Shown here piece by piece: positions 1 through 64,000 of a stretch of 64,000 nucleotides of DNA (position 1 is the stretch's first letter; every line of letters starts with the position of its first letter). Under the pieces are notes generated by a model. The model saw only the letters and a program-made list of their open reading frames with translations, ran no database searches and was not told the DNA's origin. The position numbers and the translations under genes were made by a program. This stretch comes from Haladaptatus sp. QDMS2. Lineage in GTDB: Archaea; Halobacteriota; Halobacteria; Halobacteriales; Halococcaceae. The DNA is taken from NCBI RefSeq assembly GCF_029338295.1, contig NZ_CP119791.1, positions 868,001 through 932,000 of the forward strand, given 5' to 3'.

Positions 1-211
1 GTGCCGTCGTGTTCTTGATGCTGTCTGAGACCGCCTGCTCCGTCCGGTCGAGCGTGAGATAGAGCGTTCGTCTGCCAGCGGTGAGCTCGTAGAGGAAGAG
101 CTCCGCCTGACTCGCTGGGCTCGCGGTCAGGGCGACGACGCTCCCTGCCGGAATCCCGCCGCCAAGCTTCCGGTCAAGTACGTCGATTCCGGTTGGCAGC
201 CGCTTCGACAT
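1..211 (-). CDS. RecA/KaiC-like (RAD55 family, HTR-like) ATPase, 3' end outside window
   Basis: The gene starts with ATG at 211 and runs off the left edge, so only about 70 residues are visible. The N-terminus carries the KaiC/RAD55-type opening (PTGIDVLDRKLGGGIPAGS), but the expected Walker A loop is degenerate (TASPASQAE, no GKT or GKS). This is typical of a haloarchaeal group of inactive-looking RecA-fold proteins annotated as HTR-like. A role in signalling or regulation is inference. It lies 25 bases downstream of the MinD-like gene on the same strand, so the two probably share a transcript. Confidence 0.7.
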   Translation of the reverse strand, partial: MSKRLPTGIDVLDRKLGGGIPAGSVVALTASPASQAELFLYELTAGRRTLYLTLDRTEQAVSDSIKNTTA

Positions 212-236
212 ACCCGAACATACCAATTCCACCGAA

Positions 237-865
237 TTAAGTGTTCCCCAGTACTGTCCGGGAAACGAGCCGGTCGAACACCTTCGCTTTCTGGCGATTC
301 TGTGTCTCCGGCGCCGCGTCCAAATCGAGTGCGGCGAGCACGTCACACTGGAGGAGTCGGTCGATTCCGTCCGGCGTCGTCTCACAGCGCGTGAGCACTA
401 CGCCAATGGGGGGCGCGTCGAGCGCTCGGGCCATGGCGGCGGTTTTGGCGGCGTCACGGAGACTCGCCGGATTGCACGTCGAAACGAGGAGCGTTTGCGT
501 GGCGAAGCGGCGTAGCCGCCGCGTTCCCCGCACCCGCCGGACAGTCGAGAAGCGTGCATCCCGCGTCCGGCAGGCGCGAGAGCGCCCTGTTGAGGCTGTG
601 CGCCGCGCCCGGTTTGCCGGCGGGTACGATTCGGAGACGCGGGGTCCTCGGGCAGTGGATGACTCGCCGCCTGGAGGGTCGCACCTCTTTCGAGCGCTGG
701 CAGGCCGGGTTCCCGGTCTACGTCGGCGACGGCGTGGAGGTTCGGCATGGCGGTGTCAGTATCCACCGCGACGACGTCGTGGCCGTGGCGAGCGAGTGCG
801 CGAGCCAGTCCGAGCGTCGTCGTCGTCTTTCCACAGCTTCCTTTGCCTCCCGCGACGGCGAGCAT
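237..865 (-). pseudogene. MinD/ParA-like P-loop ATPase, reading frame broken twice
   Basis: ATG at 865 opens a deviant Walker A ([25 protein letters not shown] where GKGGCGKT is usual) and the family's [12 protein letters not shown] segment. The frame then changes near 643-648 ([12 protein letters not shown] and [21 protein letters not shown] lie in the next frame) and again near 495-510 ([15 protein letters not shown] onward, ending at the stop at 237). Both changes equal one extra base; the first is at a CCCC run. Once the frames are joined, the protein is a normal-length MinD-type ATPase of about 208 residues with conserved family order throughout. Either a recent pseudogene or a sequence error; I favour error because no further decay is seen. 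Confidence 0.75.
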
Positions 866-942
866 GTGCTCGTCTGGTTCCGTGTTCCTACTTGAACCTT
901 CGGCGGGTGTCGGGAGTTTCAAGAGTGCTGGCGTCAGCCTCT

Positions 943-1860
943 ATGATGATGTGGAAGGACCAGCTCGTCAGCGCGAAACAGCTGTCGCGGGCGGACATTG
1001 AGGCCGTTCTCGACCACGCGGCTGCAATCGACGACGACCCCGCAGCGTTCGCCGACCGACACACCGACAAACTCCTCGCACTGCTTTTCTACGAACCCAG
1101 TACCCGGACCCGCCTCAGCTTCGAGACGGCGATGAAGCGCCTCGGCGGCGACGTCATCGACATGGGTTCGGTCGAAGCGTCGAGCGTAAAGAAGGGTGAA
1201 ACCCTCGCGGACACGGTGCGCGTCATCGAGGGCTACGCCGACGCAATCGTGCTCCGCCACCCAAGCCAGGGGGCGGCGACGATGGCCGCGGAGTTCGTAG
1301 ACGTTCCGCTCATCAACGCGGGCGATGGGGCCGGCCAGCACCCGACCCAGACGCTCCTCGACCTCTACACCATCCGCAAGAACGTCGGGTTCGACGACCT
1401 GACCGTGGGCATCATGGGCGACCTGAAGTACGGGCGGACGGTCCACTCGCTTGCCCACGCGCTCACGCAGGTGGACGCGAGCCAGCACTTCATCAGCCCC
1501 GAGAGCCTGAAACTCCCTCGCCGGGTGCGCTACGACCTCCACGAGGCGGGCGCGAACGTCAAGGAACACACCGACCTCGCAGAGATTTTACCGAGCCTCG
1601 ACGTGCTCTACGTGACGCGCATTCAGCGCGAGCGGTTCCCCGACGAGAGCGAGTACCGGGCGGTCGCCGGGCAGTACCAAATCGACGCGGAACTCCTCGA
1701 AGCGGCCAAGGACGACTGCATCGTCATGCACCCGCTGCCTCGCGTGGACGAAATCGCCCCGGACGTAGACGAGACCGACTTTGCGAACTACTTCGAGCAG
1801 GCCCACAACGGCATCCCCGTTCGCATGGCGCTGCTCGACATGATGTTAGACCATGAGTGA
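943..1860 (+). CDS. pyrB: Aspartate carbamoyltransferase catalytic chain
   Basis: Catalyses carbamoyl phosphate + aspartate to N-carbamoylaspartate, the committed step of UMP synthesis. The 305-residue product has the carbamoyl-phosphate loop [10 protein letters not shown] at residues 50-59, HPTQTLLDL near 133 and MHPLPR near 262, all family signatures, and full length. Three ATGs in a row (943, 946, 949) leave the exact start open. The open frame extends far upstream, but that part is the antisense of the MinD-like gene. It overlaps pyrI by 8 bases, so the two subunits are co-translated. Confidence 0.96.
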
Positions 1861-2314
1861 ACACGAACTTCGCGTCAGCAAAATCAAAAGCGGCACCGTC
1901 ATCGACCACATCCCCGGTGGACAGGCGCTCAACGTGCTCGCCATCCTCGGCATCGACGGCTCGACGGGCGAGGCCGTGAGCGTCGGGATGAACGTTCCGT
2001 CAGACCGCCTCGGCCGCAAGGACATCGTGAAGGTCGAGAGTCGGGAACTCAGTCAGGAAGAAGTGGACGTCATCTCGCTCATCGCACCGATGGCGAGCAT
2101 CAACATCATCCGCGACTACGAGGTCGAACGCAAACACCGCGTCGAGCGACCGGGGTCCGTCGAGGGCGTCCTCGAATGCCCGAACCCATCGTGTATCACC
2201 AACGAGCGCGAACCCGTCAAGACCCGGTTTACCGTCCTCGACGACGCAGTTCGCTGTAATTACTGCGAAACCATCGTGCGGGACAATATCGCGTCCCACA
2301 TCGCGAGCGAGTAA
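1853..2314 (+). CDS. pyrI: Aspartate carbamoyltransferase regulatory chain
   Basis: Non-catalytic, zinc-binding allosteric subunit that assembles with PyrB; in characterised homologues it binds nucleotide effectors. The 153-residue product has the N-terminal allosteric domain ([16 protein letters not shown]) and four zinc cysteines at 109, 114, 135 and 138 (CPNPSC and CNYC), matching the known spacing. The start overlaps the end of pyrB by 8 bases. All four zinc ligands are present, so a normal holoenzyme is expected. Confidence 0.96.
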
Positions 2315-2370
2315 CCTCGTCCGCGGCGAGCACGCGCCCGGTTCAGGCGGATTCGTCCGACGCCCGAACT

Positions 2371-2380
2371 ATTTTATTCT
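2371..2380 (+). promoter_or_regulatory. TATA box of the 24-residue membrane peptide gene
   Basis: The sequence ATTTTATTCT is centred about 25 bases before the ATG at 2400. This is the spacing expected for a haloarchaeal leaderless transcript and supports the tiny gene as real. Confidence 0.6.
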
Positions 2381-2399
2381 GCGTTTGCGAACATTAGGT

Positions 2400-2474
2400 A
2401 TGGCTCGAAAAGTCAAGTTCCTGTTCGCCCTGCTCGCCGTCGCACTGCTCTTCAAGGTCGTCCTGAAGAAGTAA
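2400..2474 (+). CDS. 24-residue single-span membrane peptide
   Basis: ATG at 2400 starts a 24-codon reading frame ending in TAA at 2474. The peptide has a basic N-terminus (MARKVK), a hydrophobic core of about 15 residues (FLFALLAVALLFKVV) and a basic tail (LKK), which is a minimal transmembrane helix. A well-placed TATA box lies about 25 bases upstream, and the codons use G/C at the third position like the neighbouring genes. It lies between pyrI and the following unknown gene. Function unknown; a micro-protein acting in or on the membrane is inference. Confidence 0.6.
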   Translation: MARKVKFLFALLAVALLFKVVLKK

Positions 2475-2524
2475 CCACCCGCCGTTTTCGAATCACTTAC
2501 CCCTGTACCCGACTACCTCTCGGT

Positions 2525-3349
2525 ATGTTCGGCGTCGTCACACGAAACGCATCGGAGGTCGACATCCCCGAGTTCGACCGCGCATTCTACGAGGTCAAAG
2601 ACGTGACCGGGCGGGCCGCCGCGCCGCTGGCAAACGCCATCAACATGGTGTCCTGTTTCGGCGACAACGCCGCCGCGAACGGCAACCCGGACCTCGTTCC
2701 GATTAACGAGGAGGGCGACCTCGCCACCCGGGACCAGCCGTACTTCGACTGGGCGTACATCTGCCCGACAAACGAGAAGTATCGGGCTGGTCTTCTCGAA
2801 ATCATCGACGACTGCGTCGAGGAAAACGAGGACGTCCGCCTGGACGACGTGGGCTTCCCGCGAGAGGGCTACTGCCACTGCGAGCGGTGCAACCGCCTGT
2901 TCGCAGAAAGCGACTACGAGGACAGAAACGAGTGGCGTGCATCCGTGATAACGGAGTTCGTCGCGGAGGCCACCGAGCGAATTCCGGGCAAGGTGTACCT
3001 CACGCTCTATCCCGACCCGTATCCGGGCCACCTCTATCGCCGGGCGGGGCTCGACGTGGAAGCGCTCGCAGAACATGTAGACGAGTTCGTTGTCCCGCTC
3101 TACGACATGGCCTACTCGACGACCTACTGGCTCGAAATCATCGTGACGGGCTTTCTCGACCTCCTCGCGACGCCCTTCAGCGTCGAACTCTACGCGGTGG
3201 ACGTGGACATCGACAACCTGATTCACGCGACGGACGTGGCCGACGCCTACGCCAACAACGTCTACTTCGGGTACGACGCCTCGAACGCGACGGCGGCACT
3301 CAGGCGGATGAAAGCAGAGGACAGAGAGGGCGTCTCACACGGACAGTGA
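2525..3349 (+). CDS. Conserved haloarchaeal protein of unknown function, possibly TIM-barrel
   Basis: The 274-residue acidic protein has no signal peptide or membrane span. A cysteine cluster (GYCHCERC, residues 117, 119 and 122) sits after the DDVGFPRE segment, and alternating strands and helices such as KVYLTLYPDP and EFVVPLYDMAYS resemble glycoside-hydrolase-like TIM barrels. That fold assignment is inference; I do not recognise a named family or catalytic pair with certainty. The cysteines could hold a metal. The 3' end overlaps the convergent Nudix gene by 15 bases. Confidence 0.75.
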   Translation: MFGVVTRNASEVDIPEFDRAFYEVKDVTGRAAAPLANAINMVSCFGDNAAANGNPDLVPINEEGDLATRDQPYFDWAYICPTNEKYRAGLLEIIDDCVEENEDVRLDDVGFPREGYCHCERCNRLFAESDYEDRNEWRASVITEFVAEATERIPGKVYLTLYPDPYPGHLYRRAGLDVEALAEHVDEFVVPLYDMAYSTTYWLEIIVTGFLDLLATPFSVELYAVDVDIDNLIHATDVADAYANNVYFGYDASNATAALRRMKAEDREGVSHGQ

Positions 3350-3898
3350 ACGCTCGCGCCAGGAGACTAACTCCTCCCGGTCGCGGGTATCGGTTGGAAT
3401 CGCGTCGAACCACTTCACATCCGAGATTTCGTCGTCTGGGTCACACACCTCGGGGTTCGTCGTCTCCGCCCGCGCTGCGAACACCGGGAGGACGCCCCAC
3501 GTCTCGTAGCCTCCACAGCGCACCGTGATTTTCGTGACGAGTGCAATCCCGTCGTAGGTCGCTTCGACGCCCGCTTCTTCTGCGAGTTCGCGTCGTGCGG
3601 CTTCGAGAAACGATTCGCCGGGGTCGATTTCGCCGCCCGGGAGCACCCACAGGTCGACGCCCTCGTGGCGACAGAGCAGGAGCTTCCCACAGGGTTGGTA
3701 CACGATGGTGTGTGCGCCGTACGGGGCGCCACACCGGGCGATGCGCGTCGCGAGCGTTCGAAATCGGTCGCGGGACACAGTCCGGGTGCGAGCGTGCTCG
3801 ATGTACCCGTCGTACGCGTCGGTCAGGCGGTGATAGGCCTGTGCCGCTCGCTGGTTTGCGTTCGACGAGAGAAACCAGAGGTCGTCGACGCGACTCAT
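3335..3898 (-). CDS. Nudix hydrolase
   Basis: Nudix enzymes hydrolyse nucleoside diphosphates linked to another moiety, using Mg2+ or Mn2+. The complete Nudix box GX5EX7REUXEEXGU is at residues 88-111 (GGEIDPGE, then RELAEEAG). An N-terminal extension of about 60 residues (MSRVDDLWFLSSNANQRA) precedes the fold and is seen in haloarchaeal members. The substrate cannot be told from sequence. A TATA-like GCTTTATACC (minus strand of 3997-4006) would give a leader of roughly 75 bases, long for this organism. Convergent with the gene ending at 3349. Confidence 0.9.
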   Translation of the reverse strand: MSRVDDLWFLSSNANQRAAQAYHRLTDAYDGYIEHARTRTVSRDRFRTLATRIARCGAPYGAHTIVYQPCGKLLLCRHEGVDLWVLPGGEIDPGESFLEAARRELAEEAGVEATYDGIALVTKITVRCGGYETWGVLPVFAARAETTNPEVCDPDDEISDVKWFDAIPTDTRDREELVSWRERSLSV

Positions 3899-4014
3899 GG
3901 CTTCCCGCGACCCAGCCGACCAGCAGTAACCGCGAGAGACACCGCACAGCAGAGACGAATCGTGTCAGTCATTGCTCTGTATTCGAGTGGCCACCGGTAT
4001 AAAGCTTCGAGAGC

Positions 4015-4683
4015 CTACGGGAGGTAACTGCGACACTGCGTCGCGACTTCTGGCAGACGCAGTTGATAGGAGTCGGCGAAGGTTACGAGCACCTGTTGTT
4101 TGTCCGCGACAGGAAGCCGTAACAGCGTCAGTTCGTCGTATCCCTGGACGGTGTAATTGAGGTCACCGACGGTTTCTGTGGCTGGTTCGCGTTCGTCGGT
4201 GAGAACTTCGTTTGCCACTTCCGTGATGGTCTCTGTCGGTTGCCCGTTCGTGTATTCCTCCAGCACTGCAGGCGTGTGTGAGTAGACGGAGACGCCGTCC
4301 TGGGTGTAGGCGACGACCCCGCGCAACTCGTCGTCGACGTTCGTGAGCAGATACTCGAGGAGGTCGTGGTAGGGGAACCCGGCTGCATCGACGAACTCGA
4401 ACGAGATGTCCTGGTTCTTGCGGTACACCTCCCAGATTATCTCTTTTCCGTCCCCAGTGAGGCCGTAGAGTCGCCCCTTCTGGGTTTCCTCCGGGACCAA
4501 CAGGGTTACGAGGTTATTTTCCCGCAGTTCGGCAATGCTGCGCGAGATGTGGGGAAGCGGTCTGTCTGTGGAGTCAGAAATCTCTGATGGAAGCGCCGGG
4601 CCTTTTTCAAAGAGGTGATATAACACTTCCGTTCGATGTGTCGAACTCACGACAAACTGTACGCTTTCCCAGTGTTCACTCAC
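4015..4683 (-). CDS. Winged-helix transcriptional regulator with C-terminal sensor-like domain
   Basis: The 222-residue protein begins with a winged helix (residues 1-75: STHRTEVLYHLFEKGPALPSE, then ISRSIAELRENNLV), as in haloarchaeal ArsR/MarR-like regulators. The C-terminal two thirds (VVAYTQDGVSVYSHTPAV, then LTLLRLPVADKQQVLVTF) looks like a small alpha/beta ligand domain. It is transcribed alone; TATA motif GGTTATAAAC (minus strand of 4725-4734) is 46 bases before the ATG. Target genes are unknown. The next gene on the opposite strand, at 4958, is a candidate only by position. Confidence 0.85.
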   Translation of the reverse strand: MSEHWESVQFVVSSTHRTEVLYHLFEKGPALPSEISDSTDRPLPHISRSIAELRENNLVTLLVPEETQKGRLYGLTGDGKEIIWEVYRKNQDISFEFVDAAGFPYHDLLEYLLTNVDDELRGVVAYTQDGVSVYSHTPAVLEEYTNGQPTETITEVANEVLTDEREPATETVGDLNYTVQGYDELTLLRLPVADKQQVLVTFADSYQLRLPEVATQCRSYLP

Positions 4684-4957
4684 TATGAATTCCTCATTAC
4701 AACCTGGGAGTTGGGTCCGCCGATGTTTATAACCTTGGTCGACGCTGTCCGATTCACCCGCCGTTGGCGATTTATTATGAATTAGTTACAGCAAATAGTA
4801 AGAATACAGATAACTACCGTGGATTGTGGAGTTAGTGGCTCCTGACAGGATTCGGTGGCGCTGGTGAGTCACCGCAACTGGACGGACCGCATCGCGCCGT
4901 GGGTCGAAAACTGACTGGAACCACGACATTTTTACGCCGCTCAGTTCTAAACCGGCT

Positions 4958-5140
4958 ATGAGTTTCGACGAAGGTGACCAAGTCATCCTGCACGACAAGC
5001 ACAGCGAATTCGACGGCCAGTCCGGCACCATCAGCCAGGTCGTAGAGAACATGTTCGGTGGCGCGACGTACACCGTGATGTTCGACGAGGGGCAGGAACA
5101 GGGAATCGCAGAGGATTCCCTCGAAGCACTCGAAGAGTAA
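4958..5140 (+). CDS. Small SH3/KOW-like acidic protein
   Basis: The 60-residue protein opens MSFDEGDQVILHDKHSEFDG and continues as short beta strands (SGTISQVVE, ATYTVMFDEGQEQG), a pattern like small SH3-type or KOW-like barrels. The family is common in haloarchaea; no enzymatic residue is evident. It precedes the RNA-binding protein gene by 55 bases on the same strand, so a shared role in RNA or ribosome biology is possible but unproven. Confidence 0.75.
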   Translation: MSFDEGDQVILHDKHSEFDGQSGTISQVVENMFGGATYTVMFDEGQEQGIAEDSLEALEE

Positions 5141-5195
5141 GACCTTCTGGCGACGAGTACGACGCTTTTTACCGACGCGGGGCCAACGCTCGGCC

Positions 5196-5612
5196 ATGTC
5201 GAAGGTTCCGTTTCACTACATCGACCTCCGGACGTTTTGCTACGCGACGGAGGACGAAAAGCGCGTGACAGATGCCCTCCAATCGTTTCTCCCCGCGGAG
5301 TTCGAACTCGAACGAATGGAGACGAAGGGCCACCACGGCGACCGAATCGTCATCCTCTCGGCTCGCGTCGAGAACGCAGACGACGTTCGCGTCGTCTTAG
5401 ACCGGCTTGCCACGCTCGAAAACTTAGACCAGGTTCGCGTTGAAATCGACCAACGCGTAGACGACAACTGCTCGTTTTTCATCCATCTCGACAAGCAGGC
5501 GGCGTTCAAGGGCGTCACCAAACTTGGCGAGGGCATCTCGCTTCGTGGAAAGGTCGAAGCCTACCCGGCGAAAAAGGAGAAAGCAGTCGAAATCATCCGC
5601 GAAGCAATCTAA
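5196..5612 (+). CDS. RNA-binding protein, COG1325 (exosome-associated) family
   Basis: The 138-residue product (MSKVPFHYIDLRTFCYATED at the start) belongs to the archaeal COG1325 family, which is encoded next to RNase P and exosome genes. Here it stands upstream of rnp3-rnp2-psmA, fitting that context. The fold alternates strands and helices over the full length, with a cationic end (GKVEAYPAKKEKAVEII). Biochemical activity of the family is not well defined; participation in RNA processing is inferred from conserved neighbourhood. Confidence 0.88.
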   Translation: MSKVPFHYIDLRTFCYATEDEKRVTDALQSFLPAEFELERMETKGHHGDRIVILSARVENADDVRVVLDRLATLENLDQVRVEIDQRVDDNCSFFIHLDKQAAFKGVTKLGEGISLRGKVEAYPAKKEKAVEIIREAI

Positions 5613-5694
5613 CCGGGGCAGAAACGTGGCCCATGTTACCTAGTAACAATGCTTATGGGGATGGCCCGTGTCGATTGGAAAGAGGCATCATCGA

Positions 5695-5844
5695 ATGCAA
5701 GCCTGTCCGTACTGTAATTCTGAGTTGAGCGGAACCGGGAGCCGAACATCGACGCGAACGGGTGGCGGGCGAAAGACGACCGGATCCGAGTTGGTTTCCT
5801 GTCCGGACTGCGGCGGGGTTATCGACGGCTTTTCGTCTCACTGA
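5695..5844 (+). CDS. 49-residue CPxC zinc-ribbon micro-protein
   Basis: ATG at 5695 opens a 49-codon frame to TGA at 5844. The product has two paired-cysteine knuckles: CPYC at residues 4-7 and CPDC at 36-39 (followed by GG), separated by a Ser/Thr/Gly/Arg-rich loop. That is a compact zinc ribbon of the CPxCG type, abundant in haloarchaea and implicated in regulation in a few studied cases. It sits between the COG1325 gene and rnp3 inside the RNase P cluster. A link to RNA processing is inference. Confidence 0.8.
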   Translation: MQACPYCNSELSGTGSRTSTRTGGGRKTTGSELVSCPDCGGVIDGFSSH

Positions 5845-5914
5845 CGCGGCCGCCGGGTCGCTCCTTTTATTCGCCGTGGCACGAAACCCGTGAGTGACAG
5901 CGCCAGAGGCTTAC

Positions 5915-6622
5915 ATGTACGAAGCAGTTCACGCACACCCCGACGGCGACAGCACGGTCGCCAGATTCGCCACCACGGCAGCGACGTACGGCTACGACGG
6001 CATCGTCGTTCGTAATCACGGCGACGCAGACGTCACGTTCGACGCACCTGCCCTGAGCGAAGCGACCGGCATCGACGTCGTCGAGGCAATCGAAATTCGC
6101 GCCGACAACCCCGCACAGGCGAGCGGTCACGTCGGGAACTACCGCCCGAAGAAGACGCTGCTCGTCGTCCACGGTGGGTCGACGAAGGTGAACCGCTTCG
6201 CGTGCGAGCAAGAGCGCGTGGACGTCCTCGCCCACCCGATGGCCGGGCGCGGCGACGTGAACCACGTCCTCGCGAAAGCGGCCGCCCGAAACAACGTCCG
6301 TCTCGAATTCAACTTTGGCGACGTGCTTCGCCGCCACGGCGGCCCCCGCGTGCAGGCGCTCCAGAATCTCAGAAAACTGCGCGAACTCGTCGAGTACTAC
6401 GACGCCCCGTTCGTCGTGAGCGGTGACCCGCACACCCACCTCGAACTCCGCGCTCCCCGCGAACTCGTCGCACTCGGGGAGGCGATTGGCTTCTCGCGCG
6501 ACCAGGTCGAACGCGGTCTCACGGAGTGGGGGGAGATTGTGGCGCACAATCGCGAGGTCCAGCGTGCGGACTTCATCGAACCCGGCGTCCGCCGCGGGCG
6601 CTACGAGGAGGTCTCAGAATGA
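5915..6622 (+). CDS. rnp3: Ribonuclease P protein component 3 (Rpp30)
   Basis: Protein subunit of RNase P, which trims 5' leaders from pre-tRNA; it pairs with Pop5 (Rnp2), encoded immediately downstream. The 235-residue PHP-like barrel shows YEAVHAHPDG at the start, DVLAHPMAG in the middle and the FVVSGDPHTHLELRAPREL segment. I chose ATG 5915 because homologues begin MYEAVHA; a GTG at 5894 in the same frame adds 7 residues and lies about 27 bases after a TTTTAT box (5864-5869), so a leaderless GTG start is possible. It overlaps rnp2 by 4 bases. Confidence 0.93.
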   Translation: MYEAVHAHPDGDSTVARFATTAATYGYDGIVVRNHGDADVTFDAPALSEATGIDVVEAIEIRADNPAQASGHVGNYRPKKTLLVVHGGSTKVNRFACEQERVDVLAHPMAGRGDVNHVLAKAAARNNVRLEFNFGDVLRRHGGPRVQALQNLRKLRELVEYYDAPFVVSGDPHTHLELRAPRELVALGEAIGFSRDQVERGLTEWGEIVAHNREVQRADFIEPGVRRGRYEEVSE

Positions 6623-7098
6623 AGCACTTGCCAAAGCACATCCGCCCCCGGTGGCGCTACCTCGCCGTCCACCTCGAAACGTGGCCGGATGCGCGTCTCG
6701 ACCGGGGGACGTTCCAGCGTCACGTCTGGTACGCCGCCCAGAACCTCCACGGCGACCCCGGCGGGGCGGACCTGGACATGAAGGTGATTCGCTTTGCGTT
6801 CGACGACGGAATCGGCCACGCCATCGTCAGGACACGCCGCGGGGAGGAGGACCGTGCCCGAGCGGCGCTTGCGTGCCTCCACGAAATCGATGGCGAATCG
6901 GTGGGCGTACGCGTCGCCGGAATCAGTGGGACGGTGCGTGCTTGTGAAGAAAAGTATATAGGTCGCCGAAGGGTAAAACCGACACAGAGAAAAGTCGTCT
7001 TCGCAGGCGCAGACGCAACCGCCGTCGAACGGGGTTCCCGGGTCGACGTGCGGTTAGATGGCGCGTTTGTTGGGGCGACAGAACTCGATCTCGAGTGA
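6619..7098 (+). CDS. rnp2: Ribonuclease P protein component 2 (Pop5)
   Basis: Partner of Rpp30 in archaeal RNase P. The 159-residue product begins MKHLPKHIRPRWRYLAVHLE, the typical Pop5 opening, and carries the RNP-like alpha/beta fold (DMKVIRFAFDDGIGHAIVRTRR, in part). The ATG overlaps the TGA of rnp3 (ATGA), so the two are translationally coupled. Inside the coding region at 6951-6960 lies an unusually AT-rich AGTATATAGG that would serve as a TATA box for a transcript containing psmA. Confidence 0.9.
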   Translation: MKHLPKHIRPRWRYLAVHLETWPDARLDRGTFQRHVWYAAQNLHGDPGGADLDMKVIRFAFDDGIGHAIVRTRRGEEDRARAALACLHEIDGESVGVRVAGISGTVRACEEKYIGRRRVKPTQRKVVFAGADATAVERGSRVDVRLDGAFVGATELDLE

Positions 7099-7104
7099 TA
7101 CTAC

Positions 7105-7851
7105 ATGCAGGGACAAGCCCAACAGCAGGCATACGACCGCGGAATTACGATTTTCTCCCCGGACGGACGCCTCTACCAGGTCGAGTACGCCCGTGAGGCG
7201 GTCAAGCGAGGGACGGCGAGCATCGGTGTCCGGACGACGGACGGCATCGTGCTCGCAGTCGACAAGCGCATTCGCTCGCCGCTCATGGAGCGCACTAGCG
7301 TCGAAAAGATTCACAAGGCCGACGACCACATCGGCATCGCGAGCGCCGGGCACGTCGCAGACGCTCGCCAGCTCATCGACTTCGCCCGCCGCCAGGCGCA
7401 GATTAACCAACTGCGCTACGGCGAGCCAATCGGCGTCGAGACGCTGACGAAGGAAGTCACCGACCACATCCAGCAGTACACGCAGGTCGGTGGCGCACGC
7501 CCGTTCGGCGTCGCGCTCATCATCGGCGGCATCGAGAACGGCCGCCCACGTCTCTACGAGACGGACCCCTCCGGCACGCCGTACGAGTGGAAAGCCCTCG
7601 CCGTCGGCGCAGACCGCGGCGAGATTCAGGACTTCCTCGAAGCGAACTACGCAGATGACATGGACTTAGACGCCGGCGTCGGTCTCGCGCTTCGCGCACT
7701 CGCACAGGTCAACGACGGCAAACTCCGTCCAGAGGGTATCGGTGTCGCCACCATCTCCCTCGACGAGGACTTCGCCGAACTCGACGACGAGTCGGTCGAA
7801 TCCTACCTGACCGAACTCGACCTCCTCGACACCTCCACCGACGAGGAATAA
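7105..7851 (+). CDS. psmA: Proteasome subunit alpha
   Basis: Structural outer-ring subunit of the 20S proteasome; it gates entry and docks regulatory ATPases. The 248-residue protein has the alpha-type signature [20 protein letters not shown] near residue 10 and the gate-opening N-terminal extension (MQGQAQQQA). It has no active-site threonine, as expected for alpha. It starts 6 bases after rnp2, so it is in the RNase P operon, with a possible extra promoter inside rnp2. A Cdc48 ATPase candidate partner is encoded at 42568-44682. Confidence 0.96.
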
Positions 7852-7957
7852 CCCCGTCTCGTTCTTTTCTGGCTCGCTTCCCGGAGCCACTGCTCTCGGC
7901 CAATTTTCACCCCGAATGAGGACAACACCCTTTACCCGTGCTGTACTATATTGCACC

Positions 7958-8683
7958 ATGATTTCACTTGACGAGGCCGTCACCGCTCGGCTCGAATCGC
8001 ACGGTGCTCGATTCGAAGTTCTCGTAGACCCAGACGCCGCCCTCGCTATCAAACGCGACGAATTCAAGGGTGACCTGGAAGACGTCATCGCCGCAGACGA
8101 CGTGTTCGAGGACGCCTCCCGAGGCGACCGACCGGCAGAAGAGGACCTCGAGAAGGCCTTCGGGACGACAGACCCGATGGAAATCATCCCCGAGGTCATC
8201 AAACGCGGTGAGATACAGATTACCGCAGAGCAGCGCCGGGAGATGCAAGAACAGAAGCGCAAACAGCTCATCGCGACCATCGCCCGCAACGCCATCAACC
8301 CGCAGATGGACGACGCCCCCCACCCGCCAGACCGCATCGAGAAGGCCTTGGAGCAGGCGGGATTCAAGGTCGACCCGATGGAGCGCGTCGAAAACCAGGT
8401 CGAAGACGCCCTAGAGGCGCTGCGCCCAGTCATCCCGATTCGCTTCGACACGGTCACCATCGCGGCGAAGATTCCGGCCCAGTACGCAGGCAGCGCACAG
8501 GCTCGCATCCGGAAGTTCGGCGACTTAGACCGCGAGGAGTGGCAAAACGACGGCTCGTGGGTCGGCGTCCTGACCTTCCCTGCAGGGTTGCAAAACGACT
8601 TCTACAGCCTGGTAAACGAACTGTCGAGCGGGGAAGCAGAGACCCAGATAATAAAGGACGAAGACGACATAAAAACGCGGTAG
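7958..8683 (+). CDS. Ribosome assembly factor SBDS
   Basis: Archaeal orthologue of the Shwachman-Bodian-Diamond protein, which helps release anti-association factor 6 from the large ribosomal subunit. The 241-residue protein has the N-terminal domain ([18 protein letters not shown]), the [11 protein letters not shown]-type linker region seen here as [17 protein letters not shown], the three-helix middle with NAINPQ, and the C-terminal domain ([13 protein letters not shown]). Start ATG 7958 lies about 26 bases after CTTTACC (7930-7936), a likely TATA box. The three-domain length is normal. Confidence 0.94.
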
Positions 8684-8751
8684 CGAGAGCGACCTGAAAC
8701 ACGGAGCCGAAAGGAGCCTGAAAACGACAGACAGGGTCGCCTCGGCAATCG

Positions 8752-8760
8752 CCTTTTTAC
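8752..8760 (+). promoter_or_regulatory. TATA box of the mscS-family gene
   Basis: CCTTTTTAC is centred about 28 bases before the ATG at 8784, giving an essentially leaderless message. Confidence 0.5.
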
Positions 8761-8783
8761 AGCCTGACTGCTGAGTCTGTGAC

Positions 8784-9656
8784 ATGTTCGGTCAATTCGG
8801 GGCTCCCTTCGGACTGCCCACAGCACTCGCAGATTACCAGGAGGTTCTCGCCGAAATCGTCGCGTTCCTCGTCGGAGCGACAATCGTCTATTTCGTCGGC
8901 AGAATTCTCCTCTCACCGCTCATCCTTCGGGTCGTCAGGGCGCGCAATCACAACAACCCGACTATCGAGACGGCAGTCGAGACGTACCTCAAGGTCGCCT
9001 TCGCGCTCCTCGCCATCTTCACGGGCATCATCGCTGCCGGACACGGGGACGTTCTCACCGGGTCTGCGGTCATCATCGCTGCGCTCACCTTCTTGCTCGG
9101 TATCTCCGGTCAGGAGGTGTTCGGGTCGCTCATCAGTGGCATGTTCCTCGTCGCGGACCCCGATTTCAACGTCGGCGACTGGATTTCGTGGTCGGGCGGG
9201 GCAGGCACCATAGAGGCGGTCGACTTTCGGGTGACGCGGATTCGGACCGCGAACAACGAGACGATAACCGTCCCGAACACCGAACTCACGACCAACTCGC
9301 TCACGCGTCCGTTCGGTCGGGCGACGTTTCGCGTCACCGAGCGGGCGTTCGTCCCGTACAACGAGGACACAGAACAGGCACTCTTGGCGCTACAGCAGGT
9401 GGCGGCGAATCAGCCACAGGCACTCTCGGACCCGGCTCCGAACTCGCGCATCACCGACCTCGGAGCGAACGCCATCACCCTCCAGGCTGAGTTCTGGGTG
9501 GACGACCCCGCACGGAGCAACGTCGCGACGATTCGCTCTGACTTCAGACGCGAGTTGAAACGTCGGTTCGAAGAGGCGGGACTGACCCTCGCCCCGCCGT
9601 CGGGCCAGGAACTCTCCGGGTCGATTCGTGTCGAACGCGAGGCTGTCGAGAACTGA
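8784..9656 (+). CDS. mscS: Small-conductance mechanosensitive channel (MscS family)
   Basis: Membrane channel that vents solutes on osmotic downshift. The 290-residue protein has three N-terminal hydrophobic spans (about residues 25-45, 67-88, 92-112), the pore-helix/beta-domain signature GQEVFGSLISGMFLVADPDFNVGD in part, and the cytoplasmic beta and alpha/beta domains (VPNTELTTNSLTRPFG). The size and order match MscS rather than the larger MscK types. Convergent with the FUN14 gene 23 bases downstream. Confidence 0.92.
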   Translation: MFGQFGAPFGLPTALADYQEVLAEIVAFLVGATIVYFVGRILLSPLILRVVRARNHNNPTIETAVETYLKVAFALLAIFTGIIAAGHGDVLTGSAVIIAALTFLLGISGQEVFGSLISGMFLVADPDFNVGDWISWSGGAGTIEAVDFRVTRIRTANNETITVPNTELTTNSLTRPFGRATFRVTERAFVPYNEDTEQALLALQQVAANQPQALSDPAPNSRITDLGANAITLQAEFWVDDPARSNVATIRSDFRRELKRRFEEAGLTLAPPSGQELSGSIRVEREAVEN

Positions 9657-9679
9657 GTTCGAAAAAGCGGGGATTGGGC

Positions 9680-9997
9680 CTATCCTTTGCGGAAGCCAAG
9701 GAGGAAGCCGGCGGTGAAGGCGGCTCCAACCGAGAGCGTTTCGAGAATCGACGTGAGCCACGACGGCGGGGTCGCAGACGTGGCTTCCTCGCCGACCTTG
9801 ACGAAACCGGCGGTGAGTCGCTCCCAGTCGACGGTGAGAATCTGGCGCGATTCTAAGAATTTGAACAGGGCAAGTTCGAGGCCGATGATGACGGCGATGA
9901 GCTTTGCCACCTTCTTGGCCGCAAAGCCGATTATCGCCCCGATGAGGGCACCACCCCCGGCTTCGATGCCGAGTTGTTGGAGGTTGATATCCACCAT
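9680..9997 (-). CDS. FUN14 family membrane protein
   Basis: The 105-residue protein has a Gly-rich N-terminal membrane segment (GGGALIGAIIGFAAKKVAK), a second hydrophobic stretch (LIAVIIGLELALFKFLES) and a third at the C-terminus (LSVGAAFTAGFLLGFRKG), the pattern of FUN14-domain proteins. I chose the ATG at 9997 because it begins MVDINLQQLGIEAGGG, right at the domain; a longer frame to 10084 has no support. Prokaryotic function is unknown. Confidence 0.85.
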   Translation of the reverse strand: MVDINLQQLGIEAGGGALIGAIIGFAAKKVAKLIAVIIGLELALFKFLESRQILTVDWERLTAGFVKVGEEATSATPPSWLTSILETLSVGAAFTAGFLLGFRKG

Positions 9998-10113
9998 ACC
10001 CCACACTCCGCACGTAACTGTTAAGACTTTTGTCCTGAATGGGCCGGTTCCACGTCGGTCACCGCGGGTGGTACGCCGTGACATTGAAGATGCGAGGGCG
10101 CATACAGGCGGGC

Positions 10114-10237
10114 ATGAACGTCAGGAGAACAGCGGAGGTGGTCCGCCGTCGATAAGTTGGACCACGATGTGGTGTCGTACCGCATCGAGACGGGTGTATC
10201 GTCGCTCCGTGACGCTGCTGACGGGGACCTGCTATGA
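10114..10237 (+). pseudogene. Possible short gene coupled to hflX, frame uncertain
   Basis: A frame ending in TGA at 10235-10237 overlaps the hflX start as ATGA, the usual sign of a coupled upstream gene. Read backwards it gives a plausible haloarchaeal tail (DKLDHDVVSYRIETGVSSLRD in part), but the frame has no ATG before an upstream stop at 10115. An ATG at 10114 in another frame (MNVRRTAEVV) would join it if one base were extra between about 10140 and 10150. This is the same direction of shift seen in three definite genes here. Weak; it may be chance. Confidence 0.25.
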
Positions 10238-11523
10238 AGGCCGTTATCGTCAAACGCGTCGACCGGGGGAGTGCCGATGTTGGAGAGATCTGTGACCTCG
10301 CGCAAGCGGCCGGCTACACTGTCGCTGGCACGCTCACGCAAACGCGCGAGCAGGACGCCGCCCTCCACATCGGTTCAGGGAAAGCGGACGAACTCGCCGA
10401 CCTCGTCGTCCAGACGGGAGCCGGCATCGTCATTTTCGACAATCGGCTTGGACCGTATCAGGTGTTCAACCTCGGAAAGCGCCTCCCAGACGGTGTCGAG
10501 GTCGTAGACCGCTTCAAACTCGTCCTCGAAATCTTCGGCCAGCGGGCTCGCACGCGCAAAGCACAGTTGCAGGTCGAACTCGCGAATCTTCGGTACGAAC
10601 TGCCGCGAGCGGAAGCAAAAGCCAGCCTCGCAAAGCGCGACGAGCGTCCGGGGTTCATGGGACTCGGTGAGTACGACCAGAACCGCGAACGTGACATCAA
10701 ATCGCAGATTTCCCGCGTCCGCGACGAACTCTCGCGCATCGAACAGCGCGAAGAGCAGCGCCGCGAGCACCGCCGGGAGACGGGATTCGACCTCGTCGCC
10801 CTCGCCGGGTACACGAACGCGGGTAAATCGACGCTTCTGCGCCAACTCGCCCGCGACATCGAGGTCGACGAAAACGACGACTTACACCCCGACATCGAGG
10901 CGACCGCCGAGTCTGAAGACCGCCTCTTTACGACGCTCGGAACCACGACCCGGCGGGCAGACATGGAGCGAAACGTCCTCGTCACGGACACGGTTGGGTT
11001 CATCATCAACCTCCCCCACTGGCTGGTCGAATCGTTCAAATCCACGCTGGATGCGGTGTACCACGCAGACCTCGTGCTCCTCGTCGTGGACGTTTCAGAG
11101 CCAATCGAGGACATTCGCGAAAAACTCGTCACCTGCCACGACACGCTCTACGAGCGCAACGAAGCACCCATCGTCACCGTCTTGAACAAGGCAGACGCGG
11201 TCGAACAGGCGGAGATTCAGGAGAAAATCGAGGCGCTCTCCGCGCTCGCACCTGACCCCGTCGTCATCAGCGCGAAGGAGGACCTGAACATGGACCTCCT
11301 GCGCGACCGTATCGAACGCGCCCTGCCACCGTTCGAACACGAGCGCCTCGTCCTCCCGATGACGGACGAAACCATGAGTCTCGTCTCGTGGATTCACGAC
11401 AACGCCCGCGTCAACGACGTGGATTACGGCGACCAAGTCATCGTAGACTTCGAGGCGCGGCCAGCCATCGTCGAAAAGTCCCGCTCGAAGGCTGGCGACC
11501 TGCCAGTTGCAGAATCAGCCTGA
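10234..11523 (+). CDS. hflX: GTPase HflX
   Basis: Ribosome-associated GTPase, in characterised bacteria able to split stalled or stressed ribosomes. The 429-residue protein has the HflX N-terminal domain (residues 1-130, with LHIGSGKADEL and FDNRLGPYQ), a coiled helical linker rich in Arg/Glu, then the G domain: G1 GYTNAGKST at 192, switch II DTVGFI and G4 NKAD. A C-terminal domain of about 60 residues follows. The order and length match archaeal HflX. It overlaps the convergent lipoprotein gene by 9 bases. Confidence 0.95.
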   Translation: MKAVIVKRVDRGSADVGEICDLAQAAGYTVAGTLTQTREQDAALHIGSGKADELADLVVQTGAGIVIFDNRLGPYQVFNLGKRLPDGVEVVDRFKLVLEIFGQRARTRKAQLQVELANLRYELPRAEAKASLAKRDERPGFMGLGEYDQNRERDIKSQISRVRDELSRIEQREEQRREHRRETGFDLVALAGYTNAGKSTLLRQLARDIEVDENDDLHPDIEATAESEDRLFTTLGTTTRRADMERNVLVTDTVGFIINLPHWLVESFKSTLDAVYHADLVLLVVDVSEPIEDIREKLVTCHDTLYERNEAPIVTVLNKADAVEQAEIQEKIEALSALAPDPVVISAKEDLNMDLLRDRIERALPPFEHERLVLPMTDETMSLVSWIHDNARVNDVDYGDQVIVDFEARPAIVEKSRSKAGDLPVAESA

Positions 11524-12606
11524 ATATTCGAGCCTGCGGAGCGTTCCCATCCGGTCGTCGAAGACGTACATTTCTGACTGGGAGACGACAGTGAGTTTGA
11601 TGGGCCTGTTGTCGAGGTTAGCACTCCACTGCTCGGTTCCGTCGGCGGCGAACTTGACGAGTGCATCGTCCGCCGAAAGGGCATACACGTTACCCTCGGT
11701 GACGTCCACGAAGTGAATGGTGTGCTCCTCACTTCGCCACTGCACTGCGCCAGTTTCTACGTCGAGTGCGGTCATCGGGCCCGCACCGTCCGGGTCTTTA
11801 CTCCAGCGAAACGCGGGAATCTGCCCCCAGAGATACACCTGCGAATCGACGAGCGGCGACCGACTGGGATTGTAGTCCGTCTCTCGGTCCCACACCTGCT
11901 CACCAGTCGCCGGGTCGAACGCCGTGGCTGACCCTTCGCCAACCGCGACGACGGCATCCGAGGATGCGCCGACGAACGAATCGAGGCCCACCTCGCTTGT
12001 CCATAGTTTGCTCCCGTCTGCCGGGTCGATTACGATGACCTCGGTCACGGCGGCGAAGAACGCGCGTGTTCCGTCGGTTGCGTAATCTCGAATTTCGGTA
12101 TGGCTCACGGCATCGCTTTCCCACACCTGCTCGCCAGTCGTCGCCGCCACTGCTTCGAGGGCTCCATCTTTCGTCCCGATGAGCGCCATATCCTCGAACA
12201 GGTGAAATTCGATGAGTTCCGTCTCGTCGAACGTCCGTTCCCAGACTTCGGTCCCGTCGAAATCCATCGCCAGGATTCGTAGTTCCGCGGCGACGAGGAC
12301 GACGTCGTCGACGACGTATGGACCAAACCACACGGCTGAGCCATGCCGCGTCGAATCGTCGAAGTCGTACGATGCAGTGACGTCGCCCGTTTCCCGGTCG
12401 ATGAGATGCACCTGGCCGTCGTACTCGCTCCCCGTCACCACCGTGTCCGACGTGAACGCGAGTTTGCCGACCGGTGAACCCCCGCTTATCTCTGCACTCC
12501 AGACTTCTGATACGGGTTCAGGTAGTGGATTTGCTGAACAGCCAGCGAGTGCTGCACTCGCGCCTGCAACAGTAGCGAGAAACGACCGGCGTGACGACGG
12601 CTGCAT
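11515..12606 (-). CDS. PQQ-repeat beta-propeller lipoprotein
   Basis: Predicted extracellular lipid-anchored beta-propeller. ATG 12606 gives a Tat signal with twin arginines at 6-7 (SSRRSFLATVAGA) and a lipobox LAGC with Cys at residue 23; an upstream ATG at 12627 is less likely. The body has repeated PQQ-type blades, each with motifs such as ATGEQVW, ETGAVQW and DGTEQW. Such proteins may scaffold or bind redox partners, but no catalytic residues are evident. It is the last gene of a run nnr-moaC-lipoprotein (39-base gap), perhaps read by the same transcript. Confidence 0.88.
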   Translation of the reverse strand: MQPSSRRSFLATVAGASAALAGCSANPLPEPVSEVWSAEISGGSPVGKLAFTSDTVVTGSEYDGQVHLIDRETGDVTASYDFDDSTRHGSAVWFGPYVVDDVVLVAAELRILAMDFDGTEVWERTFDETELIEFHLFEDMALIGTKDGALEAVAATTGEQVWESDAVSHTEIRDYATDGTRAFFAAVTEVIVIDPADGSKLWTSEVGLDSFVGASSDAVVAVGEGSATAFDPATGEQVWDRETDYNPSRSPLVDSQVYLWGQIPAFRWSKDPDGAGPMTALDVETGAVQWRSEEHTIHFVDVTEGNVYALSADDALVKFAADGTEQWSANLDNRPIKLTVVSQSEMYVFDDRMGTLRRLEYSG

Positions 12607-12645
12607 TGCGCCAGACTCCTCAACCATCCAGCAAGTGCTTTCCGG

Positions 12646-13125
12646 TCAGTCCAGTGACTTCTTTTCTTTGTCCAGCACGCGAACGTTCGAAATCTGCGTC
12701 GCTGGATACTGGCCGTCTTCGTCCTTCTCGACGGCTTTCACCATGTCCCAGACGACGTTAAGGCCGGTGGTGACGCCTTCGAGCGCTTCCATCTCACAGC
12801 CTGTTTTGCCGGTGGTTTCGACGGCCACGGTCAGCGTAATTTTCTCGTCTCCCACGTCGAACTCCGTGTCCACGTTCGTAATCGGAATCTGGTGACACAT
12901 CGGGATGGTCTCCCATGTGTGCTTGACCGCCTGAATCGCGCCGACGCGGGCGGTTGCGAGCACGTCGCCTTTACCGATTTCGCTTTCGCGAATCGCGTCG
13001 ATAGTCGAAGCTTTGAGATGAATCTCACCGCGCGCGACGGCGCGGCGGGCGATGTCGGGTTTCTCCCCGACGTTCACCATCTGGACCTCACCCGTTTCGG
13101 TCGTGTGGGTCAGGTCGTCACTCAT
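12646..13125 (-). CDS. moaC: Cyclic pyranopterin monophosphate synthase
   Basis: Second step of molybdenum-cofactor synthesis, converting the MoaA product to cyclic pyranopterin monophosphate. The 159-residue protein has the family motifs MVNVGEKPDIARRAVA, the CHQIPI loop with its conserved HxIP, and GCEMEALEGV with the catalytic Glu-Met-Glu stretch. The start at 13125 (MSDDLTHTT) overlaps the end of nnr by 8 bases, so the two are co-translated. Confidence 0.96.
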   Translation of the reverse strand: MSDDLTHTTETGEVQMVNVGEKPDIARRAVARGEIHLKASTIDAIRESEIGKGDVLATARVGAIQAVKHTWETIPMCHQIPITNVDTEFDVGDEKITLTVAVETTGKTGCEMEALEGVTTGLNVVWDMVKAVEKDEDGQYPATQISNVRVLDKEKKSLD

Positions 13126-14554
13126 CGCGCTCACCCCAGAGCGCAATCGGGAGGTTCGAGAGCAGGTCAGTTGCCATCATGCCATAGCCTCTTTCCTCTG
13201 CGACTATATCACCAGCGCGTCCCGTCGCGTAGGCGGCGATGGCCGCGGCCTGTGGTGGGTCGTGCGTCGCGGCGAGTGCACCAGTCGCACCCGCGAGGAC
13301 ATCGCCGGTTCCGCCGACGGTCATGCCGGGGTTCCCGGTTCGATTCACGCGAATCGTCTCGCCGTCTGAAATCACGTCGTAGGCGCCTTTCACGAGCAGC
13401 GGCTGCTCCAGTTCGGCGGCGAAATCGGCGACGAGGTCTTTGCGAGTGCGCCAGTCCGAGTCAGTTTCCCCGCCCATCTTCTGGAGTTCACCCTGATGGG
13501 GCGTGCAGATGAGTGTGGCCTCTGTCTCGACGTTCGGAACGACTTGCAGGGCGTCTGCGTCGATGACGGCGGTTCCGTCGAGCGATTCGAGGAACTCACC
13601 GACGGCCTCAAGCGTCTCATCTGCGCTCCCGAGGCCCGGACCGAATACGACGGTGTCGTGGTCTGCGGCGAGTTCGAGGAGCGACTCGACGTGGGCGGGT
13701 TCGAGCTGGTCGCCGTCGAAGGGCCGTACGATGAGGTTCTCGCTGTAGCCCTGAATCTCGCGAGCGATTGATTCGGGACAGGCGACGCGCACGAGGTCGG
13801 CCCCGGCGCGGAGGGCAGACTGGGCGGAGAGTGCGGGCGCACCGGTGTACGGGCCGCCCCCGACGACGAGCACCTCGCCGTGGTCGCCCTTGTGGCTGTC
13901 CGACTGGCGCGTGAGCGACTGGAGGTCGCCCGGCCCGACGAACAGTTCGGCGGCTGCCGGAATGCCGATGTCCGCGACTGTTACGTTCGGGAAGTTCTCG
14001 AGGCCGGGTTTCATGTCGTGGAAGGTAACGACGTGGTCTGCGCCGACGGCGATTCCTTCCGAGGACCCAGTATCTGCGTCCATGCCCGTTGGAACGTCTA
14101 CCGAGACGACCGTCGCGCCGGCAGCGTTGATGGCTTCTGCCGCCGATTTCTCGGGTTCGCGGAGTGCGCCGGTCACGCCCGTGCCGAGCATTCCGTCGAT
14201 GATGAGGTCGGGGCTTCCGAGGTCGAGGTCAGTCGAGTCGCGAACTTCGCGGGAGTCGTACTCCGCTTCTTGCAGGGCTTCCCAGTTCTCGCGGGCGATG
14301 TCGGTCGAGATGGTCTCCTCGCGGCCGAGGAGGTGGACCGTCACGTCGTACTCGTCGAGAAACCGGGCGGCGACGAAGGCGTCACCGCCGTTGTTCCCCC
14401 GGCCCGCGACGATGGCGACGGCTGCCCCGGGTGCTACGAGGTCGCTGACGACGCGGGCGACGGCGTTGCCACTCGACTCCATCAACTGCTTCTGTGGAAC
14501 TCCGAGGGCCGCGGCGTTCGCGTCGACGGCGGCCATCCGGTCGCTCGAAATCAT
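13118..14554 (-). CDS. nnr: Bifunctional NAD(P)HX epimerase / ADP-dependent dehydratase
   Basis: Repairs hydrated NADH and NADPH. The 478-residue fusion has an N-terminal epimerase domain (YjeF_N; GRGNNGGDAFVAARFL near residue 50, DGMLGTG near 120) and a C-terminal ATP/ADP-dependent dehydratase domain of ribokinase fold (HKGDHGEVLVVGGG, then NPGMTVGGTGDVLAG with the catalytic GTGD aspartate). Both halves look intact. It is the first gene of the nnr-moaC unit. Confidence 0.95.
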   Translation of the reverse strand: MISSDRMAAVDANAAALGVPQKQLMESSGNAVARVVSDLVAPGAAVAIVAGRGNNGGDAFVAARFLDEYDVTVHLLGREETISTDIARENWEALQEAEYDSREVRDSTDLDLGSPDLIIDGMLGTGVTGALREPEKSAAEAINAAGATVVSVDVPTGMDADTGSSEGIAVGADHVVTFHDMKPGLENFPNVTVADIGIPAAAELFVGPGDLQSLTRQSDSHKGDHGEVLVVGGGPYTGAPALSAQSALRAGADLVRVACPESIAREIQGYSENLIVRPFDGDQLEPAHVESLLELAADHDTVVFGPGLGSADETLEAVGEFLESLDGTAVIDADALQVVPNVETEATLICTPHQGELQKMGGETDSDWRTRKDLVADFAAELEQPLLVKGAYDVISDGETIRVNRTGNPGMTVGGTGDVLAGATGALAATHDPPQAAAIAAYATGRAGDIVAEERGYGMMATDLLSNLPIALWGERDE

Positions 14555-14631
14555 GGCAGGGAGTTGTTCCCCATCCCGGTTAAACGTGCGGGGGCGGTGG
14601 AGTCAAATTCCTCCGACCCCTCCTCTCGCGT

Positions 14632-15120
14632 GTGAACGTCTTCTGGTTGGACGAAGACCCCCGAAAAGCCGCCCGCTATCACTGCGACCAGCACGTGAAC
14701 AAGATGCTGCTCGAAGCCGCACAAATCCTCTCGACGACGCTCCGCGCCCACGGCCACGACGAGGCGTTTCTATACCAGCCGACTCACACGGGCCATCCGA
14801 CCGTGAAGTGGGCCTCGCACTCGCGAGAGAACTGGCTCCGGCTCTACGAATTCGCTGGCGCACTGAACGAGGAGTTCATGGAGCGATTCGGCCACGACGA
14901 GGTCCATGCGAGTTGGCGTATGCTTCAGTTAATCGACCGCGACAGCATCGCCATTCCGGCGCGAGAGCCAACAGAACCGCCTCAGTGCATGCCCGAGGAG
15001 TACTGCCGCGAGGACCTCGTGGACGCCTATCGCGCCTACTACGCCAACGACAAGGAGTGGGCCGAGTGGAAGTACACGGCGGAACCCGACTGGCTGCTCG
15101 AATACCGACTCAACGCTTAA
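14632..15120 (+). CDS. Conserved protein of unknown function (phage-type family)
   Basis: GTG at 14632 starts a 162-residue protein opening with an Asp-rich strand (FWLDEDPRKAA) followed by HCDQHVNKMLLEAAQ. That segment, with invariant-looking His, Cys, Asp, His and Lys, recalls a family of uncharacterised proteins found mainly in bacteriophages and some bacteria; this is from memory, not a search. A second conserved stretch is HPTVKWASHSRENW. The His/Cys/Asp cluster might bind metal or form an active site, but function is unknown. Convergent with acyP, overlapping by 11 bases. Confidence 0.75.
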   Translation: MNVFWLDEDPRKAARYHCDQHVNKMLLEAAQILSTTLRAHGHDEAFLYQPTHTGHPTVKWASHSRENWLRLYEFAGALNEEFMERFGHDEVHASWRMLQLIDRDSIAIPAREPTEPPQCMPEEYCREDLVDAYRAYYANDKEWAEWKYTAEPDWLLEYRLNA

Positions 15121-15388
15121 TTTCGAATCCGTCGAGGCCTTCTGGTGGCTCGAACTCGGATTCGACGCTCGTCACGTCGGCGGCCGGACTGCCGGTGTAA
15201 CACCACTCGATCATCGACTTCACGCGGTCTTTTTCACCCTCGAAGATGGCTTCGACGCGGCCGTCGTCCAGATTTCGCACCCAGCCGTCGACGCCGAGTT
15301 CCGTCGCTCTGTCTCGGGTGTTTGCACGGTAGTAGACTCCCTGTACGGTTCCAGTCACGTACACGTGAGCGCGCGTTCGCTCAGGCAT
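15110..15388 (-). CDS. Acylphosphatase
   Basis: Hydrolyses acyl phosphates. The 92-residue product starts MPERTRAHVYVTGTVQGVYYR, containing the family phosphate loop GTVQGVYYR with the catalytic Arg, and has the conserved Asn in GWVRNLDDGRVEA. An alternative ATG two codons upstream (15394) is possible. Size and motifs are standard for the family; classic VQGVxxR is matched with Tyr in place of the usual Phe. Confidence 0.93.
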   Translation of the reverse strand: MPERTRAHVYVTGTVQGVYYRANTRDRATELGVDGWVRNLDDGRVEAIFEGEKDRVKSMIEWCYTGSPAADVTSVESEFEPPEGLDGFEIKR

Positions 15389-15427
15389 GTGCATGCGTGC
15401 AAGCGCGAGGAGCAAAAATGTCCGGAC

Positions 15428-16351
15428 TCACTCGTCGTTGGCCGGGCCGCCGGTCCGGAGATAGTGGAACACGTACGTCTGGGCGTACCCTGCGTACTCA
15501 CCGCCGAACTGCGCGCGGATGGACCGCGACGTGTTCGTGTAGTTCCCCTGGTCGCAGTCGGGATAGTGGTCGGCGATGGCCGATTGAATCCACGTGTCGA
15601 GTGGGACCGCTTCGAGGTAGCCGAGTGAGAACAGCAATACGCAGTCTGCCACTTTATCCCCCACACCGACGAACGTTTTGAGTTCCTCGCGGGCGTTCTC
15701 GTAGTCCAGACCTACGGCATCTTCGGGATGGGCGAGCCCCTGCGCGACGATTTCAGCGGAGCGTTGTACGTAGGGTGCGCGGTAGCCAAGGTTCAGGTTG
15801 CGAAGTTGCGCCTCGCTCGCGCCCGCGAGTGCTTCGGGCGTTGGGAACGCGTGGTACGTCCGGCCGTCGAACTCGACTTTCTCGCCGAAGGTGCGCGCGA
15901 GGCCGAGTTGCATCTGATGGATGCGGGCGACGCGCATCTGCGCAGAGCAGATAAACGAGATGAGCGTCTGGAACGGTGGGTCGCGCACGAGGCGCATCCC
16001 CTCGTAGGCGTCGTAGGCCGCGTCGACGAGTGGGTCTGTCGGGATGGCGTCGAAAATCGCGGGCAGGTCGTCGTCCAGGCGGAGCAGGTGGCCGAGCGTC
16101 TCCGCGGCGTCGAACTGCGATTCCCACTCTAGCTTGTCCCCGCGCTGGCGGACGCGCAGGACGGCTGGGTCCCCGTCAGCGTAGGTCCCGGGAAGGACGG
16201 TGTAGTACCACGCTTCGCCGCCGTAAGCGGGCGTCTGTTCGTACATCCGTCCGTCTTCGCGTCGCCACAGGTAGGACTGACCGCTTTCCACCGTCGATTG
16301 CAGGTCGAATTCTCCCTTCAGGTTGCCAAGTGCGAGGGTGCCCGACTCCAT
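15428..16351 (-). CDS. 8-oxoguanine DNA glycosylase/lyase (OGG1 type)
   Basis: Base-excision repair enzyme removing 8-oxoguanine. The 307-residue protein has the N-terminal OGG domain (FDLQSTVESGQSYLWRRED, in part; Gln-Ser-Tyr-Leu-Trp matches the QSFRW motif) and the helix-hairpin-helix/GPD domain (FVGVGDKVADC). Catalytic Lys is at 233 and Asp at 252 (VPLDTWIQ). The ATG at 16351 gives MESGTLALGN; the open frame continues upstream without support. Complete and apparently active. Confidence 0.92.
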   Translation of the reverse strand: MESGTLALGNLKGEFDLQSTVESGQSYLWRREDGRMYEQTPAYGGEAWYYTVLPGTYADGDPAVLRVRQRGDKLEWESQFDAAETLGHLLRLDDDLPAIFDAIPTDPLVDAAYDAYEGMRLVRDPPFQTLISFICSAQMRVARIHQMQLGLARTFGEKVEFDGRTYHAFPTPEALAGASEAQLRNLNLGYRAPYVQRSAEIVAQGLAHPEDAVGLDYENAREELKTFVGVGDKVADCVLLFSLGYLEAVPLDTWIQSAIADHYPDCDQGNYTNTSRSIRAQFGGEYAGYAQTYVFHYLRTGGPANDE

Positions 16352-16473
16352 TATCACCGCAAAGGAGTGGCGGGCGTTTTGCGCTTTCGACTCCAAAATG
16401 ACAAACAGGTCACAAACGCGACGTATGACGATTTTGCCTAACCTTCTTACGATAGCGGCGTGAATAATACTCT

Positions 16474-16884
16474 ATGGACTGCAGAGTTGTCGTCGAAGCC
16501 GCAGTCCCGGTGTACGACGTCGGAACGCCGGACGAGGCGGTACGCATCGCCATCTCAAAGACTGGTGAGATGCTCAACCCCGACTTGAATTACGTAGAAA
16601 TCAACATGGGAGAACGGGTCTGTCCGCACTGCAAGGAAGACCTCGACCCCGCTTTCCTGAGCGCAGACGAGAGTCTGGTCGCGCTCGAACTCGAGATGAC
16701 GGTGTTCAACGTCGAACGGGAGGAACACGCCTCACGCATCGCGCGCAAGGAAATCGGCCAACGACTCCACAACATCCCACTCGAAGTGCTCGACGTGCGG
16801 GTACTCGACGAGGACGACGACGAACCAGCGACGGAGGAAGAAGACGACGACCTGCTCGAAATCGAAGAAGTCGCGGACAACTGA
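16474..16884 (+). CDS. UPF0212 (DUF555) family protein
   Basis: The 136-residue protein starts MDCRVVVEAAVPVYDVGTPD, the hallmark of this archaeal family, and holds a single zinc-type knuckle VCPHCKEDL near residue 50. The C-terminal 25 residues are almost wholly acidic (EDDDEPATEEEDDD), an adaptation to high salt or a binding tail. The function of the family is unknown. Confidence 0.9.
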   Translation: MDCRVVVEAAVPVYDVGTPDEAVRIAISKTGEMLNPDLNYVEINMGERVCPHCKEDLDPAFLSADESLVALELEMTVFNVEREEHASRIARKEIGQRLHNIPLEVLDVRVLDEDDDEPATEEEDDDLLEIEEVADN

Positions 16885-16885
16885 T

Positions 16886-16904
16886 GGCTCGCTTTTTTCG
16901 AGCG
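16886..16904 (+). terminator. T-tract terminator after the UPF0212 gene
   Basis: Just after the stop codon, GCTCG and CGAGC flank a CTTTTTT stretch (T6 at 16893-16898). Archaeal termination needs mainly the U-run; the small inverted repeat may help. Confidence 0.5.
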
Positions 16905-16957
16905 TTGTGACTCGGCGGTGAGTTAGGTCCGGAAGAACGGCGTCTTCGGCGACGCGC

Positions 16958-17194
16958 TTAATCGGCCGTGGCGGAGATCTTTTCGGATTCCGCCTCGGTC
17001 ATCTCTGCGGTGATACCGTCTGCGAGTGCGAACACTGCTGCTTTGTGGTCAGTTTTCGATTTGTGGATTGAAGTCGGTCGTACACCGAGAGACTCGTACG
17101 CTTCGTGTTCAATTGTAATTCCAAACTCTGTCTCGTAGTGGTTGCATACCTCCGAGAGGAGGCCGTGCAGGTGGATGAGCTCCTGCTTCTTCAT
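16958..17194 (-). CDS. UPF0058 family protein
   Basis: The 78-residue helical protein opens MKKQELIHLHGLLSEVCNHY, the UPF0058 signature, and ends in an acidic, Glu-rich helix. A clear TATA box, TAATATAAC on the minus strand (17220-17228), lies about 30 bases before the ATG. The function of the family is unknown; a small dimeric helical protein is likely. Confidence 0.88.
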   Translation of the reverse strand: MKKQELIHLHGLLSEVCNHYETEFGITIEHEAYESLGVRPTSIHKSKTDHKAAVFALADGITAEMTEAESEKISATAD

Positions 17195-17519
17195 AACAAC
17201 ACCATCTAACGAGCGGAGGGTTATATTACTATCTTGAGTCTCGTTAGCATACTTACCGGTTTAGACGGGCTGTATCGACAGTATTCGCCGGAATTTCGTC
17301 CGGCTCCCTTCGGGCAGTTGACGGGTCTATTGCGTGACCTTTGACTATGGTTGTCACACGAGTTAGGCTCCGGCAAACTGATTTTTACGAATTCCTAACG
17401 AGCCACTCCCACAGACCGTCCCTCGTGTTGACCACAAGTAGGAAACGCAGGTGCTTTCGAGTTGAGCTGATGCGTCGCGAAAAAAATCGAGAGTACGGTT
17501 TTGCAGACCGTCACCGCGT
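17195..17519. other. Intergenic region with promoter and terminator only
   Basis: No credible gene is seen. The left end holds the UPF0058 promoter (minus strand). At the right end the plus-strand A7 run (17481-17487) is a T7 tract for minus-strand transcription, suitable as terminator for the zinc protein gene at 17520-17699. The middle is AT-richer than the genes and carries an 83-codon plus-strand frame at 17341-17592 without haloarchaeal codon use or protein features. Confidence 0.5.
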
Positions 17520-17699
17520 CTATTCGAACTGTTTCACCGTGTCGAGGTCGTGGTCCGTGCGCATGAACTCAGAGAGCCGACGGCTCGCGTGACAGTTCGG
17601 ACAATGAAAGGTCGTTTTGAGGGGCGGAAGTTCACCCGGCGTCGATTCCCAGTCTTTTCCACATTCAGGACAGAGTAGACGGACGTATGCTTCCACCAT
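17520..17699 (-). CDS. 59-residue CPxC zinc-finger protein
   Basis: ATG 17699 opens a 59-codon frame. The product has two knuckles, CPEC (residues 10-13) and CPNC (33-36), followed by HASRRLSEFMRT, a strongly patterned haloarchaeal zinc-finger family. A TATA-like TTTCATTTAC on the minus strand (17721-17730) is about 25 bases upstream, so the message is leaderless. It lies downstream of tfb on the same strand with a T5 tract (17727-17733) between them. Function unknown; nucleic-acid or protein binding is likely. Confidence 0.85.
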   Translation of the reverse strand: MVEAYVRLLCPECGKDWESTPGELPPLKTTFHCPNCHASRRLSEFMRTDHDLDTVKQFE

Positions 17700-17746
17700 G
17701 TGTGCCTACCTTTCGCAGGGGTAAATGAAAAAGGTTGTTGCCTTGC

Positions 17747-18718
17747 TCACATCGGGACGTCGCTGCCCTGCGCTTCGAGGAGTTCCTTGTAGCGGTTTCG
17801 GATGGTGACTTCGCTGATGTTCGCCACGTCTGAGACCTCGCTCTGGGTGACCTTCTCGTTCGAGAGCAGTGCGGCGGCGTAGACGGCGGCGGCGGCGAGG
17901 CCGACCGGCGACTTGCCGCTGATGATGCCGAGTTCCTTCGCGTTGCGGAGCAGGTCGCGTGCCCGGCGCTCTGCCTCGTCAGAGAGGTCTAAGTCGGAGG
18001 CGAACCGGGGCACGTAGCTCTCTGGGTCCGCGGGCTTGATTTCGAGGTTGAGCTGGCGGACGATGTAGCGGTAGGTCCGGGTGAGTTCCATCTTGTCCAC
18101 CCGCGAGACCGTCGCAATTTCGTCTAAGCTCCGGGGCATGCCGGCCTGGCGGGCGGCGGCGTAGACTGCCGCCGTCGCGACGCCCTCGATGGAGCGTCCG
18201 GGCAGGAGATTCTCGGAGAGCGCGCGGCGGTAAATAACCGACGCCGTCTCGCGAACCGTGCTCGGAAGCCCAAGGGCCGAAGACATGCGGTCGATTTCCC
18301 CAAGCGCCTGTTTGAGGTTGCGCTCTTTCGAGTCACGCGTGCGGAATCGTTCGTTCCAGGTGCGAAGGCGCTGCATCTTCGCGCGCTGGCGGCTGCCGAG
18401 GGACTTCCCGTAGGCGTCCTTGTCGCGCCAGTCGATGTTGGTCGAAAGCCCCTTGTCGTGCATCATCTTCGTCGTCGGCGCACCGACACGGGACTTCGAG
18501 TCTCGCTCGCCGGCGTCGAAGGCGCGCCACTCCGGGCCGCGGTCGATTTCTGCTTCCTCGACCACGAGGCCGCAGTTGCGACAGACCGTCTCACCGTGCT
18601 CTGAATCGGAGACGAGCGGCCCAGCGCACTCTGGACACACCTCAGTCTCGTCTACCCTCCGTTTCTCTTTTTCCTGTGGCTGTTCGCCAGTGTATGTCCT
18701 GATTGTTGTGTCACTCAT
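17747..18718 (-). CDS. tfb: Transcription initiation factor IIB (TFB)
   Basis: Recruits RNA polymerase to the TBP-TATA complex. The 323-residue protein has the N-terminal zinc ribbon (CPECAGPL ... CRNCGLV), the B-reader/linker region (GPEWRAFDAGE) and two cyclin-like repeats (residues about 125-215 and 220-310), ending with the BRE-recognising helix-turn-helix (ISEVTIRNRYKEL). Haloarchaea often carry several TFBs, so this is one paralog. The mRNA leader is long, about 75 bases, for this organism, and the promoter contains a palindrome (see 18795-18847). Confidence 0.96.
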   Translation of the reverse strand: MSDTTIRTYTGEQPQEKEKRRVDETEVCPECAGPLVSDSEHGETVCRNCGLVVEEAEIDRGPEWRAFDAGERDSKSRVGAPTTKMMHDKGLSTNIDWRDKDAYGKSLGSRQRAKMQRLRTWNERFRTRDSKERNLKQALGEIDRMSSALGLPSTVRETASVIYRRALSENLLPGRSIEGVATAAVYAAARQAGMPRSLDEIATVSRVDKMELTRTYRYIVRQLNLEIKPADPESYVPRFASDLDLSDEAERRARDLLRNAKELGIISGKSPVGLAAAAVYAAALLSNEKVTQSEVSDVANISEVTIRNRYKELLEAQGSDVPM

Positions 18719-18794
18719 GATTGTCTCTCCGTCGGGCCAGGGATGCGGGCGTCTACCGGGGGGTGGAAAACCCTAAAAAGCCGGGCGCTTGACC

Positions 18795-18847
18795 TTACGT
18801 ATAGTTAGTCCGTAAAGCTTATAAATGTTTTGCTTGTGTGCACAAGC
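18795..18847 (-). promoter_or_regulatory. tfb promoter with palindromic operator-like element
   Basis: On the minus strand the TATA box TTTATAAG (18818-18825) is preceded by a perfect 7-base inverted repeat, GCTTGTG and CACAAGC with a 2-base spacer (18832-18847), lying where the BRE/upstream activator site would be. Just after TATA, at about the predicted start, is a looser repeat TTACG/CGTAA (18795-18815). Both elements could bind a dimeric regulator. Confidence 0.5.
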
Positions 18848-18881
18848 CAAAAACACACGACTGCAACCGGACGATTCGGAT

Positions 18882-19514
18882 TTACTCGAAGTAACCGTCG
18901 AGGGCCGACATCGCCGCTTCGTCGGTCACCTGTTCGAAAGTTTCATAAAACTGTCCCACGGCGGTGAAGTACGCTGGCGTCATCTCGCAGATGACCTCGT
19001 CGGCCTCGCTCATGAGTCGCTCTGCGCCCGACTCAGAGGACACTGGAACCGCCAAAATCACGCGACTCGCTCCGGCGGCTTTGGCCAGTCGAACGCACGC
19101 AAGCGCCGTCGCGCCCGTGGCGATTCCGTCGTCCACGATGACGACGCGCTTGTCGTTCAGGTCCGGCGTCTCGCGCTTTCCTCGATACCGCTCTGCTTTC
19201 TCGTGGGCGTTTTCCCGCTCTTTCGCAATCGTCTCCTCTAGATACCCCTCTGTCACGCCGAGCGAGTCGATGAGCATCTCGTTTCGCCAGACGCTCCCGT
19301 CTGCCGCCACCGCGCCGATGGCCAGTTCTGGGTTGCCGGGCGCGCCGAGTTTTCTGGCGACGATGATGTCGAGCGGCGTGCCGAGCAAGTCGGCGACGAT
19401 GCGTCCGACTGGAACCCCTCCCCGCGGAATCGCGAGGACGATGTCGGCTGCAACGTCGTGGGCGTCCACGACGCGAGCCAGTTTCTCCCCCGCGTCCGTT
19501 CGATCTCGGTACAT
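18882..19514 (-). CDS. Phosphoribosyltransferase (type I PRTase)
   Basis: The 210-residue protein carries the PRPP-binding signature VVIVDDGIATGATAL and an early RGGVPVGR loop. This is the form of a widespread PRTase group related to predicted phosphoribosyltransferases, not clearly one of the known nucleobase-specific enzymes. Substrate unknown. The gene lies upstream of tfb on the same strand; the tfb promoter fills the 163-base gap. Confidence 0.88.
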   Translation of the reverse strand: MYRDRTDAGEKLARVVDAHDVAADIVLAIPRGGVPVGRIVADLLGTPLDIIVARKLGAPGNPELAIGAVAADGSVWRNEMLIDSLGVTEGYLEETIAKERENAHEKAERYRGKRETPDLNDKRVVIVDDGIATGATALACVRLAKAAGASRVILAVPVSSESGAERLMSEADEVICEMTPAYFTAVGQFYETFEQVTDEAAMSALDGYFE

Positions 19515-19562
19515 TGTCTGAGATAGGCGCGGCCGGGGCTTAAACCTCGGTAGCGACGCCCC

Positions 19563-20501
19563 TCACGTCGTCGTCTCGGTACCGTCGTCTGTGGTGGTCG
19601 TTTCGGCACCGTCGTCGGTGGTCGTGGTCTCCGTTCCCTCTCCGTCCGTCGGTTCCTCACCGGGTTCTCCACCGCCGTCCTCCGAGAACAGTTCCTCGGG
19701 GTCGAAGGTCGGAATCTCGCCTTCGAGGTCGGTCCACGCAACCGGACCGTTTTCGACGATGTTCTCGGGTCGAAGCCGGTCTGCGTCGAGGACGGCCGCG
19801 ACTGGAGGTGGAAGCTGGTCGCTTCCAGCCGGTGCTTCGGGCGCTTCACAGCTCTTCTTGGTGACGACGACGCGCATCACCATTCCCAGTTCGAAGTGGG
19901 GCAGACACTGAATGTCGTAGACGCCGGGTTCCGTAAACCGATAGAGCCAGTTCTCGTCGGTCATTACCGGCGGTGAGGAGAACGGCGCTGCGCTCTCGGG
20001 GATGCGCTGGGGGAGCCCGAAGAAGCGCGGATGGATGGCCGTCACCGTGTGCAGGTCCGCCGAGGGATTCTGGAACTCGATTACGTCCCCTGCCTCGACG
20101 GCGATGCCGACCGGGTCGAAGTAGAAGTCGGGGAAGCCCTCCGTTCCTTCGCCTTGCCCGTCCGTGTCGGTCTGCTCGTCTGCCGGCGTCTGCTCCCCGT
20201 CTGCTTCCTCGGGAAACAGCACGTCCGCGTCGTCCACTCGCATCTCGACTGTGTGCTGGGGTCTGAGCGCCGTCGGCACATCGAGTTCCGTCGTCAGCGA
20301 GGCGTACCCTGCGAGGTCGTCGATGCAGGGCGGACAGTCTGTCTCCTGTAGCCCCCACGTTCCCTGTTTTTCGTCACTTTTCGTTTGTGCCGTCGCCACC
20401 CCGCCGAACGACGCCACGGCAGTCCCTGCCCCGAGCGTGCGCAGGACGGTGCGCCGCGTTCGTTGCCAATCCCTCGTTTGCTCGCCAGTTTCCCGTGACA
20501 T
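19563..20501 (-). CDS. Secreted cupredoxin (plastocyanin/halocyanin-like) with long acidic Thr-rich tail
   Basis: Blue-copper-type protein. It opens with a Tat signal (RR at 16-17, then VLRTLGAGTAVASFGG) and ends its leader near ATAQT. Type-1 copper ligands are all visible: His151 (DLHTVTA), Cys199, His202 and Met207 (CLPHFELGM, spacing C-x2-H-x4-M). An acidic insert (residues 97-122) interrupts the first half, and the C-terminal 100 residues are Pro/Asp/Glu-rich, ending in a Thr-Asp repeat. There is no lipobox Cys. Probable electron carrier outside the membrane; the partner is unknown. Confidence 0.86.
   Translation of the reverse strand: MSRETGEQTRDWQRTRRTVLRTLGAGTAVASFGGVATAQTKSDEKQGTWGLQETDCPPCIDDLAGYASLTTELDVPTALRPQHTVEMRVDDADVLFPEEADGEQTPADEQTDTDGQGEGTEGFPDFYFDPVGIAVEAGDVIEFQNPSADLHTVTAIHPRFFGLPQRIPESAAPFSSPPVMTDENWLYRFTEPGVYDIQCLPHFELGMVMRVVVTKKSCEAPEAPAGSDQLPPPVAAVLDADRLRPENIVENGPVAWTDLEGEIPTFDPEELFSEDGGGEPGEEPTDGEGTETTTTDDGAETTTTDDGTETTT
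19566..19634 (-). repeat. Thr/Asp coding repeat at the cupredoxin C-terminus
   Basis: The last 22 residues are near-identical copies of a TTTTDDG unit with short GAE or GTE linkers, ending in TETTT. Such Thr-rich tails are typical sites of O-glycosylation in halophile surface proteins; here that is inference. Confidence 0.7.
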
Positions 20502-20666
20502 GGCGACAGAAGATTCACCGCGAGGGTTCGTTATTATCCAGATGCCAAGGTATCACCCCACAGGAACGCAGAAAGTGGTGGCCGCCGCGGCGAAACCTGG
20601 TTCTAACTAATGTGCATGCCGTGGGTCGGTTTATTGAACGGTCAGAAGGCTAGACTCGAACCAGCG

Positions 20667-20972
20667 TCAGTCCCACGCCGTCCAGGAGAGAAACAGCAAG
20701 CCGACGAACTGCAAGACAGCGAGCAGCATCATCGACTGCCAGACGATGGTCGGAACGGCGGAAGCGTACCACGCAGAGAGGTCCGGGTCGATGAGGTAGT
20801 AGTAGAGCGTGAGCGCGTTTTGGGCGAGCAAGAACACCGAGAACATGAACAACCCGATGGTGTGTTTCGAGCGGAACTTCAGGTAGTTTCGGCCCCACAC
20901 GTAGCCGAGACCCGCGAGGAGGAGCACGTTCAGCGCGGTCGCGCCCTGTGCGACCGTAACCCAGATACTCAT
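20667..20972 (-). CDS. Small three-span membrane protein
   Basis: The 101-residue product has three hydrophobic segments: residues about 7-25, 38-60 and 75-97, with a basic loop (NYLKFRSKHT) after the first. It follows a winged-helix gene by 55 bases on the same strand, a regulator-plus-membrane-protein pairing often seen in haloarchaea. I see no catalytic motif. Likely function unknown; a membrane sensor or effector of the paired regulator is inference. Confidence 0.75.
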   Translation of the reverse strand: MSIWVTVAQGATALNVLLLAGLGYVWGRNYLKFRSKHTIGLFMFSVFLLAQNALTLYYYLIDPDLSAWYASAVPTIVWQSMMLLAVLQFVGLLFLSWTAWD

Positions 20973-21027
20973 CTACCTTCACCTTCCCAACGGGTTGTAA
21001 TAACGACTAGCCCAAATTCGGCCATAA

Positions 21028-21303
21028 TCACTCCACCTGCTCGATGATTTGTTCGATGGTATCCCAGTGGTGGCGGGCGTTTTCGCTCGGCAAGTAAATC
21101 GCTCCGTAGTCGTCGCCGCTTGTAATCACGATGTTGTTTTCCATGAGCACCTCGAGGTGGTGGCGAATCGTCTTGTAGTTCAAATCCAGATCCTCCGCGA
21201 GCTGGTTTGCGTTCCGGGGTTGGTCGTGGAGGGCCTTCAACAGTCGAACCCGGTTGGCTCCGCCTCGGGTACCGGTTAACACGTACCAGAGGGCAGCCTC
21301 CAT
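21028..21303 (-). CDS. Winged-helix DNA-binding regulator
   Basis: The 91-residue protein is almost entirely an ArsR-like winged helix: RVRLLKALHDQPRNANQLAE, the recognition helix region YKTIRHHLEVL and a beta wing (NNIVITSGDDYGAIYLP). ATG 21303 is chosen because it begins at the domain (MEAALWYVLTGTR); upstream in-frame sequence has the look of untranslated DNA. It is probably co-transcribed with the membrane protein 20667-20972. Its target is not known. Confidence 0.85.
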   Translation of the reverse strand: MEAALWYVLTGTRGGANRVRLLKALHDQPRNANQLAEDLDLNYKTIRHHLEVLMENNIVITSGDDYGAIYLPSENARHHWDTIEQIIEQVE

Positions 21304-21397
21304 TGAAACAACCCTCTCTCCCCGGCCATGTAAGCCCATCGACAGGGGAAGGTGTCGTACCGGCGTCGTCGGCCGCTTCAGCCGCAGTTCGGGCCAG

Positions 21398-21682
21398 TCA
21401 GACGGTGAACAGGTGACCCTCGTCTGGCACCTTGAACAGCCCAATGCGAGCGCCGGCGTCCATCCAGCCGTGACCGTAAGAGAAAGAGGCGAGCGCGTTC
21501 ACGAGGTCGTCGTTCGCCTTGAAGTGACGGCCATCGTCCAGATACGACTGGGCCATCTCGCGGTACTCGGCGGCTGACTCGCCGAGGGGCGTGTTCGGCG
21601 GGTTCACGTCCTCTGCGGCGTCCAGTGCCTCTGCGAGTAACCGCTCGTACCGGTTCGTCTTCTCCGCTAAGTCCGCAGGCAT
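21398..21682 (-). CDS. DUF357 family protein
   Basis: The 94-residue helical protein has the DUF357 pattern: an N-terminal helix (PADLAEKTNRYERLLAEAL), then AQSYLDDGRHFKANDDLVNAL and SYGHGWMDAGARIGLF, suggesting a TPR-like helical pair. I chose ATG 21682 because the frame upstream contains unlikely sequence. It is divergent from trxB (133 bases between starts). Family function is unknown. Confidence 0.85.
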   Translation of the reverse strand: MPADLAEKTNRYERLLAEALDAAEDVNPPNTPLGESAAEYREMAQSYLDDGRHFKANDDLVNALASFSYGHGWMDAGARIGLFKVPDEGHLFTV

Positions 21683-21815
21683 GTTCGATGCTTGCTCGGG
21701 TGGGCATATGGGCCTTCCCACCGTCGGCCGAATTCTGCCTGAACGAACACCCGGAATCGCACCCCGACTGCAAGACAGCGCAAGGTAAATACTTGTCCAC
21801 GGTCAAGTTGTTCGC

Positions 21816-22877
21816 ATGTCGAAAGGGGACGCAACCGAGGTCGAGCACCACCGACTCGTCATCGCCGGGTCAGGCATCGCTGGGCTCACCGCGGCCATTT
21901 ATGCTGCTCGCTCGAACAACGAACCGCTCGTCTTAGAGGGCACAGAACCCGGTGGCCAGCTCACGCTGACCACCGAAGTGGACAACTATCCGGGCTTCCC
22001 GGAGGGAATCAGCGGGCCCGAACTCGTGAACAACATGAAAGCGCAGGCAAAGCGCTTTGGCGCAACCGTGAAAAATCGCGTCGTCAAATCCGTCGACGCA
22101 TCCGAGCGCCCGTTCAAAATCGAACTCACGACGGGCGACGTCATCACGGCCGACGCCTTCATCGCCGCCTCGGGTGCGAGCGCCCGAACGCTCGGCATCC
22201 CCGGCGAGGACGACCTGATGGGCTACGGCGTCTCGACGTGTGCGACCTGTGACGGCGCGTTCTTCCGCGACCAGGAGATGGTCGTCATCGGCGGCGGCGA
22301 CGCCGCGATGGAGGAAGCCTCTTTCCTCACGAAGTTCGCCTCGAAAGTCTACCTCGTCCATCGCCGCGAGGAGTTCCGCGCCGAGGACTACTGGATCGAC
22401 CGCGTGAACGAGCAGGTCGAAGACGGTACAATCGAAATCCTTCGCAACACCGAAGTCACCGAGATTCACGGCACGCCAGAAGACGGCGTCAGCCACGTCC
22501 GGATGGTCCGCCACCCCGAGGGCCACCCGACCGAGAAACTCGACGACCCCGAGACCGAGGAATTCGACTTCGAGACGGGTGCCGTGTTCCTCGCAATCGG
22601 CCACACGCCGAACACGGACTACCTCGAAGGCACGGGCGTCCAGCTGGACGACGCGGGCTACATGATCACGAAGGGCGGCAAGGGCGCACAGCAGACCGCC
22701 ACGGACGTGGCCGGCATCTTCGGCGCGGGCGACGTGGTGGACTTCCACTACCAGCAGGCCATCACCGCAGGCGGGATGGGCTGTCAGGCCGCCATCGACG
22801 CGGACGATTACTTAGAGGACTTAGACCGCGAGAAACGGGCCGAAGAACCAGTCGCCGCGGCAGAGTCAGACGACTAA
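21816..22877 (+). CDS. trxB: Thioredoxin reductase
   Basis: NADPH- or related-cofactor-dependent flavoprotein that reduces thioredoxin. The 353-residue protein has the FAD GxGxxG (GSGIAGLTAAIYAAR), the redox CATC at 142-145 followed by DGAFF, and the second Rossmann motif (VIGGGDAAMEEA). Its C-terminus ends the FAD domain (GIFGAGDVVDFHYQQA) plus an acidic tail. A TAAATAC element (21786-21792) about 27 bases before the ATG is a likely TATA box. Confidence 0.94.
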   Translation: MSKGDATEVEHHRLVIAGSGIAGLTAAIYAARSNNEPLVLEGTEPGGQLTLTTEVDNYPGFPEGISGPELVNNMKAQAKRFGATVKNRVVKSVDASERPFKIELTTGDVITADAFIAASGASARTLGIPGEDDLMGYGVSTCATCDGAFFRDQEMVVIGGGDAAMEEASFLTKFASKVYLVHRREEFRAEDYWIDRVNEQVEDGTIEILRNTEVTEIHGTPEDGVSHVRMVRHPEGHPTEKLDDPETEEFDFETGAVFLAIGHTPNTDYLEGTGVQLDDAGYMITKGGKGAQQTATDVAGIFGAGDVVDFHYQQAITAGGMGCQAAIDADDYLEDLDREKRAEEPVAAAESDD

Positions 22878-22983
22878 GCTGTATTTCTCTTCGTTTTCCA
22901 CGCCAGCGAGCGCCAGCCACGTTTGTGCGCACACCGGGCACGCATTCCACAGGCCCTTTACGTCCGGACGCGAAGTCCCTCCC

Positions 22984-23274
22984 ATGTCCGACTCCCTAGA
23001 CACAGCCACGTTCACCATCGAATCGTCCGACGGCTCGACCGACGAGGTCGAACTCCCGACCGAACTCATTGACATCCTCTCGGAAGAAGAGACGACGGCC
23101 GAGGCCGTCACCGACGTCGTCCTCATCGGGTTCGCCCAGCGCGCCCACGCCATCGTCCACCACGCGCAGGCCGACTTCGACGCCGACGTCGAAGCCCTCG
23201 AAGAAGCCGTCCTCGACACCTTCGAAGAGCGTTTCGGCATGACGTTCGCCGAGATGACCGGCCACGACCACTAG
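22984..23274 (+). CDS. Small acidic haloarchaeal protein of unknown function
   Basis: The 96-residue protein is strongly acidic, opening MSDSLDTATFTIESSDGSTD and ending in a His-rich tail (GHDH). A helical core (VTDVVLIGFAQRAHAIVHHAQADF, in part) carries several His residues that could bind metal. No named family is recalled with certainty. A CTTTACG box about 30 bases upstream supports its own promoter. Its 3' end overlaps the convergent P-loop gene by 4 bases. Confidence 0.75.
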   Translation: MSDSLDTATFTIESSDGSTDEVELPTELIDILSEEETTAEAVTDVVLIGFAQRAHAIVHHAQADFDADVEALEEAVLDTFEERFGMTFAEMTGHDH

Positions 23275-23816
23275 AGTCGACGATTGGTGTCGGCCCACGA
23301 CCGCAGCCGGTCGAGCACTCGCTTTTCTCGCCGCGAAATTTCGTCGTCACGGCCGAGTTCGTCGCTCTCGAGGGCGTTGACCACGGCCACCGTCGCCGGG
23401 TCCAGCCACTCGAACAATCGAGTGACGTCGCTCCCGGCCGCCTGAAACGGAATCGTCGCGTCGTTTACGAACGCTGCCGTGGGCGTCGGGGCCGTTTCGA
23501 GCAGCGAGCGTGCCCGAGTTGCGTTCTCACCCGCAAGTTGGGACGCTTCGGCGGGTGAGGAGGCAGCGGCCCGCGGTGCGTGAGCGTCGATGACTCCGTA
23601 CCAGACGCCCTCTGGAATGTCGAGAAACCGCGTGAGTCGGCCGCCGAGAAGTCGCCCGTCGCGTTCTACCTCGGGGGCGAAGTCGAGGACGACCACGCCC
23701 TCGGTTCCGTGGCCTTCGACCCACGCCTGCAATGCCTCGGCGGTTCGTTTCGTCTTTCCGACGTTGGAGGGCCCGGTGAAGAGCAATCGTCCGGCGGGAG
23801 GGCTTTCGCGTGTCAT
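23271..23816 (-). CDS. P-loop ATPase coupled to the NRAMP-like transporter
   Basis: The 181-residue protein opens with a Walker A loop (LLFTGPSNVGKTKRT, residues 11-25) but has no GTPase NKxD, and its rest is alpha/beta with hydrophobic strands such as EGVVVLDFAPEV and TVAVVNALES. It is read as a small nucleotide-binding protein, perhaps a signal or maintenance factor. The ATG overlaps the TGA of the transporter (ATGA, 23814-23818), so the two are translationally coupled and likely work together. Family unknown. Confidence 0.75.
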   Translation of the reverse strand: MTRESPPAGRLLFTGPSNVGKTKRTAEALQAWVEGHGTEGVVVLDFAPEVERDGRLLGGRLTRFLDIPEGVWYGVIDAHAPRAAASSPAEASQLAGENATRARSLLETAPTPTAAFVNDATIPFQAAGSDVTRLFEWLDPATVAVVNALESDELGRDDEISRREKRVLDRLRSWADTNRRL

Positions 23817-25165
23817 CACTGGGTGGCGGCCCGGGGCGTCTCTTCTCTGAGCGCGGTTCGGACGGCCAGTCCGAGGACGACGAGCGTCGCGGTGCCGAGC
23901 ACTGCGGCGAAAACGAGGACGAACGCGCTCAGCGGTTCCCCGGGCGTCGAGAGGTGGCCGCGGACGAACGACCCGGCGGTGAGCACGGTGATGCAGATGA
24001 GCACGACGCCGCCGAGATTCGTCCACGGAGCGGGGGTCTCGCCGACCACTCGCCGGTCGTTCAACAGCGCGAGGACGATGGCGATGGCGAAGGGTGTCCC
24101 GACGAGGCCGAACGCGAGCACCAGCACGAGCAGCGGGAAGAACGACCCGCCGACGAACGGGCCAACGGCGGAGACGAGCGCGAACCCGGCAAGGAGCAGG
24201 CGGTAGCGCGAATCCTCGACGGTGGTTCCCCAACCGAGTTTGTCCGCGAGCAGAAATGGCGGGACGACGGTGTTGCCTCCGAGCGTGGAGACGGCGGCCC
24301 CCCAGAGGCCGAGCAGGAACAGCCACTTCGCGTTCGCGCCGACGAGCGGGCCGAGCGCCTGCGAGGCCGAGACGTGCGTGAGTCCCTCGGGCGAAACGGC
24401 CCCGTGGAGCACGCTCGCGGCGACGAGGAAGATAGCGAGGCTGTAGATGCCGAAGGCGACGAACATCGACGCCACGATGTCGGTGGTGGCGATGTCTGTG
24501 TCGTCGCGGGTCCAGCCACGGGCACGCATGGTGTAGGAGTGCATCGTGATGAGCGTGATGTGGACCGCTCCACCGAGGATGCCGGCGACGACGAGCGCCC
24601 CCGACAGCCCAGCGGGCATCGTCGGGACGAGGCCGGCGATCGCCGCACTGGGGTCGATTGGGACGACGAAGAGGGACGCGATGAAGGCGCAAACGACGGC
24701 CGAGACGAGAAGTTTTGCACCGAGTTCTGCCACGCGGTACCCTCCCCCCGCGAGACCGAACGCGAGGACGAGTGCCCACGCAACGCCCCAGATGCGGGCG
24801 TCGATGCCGGTGATGGTCGCGCTGATGTCGGCGACGCCCTTCATGATGACGAGTTGGGCAAGTCCCGCGGCGAGGACGGCGTCTGCGACGAGCAGCCACG
24901 CCCAGCCACCGCCGAGGTGTCGTTCGACGGCAGCGACAAGGCCGGTTTCAGTCCGGAGACCGAGACGCATCGCGAGGTACTGAGCGAACGTTCCGAGGAT
25001 TGCAGAGAGCACGACGACCCAGAGAAGCGCGAATCCGAACGACGTGCCGGCGGTCAGCAGTGAGGCCATCGTCGCCGGGCCCGCCGCAATCGCCCCGGCG
25101 AGCCACGAGGGCCCCATCTTTGCGTACAGTTTAGCGCCGCCACTTCTGAGCGCGGTGAATGTCAT
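23816..25165 (-). CDS. NRAMP-family transporter lacking the canonical metal motif
   Basis: The 449-residue protein has 11 or so predicted membrane spans and the overall NRAMP layout (MGPSWLAGAIAAGPATMAS in span 1, THVSASQALGP and NTVVPPFLLADKL later). The defining DPGN of span 1 is AGPA (28-31), and the MPH motif of span 6 appears as TMHSY (207-211), so the first metal ligands Asp and Asn and the Met are gone while a His remains. A transition-metal role is therefore doubtful; another substrate is likely. TATA-like ATTTATCATC (minus strand of 25187-25196) is about 27 bases before the ATG. Confidence 0.8.
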   Translation of the reverse strand: MTFTALRSGGAKLYAKMGPSWLAGAIAAGPATMASLLTAGTSFGFALLWVVVLSAILGTFAQYLAMRLGLRTETGLVAAVERHLGGGWAWLLVADAVLAAGLAQLVIMKGVADISATITGIDARIWGVAWALVLAFGLAGGGYRVAELGAKLLVSAVVCAFIASLFVVPIDPSAAIAGLVPTMPAGLSGALVVAGILGGAVHITLITMHSYTMRARGWTRDDTDIATTDIVASMFVAFGIYSLAIFLVAASVLHGAVSPEGLTHVSASQALGPLVGANAKWLFLLGLWGAAVSTLGGNTVVPPFLLADKLGWGTTVEDSRYRLLLAGFALVSAVGPFVGGSFFPLLVLVLAFGLVGTPFAIAIVLALLNDRRVVGETPAPWTNLGGVVLICITVLTAGSFVRGHLSTPGEPLSAFVLVFAAVLGTATLVVLGLAVRTALREETPRAATQ

Positions 25166-25204
25166 ACACCTCTCTCGACGAGGCCGGATGATAAATGGGT
25201 GGTA

Positions 25205-25876
25205 TTACTGGGTGGTTTCCGGAACGTAGCTGAGCACTACGCCGTCGTCCATCCGCTGGACGTCGGTCAGTTCGAGGCGGGGGAACCCAGCGACGAATCC
25301 CTCACCGTCCGCGAGCGTCGGGGCTTCGCGCCCGCCGATGATCAGCGAGCCGACGAACACGGTGAGTTCGTCGACGAGTCCCTCCTCGAACAGCGAGAAG
25401 ATGAGTTCGCCCCCGCCCTCGACCATGATGGACTCGATGCCGTGGTCTGCGAGCGCATCGAAGGCGGCGGTGAGGTTCACCCGGTCTTCGCCGGCGACGA
25501 TGACGGTCACCCCTTCGCGCTCCAGTTTGCGGATGCGCACGGGATGGGCGGATTCGGTCACGAGTAGGTAGGTGTGTGCCCGGTCGTCGAACACCTGGGA
25601 TTCGCGGGGGCAGCGGGCGTGGGAGTCTGCGACGATGCGGGCGGGATTCTCGGGGACGCCGCGGGCCTCACGGGCGGCCCGGCGGTCGGGGTCGTCAACC
25701 GTCAGGCTGGGGTCGTCGGCGACGACGGTTCCCGCGCCGACCATCACGGCGTCGTTTTCGGCGCGGATGGCGTCCATCCGGTCGAAGTCGTCGTCTCCGC
25801 TGATGACCACCTGTTTGCGGCGGCGGTGGGAGAGCTTTCCATCCACGCTCATGGCTGCATTGACGACGACGCGCAT
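25205..25876 (-). CDS. arfC: 2,5-diamino-6-ribosylamino-4(3H)-pyrimidinone 5'-phosphate reductase
   Basis: RibD-C-type NADPH reductase of the archaeal riboflavin and F420 pathway. The 223-residue product opens MRVVVNAAMSVDGKLS and has NDAVMVGAGTVVADDPSL and the C-terminal MVEGGGELIFSLFEEGLVDEL signature. Its length and motifs fit the stand-alone archaeal enzyme, not the bacterial bifunctional RibD. It is divergent from rpa, with an 87-base gap. Confidence 0.92.
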   Translation of the reverse strand: MRVVVNAAMSVDGKLSHRRRKQVVISGDDDFDRMDAIRAENDAVMVGAGTVVADDPSLTVDDPDRRAAREARGVPENPARIVADSHARCPRESQVFDDRAHTYLLVTESAHPVRIRKLEREGVTVIVAGEDRVNLTAAFDALADHGIESIMVEGGGELIFSLFEEGLVDELTVFVGSLIIGGREAPTLADGEGFVAGFPRLELTDVQRMDDGVVLSYVPETTQ

Positions 25877-25932
25877 GGATGGTGATACGTCAGAGGGGTG
25901 AAAACCGCTTTCGGTGGGGAGTTCCGCGAACG

Positions 25933-25942
25933 CTTTTTATGG
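25933..25942 (+). promoter_or_regulatory. TATA box of the RPA operon
   Basis: CTTTTTATGG is centred 27 bases before the ATG at 25964, supporting that start and a leaderless three-gene transcript. Confidence 0.6.
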
Positions 25943-25963
25943 CATCCGGACGAAGATTCGGTG

Positions 25964-27232
25964 ATGAGTCTCGACGACACCGCCGAAGAGCTCGCCTCCG
26001 CTCTCGGCGCAGACAAAGCGGAGGTCAAACGCGACTTAGAAAACCTCGTCCAGTACAGCGTTCCACTGGAGGAAGCAAAACAGAGCGTCCGTCGGAAGTA
26101 CGGTGGCGGCGGGGGGAGCGCACCCACGCCCGAAACCGTCTCCATCTCGGACATCACCACCGACAACTCGAACGTGACGGTGACGGCGAAGGTGCTCACG
26201 GTCGGCAAGCGCTCGATTCGCTATCAGAACGAAGACCACCTCATCCACGAGGGTGAACTCGCAGACGAGACCGGCAAAATCTCGTACACCGATTGGCACG
26301 ATTTCGGTCTCACCGCCGGCGATACCGTGACCATTACGAACGCCGGCGTCCGCGAGTGGGAGGGCAATCCCGAACTCAACCTCGGGGACAGTTCCTCGGT
26401 GGACCCGGCAGAGAGCATCGAGGTGCCGTTCGCCGTGGGCGGGGACAAACCGCTCACCGAACTCGCACCCGGTGACCGTGGGGTCAACGTCGACGTCGTC
26501 GTCAGTGAAGTAGAGGAGAAGACCATCAGCGGTCGCGACGGAGAGACGACGATTCTCTCCGGCGTCTTCGCCGACGAATCCGGTCGTTTGCCGTTCACCG
26601 ACTGGGACCCCCACCCGGAACTCGAGGCCGGCGCGTCGATTCGCGTCAGTGGGGCGTACATCCGCGAGTTCCGTGGCATCCCCTCGGTGAACATCTCCGA
26701 GTTTTCGACGGTCGAAGCGCTCGATGCCGACCTCGAAGTGAGCGACGACGCGCCGCGAAAGCGCATCGACGAGGCCGTCGGCATGGGCGGCCTGTTCGAC
26801 GTCGAACTCGTCGGCAACCTCCTGTCGGTGCGCGACGGTTCTGGCCTCATCCAGCGCTGCCCCGAGTGCAACCGCGTGACCCAGAAGGGGCAGTGTCGCT
26901 CCCACGGACAGGTCGACGGCTACGACGACCTGCGCGTGAAGGCCATCCTCGACGACGGCACGAGCGCGCTCACGGTCATTCTGGACCGTGACCTGACCGA
27001 GCAGGTGTACGGCGGGTCGCTCGAAGACGCCCTTGCCGCCGCCCGCGAGGCGATGAACCAGGAGGTCGTCGCCGACTCGATTCGTGAGAACATCGTTGGC
27101 GGCGAGTTCGTCGTCCGCGGCAGTCTGAGCGTCGACGACTACGGCGCGAACCTGGACGCGACCGCGTTCAGCGAGTCGGCGGACGACCCGGCCGCGCGTG
27201 CTGCGGCCGTGCTCTCGGAGGTGGACGCATGA
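25964..27232 (+). CDS. rpa1: Replication protein A (single-stranded DNA-binding)
   Basis: Binds ssDNA in replication and repair. The 422-residue protein has several OB folds: SISDITTDNSNVTVTAKV near 60, DVVVSEVEEKTISGRDGE near 180, then a third in the C-terminal half, and a zinc finger (CPECNRVTQKGQC then H). It is the large RPA of the haloarchaeal operon type RPA, associated OB-protein, phosphoesterase. ATG 25964 is chosen over the longer upstream frame because TATA spacing and homologue starts (MSLDDTAEEL) agree. Overlaps the next gene by 4 bases. Confidence 0.93.
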   Translation: MSLDDTAEELASALGADKAEVKRDLENLVQYSVPLEEAKQSVRRKYGGGGGSAPTPETVSISDITTDNSNVTVTAKVLTVGKRSIRYQNEDHLIHEGELADETGKISYTDWHDFGLTAGDTVTITNAGVREWEGNPELNLGDSSSVDPAESIEVPFAVGGDKPLTELAPGDRGVNVDVVVSEVEEKTISGRDGETTILSGVFADESGRLPFTDWDPHPELEAGASIRVSGAYIREFRGIPSVNISEFSTVEALDADLEVSDDAPRKRIDEAVGMGGLFDVELVGNLLSVRDGSGLIQRCPECNRVTQKGQCRSHGQVDGYDDLRVKAILDDGTSALTVILDRDLTEQVYGGSLEDALAAAREAMNQEVVADSIRENIVGGEFVVRGSLSVDDYGANLDATAFSESADDPAARAAAVLSEVDA

Positions 27233-28788
27233 GCGCCACGCCAGTCGGCCGCGAGGTCGCCCACCGCCTGTTCGCGGCCGAGTTCGACGACGCCTCGCTT
27301 TCCTACTCCGAATCGGACGAGGAACGCGCGCCGAACTACGTCGTCACCCCGACCGGCGCACGGGTCAACCGGATGTTCGCCGTTGGCGTCCTCACGGAGG
27401 TCAATACGGTGAACGAAGACCAGCTGCGCGCCCGCATCGTCGACCCGACCGGCGCGTTCGTGGTCTACGCCGGCCAGTACCAGCCAGAGGCGCTCACGTT
27501 CCTCGAAAACGCCGCCGTCCCGACGTTCGTCGCGGTGACGGGCAAGGCACGGACCTTCGAACCGGAGGACTCCGACCGCGTCTACACGTCCATCCGGCCC
27601 GAGAGCATCAGCGAGGTGGACGCAGAGACCCGAGAGCGGTGGACGGTCACCACCGCAGAGCGCACCTTAGAACGCATCGAAACGTTCGCCGGGGCGCTCG
27701 ACGTGGACGCCCGCGGTGAAGACCTGCGTGCGCAGTTGCTCGCACAGGGAGTAAGCGAGAGTCTCGCCGCGGGCATCCCGAAGGCAATCGAACATTACGG
27801 CACCACGAAGGCTTACCTCGAAGCGATGGAGACGCTCGCGACGCAAGCACTCGAAGTCGTCACCGGCGACCGCGACTCGGTTCCGTCGTTCGATGCGGAG
27901 CCGTCGATGGCCGGCCCGGAGACGCCAAAACGCGTCCGCTCGTTCGAGTCGGTCGAGACGGCCGCAGACGCCGATTCAGCAGGGGCAGACGCCGTCGAAG
28001 CGGAAGTAGAAGCCGAACTCGAAGTCGACGGCGACGATTCTGCGGCCGTGGCCGAGACGACGGAACCCGAACCGAGCGACGTCGAAACCGACGAACCAGT
28101 CATCGAGGACAGTCCGCCCGAGGAGTCAGAACAAGTCGTCGAAACGGAGCCAGCCATCGACACGGAACCACCTGAAGACGACGCGACTGGTACGGTTCCC
28201 GAGGCCGAACCCGTCGACGCTGCGGAGGCGACGGCGACGAGGCAGGGGGAACCGGACGACGATGTGGACGACGCACTCGGCGAACCAGCCGAGAACGCAC
28301 TCGATGAGGTGGCGGAGTCAGTCTCGGACCCGGACGACGACGTGGAGGACTTCGACCCCGGCGAGGTAGACGAGATGTACGAGATGGACGAGGAAGAGCG
28401 CCAGCAGGTCGAAGAAGAGTTCGGCACGGAGTTCTCGACGGGCTCTGAAGTCGGCCCCGCGGGCGAGGCGGGCATCGACGTGCCAGACCCCGAAGAAGTC
28501 GAAGCAGAGGCGGCTGAAACGGCCGCCGAACCGGAACCCGAACCTGAAGCCGACGAACCGGAAGCAGAAACCGACTCCGAAGCAGATGGTGACGTGGACC
28601 TCGAAGACGCCGTCCTCTCGGCCATGCGCGAACTCGACGACGGCGACGGTGCGGACCGCGAAGCCGTCATCGCCGCCGTGGTCGAAGAACACGGTGTGGC
28701 CGTCGACGCCGTCGAAGACGCGATTCAGGACGCGCTCATGGACGGCCAGTGCTACGAACCTGACGAGAACACGCTGACCGCCATCTGA
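27229..28788 (+). CDS. rpap1: RPA-associated protein with OB fold, long acidic linker and C-terminal winged helix
   Basis: Known as the partner encoded after RPA in haloarchaea. The 519-residue protein has an OB fold (residues about 10-130; GARVNRMFAVGVLTEVN), a helical segment to about 215, then roughly 250 residues of Asp/Glu/Ala/Pro-rich low-complexity sequence, and a winged-helix-like end (DLEDAVLSAMRELDDGDGAD, in part). It starts inside the ATGA that ends rpa1 and overlaps the phosphoesterase by 1 base, so all three are coupled. The linker is much longer than in the homologues I recall. Confidence 0.88.
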   Translation: MSATPVGREVAHRLFAAEFDDASLSYSESDEERAPNYVVTPTGARVNRMFAVGVLTEVNTVNEDQLRARIVDPTGAFVVYAGQYQPEALTFLENAAVPTFVAVTGKARTFEPEDSDRVYTSIRPESISEVDAETRERWTVTTAERTLERIETFAGALDVDARGEDLRAQLLAQGVSESLAAGIPKAIEHYGTTKAYLEAMETLATQALEVVTGDRDSVPSFDAEPSMAGPETPKRVRSFESVETAADADSAGADAVEAEVEAELEVDGDDSAAVAETTEPEPSDVETDEPVIEDSPPEESEQVVETEPAIDTEPPEDDATGTVPEAEPVDAAEATATRQGEPDDDVDDALGEPAENALDEVAESVSDPDDDVEDFDPGEVDEMYEMDEEERQQVEEEFGTEFSTGSEVGPAGEAGIDVPDPEEVEAEAAETAAEPEPEPEADEPEAETDSEADGDVDLEDAVLSAMRELDDGDGADREAVIAAVVEEHGVAVDAVEDAIQDALMDGQCYEPDENTLTAI

Positions 28789-29531
28789 TGGCGAGTTCGG
28801 TCGAGCCGATTCCGGGGCAGGCGGCGGCGATAGCTGACCTGTCCGGGGAGCGTGCGCTCGTCGTCGCCGACTACCACGCGGGCCTCGAAGTCGCCCTCCG
28901 GTGGGATGGCGTTTCCGTCCCGAGCAAGGCCCCAGAGCGACGCGAGCAGCTCGTCCGCCTGCGAGAGGAATCGAACACAGACCGCGTCATCGTTTTAGGT
29001 GACTTCGGCAACGCAATCGGCGCAGGCTCGAACGAAGAAATCGAGGAAATTCACACGCTCCTCGCCGCCCTCGACTGCCCCGTAACCGTCGTCAAGGGCA
29101 ACCACGACGGCGATATCGAGGAACATATCGATGGCATCGACGTGACGCCCGCCCACGGCATCCGCCTCGGTGATGTTGGCTTCGCCCACGGTCACACCTG
29201 GCCGGCCCCAGACGTTCTCGACGCCGAGATTCTCTGTACCGCCCACGAACATCCACAGGTCAGACTGACCGACGACGTGGGTGGGCAGCGCACCGAGCGC
29301 GTCTGGCTTCGCGGGACGGTGGACCCTGCGCCGTTCGCGGAGTTCCACGGCCGCGAGTTCGACGGCGGCGCGCCGTTCGTCGTCTTCCCGGCGTTCAACG
29401 ACCTCGTCGGCGGGACGTGGGTGAACGTCCAAGAAGATGGCTTTCTCTCGCCGTTTCTCCCCGCGGGTCTCCGCGACGGCGAGGCCTATCTGCTCGATGG
29501 GACTCGGCTCGGGAACTACGACCGAATCTGA
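28788..29531 (+). CDS. RPA-operon metallophosphoesterase
   Basis: Calcineurin-like phosphoesterase of 247 residues, third gene of the RPA operon. Metal motifs are present: DYHAG (D-x-H) near residue 28, GDFGN near 66, GNHDGD near 104, HGH near 128 and a later TAHEHP. Its substrate is unknown; the conserved placement after RPA genes suggests a role in DNA metabolism. It starts on the last base of the previous stop codon. Confidence 0.9.
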   Translation: MASSVEPIPGQAAAIADLSGERALVVADYHAGLEVALRWDGVSVPSKAPERREQLVRLREESNTDRVIVLGDFGNAIGAGSNEEIEEIHTLLAALDCPVTVVKGNHDGDIEEHIDGIDVTPAHGIRLGDVGFAHGHTWPAPDVLDAEILCTAHEHPQVRLTDDVGGQRTERVWLRGTVDPAPFAEFHGREFDGGAPFVVFPAFNDLVGGTWVNVQEDGFLSPFLPAGLRDGEAYLLDGTRLGNYDRI

Positions 29532-29542
29532 CTGGCCGCGCT

Positions 29543-29550
29543 GCTTATTC
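29543..29550 (+). promoter_or_regulatory. TATA box of the lhr gene
   Basis: GCTTATTC is centred 27 bases before the ATG at 29574 (only 21 before the alternative GTG at 29568). It favours the ATG and a separate promoter from the RPA operon. Confidence 0.5.
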
Positions 29551-29573
29551 TCCTCTGGCCATTAGGAGTGGCA

Positions 29574-32423
29574 ATGACTGACGGCGAGGTCGCGGGAGCC
29601 GACGCATTCACTCACCTCGGCGAGGCGGTTCGCGAGGCCCTCTCTGCGCGTGGCTTTTCGACGCCGACGGCTCCCCAGCGGCGGGCGATTCCGCCGCTCG
29701 CATCCGGTCGGGACGCGCTCGTCATCGCGCCGACTGGGACTGGAAAGACGGAGACAGCCATGCTGCCCGTCTTCGACGCCATCGTCGCGAAATCGCCCGA
29801 GGAGCGCGCGGGCATCTCTGCGCTCTACATCACGCCACTTCGCGCTCTGAATCGCGACATGCGCAGTCGCCTCGAATGGTGGGGCGAGACCCTCGACGTG
29901 GACGTGGACGTTCGTCACGGGGATACGACGCAGTACCACCGGAGCAAGCAGGCGAACGACCCGCCAGACGTGCTCGTGACCACGCCGGAGACGCTGCAAG
30001 CGATGCTCACGGGGAAGAAACTCCGCAAAGCCCTCGAAGACGTTTCGCACGTCGTCGTCGACGAGGTACACGAACTCGCCGCATCGAAACGCGGCGCGCA
30101 ATTGACCATCGGTCTGGAGCGGCTGCGCGAACTCGCTGGCCCGTTCCAGCGAATCGGCCTCTCGGCGACCGTCGGCGACCCGAGGGAGGTCGGGAAGTTC
30201 CTCACTGGCGACCGAGGGTGTGCCATCGTCGAGGTGGACGTGGGCAGTCGAATTGACCTCACCGTCCACGAACCTGAACTCGTCGACGAGGACGAGATGC
30301 TCGCCGGGAAACTGCTGACCGACCCGGACATCGCGAGCCACGTCCGCGTCATTCGCGACCTCGTGGCCGACCACGAATCCACGCTCATCTTCGTGAACAC
30401 CCGACAGACGGCGGAAGCCCTCGGGTCGCGGTTCAAGGAACTCGACCTGAACATCGGCGTCCACCACGGGTCGCTCTCCCGAGACGCCCGCGTCGAGGTC
30501 GAAGACCAGTTCAAGGCGGGCGAACTCGACGCCCTGCTCTGTACCTCGTCGATGGAACTCGGCATCGACGTGGGCCGAGTCGACCACGTCATCCAGTATT
30601 CGAGTCCCCGCGAAGTCTCGCGGATGCTCCAGCGCGTCGGGCGGGCGGGCCATCGCCGAGACGCCACCTCCCACGGCACTATCGTCACGACGCGCCCGGA
30701 CGACACCTTCGAGGCGATGGTCATCGCTCGCCGCGCCGGGGTCAACGAGGTCGAGGAGGCGAACATCCACCACGGTAGCCTCGACACCGTCGCCAACCAG
30801 ATTGCGGGCATCGTCATGGATTTCGGCGACGTGTCGGGGCGCAAAGCCTACGACATCGTGACGCGAGCCTATCCGTTCGCCGACCTCACCGAAGAACAGT
30901 TCAAGGAGGTCGTCGAGGAACTCTCGTACAACCGCATCGTCTGGCTGGACGAGGAGAAAGACCTCCTCTCGAAGAGCGGCGGGACGTGGCGTTACTTCTA
31001 CGCGAACCTCTCGATGATTCCCGACGAGGAAACCTTCGAGGTGTACGACATGGCGAGTGGGCGGCAGGTCGGCACCCTGGACGAGCGGTTCGTCGTCAAC
31101 TTCGCTGGCCCGGGCGAGGTGTTCATCCAGCGCGGCGAGATGTGGCGCATCACGGAAATCGACGACGAGAAACAGCGCGTGCAGGTGACGCCCATCGAGG
31201 ACCCCTCCGGCGAAGTGCCCTCGTGGACGGGCAGCGAGATTCCCGTCCCGTTCGAGGTTGCCCAGGAAGTCGGCGAACTCCGAGGGGTCGCCAGCGACCA
31301 AATCGACGACGACGAGGACCGCGAAGCGGTCGCCCGGTTCATCGCCGGGCGGTATCCGGCCGACCACCGCACCATCGAGGAAGCCCTGAACCCCATCGCT
31401 CGCCAACGCGAACAGGGTCACCCAATTCCGACCGACGACCGCGTCGTCATCGAGTTCCAGGGGCGGACCGTGGTCGTAAACGCCTGCTTCGGACACAAGG
31501 TAAACGAGACGCTCGGCCGCGTGCTCTCCGCGCTTATCGGCCAGCGAACGGGTTCATCCGTGGGCCTCGACGTAGACCCCTACCGCATCGAACTGGAGGT
31601 GCCCCGCGACGTGACCGCGAGCACGGTGGTCGAGGTGCTCGAAGCGACCGACCCCGACCACCTCCAGCCACTCATCGAACTGAGCCTGAAGAACGCAGAC
31701 GCGCTCAAGTTCAAACTCGCGCAAGTTGCGGCGAAGTTCGGTTCGCTGCAGAGTTGGCAGGGCGATTCGAACCGCCAGTTCGGCCTCAGCCGCCTGCTCT
31801 CGGCACTCGCGGAGACGCCCGTCTACGACGAGGCGGTCCGCGAAATACTCCACGAGGACTTAGACATCGCCCGCGCGGCGGCCGTCCTCGAACGGATACA
31901 GTCCGGTGACATCGAACTCGTCAAGGTGGGCGGACGCACCGCCATCGGGGTGGACGGCCGCTCCTCGGGACGCGAACTGCTCGCCCCGGAGAACGCAGAC
32001 GCGAGCGTCATCCAGACCGTCCGCGAGCGCATTCAGAACGACCGAATGTTGCTGTTCTGTCTGCACTGTCAGGAGTGGGAGCGAAAACAGAAGGTCAGCC
32101 GAATCCCCGACCAGCCCCAGTGCCCGCTGTGTGACTCAAGTCGCATCGCTGCGCTCAATCCCTGGGCCGACGAGGTAGTGTCGGCGGTCAAGGCACGGGA
32201 GAAAGACGACGAACAGGAGAAGATGACGCGCCGAGCCTATCGTTCGGCCAGTCTCGTCCAGAGTCACGGCAAGAAGGCAATCATCGCGCTCGCGGCGCGC
32301 GGCGTCGGCCCGCACAACGCCGCGCGTATCATCGGAAAGTTACGCGAAAATGAAAACGAGTTCTACCGCGATATTCTGGGCCAGGAACGCCAGTACGCTC
32401 GAACGAAGTCCTTCTGGGACTAA
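29574..32423 (+). CDS. lhr: Large superfamily 2 helicase Lhr (core type)
   Basis: DNA helicase implicated in repair and recombination. The 949-residue protein has the RecA-like motor (TGTGKTE, DEVHELA, SSMELGIDVG, QRVGRAGHR), followed by the winged-helix and Lhr core (WLDEEKDLLSKSG) and a C-terminal zinc-binding region with two knuckles (CLHCQEWE ... CPLCDSS). The length is that of Lhr-Core, without the large extra bacterial C-terminus. ATG 29574 is preferred to GTG 29568 on TATA spacing. It abuts the convergent GT2 gene by one base. Confidence 0.93.
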   Translation: MTDGEVAGADAFTHLGEAVREALSARGFSTPTAPQRRAIPPLASGRDALVIAPTGTGKTETAMLPVFDAIVAKSPEERAGISALYITPLRALNRDMRSRLEWWGETLDVDVDVRHGDTTQYHRSKQANDPPDVLVTTPETLQAMLTGKKLRKALEDVSHVVVDEVHELAASKRGAQLTIGLERLRELAGPFQRIGLSATVGDPREVGKFLTGDRGCAIVEVDVGSRIDLTVHEPELVDEDEMLAGKLLTDPDIASHVRVIRDLVADHESTLIFVNTRQTAEALGSRFKELDLNIGVHHGSLSRDARVEVEDQFKAGELDALLCTSSMELGIDVGRVDHVIQYSSPREVSRMLQRVGRAGHRRDATSHGTIVTTRPDDTFEAMVIARRAGVNEVEEANIHHGSLDTVANQIAGIVMDFGDVSGRKAYDIVTRAYPFADLTEEQFKEVVEELSYNRIVWLDEEKDLLSKSGGTWRYFYANLSMIPDEETFEVYDMASGRQVGTLDERFVVNFAGPGEVFIQRGEMWRITEIDDEKQRVQVTPIEDPSGEVPSWTGSEIPVPFEVAQEVGELRGVASDQIDDDEDREAVARFIAGRYPADHRTIEEALNPIARQREQGHPIPTDDRVVIEFQGRTVVVNACFGHKVNETLGRVLSALIGQRTGSSVGLDVDPYRIELEVPRDVTASTVVEVLEATDPDHLQPLIELSLKNADALKFKLAQVAAKFGSLQSWQGDSNRQFGLSRLLSALAETPVYDEAVREILHEDLDIARAAAVLERIQSGDIELVKVGGRTAIGVDGRSSGRELLAPENADASVIQTVRERIQNDRMLLFCLHCQEWERKQKVSRIPDQPQCPLCDSSRIAALNPWADEVVSAVKAREKDDEQEKMTRRAYRSASLVQSHGKKAIIALAARGVGPHNAARIIGKLRENENEFYRDILGQERQYARTKSFWD

Positions 32424-33254
32424 TCAGGTGAGGTGCGGTCGCGGGTACCTCCGCGCCCAACGGGCGAGTTGGAAGGCGTGTTCGAGGAAGTCGAGGTACT
32501 CCCGTAGAGACAGCTTCGACTCGCCGTGCTCGCGTTGGTGGAACACGTAGGGAACGTCGACGACGAGCGTGTACTCACACCGAACGAGGAGTTCGAGAAG
32601 AATCTTGTAGCCGATCGGAGCGAGCGTCACTCCGGAGACGAGCTCCCGTCGAAACGCGAAGAAGCCGCTCATCGGGTCGGTCACGCTTCGCACCTGCGGG
32701 ATGAGGAGTTTTGCGATGACGAGCGCTCCACGACTTACGAACCGCCGGTACGGCGACCAGTTCTCAATGCCGCCGCCGGCGGTGTATCTGCTGGCGATGG
32801 CGATGTCAGCCCCCGACTCGAGGGCCGCGAGGAGCGCCGGAATCTTCTCTGGTGGGTGTTGCAAGTCCGCGTCGAGGATTACACAGCAGTCGTACGTCGC
32901 GGCGCGGATACCGTGTGAGACTGCCGTCGCGAGCCCACGCTCCTCGGTTCGTCGGATGACGCGTATTCGACTGTCACCTGCGTACACGGTACTCACAACT
33001 CGCCAGGTGCCATCCGGCGAGTCGTCGTCCACGATAACGATCTCGAACGGATGGCCGGCGAGTGCCGTTCGACACCGGTCTATCACGCGTTCGACGTTCT
33101 CGGATTCGTTATACGTTGGGATGATAACCGACACCGAAAGGCCACTCGTTGTCTTCACCGACTCGTCGTACGTTCGGTCTTCTCTAACTGCTCCCTGCTG
33201 AACCGGTGGTCGGGTAGGTAGCTGGGCTGCCGGTGGCGCTGTTGACGTTGCCAT
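32424..33254 (-). CDS. GT2 glycosyltransferase, DPM1/GtrB-like, soluble form
   Basis: Transfers a sugar from a nucleotide donor to polyprenyl (dolichyl) phosphate. The 276-residue protein has a disordered 40-residue N-terminus, then IIPTYNESENV, the DDDSPDGTW acidic motif, DADLQHPPEKIPAL and the substrate loop (DPMSGFFAFR), and ends FHQREHGESKLSLREYLDF, the DPM1 C-terminal signature. There are no transmembrane spans, unlike bacterial GtrB. It is divergent from a GT4-GtrA/DUF2079-sulfatase-like operon, so it probably supplies the lipid-linked sugar. Confidence 0.9.
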   Translation of the reverse strand: MATSTAPPAAQLPTRPPVQQGAVREDRTYDESVKTTSGLSVSVIIPTYNESENVERVIDRCRTALAGHPFEIVIVDDDSPDGTWRVVSTVYAGDSRIRVIRRTEERGLATAVSHGIRAATYDCCVILDADLQHPPEKIPALLAALESGADIAIASRYTAGGGIENWSPYRRFVSRGALVIAKLLIPQVRSVTDPMSGFFAFRRELVSGVTLAPIGYKILLELLVRCEYTLVVDVPYVFHQREHGESKLSLREYLDFLEHAFQLARWARRYPRPHLT

Positions 33255-33727
33255 CTTCGCTCGTTGAGAGAGCCAAGTGCAGACCCGCGTAAAAACGCCG
33301 AATATCGTTCACGAATATGGGTCCGCGTTAATTGCCGTCGTATTCACAGTGTATGGAAAAACGGAGTGTTATAGATCATCGTACCAACTCGTTGTGGTGA
33401 GACGGTCACGTTCGCAAGCAGGTAGACTCACGGTGTAACCAGCGCGGGTAGCCGTCACGCCATCGCTTTTTTCGGGCGATTGCTCGTCCGGCCTGTGCCC
33501 ATGAGCATCTGGGTTCAGGGCAGGCTGAGTGTCGAGAGTACTGGACCGTTATCGCCAATCGTTCCAGTTGTGTTTCCGTTCACACGACCCCGTTAATCGA
33601 CCTCCATTCCTGACCGACAGAATTAACAGAAGTATACTAATCACGTCGCTTCTCCTCCCTACGGGACAATGGAGAGTCAGCGATCTCGTACGTTCTGTGC
33701 GCAGGTTCTATTCGACGTAGAGGGCTA
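33255..33727. other. AT-rich divergent intergenic region of the glycan locus
   Basis: Nothing protein-coding is credible here. The 473 bases are clearly poorer in GC than the flanking genes and hold the divergent promoters. Notable elements: a TTTTTACGC stretch on the minus strand near 33280-33295, an imperfect palindrome ATATCGT...ACGAATAT (33301-33318), and an ATCGC/GCGAT pair enclosing TTTTTTCGG (33464-33482). A 63-codon plus frame at 33529-33720 has no recognisable content. Regulatory function is inference. Confidence 0.5.
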
Positions 33728-34738
33728 ATGCGCGTCGTCCTCTGTCCCCACCTCTCGCTCGAACACTATCGCGGGGGTGAAAAATGGACCGCAGCACTCG
33801 CAAACCGCCTGGTCGAAGATGGCGTCTCGGTCGCCGTCCGAGCGCTCCCCTACGCGCCCGATGGAGTCAGACGGGTCGCCGTCCGCGACGTCCTCGACAG
33901 CCGTGTCTCCTACCGGGAGGCCTGGCACCACGACCTCTCGGCGTTCGACACTGCGTACCTCTTCTACAATCCTCTCTCGCAGTTGTTTTTTACCGGGGCA
34001 CCTCGGTACGTCGCGGGTATCCACTCGTGGCTGTTCGTCACCGACAGACTGTACGAACCGTTCTACGGCGTCGTTCCCACTGGCGTCAAACTCCTCTACC
34101 GGCTGGTAGGTCCGCTCGACTTACGGCGATTCGACGTCGTCCACTCGGTCACGCGGGCCTACCGCGCTGTCCACCCGCGGACGGTGTACATTCCGAACTT
34201 CGTGGATACCCATCGTTTCTCTCCCGACCGCGCTCCGCTCGCATCCGAATTTACGATTCTCGTGACGGCGGCGCACATCCCCGAGAAGGGGTGGGACCTC
34301 GTCAGGGAGACGGCAGACCGGTTGCCGATGGACATGCGCCTCGTCACGACGGGAACGTGCGACGATGCGCGCATCGACGGTCTCGGGTTCGTCACCGAGG
34401 ACGAACTGGCGATGGCGTACGCTCGCGCACACGTCGTCTTGCACCCGGCGCGAGTGGACACCGACAGCATGGTGATAAACGAGGCGTGTGCGTCTGGAAC
34501 TCCGGTCATCACCACGCCAATCGCGACCCATCTGCCGGCAACAGACGCGGTGCTTCACGCCGAAACGGTAGAGGAGATATTCATACATCTCCGATTGCTT
34601 CGAACGGAGTGGGAACAGAACACCGGCTACACGGCGCGGTGTGAAGCTGCCCGCGCTGCCGGAGAAGCTCACGATTTCGACCTCATCTACCCGCAGCTCA
34701 AATCACTGCTTCTCGGTTCCGGAGGAGAGGCCGCGTGA
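33728..34738 (+). CDS. GT4 family glycosyltransferase
   Basis: GT-B fold retaining transferase of 336 residues. N-terminal half opens VVLCPHLSLEHYRGGEKW with the Gly-rich acceptor loop; the donor half has IPNFVDTHRFSPD, TAAHIPEKGWDL and the family's acidic motif (MVINEACASGTPVITT; Glu-x7 pattern). It probably extends a lipid-linked or nucleotide-linked glycan in the cytoplasm. It overlaps the next gene by 4 bases (GTGA), so it is the first member of a coupled three-gene operon. Confidence 0.88.
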   Translation: MRVVLCPHLSLEHYRGGEKWTAALANRLVEDGVSVAVRALPYAPDGVRRVAVRDVLDSRVSYREAWHHDLSAFDTAYLFYNPLSQLFFTGAPRYVAGIHSWLFVTDRLYEPFYGVVPTGVKLLYRLVGPLDLRRFDVVHSVTRAYRAVHPRTVYIPNFVDTHRFSPDRAPLASEFTILVTAAHIPEKGWDLVRETADRLPMDMRLVTTGTCDDARIDGLGFVTEDELAMAYARAHVVLHPARVDTDSMVINEACASGTPVITTPIATHLPATDAVLHAETVEEIFIHLRLLRTEWEQNTGYTARCEAARAAGEAHDFDLIYPQLKSLLLGSGGEAA

Positions 34739-37167
34739 GTGTAGTCACTGAATTTCTGCAAGCGCGACTCCCGGTCGAATCCCAGACGCGCCGGTTCGTC
34801 CAATACCTGCTGGTCGGCGTGCTTGGACTCGCGATCAACGAAGGGACGCTCTTTCTCGTCACGTCGGTCGCCGGGGCGTCCTACGTCATTGGCGGCGTCC
34901 TCGGACGGGTCGTGAGCATCCTCGCAAACTACGCGGTAAACGACGTCTGGACGTGGCGCTCTCGCGGCGACCCGGGCGCTAGGAACTGGCTCCTGCGGGG
35001 CGGGAAGTACGTCCTCACGCGCGTTGTCGGCATCGCTATCGGACTCGCCACGCTCATCGTCCTGGTCGAACTGTTCTCGATGCACTACCTCATCGCGAAC
35101 GTACTCGCGGTTGGGGTCGGCGTTATCTGGGGGTTCGGAGCGAGCGACCGCTGGGTTTGGCCCACGACGGCGAGCGTCCCTGTCACCGACCGGGTCGAGA
35201 CGCTCTGGACGCGAACGGCGGCTACCCGTCGCCGGTTTTGGACGCGACTCGGAGCGATAGACCGGCCGACGTGGTATGTCATCGGTCTCGCCGGCGTGCT
35301 GTTCGTCTGGTTCTCGTTTTACACCAGCCTCCTCTATCGAGGCTACATCCTCACCGGTGCCGACCTCGGCACGTACGTCCACATGTTCTCGACCACGCTG
35401 GACGGCCACGGCTGGCTCTTACAGGGGAAATATCGCGTTAGCCACCCCGGTGGTTCCTACTGGGGGGCACACTTTACGCTCACGCTGCTCGCCTTCCTCG
35501 TGCCGTACGCAATCGCTCCCTCCGCGATAACGCTTCTCGTCGCGAAGGCGTTCGTCTTAGCGGCGAGCATTCCCCTGTGCTGGCTGGTCGTCCGGACGCA
35601 CGTTGCTGACGTTCGCCTCGCTGGCCTCGTGACGGTTTCCTACGCGTTCAATCCTTTCTTCTGGTCTGCGTGGTCGTTCGACTTCCAGGAACAGGCAGTC
35701 TTGCCGCTGCTCATCTTTCTCACCTACTACGCGTTCGTCAAGGGGCGCGACGCGCTCTTTCTCGGCGCGTTTTCGCTGATGGTGCTCACCAACGAGTTCA
35801 TGATTTTCATCGCCTTTGGCTTCCTCGTTGGCCTCACGTTGCTGAGTCATCGCGAGAACAGGCTCGCGTCTCGCTCCCGAATGCTCGGCTCGGGTTTCGT
35901 CATCGCCGTCGGCGCACAACTGCTCGCCGGCTACGTCATCTCTCAGTTCAGCGTCGAATCCGGCATCCCCACCCGGGCGGTTGCTGTTCCCTTCCAGCAG
36001 TACATCGAGGGGACCCGAGTCGCGGTCGGCAGCCTCGTCGGCATCGTTCTCGCCCACCCTCAGGTGCTCATCGACTCGCTGTCCATCAGTCTCTCTGCTA
36101 AGTTCCTGTTCTTCATCGCGCTGCTGTTACCGGTGGCGTTTCTCTCGCTCACGGACGAACTGACGCTCTCGTCGCTCACGCCGTATCTCCTCTTCGCGTG
36201 GTTCCTCGGCCACAAGCAGGCGTACTTCGCCTTTGGTGCCCACTACCCGTTCTACTTCTTGCCCGTGCTCTACATCGGAACTGCGCGGATTCTCTCTCGC
36301 GTCCAGTTGCCGCGTCTCTCCCGGGAGACGGCGAGTCGAGCGCTGGTGTACGTCATCTTACTCAACGTGGCGAGCGGACTCATTATCGCCGGCGGGAACA
36401 TCCAGCCGTTCCCCGTCATCGACGACCACACCCGGACGCTCGACGCGGCAATAGCCACGGTTCCCGAGGATGCGACGTTGGTGACTCAGAACAACATCTA
36501 TCCGCACGTCGCAAATCGCCCCGGTGCCTCTTTCATCATCAGCCCGTACGAAATCGAGGTGTATCAGGCTGCGTACGGAGTGCTCACGCCGGAGTACGTG
36601 CTCTACGATTCCCAATCGAAGTGGGCGCGCGTCGTCGAAGACACGTTCGTAGACCGTCTCGACGGAGAGTACAGTCTGTACCGGTACGAAGACGGTATCT
36701 GGGTGTTCAAGCGAGGGTACGACGGCCAAGCGACGACGATAACGTCCGGTGAACCTCTCTCGTGGTTCGCGGGCACAGAGCGGCGGTACGATGCACAAAC
36801 CCTCTCGGTCGGGTCGGGAACCCAGGTCGAAGGGACTATCGTCGGAGGCGGTGGGCCTCCAGGCGAAGCCATCTGGTACGGACCCTACGAGACGCTCGCA
36901 CCGGGAATCTACACGGTGACCTACCGCGTGTTCGTAGCGGGAGAGACGACCGGCTCGGTCGCTCGCCTCGACGTGGTCGGCGGCGAGGACCACCGCGTGC
37001 TCACCAGAAAGACGGTCATGCCGGCGAATCGCTGGCAAGAGGTGACGACCACCTTCACGCTCACGCGACCCCAGTCGAAAGTCGAGTTCCGCGGTCACTC
37101 GACCGGGAGAGCGGGAACCGTCACGCTCGATTGGGTCAGAATCGAACGCCGGGAGGCCACATCGTGA
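34735..37167 (+). CDS. GtrA - DUF2079 (GT-C-like) - beta-sandwich fusion membrane protein
   Basis: An 810-residue three-part protein starting with GTG 34735. Residues 15-145 are a GtrA domain (four spans; FVQYLLVGVLGLAINEGTLF, then NYAVNDVWTWRS), the type that flips polyprenyl-linked sugars. Residues about 180-560 match DUF2079, with GADLGTYVHMF, GAHFTLTLLAFLVP, FDFQEQAVLPL, TNEFMI and FGAHYPFYFLPVLY: a GT-C-like multi-span enzyme with likely acidic catalytic Asp210. The C-terminal about 150 residues form a secreted-looking beta-sandwich (YGPYETLAPGIYTVTYRV) like carbohydrate-binding modules. Each half is normally a separate protein. Confidence 0.85.
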   Translation: MSVVTEFLQARLPVESQTRRFVQYLLVGVLGLAINEGTLFLVTSVAGASYVIGGVLGRVVSILANYAVNDVWTWRSRGDPGARNWLLRGGKYVLTRVVGIAIGLATLIVLVELFSMHYLIANVLAVGVGVIWGFGASDRWVWPTTASVPVTDRVETLWTRTAATRRRFWTRLGAIDRPTWYVIGLAGVLFVWFSFYTSLLYRGYILTGADLGTYVHMFSTTLDGHGWLLQGKYRVSHPGGSYWGAHFTLTLLAFLVPYAIAPSAITLLVAKAFVLAASIPLCWLVVRTHVADVRLAGLVTVSYAFNPFFWSAWSFDFQEQAVLPLLIFLTYYAFVKGRDALFLGAFSLMVLTNEFMIFIAFGFLVGLTLLSHRENRLASRSRMLGSGFVIAVGAQLLAGYVISQFSVESGIPTRAVAVPFQQYIEGTRVAVGSLVGIVLAHPQVLIDSLSISLSAKFLFFIALLLPVAFLSLTDELTLSSLTPYLLFAWFLGHKQAYFAFGAHYPFYFLPVLYIGTARILSRVQLPRLSRETASRALVYVILLNVASGLIIAGGNIQPFPVIDDHTRTLDAAIATVPEDATLVTQNNIYPHVANRPGASFIISPYEIEVYQAAYGVLTPEYVLYDSQSKWARVVEDTFVDRLDGEYSLYRYEDGIWVFKRGYDGQATTITSGEPLSWFAGTERRYDAQTLSVGSGTQVEGTIVGGGGPPGEAIWYGPYETLAPGIYTVTYRVFVAGETTGSVARLDVVGGEDHRVLTRKTVMPANRWQEVTTTFTLTRPQSKVEFRGHSTGRAGTVTLDWVRIERREATS

Positions 37168-38507
37168 ACATTCTTCTCATCACCATCGATGCGTGGCGGG
37201 CGTCGCACGCGTCGTTCAACCCCGGAAGCGACCCGACCTATACGCCGACCCTCGCCGCGTTCGCCGAGACGGGCACCGTATTCACGCAAGCGGTCAGCCA
37301 TGGTCCGTCGACACCCTACGCATTTCCCGCAGTGTTCTCCTCGTCGCTTCCGCTCGATTACGGCGGGTACGAGCGACTCAGCGACGAGCGTGTCCTCCTG
37401 AGCGAGGTGCTCTCGACCAACGGATATCGGTGCGTTGGCGTCCACGGCAACCCGTGGCTCGGTGGTAAGTACGGCTACGCCCGCGGCTACGACGAGTACC
37501 GCGACATCGGGGAGTTTTCAATCCCGTTTCTCGACAGTGGGCGAGAGGTCCTGATTCGACGATTCGGCCTCGACCACCCGGTCTACCGGATGGTTCAGTA
37601 CCTCTACCGGTACGCAAGCGACCCGATTCGCAGATTCTGGAGCGGCACGTCGGAGGTGGATGTGGCGCTCGAAGCGCTCGATTCGGCTGTGAGTGACCAG
37701 TTCACCTGGGTGCACATACTGACGCCGCACGCTCCTTACACCCCGCCAGCGCGTCACCGGGCCGCCGTTTCGATGCCCGCATTCTCCGGGTCGGCGACGA
37801 CGCTCGTCACGCGCGCTCAGCACGACCCAGAGCGCCTCACCGAACGCGAACGAGCAGTCGTCCGTGGACTCTACGCCGCTTCGGTTCGCCACGCGGACGA
37901 GCAGGTGGGCCGCCTGCTCGAACGCGTCCCTGACGACACGCTCGTCATCGTGACTGCAGACCACGGCGAGGCGCTGTTCGACCATGGTCAACTCGGGCAC
38001 GAACCGGCGTTGTACGACGAACTCATCCGCGTTCCATTGCTCGTTCGACCACCTGGTGGCCGCGCGGGGAGCGTCGGCACACAGGTCAGACACATCGATA
38101 TCGCCCCCACGATACTCGACTACGCCGGTATCGAGTCGCCCGCGTCGTTCATCGGTCGGTCGTTGCGTCCGGCAATCGAGGGCGCGGTGGACGTCGACCA
38201 GATCTCAATCGCCGAGGTGGCATCGACGGCGCAAACGCCCGGTCGAATCGACGCTGACGCGCTCCAAGTGTCTGTGCGGCTACCCCACCGAAAATTGCTG
38301 TACAGAAACGGGACGACGGTCGGGTTTGATCTCACGACCGACGCGACAGAACAGCACCCCATCTCGGACCGTACGGGCGTCGAGTGGGACCCGCTCAAAA
38401 CGGCGCTTGCAGATCGGTTGGCTTCGCTCGACGTTCGGAGCGGCGCACGGATCGACTACGACCCGCGAACAGAGGAACGACTGCGAGACCTCGGCTATCT
38501 CGACTGA
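37164..38507 (+). CDS. Sulfatase-fold (alkaline phosphatase superfamily) enzyme without the Cys/Ser motif
   Basis: GTG at 37164 overlaps the previous TGA, so the gene is coupled. The 447-residue protein has ITIDAWRASH (Asp9 metal ligand), a TADHGEALFDHGQLGHE metal cluster near 265 and a C-terminal FDLTTDATEQHP segment as in sulfatases. The catalytic C/S-x-P-S-R motif is absent: residues 46-50 read HGPST (with flanking V44-S45-H46), so formylglycine cannot form. Ser49 or Thr50 could be a nucleophile, so a phospho- or other group transferase or hydrolase acting on the glycan is more likely. Confidence 0.82.
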   Translation: MNILLITIDAWRASHASFNPGSDPTYTPTLAAFAETGTVFTQAVSHGPSTPYAFPAVFSSSLPLDYGGYERLSDERVLLSEVLSTNGYRCVGVHGNPWLGGKYGYARGYDEYRDIGEFSIPFLDSGREVLIRRFGLDHPVYRMVQYLYRYASDPIRRFWSGTSEVDVALEALDSAVSDQFTWVHILTPHAPYTPPARHRAAVSMPAFSGSATTLVTRAQHDPERLTERERAVVRGLYAASVRHADEQVGRLLERVPDDTLVIVTADHGEALFDHGQLGHEPALYDELIRVPLLVRPPGGRAGSVGTQVRHIDIAPTILDYAGIESPASFIGRSLRPAIEGAVDVDQISIAEVASTAQTPGRIDADALQVSVRLPHRKLLYRNGTTVGFDLTTDATEQHPISDRTGVEWDPLKTALADRLASLDVRSGARIDYDPRTEERLRDLGYLD

Positions 38508-38701
38508 CTATTCGACTGGCGGGTCTTTTTTGAGGACGGTTCACCTTGTGGACAGTGGACCAGTTTCACCGGATGAATGTAGTGTCCACAGGGCCTGAAC
38601 ACGCCGTTGTCGGGCCCACTGATGATTGTTCCAGTGACTGGCCTGTCGCAAACGGGACAGGAGCGAAGGTACGTGAGTTTGGGTGTGTTTCTCTCCCGCA
38701 T
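38495..38701 (-). CDS. 68-residue CPxC / CGH zinc-finger protein
   Basis: The protein has CPVC (residues 15-18) and PCGHYIHP (37-44), giving three Cys and two His for zinc, and a Ser/Lys/Gln-rich tail. A TATA box at 38723-38730 on the minus strand, TAGTATATT, is 26 bases before the ATG at 38701, so a leaderless message is likely. The gene's end overlaps the end of the opposite-strand sulfatase-fold gene by 13 bases. Function unknown. Confidence 0.7.
   Translation of the reverse strand: MRERNTPKLTYLRSCPVCDRPVTGTIISGPDNGVFRPCGHYIHPVKLVHCPQGEPSSKKTRQSNSQSR
38526..38531 (+). terminator. T6 tract ending the glycan operon
   Basis: A run of six T residues 19 bases after the sulfatase-fold gene stop is a suitable archaeal terminator. 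It lies within the antisense coding region of the zinc-finger gene (38495-38701). Confidence 0.45.
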
Positions 38702-38753
38702 ACACTCTCAATCAACGTGATAATATACTAATATATCGGATTGCTAGAGATTG

Positions 38754-41174
38754 TCACTCACTATTCCAGAATCGCTCGATTTGCGAGTCGAGGAACATCG
38801 GCGTCATACGAACCTGCTCGGTGCGTTCTTCGGCGGAGAGACACGCCCTGACGCCGTCTCTGCGTGCGGTGTCGCAGTATCGCTGGTCGAGCAACGCGCG
38901 AACGCCCCGCTCCTCTGGGCCACGGATGACGCGCCCGAGTGCCTGCCGCGTTCGGCGCACGGCGGGCACGGTGAGCGCGTATTCGAACGCATTCTCGGGG
39001 CCGAACGCGTCCGCGTAGGCGTTGCGGACGGCTCGCACGCGGGGTGAGCGCGTGTTCACGAGGGGGACGCCGACGACGGCGCAGGTGCCGAGTTTGTCGC
39101 CGTCGTAATCGACGCCCTCGGTGAGCGTGCCGCGGGTGCTGGTCACGAGCACTTTCTCCTCGCCGTCGAAGAATGCCTGTTTGAGCGCCTCCGTCTCCTC
39201 GTTCGACGAACTCTCGTCTACGAGCACTGGTTTGTCGATTTCTGCGCGGAGTCGTTCCGCGGCCCACGTCGCTTCCCGATAGTTCGGCATACAGATGAGC
39301 ACGTTTCCGGGACTGCGGGCAAGTTCCCGCAGGGCGTAAGCGTACTCCTCGCGAACGGCATTGTCGTCCCCTGCGGTCGGTGACCCTCTGTTCCGCGCGG
39401 TAAACGGAGTGAGGTCCACGCCCCACGTCGCCCGGTTCTCGCGAGGGAAGCGCAGGTCGAACGTGTGGGTATCCACAGGACGGTCTGCGTCGAACTCGTC
39501 GAGGCCGACCACCTCCTGAAACACCGAGAGCGGTTCGAGCGTCGCACTCATCAGGACGCCGCCACCGACGGTTTCGAACACGTCACGACACTCGGCCGCG
39601 GGCAGGCAGTTGTACATCACGAGCGCCGGGGTGAACGCACGCTCCCAGACGTTTGCCGTCTCGCCGAGGTCTTTCGGCGAGTATTCGAGGACGAGTTCTC
39701 GGAAGTAGGTCGCCCGGCTCTGTGTCCACCAGCGAGTCAGAAGCGTGCCGACGGCCCCACAGACGGTGCTTCGATTCGGGTCGATTTCTTCGAGCACGGC
39801 CCCTGCCGCCACGCCGAGCGGACCCATCGATTGCCAGAGATTCTCGCCGTATCCCTCTCCCTCCGCCCACGCGGAGAGGGCGTCTACCTCCTCGGTTTCG
39901 GGCGGTCTGAGGGGGATTTCGATGTCCTCCTCGGGCAGGTCGCCGTACTGGATGGCTCGTTGCCAGTCGTCGAACTCCGCGTCCAGGTGGGCGGTGATGC
40001 GTTCGTCTAGCCAGTCGGCGATGGCGTCGTAGAACTCGATGGCCCGCCGGACGTGGTCGAGCGAGACTTCGTACGTCGCGAGGGCTTCTTCGACCTCCGT
40101 TTTGTGTTCGCGGGTCTTGTTCGCGTGCTGGACGAGCATGCGAAGGTCACCACGCGCCCGCCGCAGCGAGTGGAGACCGATGCGGTCTGAGAGGATGTCT
40201 CGGACGCGCTCTTCGACGCGGTGGGCCTCGTCGACGATGACGAACGTGTTCTCGTCCAGAATTGCGTCGGTGAGCACGCGCGTCTGGCGGTCGAACAGGT
40301 GCATGTAGTTTCCAATGACAACCTCCGCGTTCTGGAGGAGCACCTGCATCACGCGGTGGGGACAGGTGCCGTGCTCGACCGACTGCGGGAGGAGTTCGTC
40401 GATGGTCACGACGCCGCTTTCTGCGTCAGCAAAGCCCACGGGCGACCCCTTGTCGCGGGCGTACCAGTCGGCCTCGAACGGGCAGTAGAGCGGGTTGTTG
40501 CCGTTCGAGGAGTCGAGTGCGTCGTCGGGCGCGGTGGGCTGATGAGTCGGATACGGTGACTTCGCGCCGGCGGTTTCGAGCGTGGCGGTGTTCAGCGACT
40601 GCCAGGATTCTGCGTCCTGTCTGGCCGCGGCAGCGAGTTTTTCGGCGCGTGCCGGGTCCCACCACTTCTCTGCGTCCTCGCGTATGCCGGGGACCGCGCT
40701 CTCCTTTGGCAGGCCCCCTTTCTCGCCGTCGTCGAGTTTGACGAGCGAACTCGTCTGGTCGCGGAGGTCCTCACATCGGTCGTGGACGCTCGCGTCCTCG
40801 GGAAAGATGCCTTCTCGTTCGTAGGGACAGAGGTCGCCCTTGCTGTCGAGGGCGACGGTGGAGAGTGGCTCTTCGCGTCCGGCGTTGAGCGCGCGCATGT
40901 CGGCGACGAACTGGGCGAGTTGCTGTTTGACCGGCGTCACGACGACGACGCGGTCGTACAGGTCGGTCTCGCGGACGAGGTAGGAGGCGGCGGTGAGCGC
41001 GGCCATCGTCTTGCCCGTCCCGCAGGGGCCTTCGAAGAGGAAGTAGCCCTTGCCCCTCGCGGTGCGGATGGTGCGCTCGATGACCTTCGCTTGCTGGTCG
41101 TAGGGGGCGTCGAATCCGAAGTAGTCGCGCCAGTCTGCGTCTGTGGACGCGGTCGCCCCCGGCTGGTCACTCAT
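38754..41174 (-). CDS. XPD/DinG-like superfamily 2 DNA helicase
   Basis: The 806-residue protein has Walker A GPCGTGKTMAALTAA, DEAH box VIVDEAHRVEE, and the helicase C-terminal motifs TSTRGTLTEGVDY and QALGRVIRG. Cysteines in the first third (GDLCPYER, DRCEDL, YCPFEAD, GTCPHRV) fit the four-Cys iron-sulfur cluster of this family. A typical haloarchaeal rad3-like helicase acting in repair. ATG 41174 is chosen because homologues begin MSDQP...; the upstream extension lies in the promoter of the next gene's transcript. Starts 26 bases after the KaiC-like gene ends. Confidence 0.9.
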   Translation of the reverse strand: MSDQPGATASTDADWRDYFGFDAPYDQQAKVIERTIRTARGKGYFLFEGPCGTGKTMAALTAASYLVRETDLYDRVVVVTPVKQQLAQFVADMRALNAGREEPLSTVALDSKGDLCPYEREGIFPEDASVHDRCEDLRDQTSSLVKLDDGEKGGLPKESAVPGIREDAEKWWDPARAEKLAAAARQDAESWQSLNTATLETAGAKSPYPTHQPTAPDDALDSSNGNNPLYCPFEADWYARDKGSPVGFADAESGVVTIDELLPQSVEHGTCPHRVMQVLLQNAEVVIGNYMHLFDRQTRVLTDAILDENTFVIVDEAHRVEERVRDILSDRIGLHSLRRARGDLRMLVQHANKTREHKTEVEEALATYEVSLDHVRRAIEFYDAIADWLDERITAHLDAEFDDWQRAIQYGDLPEEDIEIPLRPPETEEVDALSAWAEGEGYGENLWQSMGPLGVAAGAVLEEIDPNRSTVCGAVGTLLTRWWTQSRATYFRELVLEYSPKDLGETANVWERAFTPALVMYNCLPAAECRDVFETVGGGVLMSATLEPLSVFQEVVGLDEFDADRPVDTHTFDLRFPRENRATWGVDLTPFTARNRGSPTAGDDNAVREEYAYALRELARSPGNVLICMPNYREATWAAERLRAEIDKPVLVDESSSNEETEALKQAFFDGEEKVLVTSTRGTLTEGVDYDGDKLGTCAVVGVPLVNTRSPRVRAVRNAYADAFGPENAFEYALTVPAVRRTRQALGRVIRGPEERGVRALLDQRYCDTARRDGVRACLSAEERTEQVRMTPMFLDSQIERFWNSE

Positions 41175-41200
41175 TCGAATACGGACTAGTTCGCCATCGC

Positions 41201-41899
41201 CTAAGAGTGATTGGGTTCGTACGGTTCCCACCCGGTGCGGTAGCCGTCCAGCCCGATGACGCGAACTTCGATGCCGTCGTCGCGCTCGCGGAGTTCGACC
41301 ATGCCGTCGAACACCTGCTTTATCGTGTTGACCGCCTGCTCGTCGTGGACGCCCGTGTCGAGGGTGAACACGCCGAGGTAGCCGACCGATTCGAGGCGGG
41401 CGGTGAGGACGTGACAGAACTTGAACACCGTCCTGACATCGACGTACGAGAGCAGCGTCGAGACGGAGTCGAGGGCGAACCGCGTCTGGCGGATGCCGTT
41501 CTTGTTGAACCGCTGCATGAACTCGGATACCCCGATGCCGATGCCCGTGAGGTCGGCGGGAGACGTGACGGAGTGGACGAACGACTCATGCATCGTCGCC
41601 CCCGATTCCGTCGTTTCGACGATGCCGAGGGCAGCTTGATTCGGCGCGGCCACCAGCGTTTGGTAGTCAGCGAGCGTCGCCTCCGCGCCGTGGTCGGTGG
41701 AGACGAAGATGTTGCCTTCTTCTGCGTTCGCTCCCTGTGCGAGAATCGAGAGGGTAAGCTCGCGCTTTCCGCTCATTGGCGGTCCGGCGACGAGCAGGTT
41801 CGTGCCCGGTGAAACGTGAATCGTTTCCGTGGGAAGCACCGCGTCGAGTTCGTATCGCATTTGTGGGTCGTCGTTGTTGTCAGTTCGATTGCGCTCCAT
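41201..41899 (-). CDS. RecA/KaiC-like (RAD55 family) ATPase
   Basis: The 232-residue protein has a Walker A variant GPPMSGKREL and a Walker B-like FALDSVSTLLS, with the RAD55/KaiC-type arrangement; a second ATG at 41860 begins MRYELDAVL, so the true start is uncertain. It overlaps the HalX regulator by 20 bases, tying it to two-component signalling. Haloarchaea have many such ATPases; molecular role is unknown. Confidence 0.8.
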   Translation of the reverse strand: MERNRTDNNDDPQMRYELDAVLPTETIHVSPGTNLLVAGPPMSGKRELTLSILAQGANAEEGNIFVSTDHGAEATLADYQTLVAAPNQAALGIVETTESGATMHESFVHSVTSPADLTGIGIGVSEFMQRFNKNGIRQTRFALDSVSTLLSYVDVRTVFKFCHVLTARLESVGYLGVFTLDTGVHDEQAVNTIKQVFDGMVELRERDDGIEVRVIGLDGYRTGWEPYEPNHS

Positions 41900-42473
41900 C
41901 CATCCCCCCGATGTCCCGGAGTGCGCTGATGAAATCAGCCTCGTCTGTGAACCCTCCGAGCGTTTCGTTCAACTGCGTCCGGACGGCATCGAGTTCGGCT
42001 TCGAGTGCCTGGTACTCCTCGTTGCCTTCGAGTTCCTCCCGGCGCTTGCCGGTCGTGAGCGCCGCCTTGGTCTCTGCGAGCGAGTAGTACTCCTGTAGCA
42101 AGGTGGAGTACTCCGCCCGTTCGAGGAGCAACTCGACCGTCTCGTGTAACTGTGCCTTGCTCACCGGTTTGCTGAGATAAGCGTCGAACCCCATCCGGAT
42201 GATGTCGAAGTCGGGTTCGACGGCGGTCACCATGGCGACCCGACAGTCCAGTTCGCGTTCTCGGATCGTCTCCAGCACCTGGTCGCCCGTGAGCCCCGGC
42301 ATCATGCGGTCCAGGAGCACGACGGCCACGTCGTCGGTGATGGCGTCGAGTGCATCGCGCCCGTTCGGTGCGACGATGACCTCGTAGTCATCACTGAGCC
42401 AGATTTCGTACGTTTCTGCCACGTCAGCTTCGTCCTCGACAACGAGAATGACTGGCCTGTCTCCGTCACCCAT
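41880..42473 (-). CDS. HalX-type response regulator
   Basis: The 197-residue protein has a receiver domain with Glu-Asp pocket (VVEDEAD), phospho-acceptor Asp55 (LLDRMMPG) and KPVSKAQL, followed by the haloarchaeal HalX C-terminal domain (residues 125-190, with SLAETKAALTTG and the coiled-coil EELEGNEEYQALEAEL, in part). No DNA-binding domain is attached. It may act through the KaiC-like ATPase encoded next. The kinase partner is not in this window. Confidence 0.9.
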   Translation of the reverse strand: MGDGDRPVILVVEDEADVAETYEIWLSDDYEVIVAPNGRDALDAITDDVAVVLLDRMMPGLTGDQVLETIRERELDCRVAMVTAVEPDFDIIRMGFDAYLSKPVSKAQLHETVELLLERAEYSTLLQEYYSLAETKAALTTGKRREELEGNEEYQALEAELDAVRTQLNETLGGFTDEADFISALRDIGGMDGAQSN

Positions 42474-42567
42474 CAGTTCTACTCCACGTTTCAGTTCAAT
42501 CGTGAAAGCATTACTGTTTTTTCACTGTCATTTGCGCGCGCCTGAACTCGAATCGAGGCCGAAGCGG

Positions 42568-44682
42568 TCAGGTCAGCGACGGTTCGACCTGTTCGAGCGC
42601 CCGGGCGAAGTGGGCCGCCGTAATCACGAGTTCGTCCGCGCGGGCGTTCGCCTCCGCTGGGCCGATGTCCGCCGCCAGGTCACGGATGGCGAACATCGCG
42701 GCCTGGCGGACGAGCGACCGCAAGTCGGCCCCTGAGTACCCGCGGGTGTCGGTTGCCAACTGCGCCTGGTCTACGTCGTCTGCGAGCGGTTTCCCCGCCA
42801 AGTGGACCGCGAGAATCGCCTTCCGGGCCGGTTCGTCGGGCGCTGGCACCTCGATGTGGGTTTCGAGGCGGCCCGCCCGCACCAGCGCGGGGTCAAGCAC
42901 CTCCCGGCGGTTCGTCGCGGCGAGCACCATCAGGTTCGGGTTGTCCACGACGCCGTCCATCTCGGTGAGCAATTGGGAGACGACGCGCTCTGTGACCTCG
43001 TGGCTGTCGTCGCGACGCGCCGCGATGGCGTCGATTTCGTCGAAGAAGACGATTGCGGGGGCGGCCTGTCGCGCCCGGTCGAACACCTTCCGGACGGCCT
43101 TCTCCGACTCGCCGACGTAGCGGTCGAGCAACTCTGGCCCCGCGACGTGGATGAAGTTCACTTCGCTCTCCCCGGCGAGAGCGCGCGCGAGGAGGGTCTT
43201 ACCCGTCCCAGGAGGCCCGTAGAGCAGCACACCGGAAGGCGGGTCCGTGTCTGCGGCGTCGAACAGCGCCCCGTATTCGAGCGGCCAGATGACCGCCTCT
43301 TCGAGGGTCTGTTTCGCCTCGTCGAGGCCGCCGACGGCGCTGAAGTTCACGCTCGGCGTCTCCGCGACGTACTCGCGCATGGCGGAGGGGTCGACCGCCG
43401 CCATCGCCGCGTCGAAATCCGCCCGGGTCACGGTGAGCGGTTTTCCTTCTTCCCGGCCGCGAAGCGCGTGCATCGCCGCCTCCGTGACGAGCGTCTTCAG
43501 GTCCGCGCCGACGAACCCGTGGGTTCGCTTCGCGATGCGTTCTACGTCCACGTCGTCGGCGAGGGGCATCCCGCGGGTGTGAACGTCGAGAATTTCTCGA
43601 CGCCCCTCGATTCCGGGGACGCCGATTTCGATTTCGCGGTCGAACCGGCCGCCGCGGCGGAGGGCGGGGTCGATGGCATCCACGCGGTTGGTCGCGCCGA
43701 TGACGACGACCTGTCCGCGTTCGTTCAGGCCGTCGAGCAGGGTCAGCAACTGGGCGACGACGCGTGTTTCCATGTCTGCGTCGTCGTCGCGGGTGCCGGC
43801 GATGGAGTCGATCTCGTCGATGAAGATGATGGCCGGCGCGTTCGCCGTCGCCGTCTCGAAGGCTTCACGCAGCTTTTCCTCTGACTCGCCTTTGTACTTC
43901 GAGACGATTTCGGGGCCGGAAATCACCGAGAAGTGGGCGTTCACCTCGTTGGCGACGGCTTTGGCGATGAGCGTCTTGCCCGTCCCGGGCGGCCCGTAGA
44001 GCAGGACGCCCTTCGGCGGGTCGATGCCCAACTGGGTGAACAGGTCGGGTTCCGAGAGCGGGAGTTCTATCATCTCCCGAACCTGCTCTAGCTCGTCGTC
44101 CAGGCCGCCGATGTCCTCGTAGTTCACCCCAGAGGGGCGAGTCGGCGCGGTGCTACTCACGGCCGGTTTCTGTGGGGAGTCAGGTTCGAGTAACGTGATA
44201 CGCGTCGTCTGGGTCACCCGGACGATGCCGTCTGGCCGGGTCCGCGATACCGTGAGCGGGCCGTTGCCGAGTCGCTGGACGTGAATCTGTTCGCCAGCGG
44301 TGAGCGGGCGGTCCATGAGTGCCTCGCGGATGGCCCGCGTCGCCTCATCGTCGTCCGCGAAGTCGCTTTCCGGCTTGACCTCGATGCTCGTCGCGTCTGC
44401 CACCTCGACCGGTCTGACGGTGACTTCGTCACCGATGTTGACCCCGGCGTTGGCGCGGGTGTCAGCGTCGATGCGGACGGCCTTCTTCGACAGTCCGGCC
44501 CCGGCGGGCCACACTTTCGCGACGGTCGCGGCCGCCCCCTCGATGATGACGGTGTCGCCGCTCAACACGCCGAGTTGTCTGCGGGCGGCCTCCGGCAGAC
44601 GTGCGACACCCCGCCCGGCATCGCGTTTCTCTGCACTCTGGACGGTGAGTGTAAGTCCCTCGTCTCTGACACCCGAACTCAT
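42568..44682 (-). CDS. cdc48: Cdc48-family AAA+ ATPase (p97/VCP-like)
   Basis: A 704-residue protein unfoldase or segregase. An N-terminal double-psi-barrel domain (VQSAEKRDAGRGVARL) precedes two AAA modules: D1 (VNYEDIGGLDDEL, GPPGTGKT, DEIDSI) and D2 (VNFSAVGGLDEA, GPPGTGKT, DEIDAI, arginine-finger region). Both active sites look complete. The protein is near the family's lower length limit, being slightly shorter than archaeal VATs. It likely cooperates with the proteasome. Divergent from the zinc protein at 44760. Confidence 0.94.
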   Translation of the reverse strand: MSSGVRDEGLTLTVQSAEKRDAGRGVARLPEAARRQLGVLSGDTVIIEGAAATVAKVWPAGAGLSKKAVRIDADTRANAGVNIGDEVTVRPVEVADATSIEVKPESDFADDDEATRAIREALMDRPLTAGEQIHVQRLGNGPLTVSRTRPDGIVRVTQTTRITLLEPDSPQKPAVSSTAPTRPSGVNYEDIGGLDDELEQVREMIELPLSEPDLFTQLGIDPPKGVLLYGPPGTGKTLIAKAVANEVNAHFSVISGPEIVSKYKGESEEKLREAFETATANAPAIIFIDEIDSIAGTRDDDADMETRVVAQLLTLLDGLNERGQVVVIGATNRVDAIDPALRRGGRFDREIEIGVPGIEGRREILDVHTRGMPLADDVDVERIAKRTHGFVGADLKTLVTEAAMHALRGREEGKPLTVTRADFDAAMAAVDPSAMREYVAETPSVNFSAVGGLDEAKQTLEEAVIWPLEYGALFDAADTDPPSGVLLYGPPGTGKTLLARALAGESEVNFIHVAGPELLDRYVGESEKAVRKVFDRARQAAPAIVFFDEIDAIAARRDDSHEVTERVVSQLLTEMDGVVDNPNLMVLAATNRREVLDPALVRAGRLETHIEVPAPDEPARKAILAVHLAGKPLADDVDQAQLATDTRGYSGADLRSLVRQAAMFAIRDLAADIGPAEANARADELVITAAHFARALEQVEPSLT

Positions 44683-44759
44683 AGCAGACCGTTGACGCCC
44701 CGCACTCTTTACGGTTCGCTCGGAGAAACGAATTTACCGCCCCACGCCAGTTGTTACCT

Positions 44760-44894
44760 ATGGTCTCTACGACTGAACGCGATGGCATGACCTGGTATCA
44801 GTGTGATAGCTGCGGGCTCATGTTCGACGTCGAAGAAGACGCGCGTCAGCACGAGAAAAACTGCGAGGGTGAGGACGCAGATTACATCATGTAG
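44760..44894 (+). CDS. 44-residue zinc-finger protein
   Basis: ATG 44760 opens a 44-codon frame with a single CDSCG knuckle (C15 and C18) and a matching HEKNC (H31, C35), a C2HC or C2H-C finger, and aromatic/acidic ends (DYIM). The frame is conserved in style with other haloarchaeal zinc micro-proteins and has a TTTACC box (44731-44736) about 27 bases upstream. Stop (44894) abuts the convergent DUF5796 gene (44895). Function unknown. Confidence 0.82.
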   Translation: MVSTTERDGMTWYQCDSCGLMFDVEEDARQHEKNCEGEDADYIM

Positions 44895-45335
44895 CTACGC
44901 GTCGGCGGGTGGAGAGACGATTTCGAACGAGCGTTCGCCCATATCGTCCTCTTCGAAGACGAACACACGGCCACGGACCGTCTCCGGGTCCGCCTCGACT
45001 TCGACGCGATAGCCACCCGCATCGCGAATCGTCACGCCGGGGAAGATAGACGTTTCCTCGTTTTCGTCGAGCAGGACGCGGCCGACGCCCGTCGATTCGA
45101 GAATTTCGTCCGCCGTGTTGCGGTCGTTGACGTAGACGATGACGCCCTCCGTCTCGGTGGGGTCGGTGACGAGAATGTGGACGTCTTTCGCGGGAGCGGT
45201 CTTGACCGTCCCTTCGACCTTCGCGGGAACCCCGTTGTAGAACACCTCTCTGCCGTCCGTGTAGTGGACCACGACGCCGCCCTCGGTGAGTTCGATGCCG
45301 AGCGTCTCGGGCGAGATGTCGTTTCGCAGGCTCAT
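44895..45335 (-). CDS. DUF5796-type haloarchaeal protein
   Basis: The 146-residue protein opens MSLRNDISPETLGIELTEGG and is rich in beta strands (GGVVVHYTDGREVFYNG; VHILVTDPTETEGVIVYVND, in part). It has no signal, metal or catalytic motif. I recall it as DUF5796, found in haloarchaea; function unknown. ATG 45335 is used because the frame upstream is antisense to the shikimate kinase gene. Confidence 0.8.
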   Translation of the reverse strand: MSLRNDISPETLGIELTEGGVVVHYTDGREVFYNGVPAKVEGTVKTAPAKDVHILVTDPTETEGVIVYVNDRNTADEILESTGVGRVLLDENEETSIFPGVTIRDAGGYRVEVEADPETVRGRVFVFEEDDMGERSFEIVSPPADA

Positions 45336-45440
45336 ACCCAGTGTTCGCCCGTCGCCGGGAAAAACCCGGCGTTGTCCGTCGGCTAAATCCGCACCAACCG
45401 CCACGTGTAAGTAGGCCCGTCGGGGAGGAGAACCTGTACC

Positions 45441-46286
45441 ATGGAGGGCACGGCACAGGCACCCGCCGCAGGAACCATCCTCAACGCGCTCGCCACCGGC
45501 ACGGGCGCGGCGTTCGCCATCGACCGCTACACCACCGCGCACGTTACGCTGAGCGACGACCCCGGCGTGACCGGCGAGATCGCGAACGCGCCGGACGCGG
45601 ACACTCGCCTCGTCGAACGTTGCGTCGAACTCGTCACCGAACGCTTCGGCGACGGGCAGGGCGGGCATGTCCGCACCGAAAGCGATGTGCCGATGGCCTC
45701 CGGCCTGAAGAGTTCGAGCGCCGCGGCCAACGCCACGGTGCTCGCAACCCTCTCCGCCCTCGACGCAGAACTCGACCGTGAGGACGCCGCACGTATCGGC
45801 GTCACCGCCGCCCGCGAGACCGGCGTCGCCGTCACCGGCGCGTTCGACGACGCGAGCGCGAGCATGCTCGGCGGCGCGACGGTCACGGACAACACGGCTG
45901 ACGAACTCCTCCACCGCGAGGAAGTCGACTGGGACGTGCTGGTCTGGACGCCCGACGAGCAATCGTTCAGCGCGGACGCGGATGTGGCTCGCTGCAAGCA
46001 AGTCGCCCCGATGGCCGACCTCGTCGCCGACCTCGCGCTCGCTGGGGATTACGAACGGGCGATGACGGTAAACGGCCTCGCCTTCTGTGCGGCCCTCGAC
46101 TTTCCCACCGACCCGCTCGTCGAGGCGATGCCCCTCTCGAAGGGCGTCTCACTCTCGGGAACGGGGCCGAGTTTTACGGCGGTCGGCGACCGAGACGCAC
46201 TGGAACAACTCGAAGACATCTGGAGCACTAACGACGGACACACATGGCTAACGACGACACAGAATCACGGCGCGCGACTGAAGTGA
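45441..46286 (+). CDS. aroK: Shikimate kinase, archaeal GHMP type
   Basis: Phosphorylates shikimate. Archaea use a GHMP-superfamily enzyme unrelated to bacterial AroK. The 281-residue protein has GHMP motif 1 (ILNALATGTGAAFAID), motif 2 (MASGLKSSSAAANA, in place of the Pro-x3-GLGSSAA core) and motif 3 (SLSGTGPSF). It overlaps the chorismate mutase gene by 43 bases, so both steps of the aromatic pathway are co-translated. Confidence 0.94.
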   Translation: MEGTAQAPAAGTILNALATGTGAAFAIDRYTTAHVTLSDDPGVTGEIANAPDADTRLVERCVELVTERFGDGQGGHVRTESDVPMASGLKSSSAAANATVLATLSALDAELDREDAARIGVTAARETGVAVTGAFDDASASMLGGATVTDNTADELLHREEVDWDVLVWTPDEQSFSADADVARCKQVAPMADLVADLALAGDYERAMTVNGLAFCAALDFPTDPLVEAMPLSKGVSLSGTGPSFTAVGDRDALEQLEDIWSTNDGHTWLTTTQNHGARLK

Positions 46287-46549
46287 CGCTCGACGAACAC
46301 CGCGAGGAGATACAGGAAATCGACCGCGAACTGGTCGAACTCATCGCCCGGCGGACCTACGTCGCGGACACGATTGCGCAGGTCAAGGAGGAACTCGACC
46401 TGCCGACGACCGACGAGGAACAGGAGGACAAGGTGATGGAACGCGCCGGGAAGAACGCAGAGCGATTCGAGGTGGACGCGAACCTCGTGAAGGCCATCTT
46501 CCGGTTGCTCATCGAGTTGAACAAGGTCCACCAGCGCGAGAATCGGTAG
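46244..46549 (+). CDS. Chorismate mutase, AroQ type
   Basis: Converts chorismate to prephenate. The 101-residue all-helical protein has the AroQ order: an early Arg/Asp helix (LDEHREEIQEIDRELVELI, in part), the RRTYVADTIAQVKEE active-site helix with its conserved Arg and Lys, and the final helix (VKAIFRLLIELNKVHQ). Tight overlap with the shikimate kinase gene means coupled expression. The first 15 residues are acidic and may be a tail. Confidence 0.92.
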   Translation: MANDDTESRRATEVTLDEHREEIQEIDRELVELIARRTYVADTIAQVKEELDLPTTDEEQEDKVMERAGKNAERFEVDANLVKAIFRLLIELNKVHQRENR

Positions 46550-46600
46550 CCGAAACGGCGTCGCCAGTGTCATTTTGCCGTAGTACGAGAAAAAAGAAGC

Positions 46601-47102
46601 ATGGGTGTAACAGTCCTGGCGGCGGAACGACGACACGTCGATGGTATCTGCCGCGTCTGCGCCGACGGCTGGCGTGCGACGTACACTGGTATCCTTCCCG
46701 AGAGGGAAATCGAGGCGACTATCGAGGAGTTCTACACTCCCGAGCGCGTCGCACGAGAGGTCCGCTCGCCAGAGGACTGGGACGGATGGCTCGTCGCACT
46801 CGAAGATGGGGGCGGTCGTCGGCGCGGGTGGCGGTGGTCTCACTGCCCCGACCGTCGGTGAAGTGTTCGTATTGTACGTTGACCCGGCGAAGAAGCGGCA
46901 GGGAATCGGTTCTCGATTGCTGGAAACGATGACGAGACAGCAACGCGAACGAGGTGCGACTGAGCAATGGGTGTCTACGGTCCCCGACAACGAGATTGGG
47001 ATTTCGTTCTATCAGAAACACGGCTTCGAGGTCGTGGGTGCGCGAAATTCCTACGGCGAGGCGAGTGACCGCACGTCGCTTCGACTCAAACGACCTCTCT
47101 GA
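46601..47102 (+). pseudogene. GNAT-family N-acetyltransferase, frame broken once
   Basis: The first frame (46601-46861) encodes the N-terminal half (CRVCADGWRATYTGIL, VREVRSPEDWDGWLVALEDG), the second (to 47102) the acetyl-CoA half: VFVLYVDPAKKRQGIGSRLL, the RxxGxG/A loop, then ISFYQKHGFEVVG. They join if one G is removed from the GGGGG run at about 46808-46812. The result is a normal acetyltransferase of about 166 residues. Either an error in a homopolymer or a recent inactivation. Confidence 0.8.
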
Positions 47103-47244
47103 ACGACGTTGTGGTTTGAGATGACGACGTGAATACCATCTGCAATGCCAGTGGGAGCGCGAACACGGTACCTCGGCGCGAGACGCGGGAACGCGCATTT
47201 GCTCGCACGGAACGTTATCATCACTCCACGCGAAGGCTTCGACG

Positions 47245-47583
47245 ATGCCCGACTGGTCCCACGTAGAGCGTGACCTGGCTGCCGTCGACTACGAGGACTT
47301 TGAATTCGATTCCGGCAAAACCGCTGTTCCTGGGCTTTCAGGGGAGTGGTTGGTTGGTAAAATCGACCGGCAGGGGCCTCTCAAGCGAGAGAACTTGTCA
47401 CTCCGATTGCGACTCTGGGATGCCCTTCCCGGCGTCGCATCGATTCCAACCGAACCCGAATACGCGCCAGCAAACATCCGCGAGATTGCAGCGCGACACG
47501 AGCTTGATGTCGTTCTGATTAGCGCCGGGCGCGATTGGGTGCGGGTGGCGCTCGTCGCGCCGGAGTCAGCTTCGACTTCGTAG
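47245..47583 (+). CDS. Short protein of unknown function
   Basis: The 112-residue protein is acidic, opens MPDWSHVERDLAAVDYED and has an Arg/Leu-rich middle (LSLRLRLWDALPGV) and a C-terminal beta-strand (LDVVLISAGRDWVRVALVA). I do not recognise the family. A TATA-like GTTATCA (47213-47219) lies about 28 bases before ATG 47245. It has the codon bias of a real gene; the neighbour on the other strand ends 12 bases after its stop. Confidence 0.65.
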   Translation: MPDWSHVERDLAAVDYEDFEFDSGKTAVPGLSGEWLVGKIDRQGPLKRENLSLRLRLWDALPGVASIPTEPEYAPANIREIAARHELDVVLISAGRDWVRVALVAPESASTS

Positions 47584-47595
47584 CGAACCACCCAG

Positions 47596-47967
47596 TCATA
47601 CTTCGATCCACGACGAGACGGTCGCGGTCGCGTTCTTAGTCCCGGCCGGGCACACGACGTAGCCAAGCCGCCTGTCGTCGGCGGGGACGTTCTCGAAGGT
47701 GAGTTCCGGCGGCGGGGTGTCACACTCGACGGCGACCGTCACCGACGAGAGGCCGACGTTCTGCTGATTTTCGAGTATTACGGCCACCCGGAGGTCGCCG
47801 TTCGGGAGGGGCGTCACGTTGCCTACCGCGGCGGTCGGTGCGGCGAACGTCGGCGTCGCCACTCCCTGCCAGACGACGAAGACGAACAGCGCGATGGTGA
47901 ACGCCGTACTCACCACGATGAGCACCCGTTCGGGCAGGGAATCGAGGTCGCCCTCACGCTCGCTCAT
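47596..47967 (-). CDS. TIGR02588-like single-span protein
   Basis: The 123-residue protein has one transmembrane helix near the N-terminus (LIVVSTAFTIALFVFVVW) and an extracytoplasmic beta-rich domain (DLRVAVILENQQNVGLSSVT, in part; two Cys, C80 and C109, could pair). Its start overlaps the stop of the next protein gene by 4 bases, so the two form a pair. I recall this as the TIGR02588 family, always found with the TIGR02587 membrane protein; function unknown. Confidence 0.8.
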   Translation of the reverse strand: MSEREGDLDSLPERVLIVVSTAFTIALFVFVVWQGVATPTFAAPTAAVGNVTPLPNGDLRVAVILENQQNVGLSSVTVAVECDTPPPELTFENVPADDRRLGYVVCPAGTKNATATVSSWIEV

Positions 47968-48785
47968 CCGAGTACCACCCGCGCCCCGCTCGCGCCAATC
48001 GTCGCCGGGAAGCCGAGTACGATGGCCAACTGAACCCAGACCGCGAGCGGGGCCGCCCTGAACTGTCCGAAGGCAGCGAGTAGCGCGACGGCGACGACGA
48101 CACCGACTGTGTAGGAGACGAACGCGTGACCCACCTGGTCTGCGAGCGTCTTTTCGAACGACCGGGTGCGCTGGCCGCGGAATTCGAGTTCGTAGAGAAC
48201 GAGGTAGGCGACGACGAGGCTCAGGACGAGGACGAGTGCCAGTCGCGTCCAGTTCGCGTGGGCGGCCATGAGCGCCATTTCGTCGGTCGGCGCGAGGGTC
48301 AGCCCAACGAACAGTGCGCCGACGGCGAACACGCCGAGGTGTCGGTAGAACGGGCGGTCGGGGGATGGCTCGGTTTCTGCTTCGTACAGCAACTCGTCTG
48401 CGAGTGCCGCGCCGAAGCCGAGGGGGACGACGAAAAAGAGCCCGAGCCGGGCGATGAGAACCGGCGGGTCGCTCAGTTCGATGATGCCGAACAACAACAG
48501 GACCGCGTAGGCAGTGAGAAAGCTCTGGAGCAACAGTTCGGTGAAGTCGGTCACGACGGTGGCGACGGTCAGCGGGGTCTCGTCTCCCTTCCGCGACCCG
48601 ATGGACTCCCGGATGGCGATGACGACGGCGAGCCCGACGACGGCGTACACGAGCAACCACGCGGTCGGGAGGTGCGACCCCTGGACCCACATCTCCGTCG
48701 TGAACAGCAACTCCACGCTGACGATGAGGGCACCAACGACGCCGCGAATCTGTCTTCTGAGAACTGTGCCGACACCCTGTGCCAT
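47964..48785 (-). CDS. TIGR02587-like multi-span membrane protein
   Basis: The 273-residue protein has about seven hydrophobic segments, with characteristic GALIVSVELLFTTEMW near the N-terminus and LTVATVVTDFTELLLQS in the middle. A TATA element, CTTTATC on the minus strand (48811-48817), is about 28 bases before the ATG. It is translated before the TIGR02588-like protein. Both are known mainly from bacteria (proteobacteria, cyanobacteria) and may have been transferred here; that is from memory. Function unknown. Confidence 0.82.
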   Translation of the reverse strand: MAQGVGTVLRRQIRGVVGALIVSVELLFTTEMWVQGSHLPTAWLLVYAVVGLAVVIAIRESIGSRKGDETPLTVATVVTDFTELLLQSFLTAYAVLLLFGIIELSDPPVLIARLGLFFVVPLGFGAALADELLYEAETEPSPDRPFYRHLGVFAVGALFVGLTLAPTDEMALMAAHANWTRLALVLVLSLVVAYLVLYELEFRGQRTRSFEKTLADQVGHAFVSYTVGVVVAVALLAAFGQFRAAPLAVWVQLAIVLGFPATIGASGARVVLG

Positions 48786-48850
48786 GGGATATCAATCGAT
48801 GGGTTGACAGATAAAGTGGCAGGAGAGACCACCCGTCGCTTTCGAGTCGT

Positions 48851-49531
48851 TCAGTACTCCCAGACGCGGTCGACCCACTCGCCGAGTTCTGGATGTTCCT
48901 CACGAAGGCCTTCTGCGCTGCGGTTCCCGTTCACGTTGACGACGTACACCTTGCCTCGCGGCCCTCCGTACACGTCCATGAAGTCGTAGACGACGCCGAT
49001 AACGTCTACGTCGTCGGGAATGTCGCCGCTCTCTTTTAAGAACTCGACCTGCCAATCGACGTTGTACTCGACGAGCCGATTGATGGCTCCGTTTCGGTCT
49101 ACGTCGTCCGGGAGCAGGTCCAGGGCCGGTTCGAGGTGCGGTTTCAGGAGGTCGATACAGTGTTCGATTCCCGGCGGCTCAGAGAGGCCGTCGGTGAGTT
49201 CGTCGTAGGTGGCTGTAACTGCTCCACAGCCAGAGTGACCAATGACGACGATTGTCTTCGTCCCGGTGTGTTCGACGGGGTAGAGCACGTCGCCGGAGAC
49301 TTCCTCGCCCACGGCGGTTTGCTGAACCACTCGGTTGCCGATGTTCCCGACGGTGAAGATTTGGCCTGGCTCGTCGTTCCCCCAGATGTGGTCTTGCAGG
49401 ACGCGGGAGTCCGAACAGCAGACGGTGACGACGCCCGGGTGTTGGCTGTCCTGAACGTCGTCGAACCGGGATTTGAAGGTCTCTACGTGCTTTTCGTTGC
49501 TCTCCAGTAGTTCCACGACCGTCTCGCACAT
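48851..49531 (-). CDS. Beta-carbonic anhydrase
   Basis: Interconverts CO2 and bicarbonate using Zn. The 226-residue protein has the zinc and active-site groups CCSDSR (Cys39, Asp41, Arg43) and GHSGCG (His99, Cys102), all intact. ATG 49531 (MCETVVELL) is chosen; the frame upstream to 49603 is not supported. The tail includes HPELGEWVDRVWEY. Standard short beta-type enzyme. Confidence 0.94.
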   Translation of the reverse strand: MCETVVELLESNEKHVETFKSRFDDVQDSQHPGVVTVCCSDSRVLQDHIWGNDEPGQIFTVGNIGNRVVQQTAVGEEVSGDVLYPVEHTGTKTIVVIGHSGCGAVTATYDELTDGLSEPPGIEHCIDLLKPHLEPALDLLPDDVDRNGAINRLVEYNVDWQVEFLKESGDIPDDVDVIGVVYDFMDVYGGPRGKVYVVNVNGNRSAEGLREEHPELGEWVDRVWEY

Positions 49532-49632
49532 ATGTGACCAGATTCGCGACTGGGTAGTTAGGTTTCGTGGTTCAGGTTCGATTCGCCTCAGCGGTCCCAT
49601 CACGCTGCGCTCTCGTCACCGGAACAATCCGA

Positions 49633-50688
49633 TTACGGCCGCAATCTCAAATCCTCGTCTTCGAGCGTAAAGCCGGTCGATTCGAGCGAGTGCTTCGAGA
49701 CGGTGACGATGCGGAGCATGTAGGAACTGAGCAGGACGTACGGCGACAGCGCGACGACGAAGGCGATGGCGATGTAGAGAAAACGACGCTCGATGCTGAG
49801 GACGGTAAATCGCGGGAATAGGCCCGCATCGATGGCGAGGAGCACGTAGGCAGTGAAGACGATGACTGGTAGCGCGAGGATGAGGAGGTCGTTCGACAGG
49901 TTTCGCAGTTCGCGCTTGAAATAGAGCGTCGTGAAGTATTCGCGCCCGGAGGCGAACAGCACGAGCACCTCAGAGAGGTTGTTGAGCGATTTGAGCTTTC
50001 GCTCGGGGAGGGCGCTGCTCAACTCGGCCTGGAGGCGTCGCGCGGCGTTGATGTGGCTCGCGTAGTCGTAATCGAGTCCCGCGAGCAGGACGGTGGACAG
50101 GCGTCGATTGTCAGCCCGGAGGCGATTTTCGATTTTCGAGAGCTCTGCCTCCACGTTTTCGACGAGCGAGAGCAACGAGTCGCGCTGGTCTGCGTCCGAA
50201 ACGTCGGTCGCGCCGCGTTTGAGTTGGTCGGTTTCGCGCCGAAGCGCCCGCAGGATGAATGCGAAAAACGGGCCGATACCGGCCGGACTGACCCCCAGTT
50301 GGGCGATTTCTTCGAGTTCCATCTGAAACTCGATTGAATCGACGATTTGGGCCTGCTTGACCTGGAGTGTGCCGAACTCCTGTGAGAGCGCGGCCGTGTT
50401 GATGGAGAGCACCACCGAGACGAACAGAATCACGCCGCCGAGCAGCGTGTTGAACAGCGCCTGGACGGCTCTGGTTTCTGTGACCAGTCGCTCCATTTCA
50501 AATTCAAAAATCGTTCCGATGACGAGGAGCAAGAGGAGAATCATCGCGGAGATGAAAAACGCAATCCACCGCCGATTTCCATACAGCAACACCCACTGTC
50601 GGAACGTCGGGTCTACCGCGTTCGACGACGATGTCTGGGACGTGGCTGGCGCAGACTGCGTGGAGAACAACTGTCGAAACGGGCGCAT
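49633..50688 (-). CDS. Membrane protein with cytoplasmic helical domain, unknown function
   Basis: The 351-residue protein has two N-terminal spans (residues about 42-60 and 78-98), a long central helical domain (about 110-265, with LEEIAQLGVSPAG and NVEAELSKIENRL as coiled-coil-like stretches) and two C-terminal spans (about 270-290, 310-330). I do not recognise a family. The topology is that of some bestrophin-like or sensor membrane proteins, but no signature residues are seen. Ends just after the carbonic anhydrase promoter. Confidence 0.7.
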   Translation of the reverse strand: MRPFRQLFSTQSAPATSQTSSSNAVDPTFRQWVLLYGNRRWIAFFISAMILLLLLVIGTIFEFEMERLVTETRAVQALFNTLLGGVILFVSVVLSINTAALSQEFGTLQVKQAQIVDSIEFQMELEEIAQLGVSPAGIGPFFAFILRALRRETDQLKRGATDVSDADQRDSLLSLVENVEAELSKIENRLRADNRRLSTVLLAGLDYDYASHINAARRLQAELSSALPERKLKSLNNLSEVLVLFASGREYFTTLYFKRELRNLSNDLLILALPVIVFTAYVLLAIDAGLFPRFTVLSIERRFLYIAIAFVVALSPYVLLSSYMLRIVTVSKHSLESTGFTLEDEDLRLRP

Positions 50689-50752
50689 CGGGGTCTCCGT
50701 ACTGTTGGAGAGCTAACAGCATAACCCTTCGCGGAGGCGACGTGCTGTCCGA

Positions 50753-51559
50753 CTACCGATTCGTCTCGAACCACTCAACGGCGAAGTCAACGAGCGCCGG
50801 CTGGTCGACGAGTTTTACTGTCGCTGCGCCGACCGTGCCTTCTGTGATTCCGTGTTCGCGCTCGAATGCTGCGCCGACCTCCTCGAAGTCGTCGGTGTCG
50901 GTTTCGATGTCCTCGAATTCGACGAACACGCGCTCGCCGTCGCGTTCCACAGGGACGCGCTCGGTGAGCACCTCCTGGTCAAGGTCGGCGCGGTACTCGG
51001 CGAGGTGTATCGACGTGTTGTTCGCGTGACCGACGCCGAGCAGCAGTACCTTCGCGTCCCTGTCGTAGAGTTTGGCGAGCGGCGACCCTTCGCCGAGGCC
51101 GTAGGCGAGTTCGTGGTCCGCGACGAGGTCCGCAGCGCCAGTACCCCACGCAGCGAATGAAGTTATCGGGTGCTGGCTTCGGACGACCCCCGCGTAGTTC
51201 CGGAAGCACTCCCCTATCGCGCCCATGCCCCGAGTCGGGGTACTCTCCGGTCTGTAGGCCGGTCGCAGGTCTTTGATAACCTCGACCCAGTCGTCGGGAA
51301 CCGGCGGTTGCGACCAGAACTCGGGATTCGAGTATTGGGAGGTGAAACTCGGCATCACGAGCGTTCCCGTCTCCGTGAGAACGTCCATCAGGGCGTCGAC
51401 GACGGCGGGGGCGTCACCACAGACCCAGCCGAGCGAGCTTAGCGACGAGTGGACGATGACGGTGTCGCCGGCGGAGAGACCGAGGTCGCGAAAATCGGCA
51501 GCGAGAGACGAGACGGTGGCAGGAGCATCCACCTGCTCGATTGCATCCTGTTCGGTCAT
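50753..51559 (-). CDS. AAC(3)-family N-acetyltransferase
   Basis: The 268-residue protein is a member of the aminoglycoside 3-N-acetyltransferase fold: VHSSLSSLGWVCGDA near 37, and SQHPITSFAAWG with the conserved His130. Family members without antibiotic substrates act on other amino sugars, so resistance is not implied. It is adjacent to a cupin gene (26 bases, same strand). Confidence 0.88.
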   Translation of the reverse strand: MTEQDAIEQVDAPATVSSLAADFRDLGLSAGDTVIVHSSLSSLGWVCGDAPAVVDALMDVLTETGTLVMPSFTSQYSNPEFWSQPPVPDDWVEVIKDLRPAYRPESTPTRGMGAIGECFRNYAGVVRSQHPITSFAAWGTGAADLVADHELAYGLGEGSPLAKLYDRDAKVLLLGVGHANNTSIHLAEYRADLDQEVLTERVPVERDGERVFVEFEDIETDTDDFEEVGAAFEREHGITEGTVGAATVKLVDQPALVDFAVEWFETNR

Positions 51560-51585
51560 GTTCGTCGCATCACGACAGGCTGGTA

Positions 51586-51975
51586 TCAGCTTTCTCCTCT
51601 CGGTTCGCTCGCCGGGCCGTCCACGTTGATTGCAGGGGGGCCGGACCCGACGAAGCAGATGACAGCGACCCAGTCTTCTCGCGTCCCGTTTACCACCCGT
51701 CGAATCGTCTGCGGGGGAACGTAGACGAAGTCACCGGCCGCCATTTCGACCGATTCGTGTCCGCCTGGGCCGTATTCGAGCGTCGCCGTCCCCGAGACGA
51801 CGTAAGCGTAGACGTGTCTATCGCCGTTGTGGTGCCACCCGGTTGCCGCGCCGGCGGCGACCCGTGACTGCACCATGAGCGTGTCCGCAGCGTCGAACGT
51901 GCTGGCTCTGAAGACACCTGGTGTGCTCTCTGTTTCTGCGATGTCCTCCTGTCTTCTGACGGTAATCCGGTCCAT
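51586..51975 (-). CDS. Cupin-domain protein
   Basis: The 129-residue single-domain cupin has motif 1 HHNGDRHVYAYVVSG (two His, plus a Glu equivalent) and motif 2 GDFVYVPPQTIRRVVN, where the second-site His is replaced by Thr/Ile, giving a weaker metal site. Substrate unknown. It sits before an AAC(3)-like gene on the same strand, so they may form one unit. Confidence 0.85.
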   Translation of the reverse strand: MDRITVRRQEDIAETESTPGVFRASTFDAADTLMVQSRVAAGAATGWHHNGDRHVYAYVVSGTATLEYGPGGHESVEMAAGDFVYVPPQTIRRVVNGTREDWVAVICFVGSGPPAINVDGPASEPRGES

Positions 51976-52094
51976 CTACATGCACCATCCGTAGAGACGA
52001 CGCGCCAGTGCAAAGCCTCTCGTGGCCCAGTGCGCCCCGCTAACCGGTGTCCCGGGCGACTGCATAGCTCAAGTCGAATTTTGTCCTTACGACT

Positions 52095-52103
52095 CGTTTA
52101 TGG
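52095..52103 (+). promoter_or_regulatory. TATA box of the 52126 gene
   Basis: CGTTTATGG is centred 27 bases before ATG 52126, identifying that start rather than the longer frame beginning at 52030. Confidence 0.55.
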
Positions 52104-52125
52104 TTTCTTCCAACCCTTCTTGACT

Positions 52126-52566
52126 ATGAACATTCGTATCGGTCGTGAACTGCTGCTGTGCGCTAGTGGCGGCCTCCTGCTCCTCGTCGGCGCGAACCTG
52201 CCGTGGGCGCAGGTGAACCCGCACCTCCCCGCATCGGCCGAACTGCCCTTCCTCGTTAGCAACGGGCTGGCGATCGGGTTCGACGCGGTGGACCTCTACA
52301 TCCTGCTCCCGGCCGGCGTGGTGCTCTGCTTGCTCTTGTTCGACGCCCACCCCACTGTCCGGTCCATACTCGCGATTCACTCGGGGGTACTGACGCTGTT
52401 TCTCGCGCTCAGGTACCTCCTCGGCAACTCCCTGTTGGCTGCTAATGCCACGCTCGTCCCCGCGGTCGGACTGTATCTCACGCTACTCGGCGGGGCGGTG
52501 CTGTTGATTGCGGGCTGGACAGGCTCCGAATCTGCCGCCCCTGTCCCGAGTCCCACCGCCCGATAG
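52126..52566 (+). CDS. Four-span membrane protein of unknown function
   Basis: The 146-residue protein has four hydrophobic helices (about 8-26, 48-70, 78-98, 108-130). No catalytic motif. The start is fixed by its TATA box. A conserved short extracellular loop (PWAQVNPHLPASAELP) lies between spans 1 and 2. Function unknown. Confidence 0.75.
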   Translation: MNIRIGRELLLCASGGLLLLVGANLPWAQVNPHLPASAELPFLVSNGLAIGFDAVDLYILLPAGVVLCLLLFDAHPTVRSILAIHSGVLTLFLALRYLLGNSLLAANATLVPAVGLYLTLLGGAVLLIAGWTGSESAAPVPSPTAR

Positions 52567-52596
52567 CCGGGCCTGCTGGGGGAAGGGGCCACGTAG

Positions 52597-52603
52597 ATTT
52601 ATC
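52597..52603 (+). promoter_or_regulatory. TATA box of the lipoprotein gene at 52627
   Basis: GATTTATC is centred 27 bases before ATG 52627. Confidence 0.55.
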
Positions 52604-52626
52604 AATCTTCACGACTGATTTTCTGT

Positions 52627-53019
52627 ATGAACAGACGGCGAGTACTCACGCTCTCCTCCAGTCTGTTGTTCCTCGCCGGGTGTGTCGGAACCACGGACGC
52701 CGCGAAACTCGCCCGCATCGAACTCGCAAACGAGAGGTCCTCTCGCGTCTCGATTTCCCTCTCGGTCGTCGATGCGGGTTCGTCGGTGTACTCGAACGAG
52801 TTCGCCGTCCCGGCGAAAACGGGCGACGAACAGCCGCCGCAGGTCGTCGTGAGCGACGCGCTCCCCGACTCGCCCGGAGAGTACGTCGTTCGCTACACGG
52901 TCAACGAGTTCCCGACGGAGACGTTCGACGTGGCTTCGAACGTGCTGACCGACTGCACCAAGCTTCGACTCACGATTCGAGAGGAGTTCACCGAACTCAC
53001 CTACTCGAACGGGTGTTAA
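52627..53019 (+). CDS. Small predicted lipoprotein
   Basis: The 130-residue protein has a signal of the type MNRRRVLTLSSSLLFLAGC with lipobox Cys at residue 19, and a beta-rich secreted domain (ARIELANERSSRVSISLSVV, in part) with two further Cys residues near the end. A twin-Arg at 3-4 could give Tat export. Its TATA box is well placed, so it is a single-gene leaderless unit. Function unknown. Confidence 0.78.
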   Translation: MNRRRVLTLSSSLLFLAGCVGTTDAAKLARIELANERSSRVSISLSVVDAGSSVYSNEFAVPAKTGDEQPPQVVVSDALPDSPGEYVVRYTVNEFPTETFDVASNVLTDCTKLRLTIREEFTELTYSNGC

Positions 53020-53053
53020 CCGGCTGCCGGAGCGAACAGTCCTGAATCACGGT

Positions 53054-53065
53054 GTGTTGCTCAAC
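53054..53065 (+). repeat. Shared 12-base element upstream of the first SnoaL-like gene
   Basis: GTGTTGCTCAAC lies 72 bases before the ATG at 53137 and is found again before the paralog (53640-53651). The core GTTG-CT-CAAC is an inverted repeat, so it could be an operator copied with the gene. Confidence 0.5.
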
Positions 53066-53136
53066 GATAATCTAAGCTGCCGTCGAAGTAGTCGCTACCA
53101 CTCGCGCTCAGTGAGTAGCGGGGGGTAGGTGGCAAA

Positions 53137-53580
53137 ATGGCGACGACAGACGTTCATGCGGCGAACAAACGGTTGGTCCAGCGCGAGGTGCGCGAAGTGT
53201 GGGCAGAGGTAAACGACGAGAGCATCGCGGCGTTGTTCGCACCTGACGTCGTCATCGGAACTCGTCGGATGGGTGACGAAGAAACACTCGCCTCGCGTGA
53301 CGACATTAGGGAACACCACCGTGAGTGGATGGATGGATTCCCCGATGCAACGTTCGAGATACACGAACTTCTCGCCGAGGGAGACGCCGTCATGTTTTAC
53401 TGGACGATGGAGGCAACGCATACGGGGCAGTTTCGTGGCTATGCACTCACCGGAAACGCCGTCTCGATAGATGGCTTTGGCTTCCGTCGTATTCAGGACG
53501 GGAAAATCACCGTATCAACTGACTCAGCAAGCATGGTCACGCTCCTCGACCAGATTGGTGTGACGATTCCGTCGAGTTAG
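53137..53580 (+). CDS. SnoaL-like / ester-cyclase-family protein, copy 1
   Basis: The 147-residue NTF2-fold protein opens MATTDVHAANKRLVQREV and has the family features RDDIREHHREWMDGFPDAT, MEATHTGQFRGY and GFGFRRIQDGKI. The function of SnoaL-like cyclases varies; the substrate here is unknown. It is a paralog of the next gene (same length, about 60% visibly similar), from a tandem duplication that also copied an upstream element. Confidence 0.85.
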   Translation: MATTDVHAANKRLVQREVREVWAEVNDESIAALFAPDVVIGTRRMGDEETLASRDDIREHHREWMDGFPDATFEIHELLAEGDAVMFYWTMEATHTGQFRGYALTGNAVSIDGFGFRRIQDGKITVSTDSASMVTLLDQIGVTIPSS

Positions 53581-53639
53581 GTGAGCGGTCCGAGTGGAGA
53601 GTGGAAATGCTCGTCCGGGTGACAGTCACCACACCGAGC

Positions 53640-53651
53640 GTGTTGCTCAAC
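53640..53651 (+). repeat. Shared 12-base element upstream of the second SnoaL-like gene
   Basis: Second copy of GTGTTGCTCAAC, 66 bases before the ATG at 53717. Confidence 0.5.
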
Positions 53652-53716
53652 AGTCTTCTTCCGTCCCAACGAAGGAAGTGGTGACGGTCGCTCGTACGAC
53701 GGGCGGTGGTGAAACC

Positions 53717-54160
53717 ATGGCAACAGCAGACGTATCCAACGCGAACAAGGACCTCGTGAACCGCGAGGTCAGGGAGGTGTGGACTGAAGACAACCTGGAG
53801 GTCATCGACGACCTCTACGCGCCAGACGTGAAAATCGGCACGCGCCGGATGGGCGAGCCACAGAAGCTCGCGACCCGAGAGGACATTAAAGCGATACACC
53901 GCGAGTGGGACGAGGGGTTCCCCAACGCAACGTTCACGACGAACGCGATGGCAGCCGAGGACGACGTGGTGTTCCTCTGGTGGACGATGCGGGCGACGCA
54001 CACCGGGCAGTTCCGGGGATTCAAACCGACTGAAAATCCGGTCGAGGTAGATGGCTTTTCATTCCGTAGAATCGAGGACGGGAAAGTCGTCGAGGCCAAA
54101 GACAGCGCGAGCATGACCACGCTCCTCCGCCAAATTGGCGTCGAACTGCCGACCGAGTAG
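53717..54160 (+). CDS. SnoaL-like / ester-cyclase-family protein, copy 2
   Basis: The 147-residue paralog of the preceding gene opens MATADVSNANKDLVNREV, with REDIKAIHREWDEGFPNAT, MRATHTGQFRGF and GFSFRRIEDGKV. The longer frame to 53594 is not supported. The two copies differ most in the middle. Likely formed by tandem duplication; whether both are active is unknown. Confidence 0.85.
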   Translation: MATADVSNANKDLVNREVREVWTEDNLEVIDDLYAPDVKIGTRRMGEPQKLATREDIKAIHREWDEGFPNATFTTNAMAAEDDVVFLWWTMRATHTGQFRGFKPTENPVEVDGFSFRRIEDGKVVEAKDSASMTTLLRQIGVELPTE

Positions 54161-54215
54161 CCGGCTCCCTTTTTTGGACAGTCCTGCCAGTTAGTTTATC
54201 CGCCGTGGGTGAGCC

Positions 54216-55874
54216 ATGCAGAACGATATGTTGCCCAACCGAGACCCACACCAAGACGACGAGCGCCGGGCCGTGACACGGCGCACGCTCCTTCGCGGCC
54301 TCGCGGCGAGCGCCGCAATTGGGGCGAGTGCGACGAGCGTCACGGCGACCGAGACGACCGAGAGCGACGCCTTCACCCGCACCCAGCGCGTCGACATCGA
54401 ATCGTTCGACGGTACGACCATCGCGGCGAGCCTGTACGAACCAACAGCCGAGGGACCACACCCGGCCATCCTCATCACTCACGGCTGGGGCGCGGATAGA
54501 AACGCCGCCTACGTCCGTCGCTGGGCGGAGAACTACGCGAGCAATGGCTACGTGGTCCTGACCTACGACTCGCGGGGCTTCGGCGAATCGGGCGGCGAAG
54601 TGGGCGTCGACGGCCCGAAGGAGGTCGAGGACGCATCGACGCTCGTCTCGTGGCTGGCCGCCCACGACGCGGTCCAGACTGTCGAAGGTGAGCCGGACAA
54701 CCCGCGAGTCGGCATGGACGGCCTCTCCTACGGTGGCGGCATCCAGCTCAACGTCGCGGCCGCGGACGACCGTCTCGACGCCATCGTTCCGCGATGGGCG
54801 TGGCACGACCTGCGCTACGCGCTCGAACCCAACGAGGTCGTCAAAGTCGGCTGGGCAGCACTGCTCTACGCTGCTGGCGTGGGTGGGTCGCGCGGTCTCA
54901 CCTCCGGCGATGGCCTTCCCGACGAGGACGACGCGGAGTACGGCCTCCCGCCGAAACTCCACGAAATCAACACGAAAGCGGCGGCGACCAACGAAATCGA
55001 CGAATCCGGAGAGGCCTACCTCGGTGTTCGCTCGCCCGCAGTTAAACTCGACCAACTCGACACACCGGCGCTATTCCTCCAGGGATGGCCCGACACGCTG
55101 TTCGTCCCGAACGCAGCCCTCTGGACGGCCCAGGCGCTCGAATCGAACGATGTGCCGACGCGACTCGTCTTCTTCGAGGGTGGCCACACCGCCACGGACG
55201 CCGCCGGGGAGGACCAACAGCAGCGACTCGACGCGATGGCGCTGTCGTGGCTCGACGCCTTCCTGAAAGCCCCGGCACAGGCCGACCAGACGGCACGCGC
55301 GGCGGACGCGAAGCTCGCTCCCGTGACGTACTACGAGGTCCAGACAGGCGAGTGGCGCGAGGCCGAAGACGTGCCGAAACCCGACGCAGAAACCCAGACG
55401 CGCCGATTCCGAGACACGAGCGACGGCGATTCGACGGTCGTTCTGAACAGCGTCATTCCGACCGCGACGAGCCACTTCGTCCCCGAGAACGAGGACACGG
55501 CTGGCACGGCGGTCGATTTCGATTTCCCTATCGAGCAGGCACAGGAGATTTTCGGCGCGCCGACAGCACGGCTCACCATCGAGCCACTTGGCCCCGAGAC
55601 ACGCCTCTTCGTTCGAGTGAAACACGTCCGCGACGGCGAAGAAACGCTCATTAACAATCAGGTGACGCCGGTTCGCGTCGAGGGACTGGAACCGACAGAA
55701 ATCGACCTCGAACTCGTCGCCTTCCAGCGGACCTTCGAACCCGGCGACACCCTGCGGATGACGATTGCCACGACGGACGCAGGTTTCTTCGCGTCTCGTG
55801 AATCGGCGGGGGCGCGAATTCACCACACGGCGGAGCGCCCATCCACTGTCGAGTTCCCGACGGTCTACTGGTAA
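54216..55874 (+). CDS. CocE/NonD-type (X-Pro dipeptidyl-peptidase family) hydrolase, exported
   Basis: The 552-residue protein opens with a Tat signal (RR at 22-23, then TLLRGLAASAAIG). Its alpha/beta hydrolase fold has HGWGADRN near 89, nucleophile Ser171 (GLSYGGG), acid Asp near 293 (WPDTLF) and His near 323 (GGHTATD), followed by a C-terminal jelly-roll-like domain (LNSVIPTATSHFVP ...). Substrate unknown. A possible alternative start is ATG 54228, which fits the TTTATC box (54194-54199) spacing better. Ends 10 bases into the convergent surE gene. Confidence 0.88.
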   Translation: MQNDMLPNRDPHQDDERRAVTRRTLLRGLAASAAIGASATSVTATETTESDAFTRTQRVDIESFDGTTIAASLYEPTAEGPHPAILITHGWGADRNAAYVRRWAENYASNGYVVLTYDSRGFGESGGEVGVDGPKEVEDASTLVSWLAAHDAVQTVEGEPDNPRVGMDGLSYGGGIQLNVAAADDRLDAIVPRWAWHDLRYALEPNEVVKVGWAALLYAAGVGGSRGLTSGDGLPDEDDAEYGLPPKLHEINTKAAATNEIDESGEAYLGVRSPAVKLDQLDTPALFLQGWPDTLFVPNAALWTAQALESNDVPTRLVFFEGGHTATDAAGEDQQQRLDAMALSWLDAFLKAPAQADQTARAADAKLAPVTYYEVQTGEWREAEDVPKPDAETQTRRFRDTSDGDSTVVLNSVIPTATSHFVPENEDTAGTAVDFDFPIEQAQEIFGAPTARLTIEPLGPETRLFVRVKHVRDGEETLINNQVTPVRVEGLEPTEIDLELVAFQRTFEPGDTLRMTIATTDAGFFASRESAGARIHHTAERPSTVEFPTVYW

Positions 55875-56635
55875 GTTTCGGCGAGTGCCGTCAGCGCCTC
55901 GTGGTGTTCTGTCGTATGCGGGGCGGTGAGCGGCGAGACGCTGATGCGCCCCTCGACGACGGCACGGCGGTCGCTTCCCCGCGGGTCGGGGATGTCGCCT
56001 GCGGCCATCTTGTCCCAGATGCGGTCGTGGAGGGTGACGGTTTTGCCGTTCTGTTCTGCGTCCATCTGGTAGACGTGAGAGGGCCGGGTGATTTCCATTT
56101 CGGCGGGGTCGTCACCGGGCATCGGCGCGTTCACGTTGAGATAATCGGCTTGCTCGAACACGCCGGCGTTGATGGCGTGGTCTGCGAGGTATTCGGTCGC
56201 GCGGACGGCCTCGCGGTAGGCGTCGGCCGACTCGCGGTGTTTCTTGAACTCCTCCCAGCCACCGGGAATGTACAGCGAGACGGCGATGGCGGGAATGCCG
56301 AAGAAGGCGGCTTCGACGGCGGCACTCACGGTTCCAGAACGTCCGAGAACGTACTCCCCGAGGTTCGCTCCGCGATTGATGCCCGCGACGACGAGGTCGG
56401 GGTCAGGGCCGAGCGACTGGACGCCCGCCACGACGCAGTCGGCCGGCGTTCCCTCGATGGCGTACCCCAGTTCGTGTTCGTGGACGCGGACCTCTCGGGA
56501 CATCTTTCGCCCGACCGCACTCTGGTCTTCCTTCGGAGCGACGGCCGTCACGTTCCCGACCGTCGAGAGCGCATCGTACAGCACGCGAAACCCCGTGCTG
56601 TCGATGCCGTCGTCGTTCGTCAGCAGAATCTCCAT
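55865..56635 (-). CDS. surE: 5'/3'-nucleotidase SurE
   Basis: Survival-protein nucleotidase, active on nucleoside monophosphates. The 256-residue product begins MEILLTNDDGIDSTGF with the metal-binding DD, and has AVAPKEDQSAVG, DLVVAGINRGANLGE and the Asn/Ser pocket. In-frame ATGs at 56641 and 56650 add two or five residues and are possible starts. Last gene of a three-gene minus-strand unit with the methyltransferase and the TyrA-like gene. Confidence 0.94.
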   Translation of the reverse strand: MEILLTNDDGIDSTGFRVLYDALSTVGNVTAVAPKEDQSAVGRKMSREVRVHEHELGYAIEGTPADCVVAGVQSLGPDPDLVVAGINRGANLGEYVLGRSGTVSAAVEAAFFGIPAIAVSLYIPGGWEEFKKHRESADAYREAVRATEYLADHAINAGVFEQADYLNVNAPMPGDDPAEMEITRPSHVYQMDAEQNGKTVTLHDRIWDKMAAGDIPDPRGSDRRAVVEGRISVSPLTAPHTTEHHEALTALAETYQ

Positions 56636-56677
56636 GCTCATATCTCTCATGCGGACGCCGGGGCAAAAACACCTCGC

Positions 56678-58075
56678 CTACGCTGGCATCGAATCGACCG
56701 TCGTCTTGCCGTCCACGACGAGATTGTACGCCTCTTCGTCGTCGTTCCAGAGGACGAGCACGTTCTCGAAGATGAGCAGATCGCCGTAGTCGGCGTCGGC
56801 GAGCGGCGCGTTTAGCGACGTTTCTTTCGTCCGAACGGCGTAGTGGTCGATTCGCTCCGACCCGTCGCCGATTCTGAACAGTTGGTGGGAGTCACCGTCG
56901 GAGAGCGAGTGACTCAACTTCACCGCGAGCAGGTCGATGCGCTTCGTGACGTGCTTTTCCATCTCGTTCATCCGGGCGTACAGGTTGATGTTCGGGTCGA
57001 TGTCGAGGCGCTGTTTGTCGTCCGTCCGGAGAACGGTCCAGGAGTACTGGACATCGACGTTTTCGAACTCACCGTAACCGCCGCCAGCCCGGTCGAGTTG
57101 CGCCTGAAACGGCGGCACTTCGAGGTCGGGTTTGACGTCGAACGACCAGCCCTCGTCTTCGGGTTTGAATCCTGGCCAGATACGCACCGCTGGTCCCCAG
57201 ACCGAGAGGCCGTCTTCGACGGTTCGCTCGACCTGCCGAAGACCGATGCTCGTGTTCCGGTCTGCGGGGGCGATGGCGACGATAGAGCCGTCGTCTGCGA
57301 GGTGCTTTTCGTATTTCCTGACGACGGAAACGGGGTCTTCGAGTTCGCTCAGGACGTTCGAGAACAGCACGACGTCGTAGGTTTCGCTCGGCTGGAAGTC
57401 CTCTGCTGTCTCGCGATGGACAGTCGTCCGGAAGGTGTCGCGCGTCTCCGCGAGCATGTGCTCGAAGATGTCTGCGCTCTCGCTCGGTTCGAGCGCGTGG
57501 TAATCGACGAGCGCGTCCTCGGGGAACAGGTCGTGAATGCCGAGCGCCGGGCCACCCGTTCCTGCGCCCACGTCGAGGATTCTGGTGTGTTCACTCACGA
57601 GGCCGTGGCGAAGCATGTCCGCGAACACGTACTGGGTGCTCGCGTAGTAGTCGGGCAGGTGGTAGACGGCGTAGGCGAGCGCGGCCACCTCGTCGTACTC
57701 GACCGGGTTCTGGGCGAAGTAGTCCTCTTTCAGCTTGCGGATGGTGTGGCGGAGAACGTCGCCGCCCTCACCGTTGGGCCACCCCGGTCCGTACTGACCC
57801 ACGATGCGGTCTTCGAGGCGTTCTGCGTACGCGGCGGGAAACGCCTTCACCCCGTGGAATGTGGTCGATATCGGGTCGTCAGAGGCCGGAACGAAAGTTC
57901 CGTCGCCCGCCTCGACGATACCGAGTTCGACGGCGTGTTCACGGAGCACCTGTCTGACGACGGCCGGGTGGGGTTGCCCGTCTACGTATTCGAAAATCTC
58001 GTCCGGGTCGATGGGTCTCACCGAGCGGAGGTACTTGGCGTTCGAAACGACCTGCGTGCGTTGTTTCTGTTTCAT
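56678..58075 (-). CDS. Rsm22-like class I SAM methyltransferase, cysteine-free
   Basis: The 465-residue protein has SAM motif I (ILDVGAGTGGPALGI) and post-I features (LFSNVLSELED), preceded by AYAVYHLPDYYASTQYVFADML, a pattern of the Rsm22 / METTL17 family that acts on small ribosomal RNA or its assembly. The family's iron-sulfur cysteines are missing: no Cys in the whole protein. A C-terminal small beta domain (LLIFENVLVLWND) is OB-like. It overlaps the upstream tyrA-like gene by 4 bases. Confidence 0.8.
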   Translation of the reverse strand: MKQKQRTQVVSNAKYLRSVRPIDPDEIFEYVDGQPHPAVVRQVLREHAVELGIVEAGDGTFVPASDDPISTTFHGVKAFPAAYAERLEDRIVGQYGPGWPNGEGGDVLRHTIRKLKEDYFAQNPVEYDEVAALAYAVYHLPDYYASTQYVFADMLRHGLVSEHTRILDVGAGTGGPALGIHDLFPEDALVDYHALEPSESADIFEHMLAETRDTFRTTVHRETAEDFQPSETYDVVLFSNVLSELEDPVSVVRKYEKHLADDGSIVAIAPADRNTSIGLRQVERTVEDGLSVWGPAVRIWPGFKPEDEGWSFDVKPDLEVPPFQAQLDRAGGGYGEFENVDVQYSWTVLRTDDKQRLDIDPNINLYARMNEMEKHVTKRIDLLAVKLSHSLSDGDSHQLFRIGDGSERIDHYAVRTKETSLNAPLADADYGDLLIFENVLVLWNDDEEAYNLVVDGKTTVDSMPA

Positions 58076-58803
58076 CGTCGTGATTCGCGATAGAGGGCTT
58101 CTACGCCCGCTGCATCTGATTCGGCGATTCTGCGTGCGGCTTCGGCGACGTCGGCTGCGCCCTCGAACGTCTCTTGAATCTCGGCATAGACACGCGGCGT
58201 CCCAGCGGTGACCTGTGAAACCAAGTCGAACAGTCCCGCCGAGATGGGCGTGTGAAACTCCGCTGGCACCTCTTCTGCGGCGAGTGCAAAGGCGAGAATG
58301 GCGGCGTGGGCCTTCGCCTGGACCGTCTCCATCGCCTCGTCGTGTTCGCGGGCCGTCGTCTCGAAAATCGTGTTCCCGGCGGCTTCGAGCAGTTGGATGA
58401 GGGTTTCGGTGACCGGCCCGCCGGTCTGGGAGACGGCCGCAATCGTCCCGGGTGCGTTGTCCGGGCCGAAGAGGGGGTGGAGGCTCACTCGCTCTGCATC
58501 GGGGGCGTGTTCTGCCATCACCGCAAGTGGCGTCTCCATGACGCCGCTCAAATCGAGGAGCGCGGCGGTCGCCTTCTGGGCGTGGGCTTCAATGGCCCGT
58601 CCGACGACGGACATGGGGACGGCCACGCAAACGACGTCGAACTGGTCGTCTGCCGCGAGTGAGACGGTGTCGCCGCCGACGGATTCTGCGGCGGCGGTTG
58701 CGGCCGCTGGGTCGGTGTCGGCAAACGTAATCTCCCATTCGTCTGCGACGCTCTGGGCGAACCAGCGGCCCATCGCGCCCGCGCCGACGACCAGCAGTTC
58801 CAT
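58072..58803 (-). CDS. tyrA: Prephenate dehydrogenase
   Basis: Oxidatively decarboxylates prephenate to 4-hydroxyphenylpyruvate for tyrosine. The 243-residue protein has an N-terminal Rossmann motif (VVGAGAMGRWFAQSV), DLSGVMETPLAVM and the SLHPLFGPDNAPG substrate loop, and a helical C-terminal half. Shorter than bacterial TyrA because the C-terminal domain is reduced. First gene of the tyrA / methyltransferase / surE unit. Confidence 0.9.
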   Translation of the reverse strand: MELLVVGAGAMGRWFAQSVADEWEITFADTDPAAATAAAESVGGDTVSLAADDQFDVVCVAVPMSVVGRAIEAHAQKATAALLDLSGVMETPLAVMAEHAPDAERVSLHPLFGPDNAPGTIAAVSQTGGPVTETLIQLLEAAGNTIFETTAREHDEAMETVQAKAHAAILAFALAAEEVPAEFHTPISAGLFDLVSQVTAGTPRVYAEIQETFEGAADVAEAARRIAESDAAGVEALYRESRR

Positions 58804-58861
58804 GTCTGCGACCTACCGGGGCGGAAGCAAAAAGGGGTTCGTTTCCCTGAATGCGGAGTAA

Positions 58862-58869
58862 GCTATATC
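58862..58869 (+). promoter_or_regulatory. TATA box of the lipoprotein gene at 58893
   Basis: GCTATATC is centred 27 bases before ATG 58893, so the message is leaderless. Confidence 0.55.
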
Positions 58870-58892
58870 CCACATGTCTGAATAGTTGAATT

Positions 58893-59687
58893 ATGTATTC
58901 TCGAATGATTTTTTCGTCTCTATGCTGTCTCTCCCTCGTCCTCGCTGGATGCTCTGGCGGCCCGTTCTCGTCGCTTACCGACGGGAATGACGTTCCGTTT
59001 GGTGGCTCACCGACACTTGATACGGTCGAGTATCCTCCCGGGGCGTCGAAAGCTGGGTTCACCGACCCCTCACGCATCGTGAATAATTCGAGTGTGGCAC
59101 TCGCCGAGCGCAGTTACACCATGAGGGCTGTGATCAGTTCCACCGACGGCCAGCGGACGTGGAACCGAATCCAGTACTTCGAGAGCAACCCGACTGAACC
59201 CGCCGCGTACACGCTGCAAAAATTTCCAGGGGATACGCACGAAGAGTACGTCAATCGGTCGGGTCGGTACTTCAGGTGCTGTGACGAGGACCCGTCGTAC
59301 GGTTACGACACACCGGAACAGTGGTCGCCACACGACGTTCATCAAGCCGGTATCGATACCAGCACGCGCTATCTGGAAGTCGCCCTCGAGATTGGCGAGT
59401 ACACGGCCACGGACGTGATTCAACGGGAGGGAACGACACTCATCGTGTACAATTTGACCGAGCCCGCAGAGACGTACGACAATCGCTCAATCACGGCGGC
59501 GAAAGGGCACCTTCTCGTCGACCAACAGGGGGTCGTTCACGGAATCAATTTGTACGTCGCAGGAAGTCGACTCGACGAGCCACGAAGCTATACCCGCACG
59601 AAACTCACATACCGCGTGACGCTTACAGAGTCCGTAACCGTCGAAAAGCCGGCGTGGGTCGAGAACGTAACCACGAAGACTGCCTAG
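58893..59687 (+). CDS. Haloarchaeal lipoprotein, DUF7537-like
   Basis: The 264-residue protein has a lipobox LAGC with Cys at residue 20 (SLCCLSLVLAGCSGG) and a secreted domain typical of haloarchaeal lipoproteins (VNNSSVALAERSYTMRAVI, in part; RTWNRIQYFESNP). It lacks twin arginine at the N-terminus, so Sec export is likely. Four Cys residues (after the lipobox, including the FRCC pair) may form disulfides. Function unknown. Overlaps the convergent peptidase gene by 4 bases. Confidence 0.8.
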   Translation: MYSRMIFSSLCCLSLVLAGCSGGPFSSLTDGNDVPFGGSPTLDTVEYPPGASKAGFTDPSRIVNNSSVALAERSYTMRAVISSTDGQRTWNRIQYFESNPTEPAAYTLQKFPGDTHEEYVNRSGRYFRCCDEDPSYGYDTPEQWSPHDVHQAGIDTSTRYLEVALEIGEYTATDVIQREGTTLIVYNLTEPAETYDNRSITAAKGHLLVDQQGVVHGINLYVAGSRLDEPRSYTRTKLTYRVTLTESVTVEKPAWVENVTTKTA

Positions 59688-60856
59688 GGGAGGACGAATT
59701 CTTTGGGGTAATCGGTCAGATTCTCGTAGCCGTCCTCGGTGACGACGACGATGTCCTCGATGCGGACGCCACCCACTTCGGGGTCGTAGAGCCCCGGTTC
59801 GACCGTGATGATGTGGCCCTCTTCCAGTTCGTAGCCTTGCGGGGCGAGCGCCGGCCACTCGTGGATGTCGAGACCGACGCCGTGGCCCGTCGAGTGGATG
59901 AACCCGACTTCGGTCGTCTCGTCGGACCGGAGCGTCGGGTAGCCTGCCTCTTCGTAGATGTCACAGACGACGTTGTGAATTTCCTCGCCGGTCACGCCGG
60001 GTTTCACCGCGTCGAGTGCGGCTTCGAGCGCCTCGTCGGTGATGTCGTACCACGCCTGGAGTTCGTCGCTCGGCGTCCCCTTGACGAAGGTGCGGGTCAT
60101 GTCGGCGAAGTACTTGCTCTCCTTGTCGCGGGGGAAGATGTCCACGATGATGGACTCGTTTGCGAGCAGTGGGCCACTGCCCCGGTCGTGGGGGTCTGCG
60201 GCGTCAGCGCCACAGGCGACGATGGTCTCGTCGAGGGCACACCCGTGGCGCAGCAGCGTCAGTTCGATTTCCTGGCGCACGCGCTCTGAAGTGAGCGGCT
60301 CGCCCTCGTAGTGGAGGACGCCGTCTTCGACCGTCGCCTCGCGGATGAGCATCTCGGCGGTGTGCATCGCCTGCTCGTTTGCCTTCTGTGCCGCCCGGAC
60401 GTGGGCGATCTCCTGGGGCAATTTGACCGCGCGGATGTCTTTGAGGATGTCGTCTTCGTCTGCGGTCACCGCGATGCCCTGCTCGCGGAGGCCGTCTGCC
60501 TTTCCGACGGGGAAGTCCATCGGGACGAGGACGGATTCGACGTCGTGGGATTCGAGGAACCGTGCGTGGACGCGGTGGGAAGCCCCGATTCGCCCGTGCT
60601 CTTCGACGAGTTCGCGGTAGCCGAAGTCGCTCGGCCGCGAGAGCGAGGCCGCGCCGCTCTCTTTTTTCGCTCGTCCATATTCGAGCGGCGAGACGTGGAG
60701 GTGAACCGCGCCGTCGTAGAGGGCCATGAAGGGGTCGGGAGCGTCGAACCCGGAGAGGTAGCGCTGGTTCGAATCGTCGCTCGACGCGTAGATGAGAAAG
60801 CCGTCTGCACCTGCGTCGTCGAGGGCGTCGTCGAGTTTAGAGAAGTCCGGTTGCAT
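59684..60856 (-). CDS. M24 family Xaa-Pro aminopeptidase-like metallopeptidase
   Basis: The 390-residue protein has the N-terminal creatinase-like domain and a C-terminal pita-bread domain with di-metal ligands: Asp in IVDIFPRD, Asp in YFADMTRTF, His in STGHGVGL, and Glu in VEPGLY and RIEDIVVV. It acts on N-terminal Xaa-Pro or related bonds. ATG 60856 (MQPDFSKLDD) is chosen; the upstream frame is antisense to aroA and has no support. Confidence 0.92.
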   Translation of the reverse strand: MQPDFSKLDDALDDAGADGFLIYASSDDSNQRYLSGFDAPDPFMALYDGAVHLHVSPLEYGRAKKESGAASLSRPSDFGYRELVEEHGRIGASHRVHARFLESHDVESVLVPMDFPVGKADGLREQGIAVTADEDDILKDIRAVKLPQEIAHVRAAQKANEQAMHTAEMLIREATVEDGVLHYEGEPLTSERVRQEIELTLLRHGCALDETIVACGADAADPHDRGSGPLLANESIIVDIFPRDKESKYFADMTRTFVKGTPSDELQAWYDITDEALEAALDAVKPGVTGEEIHNVVCDIYEEAGYPTLRSDETTEVGFIHSTGHGVGLDIHEWPALAPQGYELEEGHIITVEPGLYDPEVGGVRIEDIVVVTEDGYENLTDYPKEFVLP

Positions 60857-60967
60857 ATTCAGGGATGTGTGAGGGAGGGCTAAAACCCTACCGGGGCGAC
60901 GCATTTTGACGTGGCAGACCTGTCCGTGTCCGGTATCCTGATACCGGGTCGTCCCATTGGTAGCGCC

Positions 60968-62260
60968 ATGGACGTTGACATCTCTCACTCGACCGTGTCG
61001 GGGAGCGCGAAGGCCCCACCGTCGAAAAGCTACTCTCACCGGGCGATTCTCGCCGCCGGCTACGCCGACGGCGCACTCGTCTACGACCCCCTCATCAGTG
61101 CTGACACGAAGGCGACTATCCGGGCCGTGGAAGCCTTCGGCGGCAACGTCGAGGAAGTCGACGAGGGCCTCGATATCTCCGGCTTTGGCGGAAAACCAGG
61201 GACGCCCGCCGACATCATCGACTGTGCGAACAGCGGGACGACGATGCGCCTCGTGACGGCCACCGCCGCGCTCGCAGACGGCATCACCGTACTCACCGGC
61301 GACCGCTCGCTTCGCTCTCGGCCACAGGGACCACTGCTCACCGCGCTCACCGAACTCGGCGTCAGAGCCGAGAGCACCCGCGACAATGGGCAGGCCCCGC
61401 TCGTGATTCGCGGCGCGCTCTCCGGCGGCGAAGTCTCGATTCCGGGCGACGTGTCCTCCCAGTACATCACTGCCCTGCTCATGGCTGGGGCGACCACAGC
61501 GGACGGCATCGGCATCCACCTCGAAACCGAACTCAAATCGGCCCCCTACGTCGATATCACGCTCGAAGTGCTCGCCGACTTCGGCATCAAAGCTGAACCC
61601 ACCCAGGACGGCTTTGCGGTCGCCGGCGGCCAGACCTACGAACCCGAAGACGGCGAGTACCACGTCCCCGGGGACTTCTCTTCGATGTCCTACCTGCTCG
61701 CGGCGGGCGCCATCGCCGCCGAGGACGAACTCACCGTCACCGGCGCGTACCCGAGCGCACAGGGCGACAGCGCCATCGTGGACGTACTCCTCGAAATGGG
61801 CGCGAATATCGACTGGGACGACGATGACGGTGTTATCACCGTCCGAAAATCCGACCTTTCTGGCATCGAGTTCGACGTGGGCGACACGCCCGACCTGCTC
61901 CCGACCATCGCCACGCTCGGTGCGGTGGCGGACGGGGAAACCAGAATTACGAACTGCGAACACGTCCGATTCAAGGAGACAGACCGCGTGAGCGCGATGG
62001 CCGAGGAACTCACGACGATGGGCGCGTCGGTCACCGAACGACAGGACGAACTCATCGTCAGGGGCGGCGAATCTGACCTGTCTGGGGCGACGGTCGATGG
62101 CTGGGCCGACCACCGCATCATCATGGCGCTGGCCGTGGCGGGACTGGTCGCAGAAGGGACGACGAAGGTGAAGGGCGCAGAACACGTAGACGTCTCGTTC
62201 CCGAACTTCTTCGACCTGCTCTACGACCTCGGCGCGCAGGTGGACCAGCGCGTGGGGTGA
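60968..62260 (+). CDS. aroA: 3-phosphoshikimate 1-carboxyvinyltransferase (EPSP synthase)
   Basis: Sixth step of the shikimate pathway. The 430-residue protein opens [20 protein letters not shown] with [11 protein letters not shown] for PEP/S3P binding, then [17 protein letters not shown], and VRFKETDR near the C-terminus, all signatures. ATG 60968 is used; the frame extends upstream but starts no domain. Followed 48 bases later by the AlkP-family gene and then aroC, on the same strand. Confidence 0.95.
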
Positions 62261-62308
62261 CCTGCCAGACCGCAATCCTCTTTTTCTCGCTCCGTCCACG
62301 TCGTATCA

Positions 62309-63569
62309 ATGCGACAAGACGACGTTGCCGCTTCCCTCCGCGACCGTCTCGTAGAAGACGGCTTTCTCTTTCCCGACTACGATGGCTTCTGCTTCGCCAA
62401 CGTTCCCGACACGGTACTCTCCCTCTTCGATGCGCCGACCCGACGCACCCTCCCGGACAAGGCGTTCGCAGGCGTCGAAACCGACGCAGACCACGTCGTC
62501 GTGCTCCTGCTCGACGGCTTTGGCTACGAGCAGTGGACGCGCGACCAGCACAAGCATTCGCACCTCGAAGCGCTCGCCGAGCAGGGTACGGTGATGCCGC
62601 TCACTTCGACGTATCCCTCAGAAACGTCGGCAGCTATCACCACCATCTCGACGGGCACCCAGCCGGTCGAACACGGCCTGCTCGGCTGGTTCCAGTACTA
62701 CGAGGAACTCAACGAAGTGCTCACGACGCTGCCGTTCTCGACGCTCGACGGCGACTACGCCCCGAAGAAGTTCGACGGCGTGGATGGCACGCTCCTCCTC
62801 TCGCCACCCGAGCAGACGGTATACGAACGCACTCGCCACGCCACACGTCGTCATGCCAGAGCGAATCGCGACGTCCGAACACTCGAATCTCGCCATGGCC
62901 GGGGCGGACGTGACCGGATACGGCGACCTCGCGCACATGGGCCGAGTCGTTCGCAAGACGCTCGAAGCCGCGGAAGGGCCGACATACACCTACGCATACG
63001 TCCCGCACATCGACGCCGTCTCCCACCAGCACGGGACCGAATCGCCCCAGTACGATGAGATGGTGGCGACAGTGCTGGGGCACGTTGAGCGCGAACTCAT
63101 CGGGCGACTGGACGCAAATGTGGCCGAGAACACCCTCCTCGTCGCCACAGCGGACCACGGCCACCTCAACACCGACCCAGAGACGAACGTCGACCTGAAC
63201 ACGATTGCGGGCCTTCACGACCACCTGCAACGCCGTCCACACGGTGAGCCAATCCCGGCAGTTGGATGCGGGCGAAACCTCCAGTTCCACGTTCGCGAGG
63301 GGCACGTCGAACCGCTCCGCGACCTGCTCTCTGCCGAGTTGGACGTTCTCACGTTCGACCGCGAGGAGTACACGTCGCGTGGATTGTTCGGTGACCGCAC
63401 TCCTTCCGCGCACTTCGAGGCGCACGCGCCTGACCTCGTGGCCGTTCACCGCGACAAATTCGTCTGGTACGACGACGGCGAACTGAACCAGGTTGGCTCC
63501 CACGGCAGCCTGAGTCCCGACGAGATGTTGTGTCCATTCGCGGTCTGTCGGCTTTCCGACCTCCAGTAA
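62309..63569 (+). pseudogene. Alkaline-phosphatase-superfamily nucleotide pyrophosphatase/phosphodiesterase, frame broken once
   Basis: The first frame carries VVLLLDGFGYEQW (metal Asp), STYPSETSAAITTISTG (nucleophile Thr region) and GLLGWFQYYEEL, then the frame shifts near 62840 and the second frame continues with LATPHVVMPERIATSEHS, YVPHIDAVSHQHG and VATADHGHLNT, the other metal residues. The two halves join with one extra base removed, giving a complete protein of about 419 residues. A conserved neighbour between aroA and aroC. Function of the group is not established. Confidence 0.8.
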
Positions 63570-63629
63570 GCGGCAACTTTGCGCCACGTCCTGTAAACAC
63601 TAAATGTGCGGCCACCCGAGTGGCCTGCA

Positions 63630-64000
63630 ATGAACGGTAACGAATTTGGCCGCCTCTTCCGGGTCACCACCTATGGGGAGAGCCACGGCGACGCGATGGG
63701 GGTCACCGTCTCCGGGTGTCCCGCCGGGCTGGAACTCACAGAAGACGACATCCAGGGCGACCTGGACCGACGCAAACCGGGCCAGTCGATGATAACCACG
63801 AGTCGCGGCGAACCCGACGAAGTGAAGATTCACAGCGGGGTACAAGACGGCTACACCACGGGCACGCCAATCGGGATGACCATCCAGAACAAGGACGCTC
63901 GCTCGGGGAAGTACGAACCCTTCATCACCGCCCCACGTCCGAGCCACGGCGATTTCACCTACTCTGCGAAGTTCGGCACGCGCAACTGGGGCGGAGGCGG
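63630..64000 (+). CDS. aroC: Chorismate synthase, 5' part
   Basis: Last step of the shikimate pathway; anti-elimination of EPSP phosphate using reduced FMN. Only about 123 residues are in the window; the gene runs off the right edge. The N-terminus has the family opening [15 protein letters not shown], then [19 protein letters not shown] and [20 protein letters not shown], and [23 protein letters not shown] (in part). Frame intact in the visible part. Confidence 0.94.

Follow-up and report, generated by a model that had tools for sequence, protein, structure and literature searches.

In Shigella, Gtr is a horizontally mobile system of serotype-converting phage. The bacterial Gtr and LTA-WTA systems (GtcA, CsbB/YfhO) combine a GT-A polyprenyl-phosphate-sugar synthase, a GtrA-family protein and a GT-C transferase (PMC8035078). 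An archaeal counterpart of this type of decoration is already known: in Haloferax volcanii, AglD, AglR and AglS act as the Dol-P-mannose synthase, the proposed flippase and the Dol-P-Man mannosyltransferase of the N-glycan, respectively (PMC3871713). Several GT-C enzymes that carry a CBM have also been described, i.e., GT136 ORF12 of Citrobacter, EmbC and AftD (PMC11127046).

We studied a window of 64,000 nucleotides (the whole stretch of DNA that was analysed) from Haladaptatus sp. QDMS2, which contains a cassette of four genes (Table 1). By analogy, the cassette is best read as a counterpart of the AglD-AglR-AglS and Gtr decorations. A GT-A lipid-sugar synthase, a GtrA domain and a GT-C enzyme are all present and co-inherited, as members of the respective families and not as orthologs of the Shigella Gtr proteins. 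Bacterial Gtr consists of three separate proteins and has a membrane-anchored GT2, whereas the GT2 of the cassette is soluble and its GtrA forms one protein with a CBM-carrying DUF2079 GT-C domain; the cassette also adds a GT4 gene and a sulfatase-fold gene to the bacterial set. The AglD-AglR-AglS system shares the archaeal logic, in which mannose is loaded on Dol-P, crosses the membrane and is added to an exported glycan; however, its components are separate genes, aglD lies outside the agl cluster, and neither a GtrA-GT-C fusion nor a GT4 or sulfatase-fold partner has been reported for it in one cassette. GT136 ORF12 resembles the fusion in being a CBM-bearing GT-C enzyme that acts from a polyprenyl-phosphate sugar, but it belongs to another GT-C family and works with a MATE flippase, a pentofuranose donor and a bacterial O antigen. 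Finally, the Dol-P-Man synthase of Pyrococcus furiosus (PfDPMS, 5mlz) has the same GT2 catalytic domain and the same GtrA_DPMS_TM family in a single protein, whereas the cassette encodes these halves in separate genes, the membrane half being joined to the enzyme that comes next in the pathway. There was no mention of DUF2079 in the literature searched, and no report of a GtrA-GT-C fusion was found there, mostly among titles and abstracts. New in the cassette are the fused domains, the synthase split over two genes, the involvement of DUF2079 and the mobile four-gene format.

Table 1. Features of the four-gene cassette, with positions numbered from the first letter of the window.
Feature	Position	Strand	Support
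GT2, dolichyl-phosphate hexose (mannose) synthase, catalytic half	32424-33254	-	PF00535 1.5e-39
GT4 glycosyltransferase, soluble	33728-34738	+	PF13692 5.5e-8
GtrA_DPMS_TM - DUF2079 (GT-C) - CBM fusion, 810 aa	34735-37167	+, GTG start	PF04138, PF09852, model
GtrA / DPMS transmembrane domain, residues 23-142	34801-35160	+	PF04138 6.2e-22
GT-C domain (DUF2079), residues ~166-664	35230-36726	+	PF09852 4.1e-45 (residues 207-656), model
C-terminal CBM-like beta-sandwich, residues ~680-808	36772-37158	+	Model, weak CBM6 profile
Sulfatase-fold (AlkP superfamily) enzyme P0004, predicted cytoplasmic	37164-38507	+, GTG start	PF00884 9e-36
Whole insert, ~6.1 kb, in the interval between lhr and the XPD-DEAD_2 helicase gene	32426-38561		Empty sites in two same-genus genomes

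The initial annotation described a GT2 gene divergent from an operon of three genes overlapping by 4 bases. The gene coordinates agree with the four genes and their positions, and both junctions of the plus-strand operon are indeed 4-base overlaps of the form GTGA; strictly, there are two overlaps, and the divergent GT2 lies 473 bp from GT4. Promoter scans of this divergent gap yielded nothing informative. In three other genomes (L036, L037 and L039), the operon starts with the GT2 gene, which shares 4 bases with GT4, and hence the divergent GT2 of the window belongs to the set.

The assignment of GT2 as a DPM1/GtrB-like enzyme is well founded. It matches residues 22-252 of PfDPMS with an E-value of 6.2e-76, compared to 1.1e-18 for the next solved family, and its DDxSPD and DADLQHPPE-type motifs are invariant in 14 relatives. 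It is also the only strong DPMS-like gene of the genome (616 bits versus 47 for the next match). The protein ends at the boundary between the catalytic and transmembrane parts of PfDPMS, and its own transmembrane half is absent. Residues 248-361 of PfDPMS align instead with the N-terminus of the fusion, i.e., with the GtrA domain (1.6e-6). Because the two parts of PfDPMS are matched by GT2 and by the fusion, the first and third genes each encode one half of a known enzyme; as judged from these alignments, the membrane half that GT2 lacks is the one joined to the GT-C enzyme.

The presence of GtrA and DUF2079 in one polypeptide, proposed in the initial annotation, was supported by both profile searches. 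The PF04138 match spans profile positions 1-117 and scores 78.4 bits against a curated cut-off of 26.1; the PF09852 match scores 155.2 bits against a cut-off of 28.2. The GtrA domain has four helices in the predicted model, and it is followed by an Arg-rich linker (fusion residues 141-176) that fits a cytoplasmic loop. We considered whether the GtrA domains of the cassettes form a distinct DPMS subfamily, and this idea was weakened: against PfDPMS they score 34 bits and standalone haloarchaeal GtrA proteins 30 bits, and since the difference is only marginal, a separate subfamily is not claimed.

Whether this half flips the lipid-linked sugar or only holds the synthase in place has to be weighed with care. 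The GtrA half may be purely an anchor that draws the soluble GT2 both to the membrane and to the GT-C domain, with an AglR- or MATE-type protein flipping the Dol-P-sugar; we lean against this explanation, although not strongly. In PfDPMS, the membrane half belongs to the GtrA_DPMS_TM family, and an anchor role has been proposed for Rv3789 (PMC7389260). In Listeria GtcA, R95 and N132 are essential (PMC7389260). With the correspondence deduced from spacing, each of the 11 cassette domains has Gly133 where GtcA has N132, which makes flipping doubtful; the genome also has a second GtrA gene (L002). On the other hand, the counterpart of R95, again placed by spacing, is R96, which is invariant in the same 11 domains. 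Other haloarchaeal GtrA proteins vary at the Asn position and lack this residue as well, and therefore its loss is not diagnostic. Taken together, the two profile matches, the joint inheritance of the genes, the GT-C fold described below and the DPMS-type GT2 indicate that the GtrB / GtrA / GT-C logic suggested at the outset is present; the part of that suggestion that assigned flipping to the GtrA half is doubtful, and this half may dock GT2 instead.

A model of the fusion was built from 25 cassette sequences (pLDDT 82). The four GtrA helices are followed by a linker helix and a multi-transmembrane domain that includes a soluble subdomain, and the C-terminus forms a beta-sandwich. Full-length Foldseek TM-scores are low (0.3-0.5) because the fusion is multidomain. 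In the model, residues ~166-664 matched STT3 (8pn9, VIA Z 18.5, 420 residues, rmsd 5.3) and ArnT (5f15, Z 17.4, 420 residues, rmsd 5.0), followed by Pmt4 (Z 17.3), ALG12 (Z 17.3) and AglB (Z 17.0). The predicted structure thus agrees with the earlier description of this part as GT-C-like: it is a multi-transmembrane fold with an outer loop after TM1. All 20 DUF2079 sequences compared have Asp210 in this first outer loop; it is likely to be the catalytic base, with the reservation that a conserved Asp in a protein of GT-C fold is no proof of transfer. The modelled C-terminal residues ~680-808 superimpose on a porphyran CBM (8xmz, VIA Z 13.9, rmsd 2.3 over 118 residues), and the CBM6 profile match is weak (0.056 in the fusion of the window, 1.8e-4 in a relative). 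This CBM-like domain had escaped notice in the first reading of the locus.

The fused form was found in eight of the examined loci (the window, L032, L034, L036, L037, L038, L039 and L054). Two of these, L032 and L034 from Halegenticoccus, have a second DUF2079 gene in addition to the fusion. A split form, with GT4, GtrA, DUF2079 and DUF2079 in a row, is characteristic of all sampled Halococcus, where the sulfatase-fold and GT2 genes are close by in most loci. Support in the trees of the DUF2079 and GtrA parts is too weak to separate a single fusion event from a split in Halococcus.

In the GT4 protein, the residues of the GGEKW, KGWD and D-x7-E motifs do not vary among 13 relatives, and its sequence gave no match to solved structures. 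Its best profile matches are weak (E 8e-5 or worse) and include lipid glycosyltransferases. This bears on the target of the system, which is possibly a glycolipid or a wall or exopolysaccharide, and not the S-layer glycoprotein; we regard this as rather doubtful. Besides the GT4 matches, it is in line with the occurrence of the module in every sampled genome of Halococcus, the halococci having an unusual thick wall (PMC13321033), and with an arylsulfotransferase-type gene beside one Halococcus locus. However, the GT4 matches are weak, the module is found in six other genera, and relatives of the sulfatase-fold gene are located in aglB clusters.

The sulfatase-fold assignment of the initial annotation holds for the fold but hardly for a true sulfatase activity. 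The model folds like an S1 sulfatase (327 residues align to 6hr5 with Z 24.9, and Z is ~24.7 for 6hr5 and 6hhm). However, Thr50 occupies the formylglycine Cys/Ser slot and Phe54 replaces the Arg of CxPxR; both are invariant in 16 sequences, and the same slot has Thr or Ser in 14 further haloarchaeal sulfatase-fold relatives. We therefore rejected a formylglycine sulfatase, the C/S-x-P-x-R motif being absent. The N-terminus, read from the sequence, has neither a signal peptide nor a transmembrane segment, and thus we expect the enzyme to be cytoplasmic. Outside the cassette, relatives with 33-39% identity are located near aglB in L092, L094 and L095, and by flippase or glycosyltransferase genes in L091, L096 and L097. 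The sulfatase-fold proteins Agl30 and Agl31 of the Halobacterium aglB cluster have been reported to be glycan sulfotransferases based on deletion and heterologous expression; the cytosolic Agl31 matches the structure 6HHM best (PMC11980604). Given this precedent and the location of the relatives in aglB and other glycan clusters, we predict by analogy that the enzyme is a glycan sulfotransferase rather than a sulfatase. The comparison to Agl30/Agl31 of Halobacterium salinarum (VNG1056C/VNG1057C) rests on the fold, on the predicted location and on the setting of the relatives: Agl30/31 are sulfatase-fold proteins in a haloarchaeal glycan cluster, a cytosolic location is reported for Agl31 and predicted here, and 6HHM, which Agl31 matches best, is also among the best structural matches of P0004. 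The two differ in that Agl30/31 belong to an aglB cluster, whereas the protein studied here is part of a mobile cassette and forms its own group at ~60% identity.

A Thr in the nucleophile slot would also suit a phosphotransferase or phosphodiesterase of the PEtN-transferase / LtaS-like type, which would add or remove a phospho group and not sulfate, and one relative (L091) has weak EptA / PEtN-transferase profile matches. We consider this unlikely, as the model resembles S1 sulfatases throughout and the haloarchaeal precedents of this fold in glycan clusters, Agl30/31, are sulfotransferases.

To follow the inheritance of the cassette, 293 Halobacteriales genomes from 87 genera were searched for strong relatives of DUF2079 (E < 1e-100), GT4 (E < 1e-40) and the sulfatase-fold protein (E < 1e-140), the thresholds being set after a wide score gap was seen. 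Strong relatives of DUF2079 and GT4 occur in the identical 17 genomes, which represent 7 of the 87 genera. An ortholog of the sulfatase-fold protein is present in 15 of these 17 and in no other genome; it is missing from one genome that is 72% complete (G133) and from the near-complete G154, which suggests that the sulfatase-fold step may be dispensable. By chance alone, identical sets would be expected with a probability of 7e-28 by genome and 2e-10 by genus, although relatedness of the genomes makes the real figure less extreme. DUF2079 is otherwise rare, being found in 2 of 247 genomes from the whole phylum. The same four genes travel together in several haloarchaeal genera, in several with the same overlaps, and this recurrence is not due to chance. 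Therefore, it is extremely improbable that unrelated glycosylation genes happen to be neighbours here and that the fusion is a one-off; no point was found in favour of this explanation, and it was rejected based on the kept order and overlaps, the fusion in eight loci and the identical distribution of GT4 and DUF2079. The four-gene module is real.

The cassette also appears to be mobile. A plasmid of Halomarina sp. BCD28 (L054) carries GT4, GtrA-DUF2079 and the sulfatase-fold gene with 4-base overlaps, followed by a convergent polyprenol monophosphomannose synthase gene. In two genomes of the same genus that lack the cassette, ~200 bp separate lhr from the XPD/DEAD_2 gene. Aligned with either empty site, the window is homologous up to 32425, two bases past the lhr stop, and again from 38562, and thus the insert holds exactly these four genes. 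These sharp boundaries had also gone unremarked in the initial annotation. Given the patchy distribution and the plasmid copy, we favour gain of the insert over its loss, the comparison within the genus covering three genomes. No integrase was found inside the insert. At the Halegenticoccus locus L034, a phage-integrase-family gene adjoins the cassette. Mobility is common to bacterial Gtr and to the cassette; in the viral contigs scanned with the fusion protein and the sulfatase alignment, there was no relative and no viral copy of the cassette, and a viral origin was rejected.

Starting from what was read directly, namely the order of the genes, their domain families and predicted folds, their co-occurrence, the empty site and the plasmid copy, we consider it probable that the locus is a portable surface-glycan decoration cassette, by which a Dol-P-sugar would be made, passed across the membrane and attached by the GT-C enzyme; the donor, the acceptor and flipping are what we infer. 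GT4 would act earlier, inside the cell, extending a lipid-linked glycan by a sugar, and this glycan would be sulfated, also inside the cell, by the cytoplasmic sulfatase-fold enzyme in the manner of Agl30/Agl31. GT2 would make a dolichyl-phosphate hexose, probably mannose, at the inner face of the membrane and, having no membrane half of its own, would dock on the N-terminal GtrA/DPMS-type domain of the fusion. This domain would hold the Dol-P-sugar and perhaps help to translocate it, unless another flippase does so. The attached GT-C (DUF2079) domain would use the Dol-P-sugar at the outer face to transfer the hexose to a glycan, while the CBM holds the acceptor. Joining the DPMS membrane half to the GT-C enzyme would couple the making of the activated sugar to its use. 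In a bolder and, in our opinion, unlikely version, the fusion would be a single-polypeptide machine that makes, passes and attaches the sugar, handing the lipid-linked sugar from GT2 to the GT-C domain without release into the bilayer and onto a sulfated glycan, and the cassette would be a mobile switch of surface type.

For the DUF2079 family, these results point to a likely role and a fold class. The natural fusion is directly relevant to the debate over whether GtrA proteins act as flippases or as anchors. The small size of the cassette should allow all four genes to be easily moved into Haloferax volcanii for testing. These results also indicate that haloarchaeal surface-glycan modification genes can move as a cassette of four, which is comparable to bacterial serotype conversion and could affect virus adsorption and mating.

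The smallest pair that recurs is GT4 with DUF2079 (carrying the CBM), which is found in Halococcus genomes at a second locus (L072, L073, L074, L075 and L076), where GT4 overlaps DUF2079(+CBM) alone; neither GtrA nor the sulfatase-fold gene was found in the examined stretch around any of these five loci.

A GtrA reading frame of the cassette type (L019/L052), with 43% identity and the WGFGASEKWVW motif, is interrupted by a stop codon in frame. It has no cassette partner genes near it and looks like the leftover of a lost cassette.

Features at or near the cassette, its relatives and lhr, which flanks the insert in the window, are listed below. On the Salinigranum rubrum plasmid (L055), an LTA-synthase-family gene and a glycosyltransferase gene lie some way beyond the lone DUF2079 gene and its surface glycoprotein neighbour.

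Features at the cassette, related loci and the window neighbourhood
Feature	Location	Strand	Context
Phage-integrase-family gene	L034 7475-8776	+	Halegenticoccus tardaugens; immediately upstream of cassette
Lone DUF2079 gene	L055 11923-13515		Salinigranum rubrum plasmid; adjoins surface glycoprotein gene
Calcineurin-like phosphoesterase gene	window 28788-29531	as lhr	immediately upstream of lhr
Interrupted GtrA frame	L019/L052, G040:C39:45203-45628
Arylsulfotransferase-type gene (ASST, PF14269)	L045 12146-13471	-	Halococcus locus; between GT2 and sulfatase-fold gene

In several haloarchaea (L092, L094 and L095), sulfatase-fold genes whose nucleophile position is Thr also occur near aglB, and these are candidates for sulfotransferases of the Agl30/31 type. 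The ASST-type gene in the Halococcus locus is compatible with a sulfated glycan as the target.
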